From contig JANPYM010000021.1 of assembly GCA_025890175.1 (NCBI GenBank), positions 150,227-214,226 of the forward strand: a DNA stretch of 64,000 nt, written 5' to 3'. A program made the position numbers and the translations under genes. Position 1 is the first letter of the stretch, and every line of letters starts with the position of its first letter. Below the pieces are notes generated by a model. That model ran no database searches. It was given only the letters and a program-made list of their open reading frames with translations, and was not told the DNA's origin. The DNA comes from Ciborinia camelliae. Taxonomy: Eukaryota; Ascomycota; Leotiomycetes; Helotiales; Sclerotiniaceae. Below, piece after piece: positions 1 through 64,000 of the stretch.

Positions 1-196
1 TAGGGAGGGAGGAGGGGGATGGGGATAACGAAAATTCATTTTTGGGGATCGGTAAGTGGGTAAGTGGGTAGGTATTTAGATGAGTAGGTAGGCAGATAGG
101 TAGATAGGGATTGGCTGTTAGTGAAGGAATTCTTTTTGGCTTTTTTGATGGTCTTTGGGAGGAGGGGGGGGGGGAGCGGGAAAGCGGGAAAGGAGG

Positions 197-278
197 AAGG
201 GGAAAGGGGAAAGGGGAAAGGGGAAAGGGGAAAGGGGAAAGGGGGGAAGCGGGAAAGGGGAAAGGGGAAAGGGGAAAG
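197..278. repeat. (GGGGAAA)n purine-tract repeat
   Basis: About ten copies of a GGGGAAA heptamer with small interruptions (GGGAAGC near 246). The whole of about 165-300 is purine on the + strand. It is a minisatellite-like tract and no coding function is supported. Confidence 0.85.
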
Positions 279-842
279 GAGGCTGGGAGGCTGGGAGGAG
301 GTAGATTATAGGCTAAAATGATAAATCTGAATGGTGTAAATAGGGTGTAAATAGGGGGTGGATGGATGAGAATTAGTATGGATTGGATTTGAATGGATGG
401 ATGGATAGATGGTGAAAATTGATGTTTATGTTAATAATCAATAATGAAAAAAATCAGCATCCAAGTTAAAGCTAAAAGCTAAAATAAGTATCAAAACCTT
501 AGAGATGATATATTCAAGTTATATAATATGTAAATATATAATCTACCTATCTAAATCCAGGGGGCTAAAGTTTGCTTTTATATCTATGTACCTATTTATT
601 GTTGTATAGATGATATAGATAGATAGATAGATAGATAGTATCCTAAAGCTTAACTCAAAGACCTAACTCATGGGCCTTATCATCCATCCCATTATAAATA
701 TAAATTCTTCTTCATTTTCGACCTTATATGTTGTATGTTGAATTTGAAGGTTCACCTTGATATATTGTCATGATGTAGGATTGGATTGGATTGGGGATCT
801 TTCTTTTTGGGGTTTGGTTTGGTTATTATTGTACAGTAAGAT

Positions 843-975
843 TATATACGGTATTTATAACATCATTGTATTGTAGTAACGAAGAAGCTAAGTAAGTTCT
901 ATGGAGTCGGAGATTTTCCGAGGAACTTGTGATAATTAGGTAGGTATTTGAGCTAACTAGTGGATATATAGCATT
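843..975. repeat. dispersed repeat, copy A
   Basis: This stretch resembles 3811-3933 in the same orientation. Shared blocks in the same order are ACATCATT.TATTGTAGT, AAGAGCTA-like, GAGGAACT and TTAACTAGTGGATATA. By eye the two are roughly 70% alike over about 125 bp. There is no coding potential, so it is most likely a diverged fragment of a transposable element. Confidence 0.5.
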
Positions 976-1386
976 TCCATCAACATTTATTAGACATTTT
1001 CTTAAGTAGAGAGAGTTTGTTTTTGAGAAGATTTGTTTTTGAGAAGATTTATTTATTTATTGTTTGAGAGGAATTATTTTTTGGAAAGTTTATGTTATTA
1101 TTAGATTAGACGTTCTTTCTTGGTTTTGTTTGGTTTGGTTTGGTTGTATTCATGTTTGTTTTAGTAGGCATCTATCTAGACTTGGAGAGAAAATATTTTG
1201 AATTTTCTTTCTGGGGAGTTTTGTGAATTATTATATACTTATGGCTATGGCTATGGTTATGATTATAGTCATACAAGAATTCGCCGCCCGAAGCTTCAAG
1301 ATAGATGTCAATCAATCAGGAATCGAATAACCTATGCATAAAAATTTCCCCTTCCTCTCCCTCCCTTTCCGCTTCCCCAATACACC

Positions 1387-2403
1387 TCATCCCTCAGACT
1401 TCATCCCTTCAACAAACTCCTTAACCGCCCTCTCAAATCCAGGATCCTCTTTAAACCCTAACCCCAACGCAAGCCCAACATCATACCTTGTTCCCCAACT
1501 CCTCAAAATCTCCACCGTCTGCTGATCTTCCTCCTCCACCTCCACCTCCCTCAGAAATCTCAATTTTTCCTCTCCCCCAACAGCTACAAGCACATCCATC
1601 ATCTCCCTCACACTCGTCGCTTTTCCCGGCAGATTAACAACCCTTCGATGCGTATCCATCCTACTTAAATCCATCTGCATCGCCCAAACCAAATTCGTCA
1701 CCAGCGTTCTGGGACTACACATCCAACTAACAAAATCGCGATCGCGAATCGGAATGACACATTCCCTCCCAGCAAAAGGTTCCCTGATCATCCCACTTAA
1801 AAATGAACTTGCCGCCGCCGTCGGACTCCCAGGTCTGATACTAATGGTAGGAAATCGAAGACATAATCCATCGATATATCCCCTCCGAATATAATCCTGA
1901 ATGAGAGTTTCACAAGCGAGTTTTTGCGCCCCATATGATCCTTCGGGTGTGGGGTGAGTATTTTCGTCGATTTTCCCCAAGGGGTATGGGCGCCCGTAGA
2001 CGGCGAGCGAGGAGGCGTAAATCACCCGTATTGGTTTTCGATCGGGGGGTTGAGCTTTCGTTTTTCGCATCGCTTCGAGTAATTGCAGAGTGCCGTGGAG
2101 ATTTACCGACATGCCTAGTGCGAAATTTCGCTCGGATCCCGAACTCATGATGCCGTGGAATATGAATATGGTGTCTGCAACGGCGATGCTGGATAAAAGA
2201 TCGGAGGGGGTATTTGCCTCGCATAGATCTGCGGCGATGGATTTGACATTTTGCGGATTTGGGATGTGCGGGGGAATGGCTGGGGCGGTTATATCGGTGA
2301 GGATTAGTTTGTTGTCTGGGGCGGTGGGATGGCTGGTTAAGAGATGGGTGGCGAGGAGTTGGCCGATGAAACCTGAAGCTCCGGTGATGAGGATGGTAGG
2401 CAT
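1387..2403 (-). CDS. NAD-dependent epimerase/dehydratase, D-erythronate dehydrogenase-like
   Basis: Single-exon 338-residue protein starting at an ATG at 2403. It is an extended short-chain dehydrogenase. The Rossmann glycine motif GASGFIG is at residues 8-14, the catalytic Ser at 131-132 (YASSLAVYG), and the Tyr-x3-Lys pair at Y157/K161 (SYGAQK). Whole blocks match the DenD (D-erythronate dehydrogenase) subgroup: a NLHGT segment, the LRFPTISIRPG segment, then AAASSFLSGMIREP. Known DenD enzymes oxidise D-erythronate at C2 with NAD in four-carbon sugar-acid catabolism; the substrate here is inferred from resemblance. No signal peptide or membrane segment is visible, so it is probably cytosolic. 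No neighbouring gene suggests a pathway. The terminal GMKSEG is followed by a stop at 1387. The family call is firm, the substrate is not. Confidence 0.88.
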   Translation of the reverse strand: MPTILITGASGFIGQLLATHLLTSHPTAPDNKLILTDITAPAIPPHIPNPQNVKSIAADLCEANTPSDLLSSIAVADTIFIFHGIMSSGSERNFALGMSVNLHGTLQLLEAMRKTKAQPPDRKPIRVIYASSLAVYGRPYPLGKIDENTHPTPEGSYGAQKLACETLIQDYIRRGYIDGLCLRFPTISIRPGSPTAAASSFLSGMIREPFAGRECVIPIRDRDFVSWMCSPRTLVTNLVWAMQMDLSRMDTHRRVVNLPGKATSVREMMDVLVAVGGEEKLRFLREVEVEEEDQQTVEILRSWGTRYDVGLALGLGFKEDPGFERAVKEFVEGMKSEG

Positions 2404-3810
2404 TGTTTAAGGGTTTGATTTTTGGGGGGCATTGGATGTGTGTTAGTGGAAGGTTTCGAGGTTGGTATAGCTATAATGCGATATTTATGTAGTGAAAACA
2501 AGTTGATACCGACACTATGCAGTGTAGAGCGATCGGTCAGATTAATTTGATGCACGGAAGAATTATTCCCGAGCTGAAGTCAAGAATGAAAGCTCCGCCT
2601 TGAAGATATTCGAAGTTTGAAAATCCATATACCGGTAATAATATTGTCGTCTTTGCTAAGAAGTGGGTGAATGCGAGTTGACTTCACTGAGGTCTACCCC
2701 GCTGTTACATGAATTATCCGAGATTACCCCTCTCTCACGCGTGGGGCGAAAACGTGGGGGAAGGGGGAGGGGGAGGAAAAGTCGTCGATCGATCTTCTTT
2801 CTCTTTAGATTTTTAATAAGATAAATACAGAGTATAATATATCAAGATAGTAGATAAATAATATTTATAGTATTGTTAATATATGGTAGTAATACAACAT
2901 CTATTATATATCTGATATCCTAAGCCCCTATTTATGTCTTCCACTTCACCGTATCCCATCGAATTCTATCCCGAAATCATATTTCCTATCACCAACTACC
3001 TCATACCGAAACATTACCTACCAACTACCCAAAAGCATTAGAACCCCCGCCCGCCCCCCCCCAATACATCCTTTTCCCCCCTCTTTCCCTTCCCCTAGTG
3101 CAAGCTTCAAAACCCATCCTTTCTCTCATAATTAGTAGATTAGTCTAGTACGAAGCATAATCATTCAAATACCTTGTAATCTCTTAATGAGCCTACCCTA
3201 CCCTCTTACCTGACACTCTTCCAGGATCTCCAGCTTATAAACATTACACAAATAACAGTATACCTTTCCATTACGGATTGCTATTAATTAATCCCTAACT
3301 CTATATACCTATATACCTCAGGAAAAAGAGTATATATACTAGCAAACAACAGTCCAAGTGATCTTACAAGTTAATCTTATAAGTTATAATATGCATCAAG
3401 CAAGAAGAATAAATGGAGAAATAACTCAACCTTGGCACTTTTCATTAATTGCGTTCAAGTTTGCTTTTAATTCTAATTCTAATCAAAAGAAAATTGAAAT
3501 TGGTACTTTGGGAGAAAGAGATAAAGACTTCCTTCCTTCCTTCCTTCCTTTTTACTACAGTGGTAAGTATTAGGTTCTATATCTACTTACGGTATCTACA
3601 TACGGACAATTTTGAAATCAATACTAAATCTAGACTTTAGATTAACTAAGTATTTACTATTTACCATCTATTATCCGTCTTACGAAAGTATCTACCTAGT
3701 AGGTGGATATATTAAGTATTAAATACCCAAGTAAAACACCAAAACAAACCTTCCAATAATAACTATAAACCATAATGATATACGAGCAACTTCGACTATC
3801 CAACTAGGTA

Positions 3811-3933
3811 TTAAACGTATAGTATAAACATCATTATATTGTAGTGACTAAAGAGCTATGTTCTTTGAAGTCAAGAGATCCGATATGAGGAACTCATCAT
3901 GACTAGTCAAGTTAACTAGTGGATATAGGGCAC
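3811..3933. repeat. dispersed repeat, copy B
   Basis: Second member of the diverged pair with 843-975, in the same orientation. It carries the same ordered landmarks, ending in TTAACTAGTGGATATA. It is non-coding. Confidence 0.5.
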
Positions 3934-5722
3934 ATATATTAATACTAACTCATGTATTGATTGAATAATTGCATGATATGTTGTGTACGAGCGAGTATCT
4001 ACATAGAACTCCAAGCTCTGTGAGAACTGCCTGCGCCATTTGGATTCATACCTTCTAACACTTTATCGGAAATGACATGAATGAATGATGTGAATACAGC
4101 GTTACAATTGATTTAGAATTAAGTACAGTGGGTATCGGGATTTGGATGCTGTATGGAATGTTTGAAATGTATGAAATGCAAAGAAAATAGATCTTAAGAA
4201 AGTCGTAAGATCCAGTTGATATAAGATAAAATGAAAAAAAAAAAATGAAAATGAAAATGAAAGTCTCCTGAAACTTTTCAGTAATTGGCTCTAATCACTT
4301 GGTGATGATAATAGTAATGATGGTGATTTGAAAAGAACATTTGATTAATCAATCAATCAATCAACTAGAAGTTTCTGTTTCTCAATCGGTATTGTCGTAA
4401 GTTGTGAAATGGCACTTTAGGGGAGGCTATCGAATATTACCCATCTAGATACCGATTATAAGTATTCTGGATATAAATTAGTTTGAGATTGAGATTTGGG
4501 ATGGAGATTTGAGGGAGACATCATGATACATGATACGCCTAATAGCTGATATTCTGAGATTCTACCTATCTGTAACCTTAACAGTTAACACTCTTTCTTA
4601 CAAGTTAAGTTACAGGTTAAGTTAGAGTAGGTATACTGTAATAATGATAATGATAAGCGTTTAAAAGCAAGAAAGGATTGGTAGATAGGATTCAGGATTC
4701 GAAGCTTCAGCTCAGCCCTCCTCTCCTTGAACTACGGATGGAGATATGCGTGCGAGCGAGGAGAAGAAGGTTACCAGATGGAGAGTGAATGAAGGAAATT
4801 GTGGTTAATACCTAGATACTAGGTCAGGTAGTTGTGGTTAAAATAATTTGAAAATACTATCTAATATCGTGTAGATAGGTAAATGCTTAACAATGCTTGA
4901 TTCGATGGAATCCATCCAATGTCTGTGCCACGATTTGCCAATCTCTACCTAAAAGAGTAAGATTCTAGAAAGAAGGATTGGGATAATCTGAAACTTATAA
5001 CTCCGGGTGGATAATGCGAGACATCTCATCTTGAATCCTCGAGTAGAACCACATACTTAATATATAATCAATTATATTATATTGTATGCGTTATTTTTAT
5101 CAAATGTGTACTGCGCAAGAAAATTAGATAACCTCTAATTAGATATCCTCTATTAAGTCTATCGCAAATTCGCAATCGAGAACATGATACAATGAACACA
5201 GGAGGTATCGTCTATTTCCTATCTCAAATGAAGGGGTAGGTTTCCACATATAATCGTGGGTTCTAACCGACCCACGATTAGGTATGTTTCGAACGATAGT
5301 ACGATACGATACTCTAGAGTTTAGATGACCTCGGGAACTAATGAAGAAAGATATACTCCGTACAGTATAAAATCAAAGAAAGGGGGATGGATGATGAATA
5401 AAAGAATCATATGGAATCGGGATAAATAGGTGAAAAAAAATAAAAAAAAAGAAAAAAAAAATTCTTCCTAGGTAATATTCGAACCTTCTTTACGAATTGG
5501 AACGGATTCGCCAGCCTCGAACGTTGATAAATGACATCGGGAAAGAACGGAATGTATAAACCTGGTATAAACCTGGTATAATACATTAATAGTTTAAGAA
5601 TCATCCTTGTTATGGAACTAATCCCTTGCATAAACTGCCCAAGTGGGGTTTAAAAGGGCTGATGAGCTGACAAGGCTGCATTTTACTTACTTCAATGTTA
5701 CCAATTGGGTGGGTGTAGAATA

Positions 5723-6194
5723 GAGGTCTTTAGCAAAATTTCTTGGGTTTTCTAAGCTAGCTAACTCTAGTGGCCCTAAATGGGTATAGATCTTCGAAAC
5801 TAGATTTAAATAGGTATAGTTTCCGAAAGGTTAAATTTTAACCGAGAGTCTGAGCTTTGAGTTAAACCCTTTTAGGAAGAAAACTTGCTTATTTAGGAGA
5901 TATCAACGTAAGAAATAGTGTTGATAAGTTATCAACGCCATTTCTTACCAAAGTGGGCCTAATTGTGGATTTTAACCCTTGCAATGTTTATGAAAATTAT
6001 GAAAAAAGCAACGCTAAAGCTAGGCGAAAGCTAGGCGAGATTGAATTAAGCTAAACTGGATTCTGATTAGATTTTGATTATTAATCAATTTCAAAAGCTC
6101 TGAATGGTCAGTTCGATCCACAAAATCCCCGCAAATCCATTTTAGGCATAGCTAGAAATAAATCTCTACCCAAGAAATTTTTGCTAAAGACCTC
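5723..6194. mobile_element. MITE with inverted ends and TA target duplication
   Basis: The left end begins GAGGTCTTTAGCAAAATTTC (5723) and continues TTGGG. The right end (about 6169-6194) is its reverse complement with one extra T. Weaker pairing continues inward through a CTAGC block and a GCC(C)TAAA.TGG block, for about 75 bp of imperfect terminal inverted repeat. Both sides are flanked by TA (5721-5722 and 6195-6196), as expected for Tc1/mariner or pogo-type insertion. The 472-bp interior has no open frame, so it is a non-autonomous element that would depend on a transposase elsewhere. This was found by eye; other copies in the genome would confirm it. Confidence 0.72.
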
Positions 6195-6982
6195 TAATCT
6201 GTAGATGGTGAGAAAATATCATGTTGATGTGAGATGAAAGGTTGGGTTAAGGTTGGGTTCAACGTCAAAGTATCTCGCATCCCCCTCCCCGGTCTCTAGT
6301 CCCCCCCTTACATTTCAACAATTTATATCGTCAGGTGAGGTTCCATTGGGATTGATGAGTATAGACATGTTTGCCATCGAGAAGGACCTCGATGGAAGTA
6401 CTGTTCTGTAAGTAGGTTTTTATTCACTCGCCTCTTTGGATTTATATCAGATGAACAGTTACCTAACTAGTAGCTCGTTAAGTACAACCTGCAGTACCCG
6501 TATCTCAATACGATAATCCTTTTTCATTAACAGTATTTCCGATTTAAATCATCCGGAAAGGCCCATACGGGAAAAGGATATCCACAACCCGTTCCCCGAT
6601 TTGCGGGTCGTATCCAATGCACTTCTTCTGATTGGATCATTTCGAGGTAAATTCTGTTATTTGTGTTGGAACTCTTACCGTGTCGTGCGAGCATTTCCGA
6701 GATTCTATGATTCTTCGGACGATTATTGAAACCCCAACGAAACTAGGTGCTATACTCCTGTACTCCGTACAAGCATTATCTTACAAATTTCCTTCTTCTC
6801 AGTGCTCAAAGCTTCCCTTCCCAAACCCCCTGACCCAGCCGGGCGTCATCAAATGTTAGAATTAGAGATGATCCCATCCCACATAAAAAGTAACTCGCGC
6901 GAACTACCATCCCATACATATCATGTTGACTTTCTCCCTCAACTTTTTCAATCACTAGTCTTACCACAAACTCTATTCAAAA

Positions 6983-9131
6983 ATGGCTTCTTATAATTAT
7001 AGTACATCCAGTTCCGAAGTGGGAACTCCTCATACTCCCAGATCTTCTTCTCCTACTCATTCCGTCGCAAGTCGTTCATCATCTACCACTGTCAGCAAAA
7101 GAATTTCTTTATCAACTAGTCGTAGAAATACAGCGATGGATCCCATTGGTGGTATCGATATTGCTGCAATTGAAGCTGCCATGAAGCAGTCTTCTCTTGA
7201 TCATTTGAAAGGTTATAACCAGAAATCTTATGCAATTGTTGAACAGCCACAAGATACCGAATATATCTCCCAAGATTCTGCCAAAGGATATCAGGTTCTC
7301 CGTGAACCTGCATGGAATAAAGGTGATTTTTCTATACCTTTTGATGACATCTCATACTAACTTCCACAAGGTACTTCCTTTGCTCCTGAAGACAGAGTCA
7401 ACAAAAACCTTACTGGTCTCATCCCCCACGTCCTAGAGAGCCTGGAAACACAATGTATTCGAGCAATGCGAATGATCAACAGTCGTGGAACACCACTCGA
7501 CAAATACCTATATCTCTCAAATATCAAATCACAAAATACAGATCTTTTCTACCGTCTCCTAATCGATAATATCGCAACACTCATGCCACTCGTTTATACT
7601 CCAACCATTGGAGATGTCTGCCTTCAATATTCAACATTATATACAAGACCAGAAGCATTATATATTTCGATTAAGCAAAGAAAGTCGATGACAACCATTT
7701 TGAAGAATTGGCCATATCCAGACCCCTCCATTTGTGTCGTTACCGATGGATCACGTATTCTTGGCTTGGGAGATCTTGGTGTGAATGGAGTTGGCATTTC
7801 GGTTCGTGCTCAGTTGATTGTCTCATTTAATGGTCTTGGCTAACACATGACCACTCCAGATCGGCAAGTTGGCTCTATACACAGGTGCAGCTGGTATTCA
7901 TCCTGAAAAGACCTTGCCAATTGTACTAGATTGTGGTACTGCGAATGAAGATAACCTCCGCGATCCTTTGTACCTTGGTCTTCGTATGAAGAGACCTTCA
8001 CCAGAAGTTGAGCAAGAATTCATGGATGAATTCATGGCTGCTGTCAAGGAAGTTTACCCAGATATGCTTGTTCAATTCGAAGATTTCGAATCCGAGAAAG
8101 CTTTCAAATATTTGGATAGATATAAGGAAGAGAAGATGTTTAATGATGATATTCAAGGTACAGGTGCTGTTGTATTGGCTGGGTAAGCTTCGGATAAATT
8201 CACCTCCGCAACTTCACATCAACTAACACATCCTAGATACATCGGCGCAGTTAATTTGTCTGGGGTACCAATTGAGGATCAAAGATTAGTTTTCATGGGT
8301 GCCGGTTCAGCTGGAGTAGGTGTTGCGAAACAAGTTATGGAATATTATACTCGTCGTGGACTCTCGGAAAAAGAAGCTCGCGATAAATTCTGGCTCGTCG
8401 ATACCAAGGGACTCGTGACCAAGGATCGAGGAGACAAATTAGCGGACCATAAGAAAATCTTCGCCAGAACCGATAATAATGGTCATCAATTCACTACCTT
8501 GGAAGAAGTCATTGAATACGTTAAACCTACCGCTTTAATTGGTCTCACAGCAACTTTTGGCGTCTTCACCGAGTCGGTCATCAGAGCCCTCAAACAATCC
8601 GTCGATGCTGGTGGTTTGGGAAGAAGACCCATTCTCTTCCCTCTCAGCAATCCTCTCACCAAAGCCGAATGTACATTCGAACAAGCCATCACCTGGACCG
8701 AAGGAACCGTCATTTTCGCCTCCGGATCTCCCTTCTCCCCAGTAACCATCAAGCACTCCAGCTCGGATTCTCCCGATCCCGTCACCACAACCTATCATCC
8801 CAATCAAGGAAACAATGTTTACGTCTTCCCCGGACTGGGATTAGGAGCGATTTTGGCTAAAGCGACGAGGGTTACCGATGCGATGGTTTATCAGAGTGCA
8901 GAGGCCCTCAGTGGATGTTTAAATCGGGAGGAATTGGGCATGGGGTTGATCTATCCGAAGATTGAGAGGGTGAGGGATGCGAGTGTGGTGGTGGCGAGAG
9001 AGGTGATGAAGGCGGCGAGGAGGGAAGGGGTTAGTGCGTTGGAAGAGAAACTTTGGGAGGAGTGGGAGGAGTGGGGAGATGTTGCGTTGGATGGGTGGAT
9101 TCGAAAACAGGTTTATGATCCTAGGTGGTGA
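6983..9131 (+). CDS. NAD(P)-dependent malic enzyme
   Basis: Four exons: 6983-7322, 7371-7801, 7860-8182 and 8237-9131, giving 662 residues. The introns (48, 58 and 54 bp) have GT...AG ends and CTAAC branch sites; in-frame joins restore NKGTSF, GIS-IGK and LAG-YIG. Malic enzyme decarboxylates malate to pyruvate with reduction of NAD(P). Visible motifs are YTPTIGDVC (Tyr about 189), GSRILGLGDLGVNG, TANEDNLRDPLYLG, the metal-site FNDDIQGTG (about 350), the dinucleotide-binding FMGAGSAGVG (about 385) and FPLSNPL. Residues 1-55 are Ser/Thr-rich and basic, ahead of the conserved body, so mitochondrial targeting is possible but unproven. Length matches fungal enzymes (about 600-670). I cannot settle NAD versus NADP preference. 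The ATG is preceded by AAA, and the first 50 residues are less conserved in the family. Confidence 0.96.
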
Positions 9132-12100
9132 GGGATGATGTTGAGATGATATGATGGGGAGGGAAGGGGAGTTTAATTCTTTTTCTTTTTTCTTCTTTTT
9201 TGCAGTGCCTGAGATGGAGATTTAGATTGAGATGATACCATTGGGGAAATGATTTTCTTTATTTTTTAAGCGAAAGTTTTCTTTTCTGTCTACAGTGCCG
9301 TTTTTTTCCCCCTTCCTTTTTTTTTCTTTTGACGAGGAAAGAGGATTGGAATTCTAGAATACTAGATAGATAGATGGATGGATAATGGATAATAAAATCA
9401 AATGATAGATGCAATTGCACTCTTATGCCAGTGCATTTCTTTTTTTCAAATTTTGAGTGAAGGGTTAGAAGGAGGGAGATTTTTCTTGGGTTTTAGGGGC
9501 TAGGAGCATATATATATATATATATATAGGTCTCTTATACCCAACCCCCTTAGATAGACGAGAATGGGTATTATTTATCTGTTTATCATTCATCCCTTCT
9601 CGAGCATAACAGCCCTGTTGTATATCTATCTACCTAGGTATCTCCAGCCGATATTATATTAATATAATCATGATTGAATAATTTCAGTTTGCTTGTCTAA
9701 TTCTATTGATTAATTCTCCCTGCCTCCCTTCCCGCTCCTCAGCGGGCCTTCAAAATCCAAATCCAATTTCAGAGTAAGTTTATCGATGGATGGATGGATG
9801 GAACTTGGGAATCTATTTGTCTATCTAAAATGTTCGGGTGGGTGGTATGGATAAAGTGACATGAGATGTGGTGGGTTGGGTTAGCTTAGAAAGTTTTGAT
9901 TGATGAAGGGGGCGGGCTTCTCTTTCGATATCGGTATCGGGATCTTACTCGTTCGTGAATGTAGGTAATGTAGGTAATCTAAGCTACATGTATGCATCTA
10001 TTTCAAAGACGCTGTCTGTCACGTTAGCTGGTCGGATTAAAATTTATATTCAGTATGGTTTTTTGGGGGGAAGGAAGATTTATATTGTAAAAGAGTGAAA
10101 GAGTGAAGGTTGGTAAATTTATATTATGAGATTCCGAATCAAGTGACAAGCTTCCTGGCTGGTATTTTTAATCATCGTAAAATACGTAGGTAGGCACTTT
10201 GTATGACTTTGTGTATACAAGAAACATTCTTATTGTTTGGTGGAGATATCATATCAATATGAAATACTTGTGTGTCACCGTGTATGTTATGTGCTACAGG
10301 TATGGAAGGGTTCAGTCACCCCCATATATTTTGTCATGTCATGATGTCATATTGGCACCTTTCACAAATCAAACTAGGTATATATGGGCATTATAACTGT
10401 CATGTCATTACCTATATATCTCTCTCGATAGAAGACATGGATAGCAATAATACAATGGAGAACGCCGTTGACAAGTTGTATTAATGGGATTTCTCCAACT
10501 CCTTCTCCTTACAAATATTGATATTTTAGTGTGTTATGTTGTTCAAGATGTGGTATGCAATGCATATCCAATACAGTAAAGATATAAATCACAATACAAG
10601 TATGTGATGTATTTATTATACATATACAGTTAGTGCGTTGTCCAGACGGATTTGAGTCTATGGTGAGGACTGTGACTCGGAGGTAGATTTTCTTTGATAA
10701 TCGGATGGATGGCATCGCTGCGTTTCGAGATGACATGAGATAAGACTTGGCTACAATAAGAAGTTTTCTTAGCATGTTTATTTTTATTTGTAATGGTTGA
10801 TGAGGGGGGGATCTCTGTTCTAGTAGTTACTGTATTAAACGATTGGTATGATATGATACGTACTCGGTTTGAGGACAAGTTAACCATTAGATAACATTAC
10901 AGACTCAATCCGTCTAGTAATCTTAACGTATATCTCAAAGTAAAGAAGCACTATCCATCTTTTACTCCGCGTGCTTTGGAACTTGAACCCGGTGGTGTGC
11001 AGTATTCCAAGAGGGTAGGATAGGGAACTAGTGTACTGAAATTCAAAACGCAAGAGTGATATAAGGTTATCCCATTCAATCCAATGGAGATATTCTATAT
11101 GCTTTAAATATACCCTAGAGTCTTATCCCTTTTCTCACTGACATGTTGGTGAGTTTCTATAGTAGGTTCCTTATTTGCAAGTAGCATGCCTTTCCAATTA
11201 AGGCCTACTAAGAACAAATCCCTGCGAGGTACTATATAAAGGAACTCGGCTTAGTATTCTAATTCTTATGAATAATATCTCTCTTGATAGATAAAGGGTA
11301 GAGAGGATTGGTGGTAGATATGAGACCGTCGTGTTTTGTCTCCAGGATGTTGAAATACTAGTTGCGACGTTAATGAAGGATGCCATCGAGTTATACTCAG
11401 AATTTCATCATTAATAAAACGGGTTTGATAATCTCCATAACTATAGGAGACGGATATATATACAACTCCTAATCAAAAAACTACTCGATAAGGAAACTAC
11501 CCGCAAAGCAGATATTTGTAAGAAAGCTTAGCAGTCAGTACTGTAAAACTGTGATGTCTACCTACCTATCTATGGGTATGAGTATGGATACGGAAAATCT
11601 ACTTTTCTTTTGCTTTGTTCGGGCGTTTAAATATTGTTTCAATCGTGTCGTCGGTGTGCAAGTTAAAACTTGGGCTTCGAGGGTATATATCTCACTACGA
11701 GTATTAGACTGAAGTTAGAGTATATGTGTTTAGGGATTCGAATTGTTACTGCAAGAGTACGGGAGCAGTTCTGGAATAATACAAGTAAGGACTTTGTTGA
11801 CGTTTAATTGGTTTTAGAATATGTTGGAAAGTTATGCTTCATACCATTTTCGTACCTGTTGTACTCCGTGTTTCATTCATCAATTTAGGTGGAGGGAAAG
11901 TTGGAAAGTTGGAGTATGAAATTCTTTCCGGTCGTTGTTATAATATTGTATGTTAAAATGAGGGATCACGATAAATAACATGAGATGGAAATCATAGGTC
12001 GTATTATAATAATAGGCACTAGTTCACTAAAGTACTTGCTGATTTAATTAAGGAGTTGAATGAAGTCTGATTTTTTCCAGTAATATGCCCTCCCTATGTG

Positions 12101-12210
12101 GAGAAACGATTCTGGGCCTTACTAATGATCCTCTGATAGCTCTATTTCCTACAACACCAAACCTCAACCCCCCTACCTCGCCATCCTTTACAACCCCCGC
12201 AAGTCCTCTT
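9132..12210. other. intergenic region, no gene seen
   Basis: It starts with the malic-enzyme 3' region, T-rich tracts at 9180-9330. An (AT)n run lies near 9508-9528 and a GATG tract near 9786-9800. A perfect TACCTAGGTA palindrome is at 9631-9640. Open frames are under 90 codons and do not look like proteins. Confidence 0.6.
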
Positions 12211-13800
12211 CTACATCTTCATTTCAAACCTCTTACTCGTTCTAATCCTCTCTCCAAATTTTCCCAGAAACAACGGTATGGGAACGAAGGCCAGTGCAAT
12301 AAAACCCAAAACAGAATTTCCCCAACCTAGCCACTGTTTTCCGTATAGAGGTAGTCCGGCCAAAGGAAGCACCGTGACCGCGATATTCCTCAACACTATC
12401 ATGGCCGCTATTGCAGACGCCGCATGCTGCATATATGCATCCATAAGATATGTGACGCGAGGAAGAGTAGTAAGTACCAATCCAAATGATATGACTGCAG
12501 TATCGACAATCGGCACCATGTATTGAATATGCTTTTTGGCTGTTCATTTGTAGATGAAGAAACCGATTAGGGAAGCTATGTCGCCAAGAACCATAACAGG
12601 TAATCTATATTCCAGTTTTATCTCTTCTCCAGCTATAGCCCGAATTACCTATTTATCTAAGATCATCCGGCAGCAAATAATTCCAAGCATTATACCAATT
12701 CTTATCCCGATGAAGGTGAGTCCGACCGGACCCTGCGATACTCTGAAGTGGGACTCGAAAAATTCGGTCAGCGTCGTCGTTACCAGGTATAGCCATCCAT
12801 AGACGATTGCTGCATACAAGGACATCATCGCGATAGTCGGAGAGAAGAGAAGCAAGCCTTTTCGTAGGTCTCAAAGCGGCTGTTTGCAAAATCTCGCTTT
12901 TGGAAAGATCACTCGCGTATTTGGATCGACGTGCCATATTTCCCATTTCTTTTCTTAACCGATTCGTCTTTTTTTGCAGGTTGGTTGTTTTGTATGTTTC
13001 CCTCAGGAATAACACTCCTATTTGCTCAACGCCGGTAGCAATCGTGATGATCCAAAATGTCCAGTGCCATCCAGCAGCGGCGGTGAGATACCCTCCGATA
13101 ATCAACCAACAATGATACCCAGCAGTGGACAAAGGCCTATGAGTGATATAGCACCTCCACGCTGCTCAGAAGCAAATATGTCACCCACTGCCCCATTATT
13201 AAGTGTCATAAACGCAACCATCAAACCACTTAGACATCAAACCGCAATAAGCATCTTAATATTGATACTAGTTGCTCCTCCAATAAAGAAAAAGATGAAG
13301 ACGATATTAGCCATATGATATATAATCAAATTTCCATAAAGCTCAGCAAGAGGTGCGATGATAAAAGAACCGAAGATCTCGCCTAACTCCCAGATAGAAA
13401 ACAAGACGGTAGAGTATGGTGTAAACCACTACTTTCATGAAAAAATCAGGATTTACGGATGCTATAATAACAGTTCTTAGATTGCGAGAGATGAATTAGT
13501 AGATGAATTGTTCCTTGACAATTTATACATACATAATTAGATAAATTCTCATAAAAAGGATTAACACCATAGTCCATACACTATTTGTAGCGTAAACGCC
13601 AGTTTAACTTAATGTATTCACTGCATCATCCGGAAAATGAAAGTCCACGATGTTGGCATCAACTACATCTTCAGTAGACATATCTTGAAGCTCTTCACAG
13701 CGAATAGATAGCTCCCTCCACATCCAACTAGGTATCCGCAACTTCATTTTCCAATTCCTCCGCACCGCAAGGTCTGCGGATATCGAAGTCATTTTTCACT
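12211..13800 (-). pseudogene. broken MFS transporter (drug:H+ antiporter-1 type)
   Basis: Read on the minus strand, successive frames give the order of a fungal 12-helix multidrug-type MFS transporter. An N-terminal tail ending DFHFPDDAVN (about 13630) stands where the family has DGPDDPENP. Then come MTLNNGAVGDIFASEQRG (about 13200), a GWHWTFWII helix, a long charged cytosolic loop, then SLYAAIVYGWLYLV (about 12800), and finally LGWGNSVLGFIALAFVPIP (about 12290). Lesions include a one-base loss near 13113, a frame change near 12860, an in-frame TGA at 12544-12546 where Trp is expected, and several stops in 13300-13600. The N-terminal part is the most decayed. It cannot make a full transporter. 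Family-level recognition is strong; the substrate is unknown. Confidence 0.8.
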
Positions 13801-13959
13801 TATCTAGGTAATAGAGTGCTCAAATAACCCTAGGTTGAGACTTCAGCATCATGGCAGAGGATCGACAAATGCTAAAGCATTACCATTTATCCCAATAAAG
13901 ACCGATAGGGCTTTTTCAGGGTGCTCCATCCCCTTTTATTGACAAAGATTGTGAAGATT

Positions 13960-14600
13960 GATTTTATAAAACTATGAGGAGATAGGTAGATGAGTGGTAT
14001 TTCGATGCCGCAGAACACAAGTAAATCTTACATGGAGAAACAAAACGAGCATTTCTAGCAGGCGAAGCATTCGCATTCCGCTGAAAACTGTATTCACGGG
14101 AAAGCGAATTAATAGAATCGCCCAGGAAGGAGATACATGTAGAATGCCATCCCAGAGGTTGGTTCATACACCGTGTTCTTCAAGGCGGCTAATGTCAATA
14201 TCATCGCTTACAAAGGTGGCAGATACAGTGACCGCTGCGATCCATCCAATAACGGTGAGCTATCCTATCCTAATAGTATCCAGCCTATGGCTATCGCGTC
14301 TGCTCCAAACCACGTACTTATAATATAGTCAATAAATCGAAATTCTTCGCCAAGGGTGGTGCTAGTACGCTAAATAACCTAATGGTACCATCCTCCAGCC
14401 ATCGTGATCACGGAAGATAACTCACCAAGCATAGGAAACAAAACATAAACGAAAAAAGTCCCCAGTTGTGCGAAAAAAAGTACATATATCAACCCTGCTG
14501 GGGCGCCACTGTTTATCTTTCATTATCCGAACAATACTAAAAGGTATTTCTGCTTACTTGGCGGTTCCTAGCGCAGCAGGTCGGCTGTTGTTCGTAGTGA
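13960..14600 (-). pseudogene. broken amino-acid permease (APC family) relic
   Basis: Minus-strand frames give pieces in the order expected for fungal GABA/choline-type permeases: PAGLIYVLFFAQLGTFFVYV (about 14500), ELSSVITMAGGWYH (about 14410) in place of the family's E(M/L)xSxxPTAGGQYHW, TVIGWIAAVTVSATFVS (about 14230), then WAILLI...PVNTVFSG (about 14120) and LVLFLHV (about 14050). Each is in a different frame, with stops between. The N- and C-terminal thirds are not recognisable. It lies directly upstream of, and on the same strand as, the broken MFS gene. Recognition rests on several short matches in the right order, so confidence is moderate. Confidence 0.55.
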
Positions 14601-14769
14601 TACTAGTAGTGAGAGAAATTTATGCAGGTTCTCTTTCCCTTGTTGCGAGTATAAATCCGCATGAATGTGTGCGGTGCAAATACATGAATTTGTATTCTTC
14701 ATCCCATCATCATATCATATCACATCCCATCCCATCCACAAGAATCATCAAAAATATCCCAATTCAGCA

Positions 14770-15405
14770 TTTCCCCATCCGCCACGCAGGACGAAATCGA
14801 CGCCATAGACCTCCTGATTCAAAAAGCCCACCGAACACCGTACGTGGAAATCCAGACCCCTCCCATATACCAGCGATCCCGCAACGGCCATGAAACCCCC
14901 CCAGAATCGTTCTGGCAAAACCACGCGCGTAATACTGGCAGTCATTAGATCACGGTGCACGAACGCGAGTGGTGGGCGCGGCCACTTGGCGCGTCGATGA
15001 CAAAAATGCAGTTCGACGCCGCTACCGAGGCGACGTGGTGGCCGGAGGGCGTGAAGAGAGATTTTTGCTAGTTTGGTCTTGAGAGGGGCGTTTTTGAATC
15101 GCTTGGGTTGAGTGAGGAGGGATGGTGTTGGTATTTTTTGTTATGTGATGTAATGTAATGTTATGTGATATCCTCCTTTCTTTTCAAATCTTTCTTGTAT
15201 CTTTGATAAATAAAAGTAACTAACAACACCATCCTTCAACCACCAGTCCTCAACATCCTGGCCACACACCCCAACCATCATCCTCAAGGAGTCACCCACC
15301 TACTCATGCAATATGGCGAGGGAAAAGCGCAGGAACTCAATCTTGAATGTTGGAGCGAAGCGAAAGACGCGAAGGGGCGCGATTCTTGCTCAAAAAATAT
15401 GGTGC
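14770..15405 (+). pseudogene. broken GNAT N-acetyltransferase
   Basis: Plus-strand frames give the parts of a fungal GNAT in order: an N-terminal DEIDAIDLLIQKAH block with TPPIYQRS and ESFWQN (about 14790-14925), VVGAATWRV (about 14970), a frame change, ATEATWWPEG (about 15018-15048), then after about 100 bp NILATHPNH..GVTHLLMQYG (about 15250-15320), KAQELNLECW and a final frame change into the last strand (about 15390). The HPxHxxxGV/LLMQYG stretch is the acetyl-CoA binding signature, with the normal R/Q-x-x-G-x-G/A partly lost. The interval 15131-15246 starts GT, has AACTAAC and ends CACCAG, so it may be an old intron. An in-frame TAG near 14947 and frameshifts make it non-functional. Confidence 0.65.
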
Positions 15406-15524
15406 CCCTCTTCCTCCCTCTCCCCTCCCCTTCACCTCCCCTTCACCTCCCCCTCTTCCTCCCCCTCCCCTCAAATTACCTCTCCAACTACCCAATTACC
15501 TAAATTCCATAAAATCGTAAAATG

Positions 15525-16075
<551 letters not shown>

Positions 16076-16204
16076 ACAAACAAAAAATAAATAAAAAATA
16101 AAATCCGAATATCGTTCGTTCGTTCGTTCGTTCATTTCTCCAACCACCTCTCCCCCACCTCTCCCCCTCCCCTCCCCCTCCCCTTCCTCTCCCCCCTCCC
16201 ATTT

Positions 16205-16330
16205 TCTAAGTATCGTTCATTCATCCATCCATCCCATCCCATCCCATCCCCCCCTCTCTCTCTTCCTTCTCCCATCCCATCCCATCCCCCCATCCCATCC
16301 CATTCCATCCCATTCCATCCCATCCCAATA
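16205..16330. repeat. CCCAT-type pentamer/tetramer satellite tract
   Basis: Runs of CATC and CCCAT units with interspersed CTCT. It is pyrimidine-rich on the + strand and continues the compound microsatellite block that starts at 15525. Confidence 0.8.
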
Positions 16331-16342
16331 ACCCATAACATA

Positions 16343-16550
16343 TACACACATACACACATACACACATACACACATACACACATACACACATACACAATAC
16401 AATAATACAATAATACAATAATACAATAATACAATAATACAATAATACAATAATACAATAATACAATAATACAATAATACAATAATACAATAATACAATA
16501 ATACAATAATACAATAATACAATAATACAATAATACAATAATACAACAAT
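16343..16550. repeat. two adjoining octamer repeats, (ACACATAC)n then (AATAATAC)n
   Basis: About six copies of an 8-bp ACACATAC-type unit run to about 16396. They pass into about 18 copies of AATAATAC up to about 16545. The two share the TAC end of the unit, so one could have arisen from the other. An 8-bp unit gives the same repeated peptide in all three frames, which explains the three parallel open frames seen here. Confidence 0.92.
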
Positions 16551-16619
16551 ACAATTATCTCATATACATATATACACACATACACTTACTTTTCATATTT
16601 ATTCATATTCACACATACT

Positions 16620-16775
16620 CCCTCCCCCTTATATACTCCTCCTCCTCCTCCCCCTCCTCCTCCCCCTCCTCCCCCTCCTTCTCCCCCTCCCTCTCCCCTC
16701 CCCTTCATTTCCCTTTCCCCTCCCCCTCCTCCTCCCCCCTCCTCCTCCCCCTCCTCCGCACCCCCACCCCCTCTC
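16620..16775. repeat. CCT/CCCCT polypyrimidine tract
   Basis: About 150 bp almost purely C and T on the + strand, built of CCTCCT and CCCCTCC units. It is low-complexity and non-coding, and lies immediately before the duplicated block. Confidence 0.85.
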
Positions 16776-18363
16776 TTCTACCACCACCACCATCACAAAC
16801 ACCACCATCACAAACACCAATTTCACCACCATCATAAACACCACCATCACAAACACCAATTTCACCAATCAATTTCACCAATCAATTTATATCACCAATC
16901 TCATATATACCAATTGTATTCTTTGATTCATTTTCCCTACGTACCTACCTACCTACCTACCAGCTATTCTCTAACCCCTAGCTACCAGCGATTCTCTACC
17001 AGCTAGCTACCCCCTACATCCCTTGCCTTCCCTTCCCTTGCCTTCCCTTGCCTTGCCTACGCTCCCCGGCTACCTTCCTTCCTTTCTTTCTTCCTTCCAT
17101 TCTTTCTTTTATTTATTTATTTATTGGCTGGCTAGCTGGACACTTTCTCAATTCTCCCATCCCCTATCCATCCATCCATCCATCCATTCATTTATACCCA
17201 TCCCAATCCATCCCACCCCATCCCAATCCATCCCAATCCCAATCCCAATTCATTCTTCATCATAATCATCATCATCATCAATCAATCAATTCCTCATTCC
17301 CATCCATGATATATATCCATGGCATTCATCACCATCACCATCACCAACCAACCAACCAACCAACCATCCATCAATTCCATTTCCACCCCGAGAAAGAAAG
17401 AAAGAAAGAAAAAAAAAAAGAGAAATAAATAAACCTTCATTTTGTATGCACAAAGCTTATCCTCCCCCACCATTCCATTCCATTTCCCCCCCCCAACCCT
17501 TCCGTATATGCCAGGGTCCATCCATCCATCCATCCAATAATAAATAATAACTTTTTGATTTCTCATTTCTCTGCATCACATACCACCAATTCCCGTGCGG
17601 TACAATAACCAAAAAGGTCAATACTTTCTTTTCCCATAAGAAAGTCATCTTGGTCTCTTTGATATCCTCAACCGAAGAGTGAGAAAATGAATTTACCTCC
17701 CAATCCCCAAAATTGTGAATAAACTCCAGAGTCTAAGATATAACCGGGTCCATCCGAAAATTAGAATAGACCAATTGAACCAGTAGGTGTAGCGTGAGAA
17801 AGAACATGCAAGAGGAAAAAGAACAACCACCCAATGAAAAAAGGAACGCTAAAAAGTACAAGAGCAAAATGTAAGAGTAAGAGGATCATAAAAATGATCA
17901 TCTTTCTCTTCATTCGCATGCTGCCCAAATACCTCCCTTCGCAAAAATGCTAAACAAATATGAATTGAGAAGGCCGTATTCGTTAGGAGAGATATATTAA
18001 CAGTCGAAAAGGAAAAGAGTTGGAAATCGAATCGAGAATCAAAGCTCAATGAAGAGGTGATTCATTTGATTCGTAGAAGACGCGAGAAGTATCTTTTTGA
18101 GAGAACACGTATTTTTGTAACATCAACATCGTGAAACGGTTCATTTAACCTCGAATTGCTGTTGATGATGCATGAGTGTCGTTGGATAAAAAGCCACCAT
18201 GCATGTGGTAAGGATACATCGGAGACGTACCCGAAACAAAGCCAGTCATAGGAGCAGGCGATGTAGAGCGAGTAACTTGAGGACTTACACCAGTTGATTG
18301 AGGGGAAGGTCGACTATCCATGTGTGTCATCGTGATTGGTGAGTTGCTGGCTGTAGAATCGAC
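16776..18363. repeat. 1.59-kb direct duplicate, left copy
   Basis: Base-for-base the same as 18374-19964 by eye, apart from homopolymer lengths: a run of 11 versus 10 A near 17410/19010 and 9 versus 13 C near 17487/19090. It ends exactly at the N run. It contains simple repeats (ATCC, TTCC, CATC, CAAC) and, at its right end, a copy of the C-terminus of the CBM21 gene. The near-perfect identity, the position at a gap and the truncated gene together say assembly overlap rather than biology. Confidence 0.93.
18145..18363 (-). pseudogene. truncated copy of the CBM21 gene's last exon
   Basis: Carries the same C-terminal residues as 19746-19964, including the same stop, then runs into the N run at 18364. 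There is no upstream exon. It belongs to the left duplicate and is best read as the same locus assembled twice, not a second gene. Confidence 0.9.
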
Positions 18364-18373
18364 NNNNNNNNNN
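18364..18373. other. assembly gap of 10 N
   Basis: Ten N bases separate the two near-identical 1.59-kb blocks. A 10-N spacer is a usual placeholder of unknown true size. Confidence 0.99.
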
Positions 18374-19964
18374 TTCTACCACCACCACCATCACAAACAC
18401 CACCATCACAAACACCAATTTCACCACCATCATAAACACCACCATCACAAACACCAATTTCACCAATCAATTTCACCAATCAATTTATATCACCAATCTC
18501 ATATATACCAATTGTATTCTTTGATTCATTTTCCCTACGTACCTACCTACCTACCTACCAGCTATTCTCTAACCCCTAGCTACCAGCGATTCTCTACCAG
18601 CTAGCTACCCCCTACATCCCTTGCCTTCCCTTCCCTTGCCTTCCCTTGCCTTGCCTACGCTCCCCGGCTACCTTCCTTCCTTTCTTTCTTCCTTCCATTC
18701 TTTCTTTTATTTATTTATTTATTGGCTGGCTAGCTGGACACTTTCTCAATTCTCCCATCCCCTATCCATCCATCCATCCATCCATTCATTTATACCCATC
18801 CCAATCCATCCCACCCCATCCCAATCCATCCCAATCCCAATCCCAATTCATTCTTCATCATAATCATCATCATCATCAATCAATCAATTCCTCATTCCCA
18901 TCCATGATATATATCCATGGCATTCATCACCATCACCATCACCAACCAACCAACCAACCAACCATCCATCAATTCCATTTCCACCCCGAGAAAGAAAGAA
19001 AGAAAGAAAAAAAAAAGAGAAATAAATAAACCTTCATTTTGTATGCACAAAGCTTATCCTCCCCCACCATTCCATTCCATTTCCCCCCCCCCCCCAACCC
19101 TTCCGTATATGCCAGGGTCCATCCATCCATCCATCCAATAATAAATAATAACTTTTTGATTTCTCATTTCTCTGCATCACATACCACCAATTCCCGTGCG
19201 GTACAATAACCAAAAAGGTCAATACTTTCTTTTCCCATAAGAAAGTCATCTTGGTCTCTTTGATATCCTCAACCGAAGAGTGAGAAAATGAATTTACCTC
19301 CCAATCCCCAAAATTGTGAATAAACTCCAGAGTCTAAGATATAACCGGGTCCATCCGAAAATTAGAATAGACCAATTGAACCAGTAGGTGTAGCGTGAGA
19401 AAGAACATGCAAGAGGAAAAAGAACAACCACCCAATGAAAAAAGGAACGCTAAAAAGTACAAGAGCAAAATGTAAGAGTAAGAGGATCATAAAAATGATC
19501 ATCTTTCTCTTCATTCGCATGCTGCCCAAATACCTCCCTTCGCAAAAATGCTAAACAAATATGAATTGAGAAGGCCGTATTCGTTAGGAGAGATATATTA
19601 ACAGTCGAAAAGGAAAAGAGTTGGAAATCGAATCGAGAATCAAAGCTCAATGAAGAGGTGATTCATTTGATTCGTAGAAGACGCGAGAAGTATCTTTTTG
19701 AGAGAACACGTATTTTTGTAACATCAACATCGTGAAACGGTTCATTTAACCTCGAATTGCTGTTGATGATGCATGAGTGTCGTTGGATAAAAAGCCACCA
19801 TGCATGTGGTAAGGATACATCGGAGACGTACCCGAAACAAAGCCAGTCATAGGAGCAGGCGATGTAGAGCGAGTAACTTGAGGACTTACACCAGTTGATT
19901 GAGGGGAAGGTCGACTATCCATGTGTGTCATCGTGATTGGTGAGTTGCTGGCTGTAGAATCGAC
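18374..19964. repeat. 1.59-kb direct duplicate, right copy
   Basis: Right partner of 16776-18363. This copy runs on without a break into the rest of the CBM21 gene, so it is the one joined to real downstream sequence. Non-gene content (18374-19745) is simple repeats followed by the 3' flank of that gene. Confidence 0.93.
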
Positions 19965-22150
19965 AGAACCAAAGAGGTAACCATCATCATTATTTCCATC
20001 AAACTGACTCGATCTCACAGTACCATCTTTCAACTGTGGAGAGTTTTTCACGGACCCAAACTATAATGCAAGATAAAAATTAGCTTAATCCTTTACTAGG
20101 CCCAGTGGTGTTCGTTGGTACGTACAAAGCAATACTTGTCGAGGAGTTCGTTATATGATTGTGATGCCAGTACAGGCTTCTCAGTACCAACGGGTCTGGG
20201 TGAATCTGTTCCACTGGTGCTTGTATTCGCAGTAGATAAAGGTTTGGATGGAGTGGAATTGTCAAAAGTCATTTGAGTTGCCGTTGATCGTGGCGATACT
20301 TGTTCATCTTGATCGATCATCTTTCTCGGTTCAATCTTTGGTGCTGTCTTCTTTGACTTCATTATAATACCACTCTTATCACCAAGGGAAGAATTAGCAG
20401 CACTAATGGCAGCATTGAGAGAAGCACCAAAGTCATATCTGTGACCAAAGGCTTGACCACCGGCTGCGTTTGTGTTCATTGGGACACGACGACTGCGGTT
20501 ATCAGGAGCCAAGTTGACGGCAGATTTAACTCCCTTCAATCTTACTGTATTTGATTCTCCCAGATAATCATCGACGGGAAGCTTGAAGTTGGTGTTCAAA
20601 TATTTTGAATCAAAGTCATTAGAGAAGTCATCAAAGGTTGCGGACTTCTTCGCTGAAGCTGCTGGCGGTGACTTCTTGTTACTTCTCGGTAATGAGTGAC
20701 CTGATCTTGATGTTGCTCCTGAAGAGCCTCTCTTTCCATTTTGTGCCTTGGCCTTCTTTCGGAAATCAACCTGAAAGTTGGTAGAGTTGTTGTTGTCCCA
20801 GTATTCCACACCGTTGACGCAGTACTTGACACAAAAGAACATGGTCTTTGCTTCAAGATTTGCTTGATCGGCAAGTTTGATGTTGAAATTAAAACGATCA
20901 CATCCATCAGTATGTTTTGGTTGGCGTACGTCATTGTTGTATTCAGCAACAACTTCCGATGTGGTCTTCCAGTAATCCAACGTAAATCTGGCGACGACCA
21001 GTTTGTGGAATGCCAAGTTGACAACAGCCACAGTCCCAATCAAGTTTTTGTTGTCTGCCGATAAGAAAACCCGTTCAACCCTGATGGGCATGGCTGTTCG
21101 TTGTGCAGTCATGGGAGGGAAGTTTGAGATAATAATCTCCCATTCAAATGGTGGTCCTCGGTTGTTGGAGTCATCATCATGATTGAATGGAAACTCTGAA
21201 TCACTTTCATACGCCTCAACAGGAGAAGAGCCAGCGCTGACAGCAAGAGGTCTATCGACTTGAAGGAAATGTCGTACATGTTCAAGGTGGGAATCAAAGT
21301 GAACAGCTTTGGAGAAAGTAGGTGTGCCGGGCATGGATAACGGTCGTCGTCTAGAAGAAGAGGATGGTCGAAGAGCTGGTCTAACAAGTTCTCCCGATTT
21401 CTTCCTGAGCATTTGTGGCTTCCTTGCCATCTCTGCCTCCTCATCACTTAATTCGTCATCAGAACCTGTCGTAGGTGTTTCGGGCGCCGACTGGTTGTTT
21501 TGACTATTTTTGATGTCGAGGAAAAGGGTTTCGGTGCTTGATCGAGTATGTTGAACCTTTCGAGGGGGAGGTTGAGATGTTTCGATGAGCTCCGATATGG
21601 GCTTATCCTTGAAATCTTTGGTAACCTCGTTCAGAGGCAGAGCCGATATAGCTTTGGTAAGTTTTTCGATCTCCGAGGATACCCTAATGGGTGAACTCTC
21701 TCGGTGTTGTTTGATAACTCTAATAGCAGCTTGTAACTCCTCTAGGTTTTCCAACTTCCTCCCTCTTAATCCATTGTCCTCTTCATCAGAGTTCTGAGTT
21801 GAGTCGGGTGGTGACATGACGACACCAATAGGCATATTAGATTCATCCATGACAGGTGGAGGTGATTGTCGAAGACTGCTCGAGGCAGTCAAGCTGTTAT
21901 TTGTATCATGGCTCGGACCCCTCTCGCTATCTGCTGTACCAGGAGGGGTTGGGTCTAGTGTCGGTGCGAAGGGTGTTGACTTAACCGAAGGGGTCCGTCT
22001 GTGTCTAGTGAGGTAGGATGTGGATCTGGGTAACTCCGGTTTTGAAGCCGGGGTTTGGTGATTGAGTTGGTATGAAGATCGTCGTGAGATAACCGGGGAA
22101 TGAGTCGTGGAGTTGGCAGGAGACCGCTGGGAAGGTGGAGTATAAGGCAT
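19746..22150 (-). CDS. CBM21-domain protein phosphatase 1 regulatory subunit (glycogen targeting)
   Basis: Two exons: 22150-20126 and 20060-19746, 779 residues. The 65-bp intron starts GTACGT and ends TATAG, and splicing joins KYCF to FGSVKN in frame. I chose the ATG at 22150 (MPYTPPSQRS); the frame is open upstream to 22261 but has no ATG there. The PP1-docking RVxF-type motif KAVHF is at about 281-285, and a CBM21 starch/glycogen-binding domain at about 338-463 (MPIRVERVFLSADN ... VEYWDNNN.TNFQVDF). The N-terminal third is Ser/Pro-rich with many SP/TP sites. By family (yeast Gac1/Pig1, animal PPP1R3) it should bring the Glc7/PP1 phosphatase to glycogen and favour glycogen synthase dephosphorylation. 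The C-terminus is Ser/Thr/Pro-rich and disordered. Its last exon is present twice because of the duplicate around the gap. Confidence 0.93.
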
Positions 22151-24668
22151 CCTCCGATGTGTAACCTTGTTGGACAACCTTCTTCTTTCTTCCTTTCTAA
22201 GATGTTGTATAATTGGTAAAACTATTCGACTGAGGTGGGAGGGGTTTGTCGAAGATAGCAATCCTAATTTCCGCTTATCATCAAGTGTTGAAAAAGATCC
22301 AAGGAATCCTTAACAATTGTGGACTGTTTGTAGGGGAAAGGACGGGTCAGCTACATTCTCACTCTGAGATGAGAGAAGAGAAGAGAGAGAAAAGAGGATT
22401 TTAGGAGCGGTGGTATGAATGTATGGATGATGGATGAAGCGGGGTGATGGTATGTGTCATGTAGGTAATTTTCGCAGACAGATTGATGCAATCAAACTGG
22501 TGCTACTGCGTGGTGATGTTGTTGATATAGGATGCTTCTTTGCGAACTTACATAGGAAATGGAGGGGGATTTTTTTCTAGAATCACCCCAGGAAAAAAAA
22601 ACTCCACCGGATTGAGGAATGAAGCAAAAAAGTCAGATAAGAAAGAACAAATGCGTATTCCAGCTATTTCGTTCTTGCCCAATCTGCCAAATCTGCCAAA
22701 TCTTCAAGAGAGATGGAAAGTTTGTTTTCGAATGTTGGGGAGCAACTACCCAAAAGTCCTCCAAAATCCGATTGGAAGAATTGTTGGTTGCGTGTAGAGG
22801 AAGAAAATGTACCGGTTTCGTTTCGTAATCGAAGATCGAAGTCGATGATAAGGAAAGCGGCGAGGCTTGAGGCGTGGCGTGCAACCGCTTCGTTACGTTT
22901 CGTATCGTATTGGATGGAATGTGGAATGTTGTTGGGTGATCTTTCTCTTTCTTTTCTTCGAGGGTTTCCAGAACAAAGTCAAAATCCTTCCTCTCTTTCT
23001 TCCTTTCTTCCTTTCTTGACTTATCTATCTGATCCTCCGTCAACGTTTTGTGGAATTCCAAGTTGTCGAAGAAGTGGTTCAAGTAGATCAAGAAGTTGGA
23101 ATTATTTAAAATTAATGTCAATGAGTGTGGAAAGAAATCCAGATGGTAAAGTGGTAAGTGGTGTGGGTTTGTATGAGGTGATTGTGATTGCTGGTACGGG
23201 AGATACGGGAAGTACGGTGATGTATTTGATTGACGATCTTGCAAATTATTAATTGGATCCAGCGGAAGATAGGTAAGGTAAGGCAAAGTCAATCGATCGA
23301 TCAATCAATCAATCAACAAATTGATAGAAAATGAATATTCAATTCTTTTCTTTCCTTTCTTCCAAGGGATTCAAGAAAATCCCCTCCAAAAGGTGATGGA
23401 TGATTTGTTGAATTTGTTGTTGTCGATTGTTCTTGAAGAATAAAGAAAAATCAAATGTGGTGAATGGTTGGATGGATGGATGGATGGAGGGAGATGGTAG
23501 GGTAGGGTAGGGTCGTAGTCAATGATAAAAATGGTGGTCTGGGTCAAGACTCTCTAAAGGCTGGCGTTGGCCTAGATGAAATTATTATGATTATTTGTGA
23601 TGGGTGATGGGTGATGGGCATGGACATGGGCATGGGCATGGTCGTGGGGTTGGGTTTGGGTTGGTTGGTTGGTGCGTGTGGTATGGTATGGTATCGTGTT
23701 ATGGTGTGGAGGGACACAGAAGATGGGATGGGATAGAGTGGGGTTCGTATGATAGGTATAGAAATAATAGAATTGAATCAATATTTACCTGGTACCTAGG
23801 TAAGAAAGTAAGAACTTCTCACTTCAATTTGGCTGGGAGGTTCACGAGTATCCAAAAGTCAAAGTAATCAATACCATCCAACTCATAAACTACATCCATC
23901 CAACCTACCCGTGGACCTCCCTAGATATCTAGTAATAAAACCCGCTCACTTATAAGTAAGATAGAGAACAGCTAGATTCAAAGACCTCGAGCTTCCACAA
24001 TACCTAATCAAGTAATAACCAGGATAATTCATATTCCAACATTTCCATTTCCATATCCATATCCATATTAACCACCATCAAATCACCATCAAATCAAATC
24101 ACCATCAAATCACCAAAAACGAACCCTTGAAAGGCAGAACTTAACCCAACTTGGCATGGCATGGACGGGTTAGAAAACGGGTCTGGGGGTAGGTTTGCAC
24201 AATGCCCTGCCCGCCCAGACTTGGGTCCTTGGCTTGACGGGGTTATTTGAGTTAAGGTGAAGTGAAGGATACTCCGTAGATAAATATCTTATATCTTATG
24301 TGATTGGAGTTTTGGTAGGAAAGGGGAAAGGGAGCGTGATTCGGATTCAATTAGATAGATCGATCGATTAATAGATGTTAATGGTGTACTTCAGCTACCT
24401 AGGTAGGTGTGTATTGAATCTTAAATAGTGAATAATTAGTTAGGGTTAATTAACAATACGTATTTTACTTTCCTTTACTAGGTTTACTTAATGCTGGTTC
24501 ATTCACTGACCTGATATGATGTGATGTGATGTGATATGATGCTACCTAGGGACCTATCTACGCTTAGATATATTTTATTCATTCATCTACTATATTTATT
24601 CATTTATTTATTCAATCTTTCGATAGAGAAGGGGGTGGATTATTATTTATCCATCTATTTATCTAATA
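22151..24668. other. upstream region of the CBM21 gene and spacer
   Basis: The first few hundred bases are probably the promoter and long leader of the minus-strand CBM21 gene. An open minus frame at 22633-23304 is low-complexity and unlike any family I know; it is not accepted as a gene. Tracts of GGAT (about 23470), ATGGGC (about 23600-23640) and ATATCC are present, with TACCTAGGTA palindromes at 23793 and 24396. Confidence 0.5.
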
Positions 24669-25233
24669 ATCGCGGATCTCCCCACTTTAGCTTATTTTGA
24701 GCCAGCTCATGCTTAAGCAGGCAAACGTAAACTCGTACGCGAAACTTATTTCGTGTTTCATTATATAAAAATAAGGTTATTTCCAAATTTTGAAAGTTAT
24801 AATCAAAAATTTGAAATTTTAATTTTCAAAAATAAAATTTCAAATTTTAATTTATTATATTACAAAATTTCAAAATTTCAAATTCAAAATTGATGATATT
24901 GTATAATTTTGAAATTTTATGTTTAAATCAAAAAAATATATAAAATTATATAAAAATAAAATTATTTTTAAATTTTGAAAACTATAATAAAAATTTTGAA
25001 AGTTATAATAGAAATTTCAAACTTTAATCTATTATATCACAAAATTTCAAAATTTCAAATTCAAAATTGATTATACTATATAATTTTGAAATTTAAAATC
25101 TTGAAATTTTGATAATTTTGATAGCAATTTTGGTAGCAATTTGAAGCGCGAAATAGGTTTCGCGTACGAGTTCACGTTCGCCCGCTTAAGTGTGAGCTGG
25201 CTCAAAATAAGCTAAAGTGGGGAGACCCGCGAT
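24669..25233. mobile_element. 565-bp MITE with 85-bp terminal inverted repeats
   Basis: The left end (ATCGCGGATCTCCCCACTTT, 24669 onward, to about 24753) is the reverse complement of the right end (about 25147-25233) with only about 9 mismatches. TA flanks both sides (24667-24668 and 25234-25235), as in Tc1/mariner or pogo insertion. The interior is about 85% A+T, codes for nothing and is itself a tandem pair: about 24761-24921 resembles about 24947-25094, sharing the ACAAAATTTCAAAATTTC block. Strong terminal similarity suggests a recent insertion, while the A+T-only core may reflect RIP-like mutation or the original non-coding filler. Confidence 0.85.
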
Positions 25234-25807
25234 TATATAGATGAATGAATAAATGAATGGATGGATGGATGTATATAGATAGGGTAAGATGAATAGATAA
25301 TCTAGATAATCCATATAGATATTGATTTATAAGCTTTGAATTTGAAGTTTTATAGTTTTGAGAGCTGTAGGTGACTTGAGGGCTGTAAGAAGATATACAT
25401 TTGAATCTGGAAAATACTATCGAGATTGTAGATTGTAGATTGTAGATCATAAATGATAGATATTATAATGTTTCTAGATTAGAAGGTTTCGAGATAGATT
25501 CGGGAGATAGATATTACGAAAGCAAAACGATTGAATTTTAAAATTTTGAATTTTGAAGAGGACGTGACAGATAAAACGTGACGGAAAAACGTAACGTGAC
25601 GTGACGGTTTGTTACGATTCCTTTCTTTCTTTCCCATCCACTCATTTATTCGTTTCTTTCTACAAAAACCTGGTATTGATATTGGTATGAGTCTATACAT
25701 TCATTAAAATAGATAAAATAAAATAACTCAACCTAGGTATTTATCTAATACTATGCCCAAATAAGTGTATCTATAGATGTAGACGCAAATGCAGCTGTAA
25801 ATGCAAA

Positions 25808-25808
<1 letters not shown>

Positions 25809-25852
<44 letters not shown>
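25809..25852. repeat. (GCAGAC)n hexamer
   Basis: Seven copies of GCAGAC flanked by decayed GCAAAT and GTAAAT units, so the array grades outward into variants. Confidence 0.9.
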
Positions 25853-25853
<1 letters not shown>

Positions 25854-26169
25854 AATGCAAATGTAAATGTAATTAGATACTTAGGTACTAATACATCCAT
25901 CCATTCATCCATTCTTCAAACCTAATTTACTTGCTTGCTGCACTTAGTGCTGAATGTATAAATAATATGAATAGATGCCAACATGAATGAATGATATGGT
26001 ATAAATAAATGCCAGTTGGCATAAATGAATGAACGACATAGTAACACAGCACAGAACCACATATCATATCCTAGAATTCGGATCAACGGCCCCGGATTAG
26101 AAATGCCGGATGCCGGGCTGGATGCCGGGTTTTGGGCTGGTTTTTACATATTTACTTGTTTATATATAT

Positions 26170-26234
26170 ACATACATACATACATACATACATACATACA
26201 TACATACATACATACATACATACATACATACATA
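26170..26234. repeat. (CATA)n microsatellite
   Basis: About 16 copies of CATA following an (AT)n run at 26161-26170. A shorter (CATA)n tract recurs at about 45189-45222. Confidence 0.92.
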
Positions 26235-26972
26235 CACACCAGCCAGGGAATATAAATCCACGATTTGAAATAGTTTGGTAAGTAAGGTAGGATAGGGTAG
26301 GGTAGGGTAGGGTAGGGTGGATAGAATAGAGTAGAAGGCGGGTTTGGTGATCTTTTGGTTCGCGCGCGTGTAGAGTGTTGGATGTTGGATGTATATAAAT
26401 AGTTATGAAGAAAAAAGGGAGGAGGGAAGGAGGGAAGAAGGAAGGAAGGAAAGGAAGGAAGAAGGAAGTAGAAGGGAGAAGGGAGAAGAAAGAAAGAAGA
26501 AATAGAGAGATAGATAGATTGGATTGGATTGGATTAGAGTTGGATTGAGTTAAAATATTTTAATTATCGATTTTTTATATGTGAATTCTTTTTATATTGA
26601 ATTTAAAAAGGAAATACTTAAATAATTTATACATCATCTATATGTCACGGTATATTAAATAAATACTTAATTACTAGATAGATATATATATATATATACA
26701 AAACAAAAGGAAATAAGTCATACAACAGTTGAAACGATAAGGCTTGCTTGCTTGCTTGCTTGCTTGCTAATTTCTTTGCATCTTTCTGCAGCAGCACTTC
26801 CTTCCCATAGAAATGTTGAAACAAACGGTTGTGAAGGGGTAAATCTCATCTTATCTATGATTAATTGGTTATGAAAGTAGGAGAGAGGAAGGAGCAGGAT
26901 AAGCGGGCGGTAGAAATTTTGAAATGGTTTCATCTCTTTATGGGTAGTCTTGATGTCATATTTGGATTTGCA

Positions 26973-27036
26973 TCGGTATTGATATTGGTATTGGTATTGG
27001 TATTGGTATTGATATTGATATTGATATTGGTATTGT
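26973..27036. repeat. (TATTGG/TATTGA)n hexamer
   Basis: About ten hexamers of GGTATT or GATATT in blocks. It is non-coding, although the frame across it stays open as a hydrophobic repeat. Confidence 0.85.
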
Positions 27037-30000
27037 GCAAAAAGTATTTATCTATCTTAAGGATATATTCTCTACTCTGTCGATACAAAGATATTCTCGG
27101 AAACGAATATGTAAATAAGAAAGGCCTGGATCCGAGTTCTGCTATACGATATACGATACTGTACTCGGTACTGTACTTGTATACGACATACAGATTACAG
27201 AATATACTTTAGGCTATATAAACCTAGGAACGGACCGAAGATAAGATATTTTTGATCAATCTAAATTTGCACTTTTGAATCTTTGTACTTTGATATTTTC
27301 ATCGCGTAGATTTTATGATGTATTAATTCTTTGCATGGATGCATGCATGCGTGTGGTGTTTGCAAACTTTATCGAAAACCTAAATCTCCATTCCTGAATC
27401 CTGATTATGCCGTGGTGATTCCTGAAGGTGGGTGGAGAGTTTGAATGATGAGATAGATAACTTTATCAGAGATCGATGACTTCATTTGGGCTTCAGGTGG
27501 ATGCAGGAAGTCCTGGTAGCGTTGGTGCATTTCCGGATTACATTACAGCCGGTTTACTGTGCCCTGTGCCTAGCCTAGATACCTACCTAGTTATGAAGTG
27601 TTACTGTACCAGTTATTGGGGGCGGAAATGCTAATGCGCTGGCTCGGAAGTCGGAAATGTATGCTTTATGGTGTATGAATTTGACCCGTACCGGTTTTCA
27701 TATTTCCAAGGCAATATTCGTATTTTTGGTGAATGAGAAAGGGTGATGGATAGGATTATGGGAAAGACGGCAAGAGGAGGGATAGGTATACGACGCTGTA
27801 ATTTCATTAACGGGAGGAGGTTGTTACCTAGGTAGGTATGACATGTCCGATTGTATTGATTGTATCGTTGAGAGGCTAATAGTAAAGAAGCTTTGTCTCC
27901 GTAGTCAAAAATGAATCTAATCGTGATGGCGTGGACTAGACTGGACCGTGCTTCCGACATGATCTTTCAATAGATAATCATATCTATCTTCGATTTTTCA
28001 TCTTCTCCACATATACATCATATCCCGTACTGAAGTCTGAATCTCTTCGTGGAGGGAGTACCAATCGTTCACAAGGCAAGCAGGCAAGTAAGAATTTTCA
28101 CGATTTGCCTTCATGGCGGTCAGTTCTTATATATATAGTATTATAGATAGATATCTTTTCACAATTCTCTTCTTCAAACCTTCTCTCCCATCCATCTACC
28201 CAATAAAAAATCATAACCATCACCTTATTCCCAAGCCTCAATTGTAAACCCTGATGAATATTTCCTTCTCATCAATTCACGGAAATATATTTTGCCTCAT
28301 TACTGTACACTCGTTTCTATTCGCTCGAGCTCCCTCCTCCATGCATCCATCTATCTTCTTTAATACTAGGTCAACCTTCCTCTTTCAACATGTTTTCCAA
28401 ACTCTGATGAAGTCTCCAGGTTGTCACTGGCCACTCCTCATGCATGTCCTGGATACGAAATACGAATATGCAAGCGATACCCCGGCTAGTCTTCTCCTCA
28501 CGTACGCAATACTAGGGATCCAAATAATCCATGCACGAAACCGAAAGAAATCAAGGAAATAAAAATCATCTCTCCCGCAACAGTGTAAAAGTATAGGGAT
28601 TGGATTTGGCATTCTAGAACTGGCCAAATTAATATTTTGGGGATGTGGAAATACTGGGAAGAGAGGGAGGTTGGTTGAGTCTAGATCTAGATTGAGTGAG
28701 TTGTGAAAGAGATTATCTTATCTTACTGAATAAACTGAATCTACAGTATGTGGGAATTTTTGTTTGGTTTTAACCGTGCGAGATGTGTATGGAGGTACGA
28801 AGTAGGAAGACATAGATATAAATTGGAGGGAAAGTACGCATAGACATAATGTCAGATTAGTAATTAGATAGACCATGATTCATCAATAGACGCAAGAGAA
28901 ACCTCAGGGCAAAGAGAGTACAAAAACCCTTATCAAATAAATACTTATACAAATATATACATATAGAATCATCATAAACATCTTTAGTTTCAATCTCTAG
29001 CCCACCTTGAAAGTTTCAAATGACTATCTACCTAACAAAGCCTCTGTTCCAAATTGAACAAAGCTCCTCGACTGCGCCACAGGCGAGACAGGCAGGACAG
29101 GGGGCACTCGCTTCGCTCATGCATAAGGGTAGGAAAAAAATGCCAATCAATAAAGTTAATCTCCGTGATGAAGGGAGTGATGTCATATCATCTTATCTCC
29201 AATGGAGTTTCGCGATATATCCATATCGTACGATATGGGATAATAAGGAAAATAAGATAAAATGAAATGAAAAAGACTTTACCGTTGGAACTGTATACCT
29301 AGGTACCTATCTACTACCTAGGTAGGTAGTAATGAAAATTTCCATCAACGACAGCAACATGATTCGAAAGTACACATGCCGCACGCACAGTTATATAATC
29401 GATGCATGCATGCATGCAGTGTCCAATTCTAGAACGAAATATAAATAAAGTTTTTTCTGGACCGCGTCGATCAAACGGGCTTGGTTGATCTGTGTACCTA
29501 CACAGATATCTATCTATTCATGTAGTACCCGAGTAATCACTTACCAAAGTATCATGTTGTACGGAGGATTGGGAAATTTTAATCGGTTTGATGGTGGTAG
29601 GGTATCTATCTGATGAGAGGGCTGCAAATCATTTACCAAAAATTATAGAATGCAAAACTTGGACCCTGAAATCGGAGATAGATTGGAGGGAATGGGAATG
29701 CTGCGTATAGGGTTAGTATAGATATTTTTCAATATATGTACATCTATGTATTGATCATCAATAAATTCCTAGGCTTATCTATCTTCTTTCCGAAATTCGG
29801 TGCACATTTATTATCTGCCTGATGTGTATGTATAGTCAGCAGTCGGTGGTATATTCCCAGATGCTAGCTAGGATAAGTATGTGATTATCGCAGACCATCG
29901 ACATCGCATTTTACTCCTCCTTCCCCGGGTTCTCCATCCTCCTCTTCTCCATAAAACACGACAGATGCAAGTCTAGATCTAGAAAACTCTGGAGTCTGGA

Positions 30001-32083
30001 GTCTGGAGTCTGGAGAGCCGAGAATGGAGAATGGGGAATGGAGAGCCCCGAATCCTCCATTTTGGACTCGGGGTACATACAGAAAATCATGCTACGGTTC
30101 CTAGGTATTCACAACCTAAGCTCCCGCTAGAAAATATAAAATTGCGGCTATGGGTACGCTAGAACGTACTCCGTAAGTAATCCTCGGATGCGGTAGTAAG
30201 CGTGGCTCCCTTAAATTTCCAACAGACCCCTCCGGGTTCTCAAGATTTTGTTGGTTGGGGAGAGCTAAGCCTACTTGGTACCCGAGGAATCGGCGAGGAT
30301 CACGGACTATAAGATGGGTACGAGGTAGTTAATTGGAAATTAGATATTCTTTTCTGCTTTTGGTTTGGTTTGGTTTGGTTTGACGGGGGTTTTGATTTTC
30401 GGGTCATATTAGAATGCATGTCGGAATTTGTATATCAATTTCTTTAGTGTATGTACTAGATAGTTCTGCTATAAGAATGTGAATAGCTATACCTAAACAC
30501 GCTATGCTTTAGCTTTACGTATAGTTTTGAACCACGCTAAGCTAAGCTAAACCCCTCTTCTATCCGAGTACCGCCAGTTGTATAAGTGTATGGATTAGAT
30601 AGATATGTGGCGTAGGATACCTATACCGTTTCCTTTTCTTCTCGATGGTGTTTTATCTCTGCAGCATTTTTATTTATTTACATTTGAGTTTGAATGCTCC
30701 AATTATATCATATGTGGGGGTTACGTTACATCAAACTGTTGATCTACATGTTAATTAAGCCCAGACGCTACATTCACATTCACGTACATTTCCAGTCTCA
30801 TGGCAAGCGCTTGGGTTGGCATTGAAGGGTATTTGTGTATTCGTTTTGAAACTAGTTAGTGTTCTTTGGATGCTAGTGCGAAATTGACGACTGGGGAATG
30901 GGAGATGATATGGGGCTTTAGGGTTTGGTAAAAGGGGTGCTCTAGGTTGCTAGTTCTTTTTACCCCCTGGATTTGGGGTTCAGTCGCTAGGATGGATAAC
31001 CTCCATTTTGCACCCCAGGATTCGTAATAAGGGAGATGACTATTTTTATTTGGGGTTGAGGTTGGGGTTGTGGGGGAACGGTTGGTGTTTTGTAAGTTTG
31101 CTTTCCTGTAGTTGTGGGAAAGTTTGGGATTTCCAGGGGATCATGATGGTTAAGCTTGATGAAGGGGTAAGGATCTTTTGGCATAGGCCATAATTCTGGG
31201 ATGAAAATGGGCATAATAAGGTGGTCGTCTATACAATCATAGAAGGGCATGGCTTGGAACTATATTGAAGGCTTCTTTATTTATAAATTGTCTGCATAAT
31301 CACCATCTTCTTCTTTTCTCATCTTCATATACTCTCCTCAAATCTATATATCACGCAATCCGCTAGTATTTATTTCTCAAGATCTACGAAGTATTATTTT
31401 ACAATATTATTACCTCTTTACGTCATTTCCATACCCATATAACCCATAACCTACTAGTATCTCCCCGAAATCAAAATAAAAACACTACATTTCCATATGT
31501 GTTCGTCCGAAATTAGGGACCATAAATGAGAATACATGATGTATAGGCGCCATTCGTGAGATACATATAACATCACGTCTACGCCTTCAATTAAGCACTT
31601 AAATGGAGTGCGCTATACGTTTCTTATATAGAGGATTTGATTGCCCATTCGTTAGGTAGTTGACTAGAGATAGGTTAAGGAGGATTAGATTTAGTTTAGT
31701 AGATGAGATAAGAGGGATGATTGTTAAAAGGATTGAAGAGGGGGGTCTACAGCGGAGGGGAGAAAACGGTGAAAAGTCGTACGATGACGGGACAGGGCAT
31801 ATTCGGAACGGATTATAATACTAGAAAGCGGACGAAAACCTACGCAAGATCCAAACAGCATGTAACAAGATCTACAAGCAAACCGTGACTCTAGTAGACC
31901 CTTGGGGTATCATAGGTGATGGACAATTACGACAAATATAGATAGATTACCGCCAAATAAGTTATAACTCACCTGTATGAATGCTCAAGTTAAGTTATCT
32001 GGTAGAACATAACAAAATGTGAAACACTCTGCCTGGGTTGGGTTCATATTATACTCCTATTAATCTACCTCGCATACAATTCC

Positions 32084-32131
32084 ATGCCATGCCATGTTAT
32101 GTTATGCCATGCTATGTTATGCCATGCTATG
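32084..32131. repeat. ATGCC/ATGTT pentamer minisatellite
   Basis: Pentamers ATGCC, ATGTT and ATGCT alternate, with a higher-order 15-bp period of ATGCCATGCTATGTT. Confidence 0.85.
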
Positions 32132-35100
32132 TGCAAAATCACAGTAATCCAATACGTAAGGACAATAATATCATGGTACAGGATTTACAGCGGAATATGC
32201 AATCGCTGCGAAGCCGGTCACAGGAAGGTTGCATTCGTGTCGGGATATTTTTTAAATGGTTGCCGTCTGGTCGGTCACGGCGGCGGAGGGGCCATTCAGC
32301 GCCTACTCTTCTTGGCTTTTTGGTGAGGGATCCTCTAAATGAGTCAGCTCAGATCAGCTTCATGAGATGAAATCCGATCAAATCAAATCAAATAAAAAAA
32401 ATTAAATTAAATTAATGGAGTTAGTGGGTGTGTTGTCGTGCAATCTAGTGCTGAAAGGTAGGCGAATATCGAAGTGATTAGTTTGAGATTGATTCTAGGG
32501 TTTTGTCAATTTTTGTCGGTAGCTACCTAGCTACCTAGATAAGATTGTCCTACCGACTTTTGACTGGTCAATTCGAGAATCTCATCTCTATCCTCCGAGT
32601 TTTGATTTCATTCGGTACCGAGGAAGTGACGAGTGGGATGTTTTGCATCTGCATAGTTTGAAGCGATCGTCAAGACGTATTGAGAAAATGCTACAGGAGA
32701 ATAGGTATTTTTTGGGTGCATTCTATTGACATGATCGCAGTGCATACATGCGTCAAGTAGCTGCAAGTCATCAATCCGTCCATGTTTGAGGGTATTTTGG
32801 TTTGTGTTGGTGTGCCAATGGAAATCTATCTTCACGTTCACCAGAAAGTTCTGGTATACATAGGTACGTAAGACACGAATCCGTAAAACCCCATTTAAAC
32901 TTTTTTCCTCAATGCCATATTTCAATGTGGTGCAACATCGCATCTGCAAACATCGTCCCACGCACTAAACAAGCTATATGAAATCCACGCCCGCATACAC
33001 TAATGCCAAGATGTAAGCGGTGCGACATGAATAGCGTGACAAACCTGCACCATGCCCTCGCCCATCACACCGTGACAAATACACAAGGAATGACATGCTA
33101 TAGATATATGTACGATATCGGAGGTTCGTCTTGCAATGTTTTTAGGCACACACACATACATCGTATCGTATCGTGAAACGGACAAACCGAAGCTAGGATG
33201 CTCAACTGCGCTCTCTCCCATTTCATACCTTGGTATCGGATTCGGATTCCGTCTTCGCCGTGGCGTTGCTCGAATGATGATGTGATATATCAGATCACTT
33301 TCCAGAGTCTTGCATTATGTTCGATGCGAACTATTGAGAGGCAATCTTTGCTTGATAGGTTTACATTGCGCAGATGTGGAAAGCTATTGTTAGGAAGTGA
33401 ACGGATGAAGTTATGATTTGCGATCCATAGGTACATGATAATATGAAATATTCGGGATCCCATCGGATTGTGATGGCGAGTGTATTTTTCAAGGGGATCT
33501 AGACGGGCAAATCCACGAAATGCTGGGTAGCATTCTCGTCCCGTCCCATATTATCGGTAAACTTAGGGGTTCACCCGGTTGAGCTTGACAGATTGATTGG
33601 TTGATGAATCCCTTCATTTTCTCTATCTCAACATTCATCTCAATGTTTCCGAACACGGGTATGGATTCCAGGAGAATATCCCGGATCGCCAAAATGGTAA
33701 TACGAAGGATGTTCCAATCCCACGCTCTTCACATGCACGCCATTGGTCCGTCGAACATTCCGAAGATTGTCCGAATATCTCACCCATTTGATTACGAAGG
33801 GGTTATGTAACCCCATTATCGAAGGCTTTTCGTATCCATTTTGTTGGGTTAGGGGGCTTGAAGGCGTTTTGTTGCCCCTCTTCACCTGAAAAAAAGTGGT
33901 GTGCATGGAAGAATTGATGGTGTGATGAATCAGGAGAATTTCTTGAAGGCTTTTGAAGGCGTCTGGGAGTGGCATTGAGAAGGCGTTATTGTCACATGCT
34001 CAAGTTTTCCTCCTCTCTCTGGGATGGAGATGAGATGTGAGATATGACTGGTCAGTTTCCACCGCGTCGTACAATAACGGTGCGCATATGCTTATTGGAC
34101 AGGAATTTATATCTTCAAGCCTTTGTTTCACTTCTAAGTGTTATAGTGGGATAAAAGTGTTAAGAGAATGCGGGGTAAATTTCAAGTGATTGCAAGTGCA
34201 GCTGTCAGATGCAAATTCATGCCTCGTAAAGGGTTGTAGTCGAGATGATGTTTGATTTGGGAGTTTATCATCTTGACTAGTAGATACTTGATAATATAGC
34301 GCAAGTCGATCAGCCATGAGACTTTTTGGTTGCCTTAACGAACAATACCTAGGTATCTTCAGTACTATCAAAGATGCGGGGTGAACAGTACTCGGGTTAC
34401 ACAGGGCTAATCAGTCTTTGGAAAAGGACCAAGGGATGAAAATACATGATCAACGGTACATAAAAGATGGAAGTAGGTAAGTAGGGACCTATTTACCCCG
34501 TAGATCATCCTAGTTCCAACTCCAGATCTACAGTGGAGATATCACGATCTCGGGGAGTAATATGCATTTTAGTATGAATCTGGGGTCCAAAATCTCGACC
34601 GAAAGTACCGGTACAGGCCTTTTTTGTATTTCAGCTGAATACCGCTCCTAAGAGCAGGGAGAAGTCATTCCAGTACCTTTCAGGCGAGAATATCATAGAT
34701 GAGAGACCTGGTTATAGTAAGACGAAGGTCACGTCTTGGTATACCCCGAATATACCCAAGTGCCGTGATCTTCTCCAAGTCACGATACCAAGCCCTTCGA
34801 ACTCTCGCCATGCCGTTTCACCTGTTTGACATGGCTAGACCCATCTAGGGACTCGACTTCACATCCAGGCCTCGTCTCGAGAGACCGGGGTTGTTGATAC
34901 ATTGCTAGATATGTCGCATGTGATTGGATCTACATATCACGAATCATGATTGGATATAATTGGTATTCAATGGCATACCGTGACAGATGAAGTGACATGA
35001 TGAGTGAGACCTTTGAAATCATGAAAGACGATGATTTGCACGGCGAGAACTTTCTAGAAAGGCAAATACGAAGGATTTGCCATCCACTACTGCGGCCACT

Positions 35101-37708
35101 TGGAATTGTAGGGATTGAAGGGTAAATCCATGGGAAATTCTCCGATGCTTTTAATGAGAATAGGCATTAATACTTGAATTTCTTATCGATTTTCTGAATG
35201 CGGGGTAGTTGGTTTGGACCCGAGTGTTCCTATCAACACTATTTGCCAAATCAAGTAGCATTTTGGTCCCTTGATTAATTTGAAGTCTCAAAATTAATTA
35301 CTTGGGGCATTTGAGATACCTCATTGTACTACCAGATAAGGAGGTAAGGTCATACTAAAACTCTTTTAGCTGTTGTCGATACGATGTTTGAATAATATAT
35401 TTTATTTCTTCTCACTCGGGATGAATAGCTGATATATCATCTTCTCTCTTTTAACTGAAAGACCTCTCACTTGATAACTGACATCTATTCCCATCTGGGA
35501 AATAGAAAGTTGACATGTGATAATCTGGGGAAATGATTTCTCTCACTCAACATCTTGAATCCCCGTTAACTAATTGTATTTTCAATCCGTTCCCCCAACT
35601 CTCCCCAAACTCCCATCACATTAATATTGAAGATGGAGGAAATGATCTTGTGACCACGGACTATTACTAGTACGAAACTCATGTACAATACAGAGAGCTT
35701 GTAGAACACGTGCAACCACATCTTCACCCTTCAACCAGGCTATAATATTCCGAACCCATGTTGTCCTCTACCTCAATTTTCGCGCTGATCTATATCCCCA
35801 TCCCATCCCATCCCATCCCATCCAATGTGAAGCGATCCCCCAATCCTGCAAACGATCTTCAAAACGGAAGGTTCAACGTCCTAGATGCAGTGGAACATTC
35901 TTATCGCTCGCGACGAATCCCAACCACGAGGTGGAAAAATGCAGGAGACAAATATCCATGGCATTGAGGCCGTGTCCACCGTGGGAGTACCACGTTGAAA
36001 TTCCATACTTGATGATCCTGTATTACTACCTACGTATACATGATATGTGGAGGATTGGGAGGAAAGGATAAGTCGCACCACTGCGCTGTCAAAATGTCGT
36101 GCCGTGGATCTTTTATTCGCTGAAGTCTATCGTGTATTCATGTATATCAATCAACATGGTGAAACATTTCTTATCTATGTTGAAGAAACGGCGGGTACCG
36201 ATCTTCGACACCAGAGAAGTGTGTGGATTCTAGTACATGCGACCTGCGAAACGTTTGAGGAAAAGTGCATGGAAGCAAGCACAGGACTGATGAGGCTGGG
36301 CAGAAGATCTCGGGTGTGTTCATCGCTTGCTTTGAGTAAAATCCCGATCGTTGATTCACGCAGGAATAGAGATTTCAAGAGGAAGACTCACTTTCTACTG
36401 TACCTGCAGCTCACATGTTACTCAGATTGTCTTCACGAATATATCCCCGTGGGACTATTCGTCTACATCACTATCAAAATTGCGGTGTAGCGCACCAGAA
36501 ATTGCGGCTTGTGTCTTTACCTCTAGTGAGGGACAGTGAGTTCAAAACATATTCGAAGAGTTTCGGCGAGTGGGCAATATACAGAGAGTGATTTCAGCCT
36601 CTTTGAAAAGACCATCTTCATTACAAGAAATGTGGCATAAGAGCTTCACCTCCACTGAAAGAGCCTCTCCTTGATGAAATCTAGAGTCATGTACTACATC
36701 GTTGACCAGATGGTCATCACAGATCATCCTCCAAAGACTAAACATGATATTCGAGGTATTTGCCGTTGAAAATATACACACGAAAAATTGGAAATCAATT
36801 AAATCAATTCAATCAATTCAATCAATTCAATCAATTAAATCATACTAATACTAAATACGCCCATATTGGCATATTCACTTATATTCACATCATCGACCTC
36901 GGGATCTTTGAGAAATCAGCGCCGGATTTGGGATTCCAAACTAGCCCTTACTATGTTATGTGTATATATGTGTTTGCACGTTTCGGCTTGGCTTTTTTCC
37001 ATGGTCTAGTATTGTATGACGGGAATGTTATAATTAAAGCAGGTTTGCGGTGCGTGGTTTGGTTTGGAATCTTGACAAGATTTGGGATTGTTGGTTTGGT
37101 TTGGTTTGGTGCTGCGACGGTTATAGAAGCTAAGAAGGTAAGAAGGTCTGTCCTGTCCGTTAATGAAAGGAAGGTTCTTGGAAAGTGTCGGGAAGTGTCG
37201 GGAAGTGTCGGGAAGTAGATGTGAATATAAATATGAATATAAACATTCCCCTTAATTTTCCCTAATTTTCCCTAATTTTCCCTTTCTCGTACAATAACCA
37301 TATTGTTACATATATATATATATATATAAATATAAATAAATAAAATCCCAAAATCCCACCCATATAATTTCCGTCTCGAATCCCAAATCCCAAATCCCCA
37401 ATCCCAAATCCCCAACCCCCAACTCCAAATCTCAAACCTAAAATCCAAATATAGAAATATGAATGATGGGGGTTGAGATTTGATATTTGTTTGATATTTG
37501 GATTCTGGAGAGATGATTATTAAAAGTTTATATATATGAGAAATCTTAGTGGTATATTTTAGTGGTATATTTTAATGATATATTTTAATGATATATCATC
37601 TCATTAATATCTATTTATCTTCCCATCTCGATCTTTCCAATCCAACCCAAACACCCAACTCCCAACCACCATTTCAACATCTAACATCATCTAACACCCA
37701 ACATCCAT

Positions 37709-38169
37709 CTAACTCCCAACCCCAACTCCAACCCGTAGCCCCACCCGCCTTTGCCTTTGTGTTTCCTGTCCAGGTCCGGTGCCAATGCCGGTGCCGGGGC
37801 CGGAATCCTTTCCCAAACCAGCTATATTGAAACTATTTACACTATTTGAATGTAAATGTGAATGTAAATGTTCCGGGCCTGGGTTTGGGGTTGTTGAATG
37901 AGTGTTTATACTTATACTTCCACTTCCACTTCCACTCCCACTTCCATTCCCTCGACTCCCACTCCCCCTCCCGCGCCCTGTACCCATACGCATACGCATA
38001 CGCACATCAGAATCCCTCTTCTTCAATCCATGACCATCCCCCCGACCCATCTCAAGACCCAAGCCCAAAACTTCCCTTTCCCCTTCCCCTTCCCCAGCAT
38101 CAGCATCAGCATCAGCATCAATATCAAGAAAAAAACCATCTCCCATCGGACTCCCATCCATACTGTACA
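37709..38169 (-). other. possible unannotated last exon of the HeLo/protease gene
   Basis: An open minus frame follows a potential acceptor (AATACAG at 38170-38176). It encodes acidic and Gly/Arg-rich low-complexity protein ending at a stop at 37709. A canonical donor (GTAAGT, starting at 38239) lies two bases beyond the upstream gene's stop. The frames would agree only if the 7-C run at 38248-38254 had 6 C. The strand is pyrimidine-poor here, so a chance open frame is a real alternative. Confidence 0.2.
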
Positions 38170-38241
38170 CTGTATTTGCATTTCTCTCATTCCCCCCCAT
38201 TTCCCCCATTCCTCCCATTTCCCCCTCCCATTAACTTACCA

Positions 38242-41200
38242 TCAAGACCCCCCCAAATCCAAATCCTTAAGTTTCCCACCCATCATCTTCAAATCCGAAT
38301 TCAACCCCCTATCCAAACCATCATCACCACTGAAACGTCCCACTCCAACGCCCTTTTCCCTACACGAAGATTGTGCTCCAAGGGCGACTTGGAGTTTTGG
38401 TTTTTCTTCCGAGAGGATAATTTTTTCGTCGTGTTTGATTTCTTTTTCTTTCTCCTGATCATCATGTTCATGTTCATGCTCATGTTCATGCTCATGCTCA
38501 TGCTCATGTTCATGCTCATGTTCATGCTCATGTTCATGCCCATATCCATGACCAAACTGATTGTGATCCTCAAACTTCATCGGATACCCCTTCACGCTTT
38601 CCGCATCAACACGAGCGGTCTGAAAAAACCGAGTATAATATTCCTTCTCCTCTTCATCATCAAAAGATTCATCATCCCCATCCCCATCCCCATACTCATG
38701 ATCCGATTCCAAATGTTTCACACGACCCAAAACACCCGACAATTCATCCTCATCATCCGCGAGATCATCATCAACAAGCCCCGGATAATTTCCGCTTTGA
38801 GGTCTCGAGGCCCTGAACCCATGTATCTCATCATCACTTTCCCATCCACCAATTGCTCTCTCGCTCAGAGGACTTGAGATCTTTTGAGCCACAGCCGCCA
38901 GAGAATTTCTTTCCCTTCTCGGCGAGAATTTACTCCAGAGAGGTGATGCGACACCCGGTAATCCAATATTCTCACACTTCAACGCCTTGGCCATATCCAA
39001 AACGGCAATCCACATGGGACATATGTATCCGACATTTTTGCGTTGACTCCAAGCGAGGACGCTACCTGCAACCCTGCCACTATTATTTCCAGGACCCGCG
39101 CTGAGATCGTCACCCCGTTCAAGGACCCATGCCCCACTATCACCAGGAACACCAATTTTACCTGCGACTTGCCAACTCATCGAAGGGGTTTTACGACCAT
39201 AGATTTTGAGAATCGACATTGAGGGAAGAATTCTTCCGGTTTGTGTACCACTTGTTCGAGCGGTACATTTGACTGGGAGATCTGGAAGATCTTTTAATGG
39301 GACCACGCCTGTGGGGTGTGTCGACAAGTGTATTGAGGAAATATCAGGGAGACGATCATCTTCGAATTGAAAAAGGCACCAATCAATTTCATGAGTAATA
39401 TTATCATGAGTTAATCGTCTGATTCCGGAACTTGTATAGACACTTCCAAGTAAAAATGAATCTAAATGTTCTTCATCTCTCGTCTCGGGATCGGGATAAA
39501 AATCTTCTTGATCAATGTCATCGATAGCTGGTTGGGTAATTGGATATTTGTAAACATTTGAGGGAGAGGCTAGAACGGGAGGAATATCTCCTGGTTCTAG
39601 ACTGGGAAATTCGGCATCGGAGTCATCTTCATCTTCTGAAGCATAGGGGGAGGAATCTGAATCGAATGATGAACCGGAAGATGAATAATCCGTGAAACTA
39701 TAATTGTATTCTTCATCGCCACTAGAGTAATAAGATGTATCCGAGTGAGTCAAATCTGGCATTTCGAGATATTGAGAACGAGCTGAGGATCGAAGGATTG
39801 GTTTTGTTGGTTGAACTGGCTCATCTTCTTCATCATCGGAAGGGTCATCTAACATATGATGAACAGACATCCCATAAGGTTTGTCGTCGATCATGATGAG
39901 CCCTCCGAATGATACCGGTGGAAGATGATGATCATTAATGTACGCTCCCATGCTAGCACCATTTTTCGGACGTACTTGATGTTCTTTATTCTTTGCTTCA
40001 ATTTCATCACCATGAGCCATACTTCTCTTCAATCCATCATTTCTTGCTCTCACAACCTTTCCACGACATACTTTTAATCCATATGTAGCTTTATCATAGA
40101 CGAGACTCTTCTTCAATATACTTCGGACTTTATTGACACTTGTACAGATGACGAGGATGGTAGGTTTTGTTTTTGTGGATGATTCGCCAACTGACTCGAG
40201 AGAGATCTCAACCGACTCGGGATATTTCTTGTAGAAACTTCGCAGGACGTGATTAACGTGGGGCATAATATTTGAATGCCAGTAGTTGATATGTTCTTGA
40301 CTAATCCGAATGGCGGGGTATGTCTTGAGCTTAGGTTTTGATTTGATAGGTTCGACAGCTGACACGAGAACCATTAGGTTTGAACTTTCATAAAGGGCAT
40401 CAACTTACATGAAGACTTCTTCTCTGACCATTCAACAGTAGCCTTTTGAGGGGACTTTTCACGTTTTGGTTTCTCTGCCCAATGAATTTCCGGTTCTTGT
40501 GGAGCGGTAAAATCAATCTTTTCATCCCTTCGATCACGATATCCCATGGTAGATGAAGACGGAATGTCAACCTTCAAAGGTGTAGGTACAAATGGCGATT
40601 CGTCATTTCTTTCACTATCATCATCGGAAACATCATCGAGTGAACAGCAAGTGCTGAGTGCTTTCGATACACGCCAGAAGACTTTTTGATGCATGACATC
40701 TGGTCTTGCTTTTCGTGAGAGTTCCCCTTCTGGGGCACATAAACATGCTTTCACTGCTTTGACATATATATTTCCACATCGAGATGCCAGATGGTTGAGA
40801 ACATCTGTAGGGTTCGATGGAACTTGAGATGCTCTTGGAAAAAGTTCAGCCAAAGAACTCCATAGACCAATCTCAAGAAGAATCATGGCAAGACTGTAAA
40901 GATCCAAACACTTGCTTTCTTGGGATAGATTGGTATATTTGGTAACCCTTGGATCAAGTTGATGCTTATACAATATATTGGTCCGATTCAAACTTGGTCC
41001 CGAATCTGTTGCGGTATCAGAAAACAAATCGTAGGAACCTAGATATGATTGCCGCATGTTAATTTGTGTCAAATCAAAAGTCCGCTGTGACGTAGGATGT
41101 TCAATGAAAAGAACATTGGAAGGAAGAAGATTGCCATGAACAATTCCTTTCGAGTGTAGATCAAACACAGCATTGGCTATGTTGTAGGCCAACCTGTACT

Positions 41201-42248
41201 TGACCTCCAAACTTGGTTCGAAGGCAGGACTTATCAGAAGTTCGGACAGTGAGTTTATCATGGGCATCTGCAAAGTAGGACTTTGAATGTCCATAGGTCC
41301 AAAGTTTGTCGGGAGGGCGAACAAGAGACAAAATCGTGAATGATCCGAGTCTTCATAATACCCAATGAGACGAAGTAATCCAACAAGTAATCGATCTGAA
41401 GAGTAATAAGCCTGCGAGAGCCCAGCAAAGAGTTTCTCGAACCGAGTCATCGATGGAGTGATTCCAGTGATGGAATAAATAGGATCGTAAGGGGCATATT
41501 CGACAAGAACGGGGATTGGATCAGGAGGTTGACCGATAGTTTTTCTCAAATCCGAAGAATTGACAGATCTTCTCATCAAGACTATCTGCCTCGATGAATT
41601 AGCCGATGTCGACCTCGATGTCCCACGCGTCGCAATGATTTGATTCCCCGTCCAGATAAGAGTTGCTGGATCGATTTGCTGTGGTGTTGACATTCTTGTA
41701 GATTCGAATTGTCTTTCCTCAAATCCCGAGGATGGTTCTTTGGAACGTGAAGCTTCGGAAGTCTGTAATGCGAGTCCACTTCTTGCCGACTGTCGTGTCT
41801 TTGATAGATCATAAAGAGTATCAATCGACATGGTTAAATCACGAATCAAATCCTCAAACCTCGATTTATCCCATTGAATTAAAGCACCCTTTTCCGACTT
41901 TTCCGACGGTCTCTCATCCGATGTCAACCTTTTCGAAGATTGCCATAATGGTTCAGCTTCGGCTAAAATCTCCTTGATTGTTGACATAACATTTCCGACG
42001 ATTTCAGATAATCCGGCCTTGGATACTGATTCATCGATATCAGGTGATTGTGAAGGATCCGACCATTCTAGCCCCCAAGATACCAAACGATTTTGTTGGA
42101 TGCGTAATTTTCGATGTAATGATTGAAGTCCATGATCTTCGACATTTCTCACTGGTTCTTTGATAAAATCATAAATATTCTTGGTATCGGTATAAATTTT
42201 AGTTAACCGTCTTTGAAATGGCAATGAAGATGTGAAGTATTGATCCAT
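38242..42248 (-). CDS. HeLo-like / pseudokinase / S1-like serine protease fusion
   Basis: Two exons, 42248-40409 and 40358-38242, give 1318 residues. The 50-bp intron (GTAAGT...GTGTCAG) joins SEKKSS to VEPIKSK in frame, so this is one gene. Residues 1-150 are helical and HeLo-like ([19 protein letters not shown]). Residues 245-535 are protein-kinase-like but lack key residues: the strand-3 Lys is replaced (VLVEYAPYD), HRD reads HGN (371-373), and there is no DFG; the Y.HQLDPR and [15 protein letters not shown] blocks are kept. Residues about 700-1065 resemble a chymotrypsin-fold protease: His 780/781 (SVHHM), Asp 939 (IDWCLF), Ser 1021 (GVPGDSGAW), with a 130-residue acidic insert between His and Asp. 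The tail is acidic, with a His-Glu run at 1221-1245. There is no signal peptide. By analogy with fungal HeLo proteins and MLKL it may act in regulated cell death or self/non-self sensing; that is inference. Confidence 0.85.
38464..38538 (-). repeat. in-frame His-Glu minisatellite inside the HeLo/protease gene
   Basis: A hexamer array (CATGCT/CATGTT units on the + strand) encodes about 12 His-Glu pairs (residues 1221-1245). Synonymous GAG/GAA variation inside the array suggests the peptide is kept while the DNA diverges. Its length is likely to vary between strains. Confidence 0.85.
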
Positions 42249-45247
42249 GATTCAGCAGCTGAGGTTGATTTGACGGTTTAGACGATGAGATGATAAATAA
42301 CAATAGAACTTTTTACCCTTGGTGTGAAGTTAACTATAAGATGAGAATTCAAAAGGACGATGATGAAGAGGATGAGTAGAGGGAGAGGGAGAGGAGGAAG
42401 GAGAAGATGAAGTATATTGTATTGTATTGTATGATAGTAAAGTATGACTGTAAGCTGATACCTAATAGCTAGGTAGTATGATATGATGATAACCTTCTGG
42501 ATGATATATGAAGCAAAAAAGAAAGCATCAAACAAATTGAAATGAAGTAAAATAAAATAAAATAAATCGAGATCTCAGATGATAAAGCAAAGGCAAAGGC
42601 AAAGGCAAAAAACGATGAAACCACCCCTTCATCAAAATGTAACCTAGAATGGGAGAATTGATAGAATTCGGATGCCTACAGATCTTTCGCCATTCACCAG
42701 GTCCCAAATATTGTTGCCTGGAATATGATCTCACGTGCATATGATATGATTGGTGAGGTGATGAGATATGACGGCTTATGTAATGATGCAACTTTATTCT
42801 GAAAATGCGGCTAAGAGAAAAAGTGGGGTGGGCGGATTGAACTCGGCCGAAGTTTGTTTTGAGAGAATGATGCGAGGGAGAGAGAGAGAGGAGAGAGACA
42901 GTCGGAGAGCGAAAAGATGTGAGGGAACCAATCAAGAGAACCAATCAAGAGAAGAAAGGAAAGATAAGGTAGGTATAGACTTATAGAGTCGGGTGAACAA
43001 GTTGAGAAAGAGAAAGTCCATCCATTCACGTGAGCTTACATGCATCGGAAGTATAAGCCCTTAGTTAGCTTCTTTCCCCGGATTTTCATTTGTCGATCCT
43101 ACCTAATATCTTATTCTCATCGATTCGATTCCTCTTCTCTTTATCTAATCGAATCTATTAATATATATAAATATATCTTCATCTGTATTATATTTTATTT
43201 ATTATATTGAATTCCTATTCCTATCCTATTCCTTTTCATTTCCTCACTCTCCCTATTTCAATTCTAATTCTAATTCTAATTCTTTTACTCATCTCCATCT
43301 CCATCTCCAACCAAACATCCAAAGCTTCGTATCACCCCATCGAATCAATATGGCAAAAACAATCTCAAATCCCAAACCACCATTCCACCATTCCCCATTC
43401 AAAAGTTGGAGCCTACAAGAAGCGAGGGCCGGGAAAAAGGTACCTAAACACAACCAAACTTCCAACCACCAACATCAAGTAAATAAAACACGTGTTCATT
43501 AATAATAAACTCCTCTAGCTTATCCAATATCTTCATTTTCTTACCTATCTAGGTAGTATCTACTTACTTCTTATATTTTTTTGATTTTTGATTCTAGGTT
43601 GTTTATTATTCTCTTTTTTCATATTGATGGATTTTAATAAATTATTTACAAGTAGATCTAGGTCCCGGCCCGGCTATTTATTCATTCATTTATAGGTATT
43701 TATCTCCGTTTTAAATCTTGAGCTGGAGATTTCAATAACCGACAGCTACATGGATGGATGCATTTGTTGCACCATTTTCTACCTATGTAACGAACGGGTG
43801 GATGAATGGATAGGATATATTAAATTTCCGTGTTATGTTTTGGTTCATCTATCTAGGTAGATAGGGTAGATAGATATTCTAGATCTAGATCTAGAACTAA
43901 AACTAGAACTATCCATCTATATCTCATTCTATCAATCTCATCTCATCTCATCTTATACCCTCTCGCTCCGAAGGTCCTTAAACCCAAGCCGACACTCCAT
44001 CCCCATCCTACAACCTAACTAACCTAATCCTCCAATACCTATATCTGATTGAATCCGATTGAATCCATGGATATTAAGGCTGCCTGAAATAAAAAAATAG
44101 ATAAATAGATAAATAAATAGATACCTAGATACCAATCCAAGATTTCCACTCCAATCCATCTAATCGCTTCCGCGGAAAAATAATCCGAAGCCATCCATTA
44201 ATAAAGTTTATAGTAGTTATATTGACCTTAAGTGGAACTTGTTATTATAATATAATGAATGAATAAATGAATAAATAAATGAATATTTATATATATTATT
44301 AATCGTATATCCTGGGATGACCAGTAATACGGTAGAAAGGAAGTACTAGGATAGAATTATGATAGATTGAATTGACTAAGGAGTATGTATTTGGTGGCAG
44401 CCCAGCTGCCCTTATATGCTACTCCCCCATACCCTATGCGGTATAGCTTACCACGTGATCCCTGATCACGTGACCGGAAACCATGTGACCTGATTCCCCA
44501 ATATATATTATAGTATAGTATGGTATAGTATAAATAGTATAATTTGTCGTTATTATGTAGGGCGATATTAATTGATGTTAATTATTATTGTTGGTGTTGG
44601 TGTTTATAATTCGATGGTATGGGATGTGGATGTAAATGTGAGTAGGTCTTCGCTTCCCTTTTTTGGGTTTCTTTCTAGAGGTAGGTAGGTAGGTAGGTAT
44701 CCTCTAAATTCATTAATCAATTAATTTATTCCCATTCCCCTTCCCCTTCCCATCGCCAATGTATGTATACCTCCCTATGCTACAGCTATAGCTATAGCTA
44801 AGCTAAGCTAAAACCAAGCAAAAACTTCCAGAATTACATTTCTCTCCGTACCTGGTTTTCAAGAGAAGTTCAAGAGAAGTTCATGAGAAGAATAAATATT
44901 ATCCGATGTCTCTCTCGCATGAAGAATCGGTATGGATTTTCAGAGGTCTATTGGTTCGAGTGTTTTACGATTATGATATTTGTATATTTTATTGGGATAT
45001 TGGGGTCGGATCTCATGACTGCGTTGGAAATAGGATGGGTGGACTATGATATGTGCTGAAAAATATTGGATTCTTTTCTTTTCTATTTTTTTTTATTTTT
45101 TCGATTTTGTTGGCGTTTATTACCCTACCTACCTACCTCCTCTCTTGAAGTTATGAAAGTTACTGGGTCTGAACTATCACAATTCCGCATACATACATAC
45201 ATACATACATATATACATACATACTCAATTCCCCCCCCCCCCAAATC
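42249..45247. other. intergenic region upstream of the HeLo/protease gene
   Basis: The promoter of the minus-strand HeLo gene should lie from 42249 upward; GA-rich and T-rich tracts are seen. The open frames are low-complexity. It contains (ATCT)-type tracts near 43850-43950, AAAT-type repeats near 44090-44120 and 44255-44285, a CACGTG inverted repeat at 44452 and a CATA tract near 45189. Confidence 0.5.
44452..44472. promoter_or_regulatory. perfect inverted repeat with two CACGTG cores
   Basis: CACGTGATC, three bases, then GATCACGTG: a perfect 9-bp inverted repeat, followed 11 bases later by CATGTG. CACGTG is the E-box bound by bHLH factors such as Cbf1. The nearest start codon is about 1.3 kb or more away, and a nearby GGCAGCCCAGCTGCC palindrome (about 44395-44410) suggests the region could instead be part of an old LTR. 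Function is unproven. Confidence 0.4.
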
Positions 45248-45775
45248 CTATAGCATAACTGTATCATCAACCTCCCCCCCTTCGGTTTCCACATGGCGTA
45301 TTGTAATTTGTTCCTGCGGCAAACACCGATGACATGATCCCGCCACTCCTCGCTCATATTTTTCTTGCTTCCATCGATACAATATTGAAGCCAAGGTCTC
45401 GCGGGAGGAAGAGGTGGTTGGAGAGGTGGAGGGGGGAGATGGAGGTGGAGATACACCGGCGGACTTTGTGGAATAGAACTTCGTCGAATTAATTACTAAG
45501 GATCTCGTAGCCGCGGCCGCAGAAATTGAAATGGAAATCTCTAGGAGTTCTGAATATATTGAGTTAATAGATTTATAGATCGGTCTCCAGGGGGGTGGAT
45601 TTTTTGGGGTCGAGGACTTACCGGAAGAAAGTAATCGCTGCAGTTTCTTAGATGTATCGTTTTCTTTACGCTGGGGCTTCAAGCTATTTGATGGTTTTCG
45701 TTTTTGCTTTTGTTCTTTCGTTCCAGTTGTTAGAGTGGGAGATGGGGATGGTGATGGAGATGGAGATGGTGCGAG
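45248..45775 (-). CDS. possible hypothetical protein, 5' end unresolved
   Basis: Minus frame open from 45775 with an intron supported at 45621-45550. The donor is GTAAGT, there is a TATTAAC branch-like site, the acceptor is TTCAG, and splicing keeps the frame (KLQRLLSS to ELLEIS). No ATG is available in the first part, and an in-frame TAG lies at 45778-45776. A further upstream exon would be needed; an acceptor-like CTAG sits at 45776-45779. The product would be Ser/Pro-rich (SPSPSP near the start), then AAAATRSLVINSTKFYSTK, which resembles a mitochondrial presequence, then an ILYRWKQEKYERG..CHRC block. I recognise no family. It may be real, but confidence is low. Confidence 0.3.
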   Translation of the reverse strand, partial: LAPSPSPSPSPSPTLTTGTKEQKQKRKPSNSLKPQRKENDTSKKLQRLLSSGKSSTPKNPPPWRPIYKSINSIYSELLEISISISAAAATRSLVINSTKFYSTKSAGVSPPPSPPSTSPTTSSSRETLASILYRWKQEKYERGVAGSCHRCLPQEQITIRHVETEGGEVDDTVML

Positions 45776-47510
45776 CTAGTCATCGGCTAATGAAAACAGG
45801 TCCGCAGAGCAGGGAAAATCACGAAGACTTCACAACCTCATATCGGGGACAATTACTAACACTTCCTTCCCATCACTCACTCACCCACAAGCCCGCATAA
45901 ACGCCCCCCACAGATCCACCCCCCCCCCCCAACCCCCGCTTCCTCCCCTATCGCCCTCACATATTCTCGATACTATATGTACTCGTGTCCTGCACGCGTC
46001 GTGGTTCGTCGCCTGCATATTGCGAGTGCGATATGTCGCCTCGTCTCGTCTACGGGCGCTGGCGTCACTACTATGATCTGATGTGTGGATGAGGGGATGT
46101 GTGGATGCATGATCATTTGCTGCAGATTTTTGGTGTTTTGGGGGGGGATGTACGGGTTTGTAGATGCAGATGCTAGATTCAGATTGTTGGGGCTGAAGTA
46201 TAAGAGCTGTTTGTTGTAGGGATGTTAGAGTTAGGGTGTTGGATGAAGGTCTTGATTGGGAGTTGGGGATGCTTGCCCTCCGTCTGAGATATTGGGAGCT
46301 AAGTTATGTGATGTGATGTGATGTGTCGTGACGTACCAGGAATCGCACCCGGGCTTCCTGCGGACGCGGATGAATTGTCCGAGGGCTTCGAGTGCGTGGT
46401 TCGTGTTATAGCCACTGTGGATGCATCGACGTTATGTTATGTTATGTTACTGAAAACTAGCAGAAGTGTAGGGTCGGACATAAGGTGAAGATTGCATGGG
46501 ATTGGATGGGAATGGATGGGAATGGATGGTATCTGAAGCCTCGATTTATAATGTCCAGCTTTCTCGCGTATGCTAGTGGTGTGCAGATGGATTGGTTAGT
46601 TGAGATCGGAGTTTTCGTATTTGGTGGGTTTTGGGGTTCTTTCTTTCTTTCTTTCTTTCGCCATGCTTTCGTTCTTTCTTTCAATAGAGAGATGGAAAAT
46701 GGGATTACAGGCTGAGGTACCATTTTGAAGCGCAGATGCAAATGAGAATCCACCTGGGTCATTCGAACATTGAGTTATACTGTCACCTAGGGTAGGGGTA
46801 TGATATATTAGTATGCCATCTCTCAATTTCTAAATCATAATGAAGGCACCCAACTCACCAAATAAAATGAATTGATCATAAGGCGCCTGAAAGGATTAAC
46901 ATCGAAGAATCATGTGTTCGGTACCTCCTTCGTTCCAGAGAGTACTCACCATTTCTCGAACTTGGTATGGGTGAATTTACCAATACATTTAATTTTTGTC
47001 AAGACCTAGTACTGAACTTGAAAATTCATACATAGAGAATCGGTATCGAATCATTTAGAGTCGATCAATGGATGGCAAATAGACGGATAACTTATAAATG
47101 CGTAGACGAGCGGCTGGTTGCCGAGAATATTACGATGGAGAGCATTTTATCCAATAGAAGTTATGATTGTCCCATTTGGGATATGTTCTTTTAGCCTGTA
47201 TCCATTCCATGGATAGGAACCTGAAATTCCACCAATCAGCTGGTGTGAGAACGGCCTGTGACTACCCCGCGTTGGTGATGGAGCTTGGCTGCTCGAGGAA
47301 GATGATGAGTCGATATTGACAGAATTTATTGGAAGAGAGGTTGAGAATTCGTGACGACAGTTGACAGTTGTGCAGTGATAGGTTTGGCTTGAGATAAATA
47401 AAAGAATTCCAGTTGAGGAGGAGAAAATTGACCGTTCGTCTGTCTGCACGAACAAACTACGAAAGCATCTCGAAACAAAACGCAAAATTCCCATACCGTG
47501 ACGGGCAAAA
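45776..47510. other. intergenic, upstream of GH1
   Basis: No gene is accepted. It includes C-runs near 45920, a TTTC tract near 46640 and several GGAATGGAT units near 46500. A tRNA B-box-like element on the minus strand near 46335-46355 lacks matching acceptor arms. The last 400 bp should contain the GH1 promoter and leader. Confidence 0.5.
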
Positions 47511-49025
47511 ATGCCGGTCCCCGAAACCCTTCAAGATCTCAAAGATGTTCTCCGTCCCGACTTTCACTTCGGATATGCGACCGCGGCTCCGCAGGTCGAA
47601 GGCGCCTGGAATATCGACGGCAAGGGCATTTCCATCTGGGACCAATTCGGTCATACACCAGGAAAGATCAAGGATGCCAGCACGTGCGATGATGCCGTGC
47701 AATCGTATTACCACACGCTCGAAGATGTCGCGCTCATGAAATCGTACGGCGTGACGGGATATCGATTTTCGCTCTCGTGGACCCGGATCATCCCGCTCGG
47801 GGGAAAAGATGACCCCGTTAATGAAAAGGGATTGAGGTATTACAGCGAGCTGGTGGATGAGTTGTTGAAAAATCAAATCACACCGTTCGTGACACTTTTT
47901 CATTGGGATATGCCGCAGGCGCTGGAGGATCGCTATGGCGGCATGTTGAACCAGCCGCGATATACGCCGGATTTTCTCCGTTATGCGCGAGTCTGTTTTG
48001 ACGCGCTGGGTGATCGCGTCAAGCATTGGATTACGTATAATGAACCGGGTGTCTATGCATTGGCGGGTTATGCAGCAGGTGTGCATGCGCCGGGACGCTC
48101 CTCAAATCGAGAGTTGAATGACGAGGGCGATTCGAGTACCGAGCCGTTTCGGGTCGCTCATGCGGAATTGCTGAGCCATGCGTATGTGGTGAAGATGTAT
48201 CGGGAAGAGTATCAGGAAAAACAGCTTGGGAAGATCATGATCTCGCTACATGGGAATTACTCGGAACCGTGGGATGAGCTTGATCCCTTGGATGTAGATG
48301 CTGCGGAGCGAGCGAGAGAATTTGAAATTGCTTGGTTTGCGGACCCGCTGTATAAGACGGGCGATTATCCCCCTTGCATGCGTGCGCAGCTTGGTGAGCG
48401 ACTCCCCTCGTTCACCGAGGAGGAATCGAAGTTGGTGCTGGGGAGTTCGGATTTCTATGCCATGAATAGTTACACGACGTTTTTTGTCAAACATCGAGAT
48501 GGTCCGCCGGATGTCAATGATCATTCGGGAAATATCGATAAGTGGGATACTAATTCTAAGGGCGTGATCCGAGGACCTGAGAGCGATACCTATTGGTTGA
48601 GGACGTGTCCGGGTGGATTCAGAAAACTGTTGAATTGGATTTGGGCTCGCTACGGAGTGCCGATTTATATCACCGAGAATGGAACCACGGCCAAAGGTGA
48701 ATCGGCACCGACTGATGAGGTGTTAAATGATAAATTTCGAATCGAGTTCTTTGAGGGATACATTGGTGCACTGGCAAGGGCGGTGAAGGAAGATGGAGTA
48801 GACATTAGATCTTACTTTGCCTGGACATTCACGGATAACTGGGGCAAGTTCTCCCAAAATCCTCAACCGGCTTGACTAACTGGCGATATAGAGTGGGCAG
48901 CGGGGTTCACTGACAGATTTGGCGTGACTTTCATAGATTTCGAGTCGAAGGAGAAGAAAAGATACCCCAAGAAGTCGGCAACAGTTATCAAGGAGCTCTT
49001 TACCCATATGATTAAAGGGAGATGA
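47511..49025 (+). CDS. GH1 beta-glucosidase, intracellular type
   Basis: Two exons, 47511-48843 and 48892-49025, 488 residues. The intron begins GCAAGT, not GT, and ends ATATAG with a GACTAAC branch site; splicing restores the family's DNWEWAAGFTDRFG block, so this is a GC-AG intron. GH1 enzymes release terminal glucose (or galactose) from beta-glycosides with retention. The acid/base Glu is E178 (TYNEP) and the nucleophile E389 (YITENGT). Other landmarks are YRFSLSWTRI (84-93) and FVTLFHWDMPQ (126-136). No signal peptide is visible, as in intracellular fungal enzymes of the Cel1A type that split imported cellobiose or similar. Only 55 bp separate its end from the convergent GH95 gene. The C-terminal RYPKKSA is as expected. 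A start at the first ATG agrees with the family length. Confidence 0.96.
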
Positions 49026-49080
49026 AGTGATGGAAGGGAATTCAAATCCAATGCAATTAAGGGTAGATAGAATTCAAACA

Positions 49081-51389
49081 TTAAACTATCCGGTGCTCTC
49101 CAATGCCGTCAATCACCACGACATGACCATCCAGAAGTACAACCTCTCTCTTACAATTATATCGTGAATGTACCACCACCTTCGTCAGGACACCTTCATT
49201 CCAAGCGAGATCAAGCTCGAACCCGCCCCTAGCCTTGACACCACTTAACTCTCCAGATTGCCACTCGTGAGGACATGCTGGTAAAACGTGAATGGAATAA
49301 GGGACATGCGACTGGACAAGCATCTCCACAATCCCGGCACATCCACCCAAGTTGCCATCAATCTGGAAGGGAGGATGTAAATTAAGTAAGTTGGGCAAAG
49401 TACTCTTCTTCAATAACGTAACTACATGCCCCAGAGAGCCCTCGGCATCGCCTAATCGGGCGTGAAGGCAGACAAGCCAGGCGCGACTCCATCCTGTGTG
49501 ACCCCCGCCATTCTCCTCTCGACGGCGGAGCGTCACCTTGGCCGCCGACATGAGATCCGGGGTGTTCCAGAGGTCCGATGACCCGGCTCGGGGGTAGAGA
49601 TCCAAGAGATGCGATACGTGACGGTGGCCTGGCTCGCTCTCTTCGAAATCTCGAAGCCATTCCTGGAGTTGTCCCCGAGAGCCAACTTTCATCGGCGGTA
49701 GTCTGGCTTGAGCTCTTTCTACCGAATCATACAGTTCATCATCGATTTGGAGAAATTCGACAGATGAGATGAATGCGGTGAAAAGGGCATCGATGATCTG
49801 TGTATCGATCGAAGAGCCTTCGCACAAAATTCCCTTCTGTCCCTTCTCATCTATGTATGAGTTTTCGGGGGATAGAGATGGACTCGTTATTAAATATTGG
49901 CCTGTAGAATCTTCGATGAGAAAATCTAGGATGAACTGAACACTCCCCCGTAGTATGGGAAACATCCTCTGGAGGACCTCTTTATCTTTATCATCATTTT
50001 CAAATTCATATCTCTGCCATATGTGGATACAGAGCCATGCGCCACTCATGGGCCACACTAAGATTCCCTTCATTAGAAAGATCATCAACATAGAAACCTG
50101 AGACGGAACTCACATGTGCCTGGCATCCAACGATCCTGAGGGTCTGTATCAGCCCAAATATCTGTACAGCTATGGGATGTCCAACCACGACATCCATACA
50201 TAACTCTGGCCGTTTTCTCTCCACGATGTGCCATCCGCTCAAGCAGATCAAACAGTGGATCCTCACACTCTTTCAAATTACACACATTGGCCGGCCAATA
50301 ATTCATCTGTGTGTTGATGTTGATCGTGTATTTTGAACCCCATGCAGGCTGGAACGATGGATTCCATAGCCCTTGCAAAGTCGCAGGAAGAGCTTTGTAT
50401 CCAGGGCGGCTGCAGGATATAAGCAGATACCGACCATAGTTAGCATACAAAGCAATCAAACCTGGGTCTGGAGTGATAAGCAATCTCTCGTTTGTTGGTA
50501 TATGGGCAGCATCGGGGAAGAGTTGAAGTTTGAATCGTCCGTATAACGAATCGTAATCCCGAGTATGTCTTAGGAAAAGATATTCATGCCCATACAAAGC
50601 TTTTCTCACTTGGCCCAGAGTGGTAGCTTCTACATCTGCATGACGAAATGTGGTTTGTGCAGAGATCACGATGATGGCTCTCGAGGAGTTCACAATCACA
50701 CAATTCCCCACGGTCGCAACTTTCCCATCGCCAGCTAAGTCCTGAACACTGACGACGCAACAAAATTTGTTACTATTTCGCCCCCCTGGTGTCCCATGCA
50801 TAACAATAGTTCCATCGTGTGCTTCGATAGAATCAACGAACTCATCAGTAGCGTATTCTCGGTCACTGTATCTAGATAATCGGACGGTGAACTCTGATTT
50901 TTCTGACGCCTCCAATTGAATGATCAATACATCGTCAGGGTAACTCGCAAAGGCCCTGCGTTTGTATCTAACTCCCAGACACTCATACTCCGTAGTCACA
51001 GTCGCTTCTGACAGATCTAGGCCCCTCCAATAATTTTTCACGTCTGATGAGTCGTGACCAAAGTCCAAGGTAAGGGTGCCGAGCGGTTCGTAGTGTCTTT
51101 GACTGTGAGGAGTGGCGAAGAACGCCTGCTCAACCAACTTTTCCGCCTCTGCATGATCGCCTATCCGGATAAAATGTCGCAGGCGGTCTAGGTTTTTGAA
51201 TGCGTCTTTAGGCGTGCGATCTTGGGGACCGCCATACCAAACCGAGTTCTCGTTCAATTGAAGCGTTTCCTTTGTCGTACCACCATAAACCATTGCACCC
51301 AATCTGCCATTGCCGATAGGCAAACTCTCCGACCATTCCTTCGCAGGTGACGTGTAATGCAGAGTTTCCTTTAGGTTAGAAGTAGCCAT
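49081..51389 (-). CDS. GH95 alpha-L-fucosidase family glycosidase
   Basis: Two exons, 51389-50114 and 50057-49081, 750 residues. The 56-bp intron (GTGAGT...CTTAG, TCTAAT branch) joins RWMPGT to LWPMSGAWL in frame. GH95 contains inverting 1,2-alpha-L-fucosidases and related L-galactosidases. Seen: the N-terminal SLPIGNGRLGAMVYGG beta-domain start, the NINTQMNYWPAN motif holding two catalytic-site Asn in the family, HRHVSHLLDLYP, and the C-terminal FQIDGNLGG carrying the family's catalytic Asp. The helix after GAWLC reads HIWQRY where many relatives have Glu or Asp at the Gln; I cannot say whether it matters. No signal peptide, so probably cytosolic, acting on imported oligosaccharides. It lies back-to-back with the sugar porter and tail-to-tail with GH1. 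Confidence 0.95.
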
Positions 51390-52069
51390 ATTGGTTGTTC
51401 AAATGGTAACGTCTAATGTCTAAAATTGAGACATTCTCAATTTATCAAGTTTCTCATGTTCGCAACAGACAAATGCGGCCACCCTTGGTGCATCCTCTTC
51501 CGCTAGAAATTGCCTCTTGTCCAATCGCTTTGGGTTTCATTTCAAGGATTGATTTATCCTGAAATCTTGTTGGCGTATAGACATTAGCCGAAATACAAAT
51601 ATCTTTGAAATCCATCAATAAAATTGTTTCGTTTAATGATTTTACCCAACTGTTGGAGTTGCGGAGAAGAGATAATGCGGGGAAAATCGAGGCAATATGG
51701 GATGGGAATCATGGGAGCGAGGGCCGCTTTCCCGCACGGGACGTGTGACATTGTGATATGATCTCCACGAATTCGAACGAATATCCTATATAACTTGTAT
51801 TAAATGCCCGGTGTTGAATCTAGTGTACGACAGGAAATATATAGGCAGTGTGCAACGTTGGTCTTTGCGAACTTCACTTTGCATCTCCCATCCTCCCCCC
51901 TCGTTTATCGAACAATATTCCGCAAAGGTTTCTTCATTGCAGCCAACTCCCGCTCCAAATATTTTATCGATAAACATCACACATATAATTCTGGATTGCC
52001 TTGATAAAACTCCATGGGCACGCGGGGCGTTCTTTTCACGTCGACGAGTTTGGCCAAAGAAACATAGCA
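51390..52069. promoter_or_regulatory. shared divergent promoter of GH95 and sugar porter
   Basis: 680 bp between the ATGs of GH95 (-) and the MFS porter (+). A TATATAA lies at 51787-51793, oriented for the porter. A GCGGGG at 51677-51682 fits the SYGGGG binding consensus of the carbon-catabolite repressor CreA/Cre1. A shared promoter would allow joint induction. The sites are seen in the sequence; their use is inferred. Confidence 0.45.
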
Positions 52070-53713
52070 ATGTCATCCAGATTTGATCACAAGTTGGAGC
52101 CGGTCGTCTCAGAGCGTCCGGGTGACTTTAAACATGCTGAAGAAAACGCGGAAGAAGTCACCATCGCTCGTCTTACCGAAGAAGATTTATTTCTTCTCTC
52201 ACAAGAATCGCTCAAGTTCAAATCGTGGACAACCTTTCGCCTTTTCTTGATGATGTTTGTTCAAGGCTGTGGTGCAGCTGGATATGGTATTGATTGGGCT
52301 GTAATTTCTGGAATTAACGCCTTCAAACCTTGGCATACATACTTCGGATTCGGCTCTAGCGGTGTGACTTATGGGACATTGAATGCGTTAATGACCATTG
52401 GAACTGTTTGTGGTGCCCCATTTATGGGATTTGCCGATATTATCGGACGTCGAGGCATCAACTTCGCAGGAAATTTTATTGTTCTATTCGCATCTCTGCT
52501 GCAAGCCTTTTCGGTTAACATCGGCATGTTCATGGCCGGTCGTTTCTTTCTAGGATTCGGTTCAGCACTCATGTCAAGTCCCCAGTACGTAGCAGAGGTA
52601 GCACCAACCCATCTCAGAGGTCGACTTGTCGGATTGTTTGGAGCTTGCTTCCAGGTCGGAAGTTTGTGCATGAACGCTGGATTGATAGGATTTGCCCATA
52701 TCGAATCGAACTGGTGCTGGAGAATTCCTTTGGCCCTAGAAGGGTTGTTTCCTTTGATCGTTTGCTTGTTAATCTACCCCTTGACTCCTGAGTCCCCACG
52801 TTATCTCATCATGAGAGGTCAAAAAGAAAAAGCGAAGAGGGTTATCGCCCAGATGCATACCACAGAAGGCAACAACGTGGATCATCCCTTGGTCATAAAT
52901 GTCGCAAACCAGATTGAAGAGTCCTTGCAAAATGAGAGACAAAGCAATCATTCTTACTGGGATTATCGTGTACTTTTCCATGGCAAATCAGCTCAATACA
53001 GAGTGCTCGTTCTCGTTTTATACTCAATCTTCCAACAGTGGAATGGTGGCGGTATTATCGGACAATATCTAGTGCCTGCCCTAGTCACAATTGGGATCAC
53101 TGGAACAACAGAGCAGTTGGGTATGAACTTCGGACTCAATGCGACATATCTTGTGTTCACGGTATGCGGTTCCTTAATCGTGGATAAATTTCGAAGAAGA
53201 ACTTTGATCTTCGCAGGATTAATTAGTTTCATCCTCCTCCAAACTGCTGCTACAATAACCTCCTGGCGATTTCAAATCACCAAAAGCAAAGTTGATGCCG
53301 GACTTGTTGTGACCTGGCTCTTCCTATTTCAAACCTGCTCCTCTTTGTTGATCGCAACCATGCATAACCTTTACCCCGTTGAAATCTTATCGCTTGGTAT
53401 GAGGGCGAAAGGTATGGGTTTGTATGCCTTTGTGCAGGGCGCGGCCGGAACCGTCCAGAATTATGGCATCTCGGTTGGCATTCAAAAAATCGGATACAAG
53501 ATTTGGGTTGTGTATGTTGGATACAACCTCATACAGTTGGTTCTCTCATATTTCGTATTCCCAGAAACTTCCGAGTTGACTTTGGAGGAAATCGATGTTG
53601 TATTTGAAACACCCGGCGTCAGACCGGTCAAGATGTCCCTGGATATTCAGAAGGCGAAGAGAGAAAAGGCAAGACTAGAGTCTGAAGGGATATCCAGCGG
53701 TGTTCAGTATTGA
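52070..53713 (+). CDS. MFS sugar porter (hexose/lactose permease-like)
   Basis: Intronless, 547 residues from the ATG at 52070 (MSSRFDHKLEP); the frame is open upstream but has no earlier ATG. About 12 hydrophobic helices. Sugar-porter signatures: GFADIIGRRG between helices 2 and 3, GRFFLGFG, PESPRYLIMRG after helix 6, a Q-rich helix 7 (IFQQWNGGGIIGQY), VDKFRRR between helices 8 and 9, and PETSELTLEEID after helix 12. It would be a proton symporter or facilitator in the plasma membrane. Resemblance is closest to fungal lactose-permease/hexose-transporter-like porters, but the substrate cannot be read from sequence. Its promoter is shared with GH95, so an oligosaccharide that GH95 and GH1 then degrade is a reasonable guess. 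Confidence 0.95.
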   Translation: MSSRFDHKLEPVVSERPGDFKHAEENAEEVTIARLTEEDLFLLSQESLKFKSWTTFRLFLMMFVQGCGAAGYGIDWAVISGINAFKPWHTYFGFGSSGVTYGTLNALMTIGTVCGAPFMGFADIIGRRGINFAGNFIVLFASLLQAFSVNIGMFMAGRFFLGFGSALMSSPQYVAEVAPTHLRGRLVGLFGACFQVGSLCMNAGLIGFAHIESNWCWRIPLALEGLFPLIVCLLIYPLTPESPRYLIMRGQKEKAKRVIAQMHTTEGNNVDHPLVINVANQIEESLQNERQSNHSYWDYRVLFHGKSAQYRVLVLVLYSIFQQWNGGGIIGQYLVPALVTIGITGTTEQLGMNFGLNATYLVFTVCGSLIVDKFRRRTLIFAGLISFILLQTAATITSWRFQITKSKVDAGLVVTWLFLFQTCSSLLIATMHNLYPVEILSLGMRAKGMGLYAFVQGAAGTVQNYGISVGIQKIGYKIWVVYVGYNLIQLVLSYFVFPETSELTLEEIDVVFETPGVRPVKMSLDIQKAKREKARLESEGISSGVQY

Positions 53714-56610
53714 GAAGAGTGAAATATTTGGAGAATCATAGGTAATTTCTCGACTTGGGTTGGTGTTAGGTTCTTTAATGATTCTCGTGAATTCCATTAA
53801 ATTTGCGAGTGCCACGCTTCTGATTGAGCTTGAGGTTCAACCGCCCATTTGCCTTATTATCCGCAGAATGGATGGTTTGCAGGCTCATATGGTATTTCCG
53901 AACAACCCAGAAAAGTAAATGGCATTGAATGGATGTGATATTTAATTGTGAGAATTATTCATCAGTCTCTCCAACACCAAATGTGATGTGTGTTATCAAG
54001 AGCACAAATGGAAGGCTTGGTAGTTTGAATCTCCAGCTGACTAGGTAATTAACCTTACTTAAACTTAAACAGGTAAACAGGTTATCACAACAAATCCCCA
54101 AAAGGTAATCTTAACCATTTTATATTCCCTCAAATATATTTCAAAGACCTCATATATCTTTATCCGAGGTGATGTTTCAATGTGTCCCATCAGCAGAGTC
54201 CAACAAAGAAGATATCCCAACCACTACCTATTTGCCCTCTCTTCCATATGTTCTCTTTTCACAGCATAAGCTTAATCACAATAGGATATGCTCAAGATAT
54301 GAAATATTCATACAAAATGGCTCTCACATTAGAGACCAGAATCTCTGGGTCATGGGTGTTCCGAATATTGTCTCCCTTTTTGGGTGGCTGACAAGAAGTC
54401 ATCTGCTACACCATTAGGAATTTTTCATTCTTTCATCAACCCCCCCGCACTCCCCAGCTCAAAATCATAACATCTATGATTCGCGTTAGAATCAAAGTAT
54501 GCCTCTGAAGCTTCAAGATGTACCCAAATTTGACCCAACATCAACTGTGCACATAAATTGTTACCAGACAATATCAGGACCATGGGCTGCCAGAGTTACA
54601 AAGATTAGTATTCGGTTCAGAGTTACATCCTGCTTTAATGACAAACATGAAGCTTGATATAGGAATATCATTTTTTGGAAGAGCCTTATCCTTTCTCCTG
54701 GTAATAATCATAATTACATCAAAGTCCTTGTCAGAGAAGATTCAAACAACGAAGATGATGCAAATCTTCAACATTGGCGGGATAATCTCCCTCATGTTTC
54801 TCATTGATTTTCACTTGATCTGCTTCGATTCCGGATCTGGCTCCAAATGCTGCAGAAACGGGGACTTCGGGATAATCGATTCCTAGATTGTTCCAAGTCT
54901 CATAAACCTCTCGGCTTGCGCCTTGTCGATACTCCTTAGGCTTAAGAAGTGGCCTATTGAAAAGGTATCGTGTTATCCTTATAACTTTGCATACTGGGGC
55001 TGCCAAGAAAGTATTAGCCATGACCACCATGAGCAAACCAGCATCCAGAATGACGTACCTACAATACTGGGACAAATGACGAGGACATATTCCTTCAGTA
55101 CTGTGACTGCAATGACCACCAATCTGAAAACCGGTTAAGCAGATACTCGTGAAGAATATGAAGAAGGCGAAAAATAAGAAAATATGTGAGAAACAGCCTT
55201 CCTCCCCTTCTTCCTGCCTTTCATATTCAGACGTAAGAAGAGATGTTCGACCTATTAGCTCCGCTTAAGGAGGAATATCTTGCAACCCTTACATATTTTG
55301 TCGGTAGGTCAGGTTCTCCTAATGAACGGGGATTTAGTTTAATGAAGTTTGTGAAGGAAAGACGATACTTTTGAGAAGATGGAGCACGTGGTATCTGGCT
55401 TTTAGATGGGTTTAAGGACACCAACAACTTGAAACTTGAGACTAACATGTAATATCTCTCGATGGCCATTAATTTACGCCAAAGGAGGGTAGATGTCTGC
55501 GATGACCAGGAACTGATTGTACAGCAAGAATCTGAACTCAGTATTAATCTTCTTGTCACTCGGACTGGGCCTCAACACAACAGTGCTTTGACATTGTGCA
55601 ACTCCAGCATCGAAGTGATGTCTTTTGGGGTTACAAGCAGACTCGTTCGACTTGTCTTTCTTAACTCACATATCCAAAGAGGTATTTTATCTGTACCTTC
55701 CAACATTTCAACCCCGCCACTTATTGGGCCAAGATATTCCATCTCCGATATTCCATCTGCACACGTTTGCCCTCGACTAAAACTTGGAAATGCAGTATTT
55801 TAGCGTGGTATTGTCACTGCCCTATATTTATATTCGTATCACGACACTGGCGATACTGATACTGATACTTTTTCTTGTGCGCCCGGGTATGAAACTTCCG
55901 TACCACAGTATCACCTATGATCAAACCTGATTATCACGTCGTATTCTGGAACTATTCTGGAACAGGAGATGGATGATTGATCCTTACACAATACTTGTGT
56001 GGTAGTTATTCCGAAAAGCTTGGAAGGTTGGGAGATCTTCCGCCGGATCTTTGTGATGATAAAAAATCATCTCACCATATGTCAGATGCCTTTGTTCAGA
56101 CTCGTACGTGTAAGATCTCGGGACGATAGATTTATCCCTAATTTTCTTGCTCTCTTCTACTCTTGCAGCGGTTGTCGTGTTTCTTCAAACTTTTATTCTC
56201 ATTTCTATCATTATTGCGATATTCTAGAAGATATTTCATCATCATTCTTCGGCCACTCGACAGAATTTTCAGTAGGATCTGCTAATCATGATCCTTAATG
56301 CTCATGTATGAGACTATACATTTGTACCCCGCCGGTAGTCACATAACACCGTTCAATCTCCCCTCCCGTTATGTACGATGTCACCAATTCCATCGCCAGT
56401 GCCCTGATTATCCTTTCGATCATATTCATCATATGTATCATCATGATCTCTTCTTTCTTTAGGCCTCTATATATTCCCGTCTTATCCCCCATCTCTCTAC
56501 CTCCTCATCTCATCTCTCCCATCCCATCATTCTATATCCACCATCTACAGAATCTCATTCATATCCTCGCACGTACTCTCGAAATTCCGCATCCTCTCCA
56601 ACCTATCACC
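53714..56610. other. intergenic with possible decayed frames
   Basis: 3' flank of the porter, then 54.6-55.8 kb of short minus frames with hydrophobic pieces (for example ILDAGLLMVVMANTF near 55040) that faintly recall fungal membrane proteins but match no family securely. The final 250 bp hold the promoter and leader of the small secreted protein; a TATATATT lies at about 56467. Confidence 0.45.
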
Positions 56611-56844
56611 ATGAAATTTCTCGCCGAACTCTCGTTGGCGCTCGCCATGACAGTAGGAGTTTTGGGGGGTGCATTAGATGCTTCAGCCAGTGATAAAACG
56701 GCGACATCCACTTCAAGCGCCACGTCTTCGAGTGCCAGTGCGGCAACGGTTACGACGACCACAACTGCAAATCCTTATGGTGCATATGGAAACTACGGAA
56801 AGTATGGAAGCTATGGAAGCTACAAGAAGAGAGAAGAAAAGTAG
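56611..56844 (+). CDS. small secreted Tyr/Gly-rich protein
   Basis: A 77-residue protein in one exon. The frame is open further upstream, but the ATG at 56611 has a good context (CACCATG) and begins a clear signal peptide: MKFLAELSLALAMTVGVLGG, with cleavage likely soon after, near residue 22-26. Then follow about 28 Ser/Thr/Ala residues (a likely O-glycosylated linker), and a tail of YG-x repeats (YGAYGNYGKYGSYGSY) ending in KKREEK, whose KR/KK could be a Kex2-type processing site or a basic end. There is no cysteine, unlike most fungal effectors. Role unknown; cell-wall or surface association is a guess from composition. No neighbouring gene suggests a pathway. Confidence 0.72.
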   Translation: MKFLAELSLALAMTVGVLGGALDASASDKTATSTSSATSSSASAATVTTTTTANPYGAYGNYGKYGSYGSYKKREEK

Positions 56845-58920
56845 TTTGGACGTGGTTTGAAAGATGAGTGAGTTCAACTGATGATATGATTGAAATGCAC
56901 ATTTTGAATGGGAAGAATATAATTGACTTTCGTAGGACCGCTTCGAATCTTAACTCTACTACGGTATTCATTTTCTGTCTTTCTTTCTGGAAAGATACTG
57001 GGGGTTTGGACTTGGGTGGTTTGGTGCTTTCATTTATTTCTTTTGATGGGGGGTCTCTTGCGTGAATGTCGTTCGTTTCAAGGGGGTGGTCACAGGCAAA
57101 TCTTGAAGTTTCGACTTTCTGGACTTTGTGGGATATTCTTCATCGCAGGACTCGAGGGTTTAGGCAGTATCTTCAATTCGATTTATTAAGTACGCTATGC
57201 ATACACTTTCCGGGCTCTCGAGATTTTTTATCTATTATGAGCGTGAAAATTTCCTAATCAAATCAAGTACCCATTCTAATAGCTCATTCTTTCCTATAAA
57301 ACCAAAGTTCGAAACTAGTATGTCTATACTTTTTTATAGAAAATTTGGTACATTAGTTGGTCCTTGCCTTAAGGAATGGAGCCGGAATATATTACCTGTC
57401 CTGCGTAGTTTAAAGAGTTACAAAGCATGATCACATTTCTCCTAAACTATCTAAACCTAAAAATCACTATCTCGCTGTAAATAATTGACAAGTCAATGAC
57501 AGCAATATTAAGTAAGTATATCTATTGAGTTCAATGGCATACCTAGCATCTTTACCAAAAAAATCAACTATCTATCTCTGTCGTTTTTTCTTTCCTACGA
57601 CTGTTGTCGATCTCACCACCACAATCCACATCTTCGTGGAAAGAACAAAACTGTTAATGCGCGGCCAAATTCATTTCTCAAATGATATGATACAACTTTA
57701 CGCTCCGCATGGCGCAGTGCGGTTCGTGTCCTTAAAAACGTTACTTTGAGATCACATACAGGATTTCATATAAATATAACTGTGCTGAGAAACTCCCTAT
57801 TTATATATTTCCTATCTCCTCGTTCAACGAGCTCAACGAAAAACCGTGTAGTGGGTCCAAACAGATGTAGTCACGCAATCGTCGCGCAATCGTTCCGCAA
57901 TCGACGGAAAATAAAATCAGAATTATTTTCCAATTCTATAGCTTTAACGAGTTGTACGGATTTTCGGATTACAGGCAATGTTCACGGAGATTAGGAGGCG
58001 TTCTATGGAAGGGTGCCGGCAGAGCGAGATATATGTATTGGTCTATATGACTGTGAACTAAGCCTACCATCAGAATTCCAAGGAAAGGAGAAATTAGATG
58101 TTTTTGTCTTGCTGTCACTCGCATTCCTCGTGGTTGCTGTGCTTCAATCTTGATCGTTAATATCTTATAAACTTGACGGTCAAGATATCATTGTCTGTTT
58201 CCTTCCTATCCGTTCCTTGCTGATATGTATTGAGACTTCAGTAGCTACTCAGCCAGCCGTCTTCCACTTGGTATCATCCCCGCCAATTTACAGGATGCAT
58301 TTCATATGCTTTGATGCCAGTTTTGGGTAAATCATATTTAGAAGGATTATGGGATTTAAGGTGCCATTTTCTACATTTATTCCCCCAAAAAGAAAATGTT
58401 AGGTGAATAATCATGAGAAGCTGTGTTTGGTGCAATCTTTAAAAATCCCATAAGTGACTGAATTCAGTAGGTTGACAAATAGGTATTCCAAAGCACATAA
58501 ATCACTTAAAAAAGTGCTTTGCATAATAATCGATGAACCTCATATTAAACGACCAAATCTCGGTGCAAAGAGTGGTTAATATATGAGAGGGGAGAAACTT
58601 TTACGTTTCATATGCTGAGACGGCAGTGAAGTGGTTTTGTTCTTGGCGCATGCTACTTTCTCTCCAGCATCACTCACTAGGCATCTAGCTCTCATCACCA
58701 ACTGACAATGAACTTAAAAATTCTGCTGTCATTAAAGTTGTTATAAAATTAGTAATCCAACTCAAACCTTGCAACACCGAAATATAACCTCTTAAAACCA
58801 GAGATCCGATTATAGAATTTCGCTCCTCCGGCTACGCACTAGTCCATCAAACTTTCAGCAATGGAGAAATTCAACGCCCTCATGATCAATACGCAAGCTC
58901 ACGCATTTTTTATACTAGCG

Positions 58921-58954
<34 letters not shown>

Positions 58955-61900
58955 CTTTCACCAATGCTGGAAAAGTTCATGAATTATAACCCCACCAGGA
59001 TTAAAAGATTCCAAGGGCGCCGGTTCCAAGACTTTTTCTCGATTCTTCAGGCTTGGGGATTTTGAACCCGTCTTCATACAACTCCTTCGAAATCACATCA
59101 CCCATTCACTTTATTTAACCTCTCCGAATTCTCCTTACTCTACTCCCAAATAGGAGCTCTATGCGTAGAGATAGCTCCGGTCATTATGCTCTGCTATCAT
59201 ATCCGACATGGAGTCGCGTAATGATGTAACCTATGTTTTATAAGTGAGAAGAGTAAAAAATTTGAGGTTCCCAACGCGTCTACTTATGTAATTCAGATTT
59301 AACGCACCCAGTAAAAGGTCAAAGGACCGAGATTCGGAGGTAACAGAGTAGTAATGGGATTTCTTGGATGCCATGAATATCCCGTGAAACAACACTCTAA
59401 TTGAAAGTTTAGTGATCCGCAGTCATGTGAGTGTTTGGGAAATGTAAGATTGCCCAACTGACCATTTGTCCGCGGTATATATAAGCCGTGGAGTTATTCT
59501 TGGCATGCAGTTGGGATTGATGTTGGCGTACGTAATCCCGCATGTACGCACGTAACACCTGCAACGTTAAATATTCATTTGAGACAAATGTTGCTATTGA
59601 TGCAAAAAAATGAAAAAATTAAAATTTGGAAAGCTTAAAGGGTGAACCTCTTGTTTTGGAGAATCTCGCAGCAGATGTTACTTGCAGAACGGGGCCGAAA
59701 GAAAAAGATCAACTCATCTCTTGCTGATTCATAATGAAGATGCTAAAATCTGCATTTGCCAAGATATTGGGAGAACACTACTCCTCTGCGTATGAAAATA
59801 ATTCCCCGACGGATTTTGAGCCTCGTAAGCTCGCAGAACCACGGATAGATGTTTACACAACTTTTGTGGGAAAATCCATTCAACTCTCTAGCCAAACTTG
59901 CAGTTTTTCGCCGGATTTCCGGTTATATCCACATCGGCGAAAAAGCAAATAGCAATAATTGAGAAACCAGCTGCTCGCGACAGTGTGGAGTCAACAAACA
60001 GGAGTGAAATCAACGCAGAAATCGGCATGTTACCATCACAAGCCAGCGACATGAGCTATACAGTGCCTCTGAAGCTGCTGTTGGACTTTCGATGAGAAAG
60101 CAACTTCAGTGCCTTGCTTCTTGGCTCGGTGCGAGTTTGGTATTGTTCTTGTTCGGGCAATGGCACCATGGAACAAAGGCACTCCTTTCTCTGCACATGA
60201 TAACGCAACCATTCTCTTCTCATCCTTCCTGTAATTTCTGGGCCTCCTTTAAAAACCTTATATTGGTAGACTTTTATCTTGGCCTCGATCAATGAAGAAT
60301 GCGTCTGCGCTTTGCTCGGTGTGGATTTTTCATACAGCGACAAGCTTTGCGGCTACGGTGTCAGGCATTATTATCGTCAATAAGGCGAAATATTCACCTC
60401 CAGACCTTCTTGTAGGGTCATTGCTTGACACAATCTGCAGTTGGTTAGCATCTTCAGTCATTATGAACAATTCATACGATGCGGGTTTGCGCACTTCCTG
60501 TAGAGTGGAAGAATTCAAGAAAGACAAGGGAAGAGATTCAGAGGTAACATTGACATATTGCACCCAAAAAATAGGATATTGTCGTGACATCCCAAGATTG
60601 ATACCAGGAATTCTGCATGCCGAAATGGGGAAAATTGATGCATATTTTGTTCACGTGAATTTGATTACTCAGCATATCGGAGGAATCTCGCTATGAATGA
60701 GCCAATGATTTTTTTGTGTACAGGCAGGAGATATTATGTTACACTGCAGGGTCACCGTTATCGGTTTTCATTTCATCTCTCAAAGCAAAAAGTCTTGCAT
60801 CCAAAAAGTCTCGCATCTTCATCTAACCCTCCTATCCTATCTCTTCCAAAATGCCAAAATGCCAAAATGCCCATCAAACATAAACATCGATGTGGACCTC
60901 CCCAAAGCTCGTCCCCGAAGCTCGTCCCCGATGATAACCCTCACTTAAACAGGCGGTGAACTTCCGAGTGGTGCAAGCTTACAAGCTTCATTCCTTCATT
61001 CCTAGCATATTTAGTCTCCACCATTTCCCCGGAGCCTAAGCGTGTGATCATGATTGTGCTAGGGTTAGGGTAGCAGCGTGAAGTATCTCAGTGGGTACCA
61101 TAGAAAGGAATTCTCGCAAAATTCCCATATTGCTTGTTGCTGCACATATACGAAAGAGGCATGCCTAAGGACTTAACCGCTGTGCATGAGGCTCGGGTCC
61201 TTTCGCAGAAGCTACTTGCATAGAGCATCTTATTCTACAATTATGCATCAGCATTTCTTTGAGAGTGCGTTCTGCGAGCTTATTGTGAAATTCAGAATTG
61301 CATGCTGATGATATAGGGCTATTATACGACGTGTCTCCTACGATAGCTCGTATAGACTGAACCTTAATAGAAATCATCAGTGTGTAGGAGACGAGATGGA
61401 TCGCCTTGATTTGGGCGCGGCATACCTTGAACCTTATATCATATGCTAGATTACATACTAAAGTATTCGATCACGATCATCAAGGTTAGATCTCTCAAGC
61501 TTTCTCTGATGATCCCGTGCATCTCTAGTTTTTTAAAGGGCACAACGGGTCTGATACTGATCCTTTTATTTTGAGACATGTTTGATTGTAATAATGGAAT
61601 TCACTCGAGCGCCTTTTGATAAGGTTATTGGAAAATGCTCCTGGTGTCCATCTCAAACACCACCCACCAAGACTGAGCCAGGATATACATAATCGAAAAT
61701 CGTTATCTGTTCATTTTACTCATTTCCCCAACGTCAGATCCACAAGACAGTATTCTCAAAATTCCATAAACATGGATCAGGGTTATGATGTAGCCTGTTC
61801 ATATTGAACAAGGATAACTTCAGAGATTCCACATTTCTGGATTCAAAATCCACACTATCCATGCATCTAAAGTCGTCGACCACACGCTAGGGGTGAAGGA

Positions 61901-62560
61901 TTGAACTTCAGTTGATCCTAGAGCCGCAAGCCAGCGGTTGCAGGTTTCCTGTGTAACATTAGGTCCAAGACACTCTCGGGTAGGGTCACGCTATTGCTAC
62001 CAATGGTTGAGGAAGACATATTTCAGGCGGGAACATGTATGTGGGTGGGTACTCCGTGGTCCTTGCCAGACAAAAGGCAGGTTACCAAAAGGAGTTGTTA
62101 CGGACAAAATACGGGGATCATGAGGGGTCCCTTAGAGTTCGGTCGGTATCTTCATTTTGGATCGTGAGAATCTTTTGAAAGCTGTCTCCAGACTCTGGAA
62201 TGTGTCAGCATGATGTCTATCGCTGACATTACAATAAATTGATGCCGAGTGAATAGTTTCAAATCTGAGACATCCATTATCTCCGATATTGTTTTTTTTT
62301 TGAATATGGCGATTGAAAAGAGTATGTAATCAATACTGCTATTTCGAAAACCAAAGTTTACCCAAGGAATGAATGCCTTGACGGCTCTTGCTAGGGAAAC
62401 AAATGCAAGACTGAAAGATGCTGGAACTAATATCTTCAATTCTACAAATAATCAGATAGTTCTAGTACATGAGCCGCGAATTTCACAGAAATATTCACAG
62501 ACAAAAGCAGATTAACATTCATAACCATTGATTCATTTCTTCGTAATTTCATTTCCCATC
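56845..62560. other. 5.7-kb region without a recognised gene
   Basis: Open frames of 60-134 codons exist (for example an ATG-started + frame at 60292-60696), but none resembles a known protein. Frames in 59.7-60.7 kb look fragmentary, as if decayed. A TTTC tract lies near 58924-58950. The 3' flank of the C2H2 gene begins at 62560. Confidence 0.45.
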
Positions 62561-63687
62561 CTAACATCTTCCAACACCATAAGTCCTATGAAAGTTTCCC
62601 CCTTGCGCAGAATATGAATAACCCCACTCCCTCTTCGGTTCTTCTTGCACATCATATCCGGGTTTCTCCTCTCTCACTCTCGACATCAGCATCTGGTTAT
62701 TCCATTGCGGCATCTGCCACTCGAACATCCCCGGATCTGGCTTGAAGATATCATCGTAGCTGCCAGGAACCTCTGGCATTGCCCCCATGAACGTTTGAAA
62801 GGGTTGAGAGCCCCATTGATGCGAGGGTCCCATGTTGTATTCGGTAGGTTCTGGAAGTTGACGATTGAGAGAGGAAGCTTGAGGTAGGGAATTTGGTATG
62901 TTGGGCCAGCTTGTCTCTTCGTAAAGTCCGTCAAGGTCACTGAGTTCGGGAGCTGGCGACTGACCTGCAGAGCGGATGCCGGACTCTGAGGTTGGTGGTG
63001 ATGGTATGGAAGTGGTCATACCGTTCCATGAGACAGGATGATGTGATTCAAATCTCTGGTGATCCTCAGCTTCTGGGTATAGTTTTCCGGTATCCACCAT
63101 AATGGTAGATGGCGACCTTGATCTGATAGTGGGAGTATTCATTGGCGGGGACAATAACTGCTGAGCGGCGACTTGATCGTGAGCATCTATTTGAGTGCTA
63201 ACTTTCATCTTTCTGTCCGCTTTTGTAGTCGATTGTCTGCGCTTGGTCCCTTCCTGCACATATGATGGTCTTCTCGTAGCAACGATGTTTCCGTCCGCGT
63301 CTCTCCAAAGTCTTTTTCTAGTTGCCAATACACCTAATCCCTCACCACCAGCCTCGTCATCCTTCTCCTTGTGACGATTCATATGTCTGTCTACATGATA
63401 TGTTAGGCGCAAAATTCATTTTTAAGCAAAAATGGTGACATACCAAGAAGGTCGCGACGTCGAAAATGTGCACGACAACGCAAACATGTATGGTTTCCAT
63501 CCTTGTGATTCAATGCGTGTCGGTGTAAATGTTCACTCCTTGAAAATGATTTTCCGCATCCCGCGAAACTACAGCAAAACTTCTTCTTCCCAATACCTGC
63601 ATTGGTATTGTCATTTAAACTTTGCGAGCTCGTTGCTGAGCTTATCGAAGATGTGCGAGAGGAGGAGGGATTTGTGAGAGAAGACAT
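62561..63687 (-). CDS. C2H2 zinc-finger transcription factor
   Basis: Two exons, 63687-63444 and 63390-62561, 357 residues. The 53-bp intron (GTATGT...ATGTAG) interrupts the second finger; splicing gives RRRDLLDRHMNRH. Finger 1 is C39, C44, H57, H61 and finger 2 is C68, C71, H84, H88, an adjacent pair near the N-terminus as in fungal C2H2 regulators. The rest is Pro/Ser-rich with no recognised fungal transcription-factor middle domain, so the protein is short for the class. An ATG 72 bases upstream (63759) is in frame, but a TATATA at 63773-63778 lies only 14 bp from it and 86 bp from 63687, which favours the inner start. It probably binds DNA in the nucleus. Targets are unknown. Confidence 0.9.
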
Positions 63688-64000
63688 GTTGTCGATGATA
63701 TTGATACGATAAGAGTAAAGTTCAAGCTTTGACTGTTGTCCCAAATCCAATGCTGACATTTGAGTTCAGACTATATATGAGTATCGAAGGACGGGGGAAA
63801 AGAGGGGTCCTGCACTAAGGTATATATCAAGTCACGGAATAATTTCTCATGCACTGACAATCGTCCTATCTAACCACTGGATCAATTTCCATTTATTTAA
63901 CACTTCAAGTTAATACCCACCCAAACACCGGTTATCGGGCATGGTGCACAATGCACATACTACTCCGTACGCACATGATAATAACATGGTTCCTCTAAGG
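63688..64000. promoter_or_regulatory. promoter region of the C2H2 gene
   Basis: Upstream of the minus-strand C2H2 gene. A TATATA box lies at 63773-63778. A TACTCCGTA word is at 63961. No further gene is visible before the window ends. Confidence 0.4.

Follow-up and report, generated by a model that had tools for sequence, protein, structure and literature searches.

On the minus strand of a 64,000-nt stretch of the Ciborinia camelliae genome (hereafter the window; the genome is 46.2 Mb in 27 contigs), a single gene encodes a protein in which a HeLo-like helical region, a pseudokinase and a serine protease domain follow one another. This three-part order was first proposed in an earlier note made from the DNA letters alone, and profile, structure and conservation evidence confirm it. 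Like that note, which knew of no description of the layout, we found none in the open-licence PMC literature at the level of titles and abstract openings. For its role, we give about an even chance to a soluble intracellular signalling protease regulated by the HeLo-pseudokinase module, a reading that fits the data better than a pore-former does.

Gene structure and relatives

Joining exons 42248-40409 and 40358-38242 of the minus strand over a 50-nt intron yields one uninterrupted frame of 1318 aa (Table 1), and full-length gene models in named genomes agree with the in-frame join suggested before. Were the intron kept in the transcript, translation from the same Met would reach a stop after 624 residues, beyond the pseudokinase, and would yield the HeLo-pseudokinase part alone. 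Used as a query, the 456-aa protease piece returned 187 relatives; this search admitted only proteins 0.55-1.75 times the query length and thereby excluded full-length ones. Extrapolated to the query, the starts of these open reading frames fall at residues 613-660, directly after the intron site, in 84 of the 120 listed, and the others fall at 560-612 (19), before 560 (9) or at 661-760 (8). Because most listed frames begin just past the intron site, the break position looks common to many relatives. Two separate genes are disfavoured by the full-length relatives, and the product is probably one protein rather than two. In P0029, from a cluster that bears the name of a Rickettsiales MAG, all parts lie within one protein, a gene model perhaps called without introns. 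For two other full-length relatives the contig leaves 204 and 321 nt spare; as that is room enough for a 50-nt intron, neither is proof of a gene without introns.

Table 1. Features of the gene and its product, in window coordinates
Feature	Position	Strand	Basis or remark
Whole two-exon gene	38242..42248	-	exon 1 42248-40409, exon 2 40358-38242 (stop included); product 1318 aa
Intron, 50 nt, GTAAGT...TCAG, within disordered linker	40359..40408	-	predicted; site agrees with starts of protease-piece ORFs (84/120 listed)
Residues 1-20, basic polar N-terminus without hydrophobic helix	42189..42248	-	hydropathy; pLDDT < 50 for residues 1-37
Residues 21-158, HeLo-like helical region	41775..42188	-	PF14479 E 5e-7; 38/38 relatives scanned; median identity 0.73
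Residues 189-541, pseudokinase (DUF7580-like)	40626..41684	-	structure matches; sub-threshold DUF7580 and Pkinase scores
Residues 371-373, HGN replacing HRD	41130..41138	-	alignment of 115
Residues 633-712, alpha-beta-beta-alpha-beta domain at position of NAL1 N-terminal domain	40063..40302	-	predicted structure
Residues 745-1085, chymotrypsin-fold serine protease domain	38944..39966	-	conservation and predicted structure
H781, catalytic His (predicted)	39856..39858	-	115/115; neighbour H780 also invariant
Residues 787-868, disordered acidic insert right after catalytic His	39595..39840	-	pLDDT and composition
D939, catalytic Asp (predicted), in HEIDWCLF	39382..39384	-	115/115
S1021, catalytic Ser (predicted), in PGDSGAW	39136..39138	-	114/115, one gap
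Residues 1086-1318, variable acidic tail with (HE)n run	38245..38943	-	median identity 0.05; 60 D/E, 28 K/R

The whole protein found 558 relatives at E <= 0.001, the best 120 of which were listed. Our alignment holds the window protein and 114 of these 120 (n=115), all 1100-1420 aa long; 6 of the 121 sequences fell outside this range and were omitted. The top eight by score come from Sclerotinia, Stromatinia, Botrytis and Monilinia (78-86% identity). The named relatives among the matches listed are ones that we take to belong to Leotiomycetes and Sordariomycetes, and many of the matches listed are metagenome proteins. A search with a few short patterns, too sparse to be proof, found no bacterial or viral relatives in viral contigs or genome contigs. 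Among the matches listed, the median identity is 0.73 in the HeLo-like region, 0.59 in the kinase-like region, 0.51 on the Asp/Ser side of the protease, 0.22 in the linker and 0.05 in the tail. The record of one Chlorociboria relative (P0023) includes malic enzyme domains, perhaps through fusion of neighbouring genes in its gene model; malic enzyme domains are also present at 7361-9128 of the window, ~29 kb from the gene.

HeLo-like region and pseudokinase

The HeLo profile PF14479 matches residues 24-112 of the window protein (E 5e-7; 30.2 bits against a cut-off of 23.2) and is matched at E <= 0.01 by each of the 38 relatives scanned of the 114 full-length ones. HeLo similarity, on which the earlier note had staked its proposal, is therefore present. 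Its coverage is partial, the better of two stretches spanning profile positions 18-104 of 205, short of a full domain. The N-terminus is polar: the best 15-residue hydropathy within residues 1-30 is -0.19 in the window protein, with a median of 0.02 and a maximum of 0.79 in the 115 members, whereas two other HeLo N-termini in the same genome reach 2.24 (paralogue L002) and 0.97 (L006). None of the 115 members attains either value, and a HET-S-type hydrophobic N-terminal helix was found in none of them; the comparison covers the N-termini of these two loci and is uneven, being larger against L002 than against L006. At least 14 residues precede a DTK motif in 95 of the 115 members, and in these the stretch carries a net charge of +2 to +5; the remaining 20 or so, whose models are shorter or have no such motif, do not include the N-terminal residues on which the hydropathy comparison draws. 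HeLo domains are described in the literature as pore-formers; according to excerpts of PMC4518210, HET-S kills through an exposed N-terminal hydrophobic helix. A HET-S-like killer was rejected here on account of the non-hydrophobic N-terminus.

The predicted model of exon 1 has a pLDDT of 68.6 and a pTM of 0.57, with residues 1-37 below 50, and its structure-match lists are filled by kinases. These matches, together with the sub-threshold DUF7580 and Pkinase scores, back the kinase fold. The loss of kinase catalytic residues claimed from the single sequence holds for most of the alignment: the Asp of HRD is gone in 111 of the 115 members, and the position of the VAIK Lys is taken by Arg in 65 and Ser in 34, with Lys in 3. 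Four members (P0004, P0060, P0065 and P0106) have HGD and so keep the Asp; their DFG region still reads S-F/Y-D-L-F. Matches to prokaryotic defence kinases are short alignments to the kinase motif region.

Combinations of fungal HeLo-type domains with kinases or pseudokinases are already published (PMC12881547), and excerpts of the reviews PMC12881547 and PMC10197012 describe kinase or pseudokinase domains in company with certain fungal HELL domains. Within this genome, L002 has the same order of HeLo and DUF7580 pseudokinase, with 31% identity over residues 229-508, but its open frame of 563 aa matches the HeLo profile in full, has a hydrophobic N-terminus and lacks a protease.

A NAL1-like serine protease with an acidic insert

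The protease unit (model pLDDT 79, pTM 0.77) begins sooner than residue ~690, where it had been placed before, with a separate alpha/beta domain at ~633-712. Its best structural match is rice NARROW LEAF 1 (NAL1), the extra N-terminal domain included, ahead of bacterial chymotrypsin-like enzymes. The predicted model and the conservation thus give the two-domain fold with a serine triad of the NAL1 family. The complete His/Asp/Ser set noticed earlier stands, as H781 and D939 occur in 115/115 members and S1021 in 114/115, within a chymotrypsin-like fold. H781, the second of a His pair, is taken as the catalytic one by comparison with TNRHV of NAL1.

In sequence, the likeness to NAL1 is weak. The motif RTSGxQTG...GDSG of the family aligns with RSSGxTTG...GDSG of NAL1 at a score that 0/60 shuffles reach; this Ser side is the sole part with sequence support, since for the NAL1_N-like domain 28 and 27 of 60 shuffles score equally high. 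Profile comparison with NAL1 gives P 0.0016 and a probability of 16%. The NAL1 families PF25608 (NAL1_N) and PF25819 (Nal1_C) do not occur among the families that 56 members match at E <= 10, and both profiles have no match in this genome (PF25819 gave none in control genomes either). A NAL1 query found nothing in this genome, and a search for NAL1 relatives by DNA pattern gave none. Of the folds matched, then, that of NAL1 comes nearest to the predicted protease, which differs from NAL1 in lacking a Pfam-level match and in having the HeLo-pseudokinase fusion and a long acidic insert. An ordinary trypsin was rejected: the window protein has no Pfam trypsin match and its best fold is NAL1, and Trypsin_2 matches two other places in the genome, not this gene. 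Peptidase S64 (PF08192) is found in 1/56 members at E 0.23, and a search of the genome gave none, though no control genome matched either; one NAL1 protein matches S64 below threshold (E 0.0086). Among the best candidates scored, the protease has one match in this genome.

The insert at residues 787-868 contains 23 D/E against 3 K/R, and pLDDT is below 50 for residues 789-863 (model residues 175-249). Across the 115 members the corresponding stretch spans 66-91 residues, of which Asp and Glu make up a median 33%, and the His-to-Asp distance is 139-165 residues (median 151; 157 in the window protein). The acidic insert, previously put at 130 residues, is therefore smaller: its disordered acidic part is about 75-82 aa and adjoins the catalytic His. 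A further disordered segment, the linker of residues 542-622, lies between the N-terminal and protease halves. In the tail, the (HE)n run at 38464-38541 is peculiar to the window protein, the 1/115 members with at least 4 HE units.

Proposed function

Since the kinase has decayed whereas the protease looks intact, the latter is likely to be the output, with the HeLo-pseudokinase part as its probable regulator. In the mechanism that we propose, the C-terminal NAL1-like protease would cut one or a few specific proteins. The HeLo-like and pseudokinase modules would be the receiving side; by binding a partner or assembling, they may keep the protease inactive or carry it to its substrate. Exon 1 and exon 2 were folded separately and the models give no relative placement of the modules. 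The conserved acidic loop of ~80 residues beside the catalytic His probably narrows the way to the active site, much as thrombin's 60-loop insertion does. The constraint on the HeLo-like region (0.73) and the single protease match in the genome would fit a core function rather than a fast-evolving incompatibility gene.

Two known proteases provide precedents for such an intracellular regulatory role. In maize, a TOPLESS-like corepressor is degraded by NAL1a (PMC12915138); in yeast, the chymotrypsin-like signalling protease Ssy5 is held by its prodomain (PMC12958826). Ssy5 resembles the window protein as a fungal intracellular enzyme with an N-terminal regulatory part, and differs in its other N-terminal modules and in its S64 family, barely detected here. 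A narrower form of the signalling-protease explanation follows these precedents closely: the protein would be a nutrient or developmental regulator of transcription that acts by clearing away a corepressor or by switching on a latent transcription factor. The nearest fold, that of NAL1, and the activity of its maize orthologue speak for it, as does the existence of Ssy5 in fungi. A common fold, however, does not prove a common substrate, and the sequence similarity to both NAL1 and Ssy5 is below threshold. We rate this form as rather unlikely.

The earlier note drew a parallel with MLKL, and in layout it is sound: a helical domain precedes a pseudokinase, and HG-x replaces HRD, with HGN here resembling HGK of MLKL. 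MLKL retains the Lys of VAIK, which is mostly lost here, and has no protease. MLKL is absent from the 44 PDB sequences compared and from the structure matches listed, which is not an exclusion. If the parallel extended to function, the protease would be a built-in trigger that cuts the linker and frees the HeLo-pseudokinase half to damage membranes. The disordered linker parts the two halves suitably, intron retention would yield the N-terminal half alone, and MLKL itself is not known to need a long hydrophobic helix at its N-terminus. This executor part of the parallel is the weaker one. The HeLo match is partial and no HET-S-type hydrophobic helix is present, 0/115 members reaching the hydropathy of the other HeLo N-termini in the genome (0.97, 2.24). 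In addition, no conserved cut site is evident in the linker given its median identity of 0.22, and a highly conserved HeLo part would be unlike fast-evolving incompatibility genes. We regard a membrane-damaging executor as improbable and favour a HeLo-like part that does not form pores.

Equally improbable is an immune or allorecognition sensor whose protease cleaves a separate killer such as gasdermin, in the manner of HET-Q2-like and CHAT proteases. Those proteases too sit within multidomain fungal sensors; according to the excerpts of PMC12881547 and PMC10197012, protease genes lie in clusters with over 80% of the gasdermin genes of fungi, and their protease domains can be fused to kinase-like domains. 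Gasdermin-linked proteases are, however, mainly S8 or CHAT, and S8, CHAT, NACHT and NB-ARC domains were found neither in the window protein nor in 38 relatives at E <= 0.01. No gasdermin family matched in the 9 window ORFs scanned, of 29 ORFs of at least 150 aa, a scan that could miss intron-split genes. The one protease match in the genome and the strong conservation also look more like a core gene. Among fungal NLR domains, S8 peptidase is named in PMC9815663 and PMC4986451 and CHAT in PMC9815663; the excerpts of these two papers name no chymotrypsin-fold protease, and that of PMC12258605 names no protease effector. A non-catalytic binding scaffold is very improbable: the protease is fused to a pseudoenzyme and its activity is a prediction, but the triad and PGDSGAW are conserved in contrast to the decayed kinase motifs.

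Going beyond a regulated signalling protease as such, we tentatively suggest a widely conserved fungal machine in which an MLKL-type HeLo-pseudokinase, once a membrane killer, became the unit that controls a NAL1-like protease, uniting sensing, switching and proteolytic output in one polypeptide. If the HeLo part, in one chain with a pseudokinase and an intact protease, indeed works here without a membrane helix, the same parts would be put to a different use. The family would place the NAL1-like protease fold in fungi, and the connection that it suggests between necroptosis-type modules and signalling by proteolysis can be tested directly.

Other loci in the genome and the window

The genome-wide HeLo and DUF7580 searches missed the window gene itself, so their counts are lower bounds. 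L002, at G000:C26:1107118-1108806, is a HeLo-pseudokinase without a protease; it matches the HeLo profile at E 2.7e-45 over positions 4-205 as well as DUF7580, and has a hydrophobic N-terminus. The same lower-bound search gave further HeLo loci (L005, L006, L007 and L008). The HeLo-like stretch of L008 (G000:C2:1476470-1476823) has seven internal stops and is either a decayed copy or interrupted by introns. Rfam and tRNA scans of the 64-kb window were empty. Elsewhere in the window, GH1, GH95 and sugar-transporter genes adjoin each other at 47502-53710, and a simple repeat at 15474-16216 reads as (LFIY)n in three minus-strand frames.
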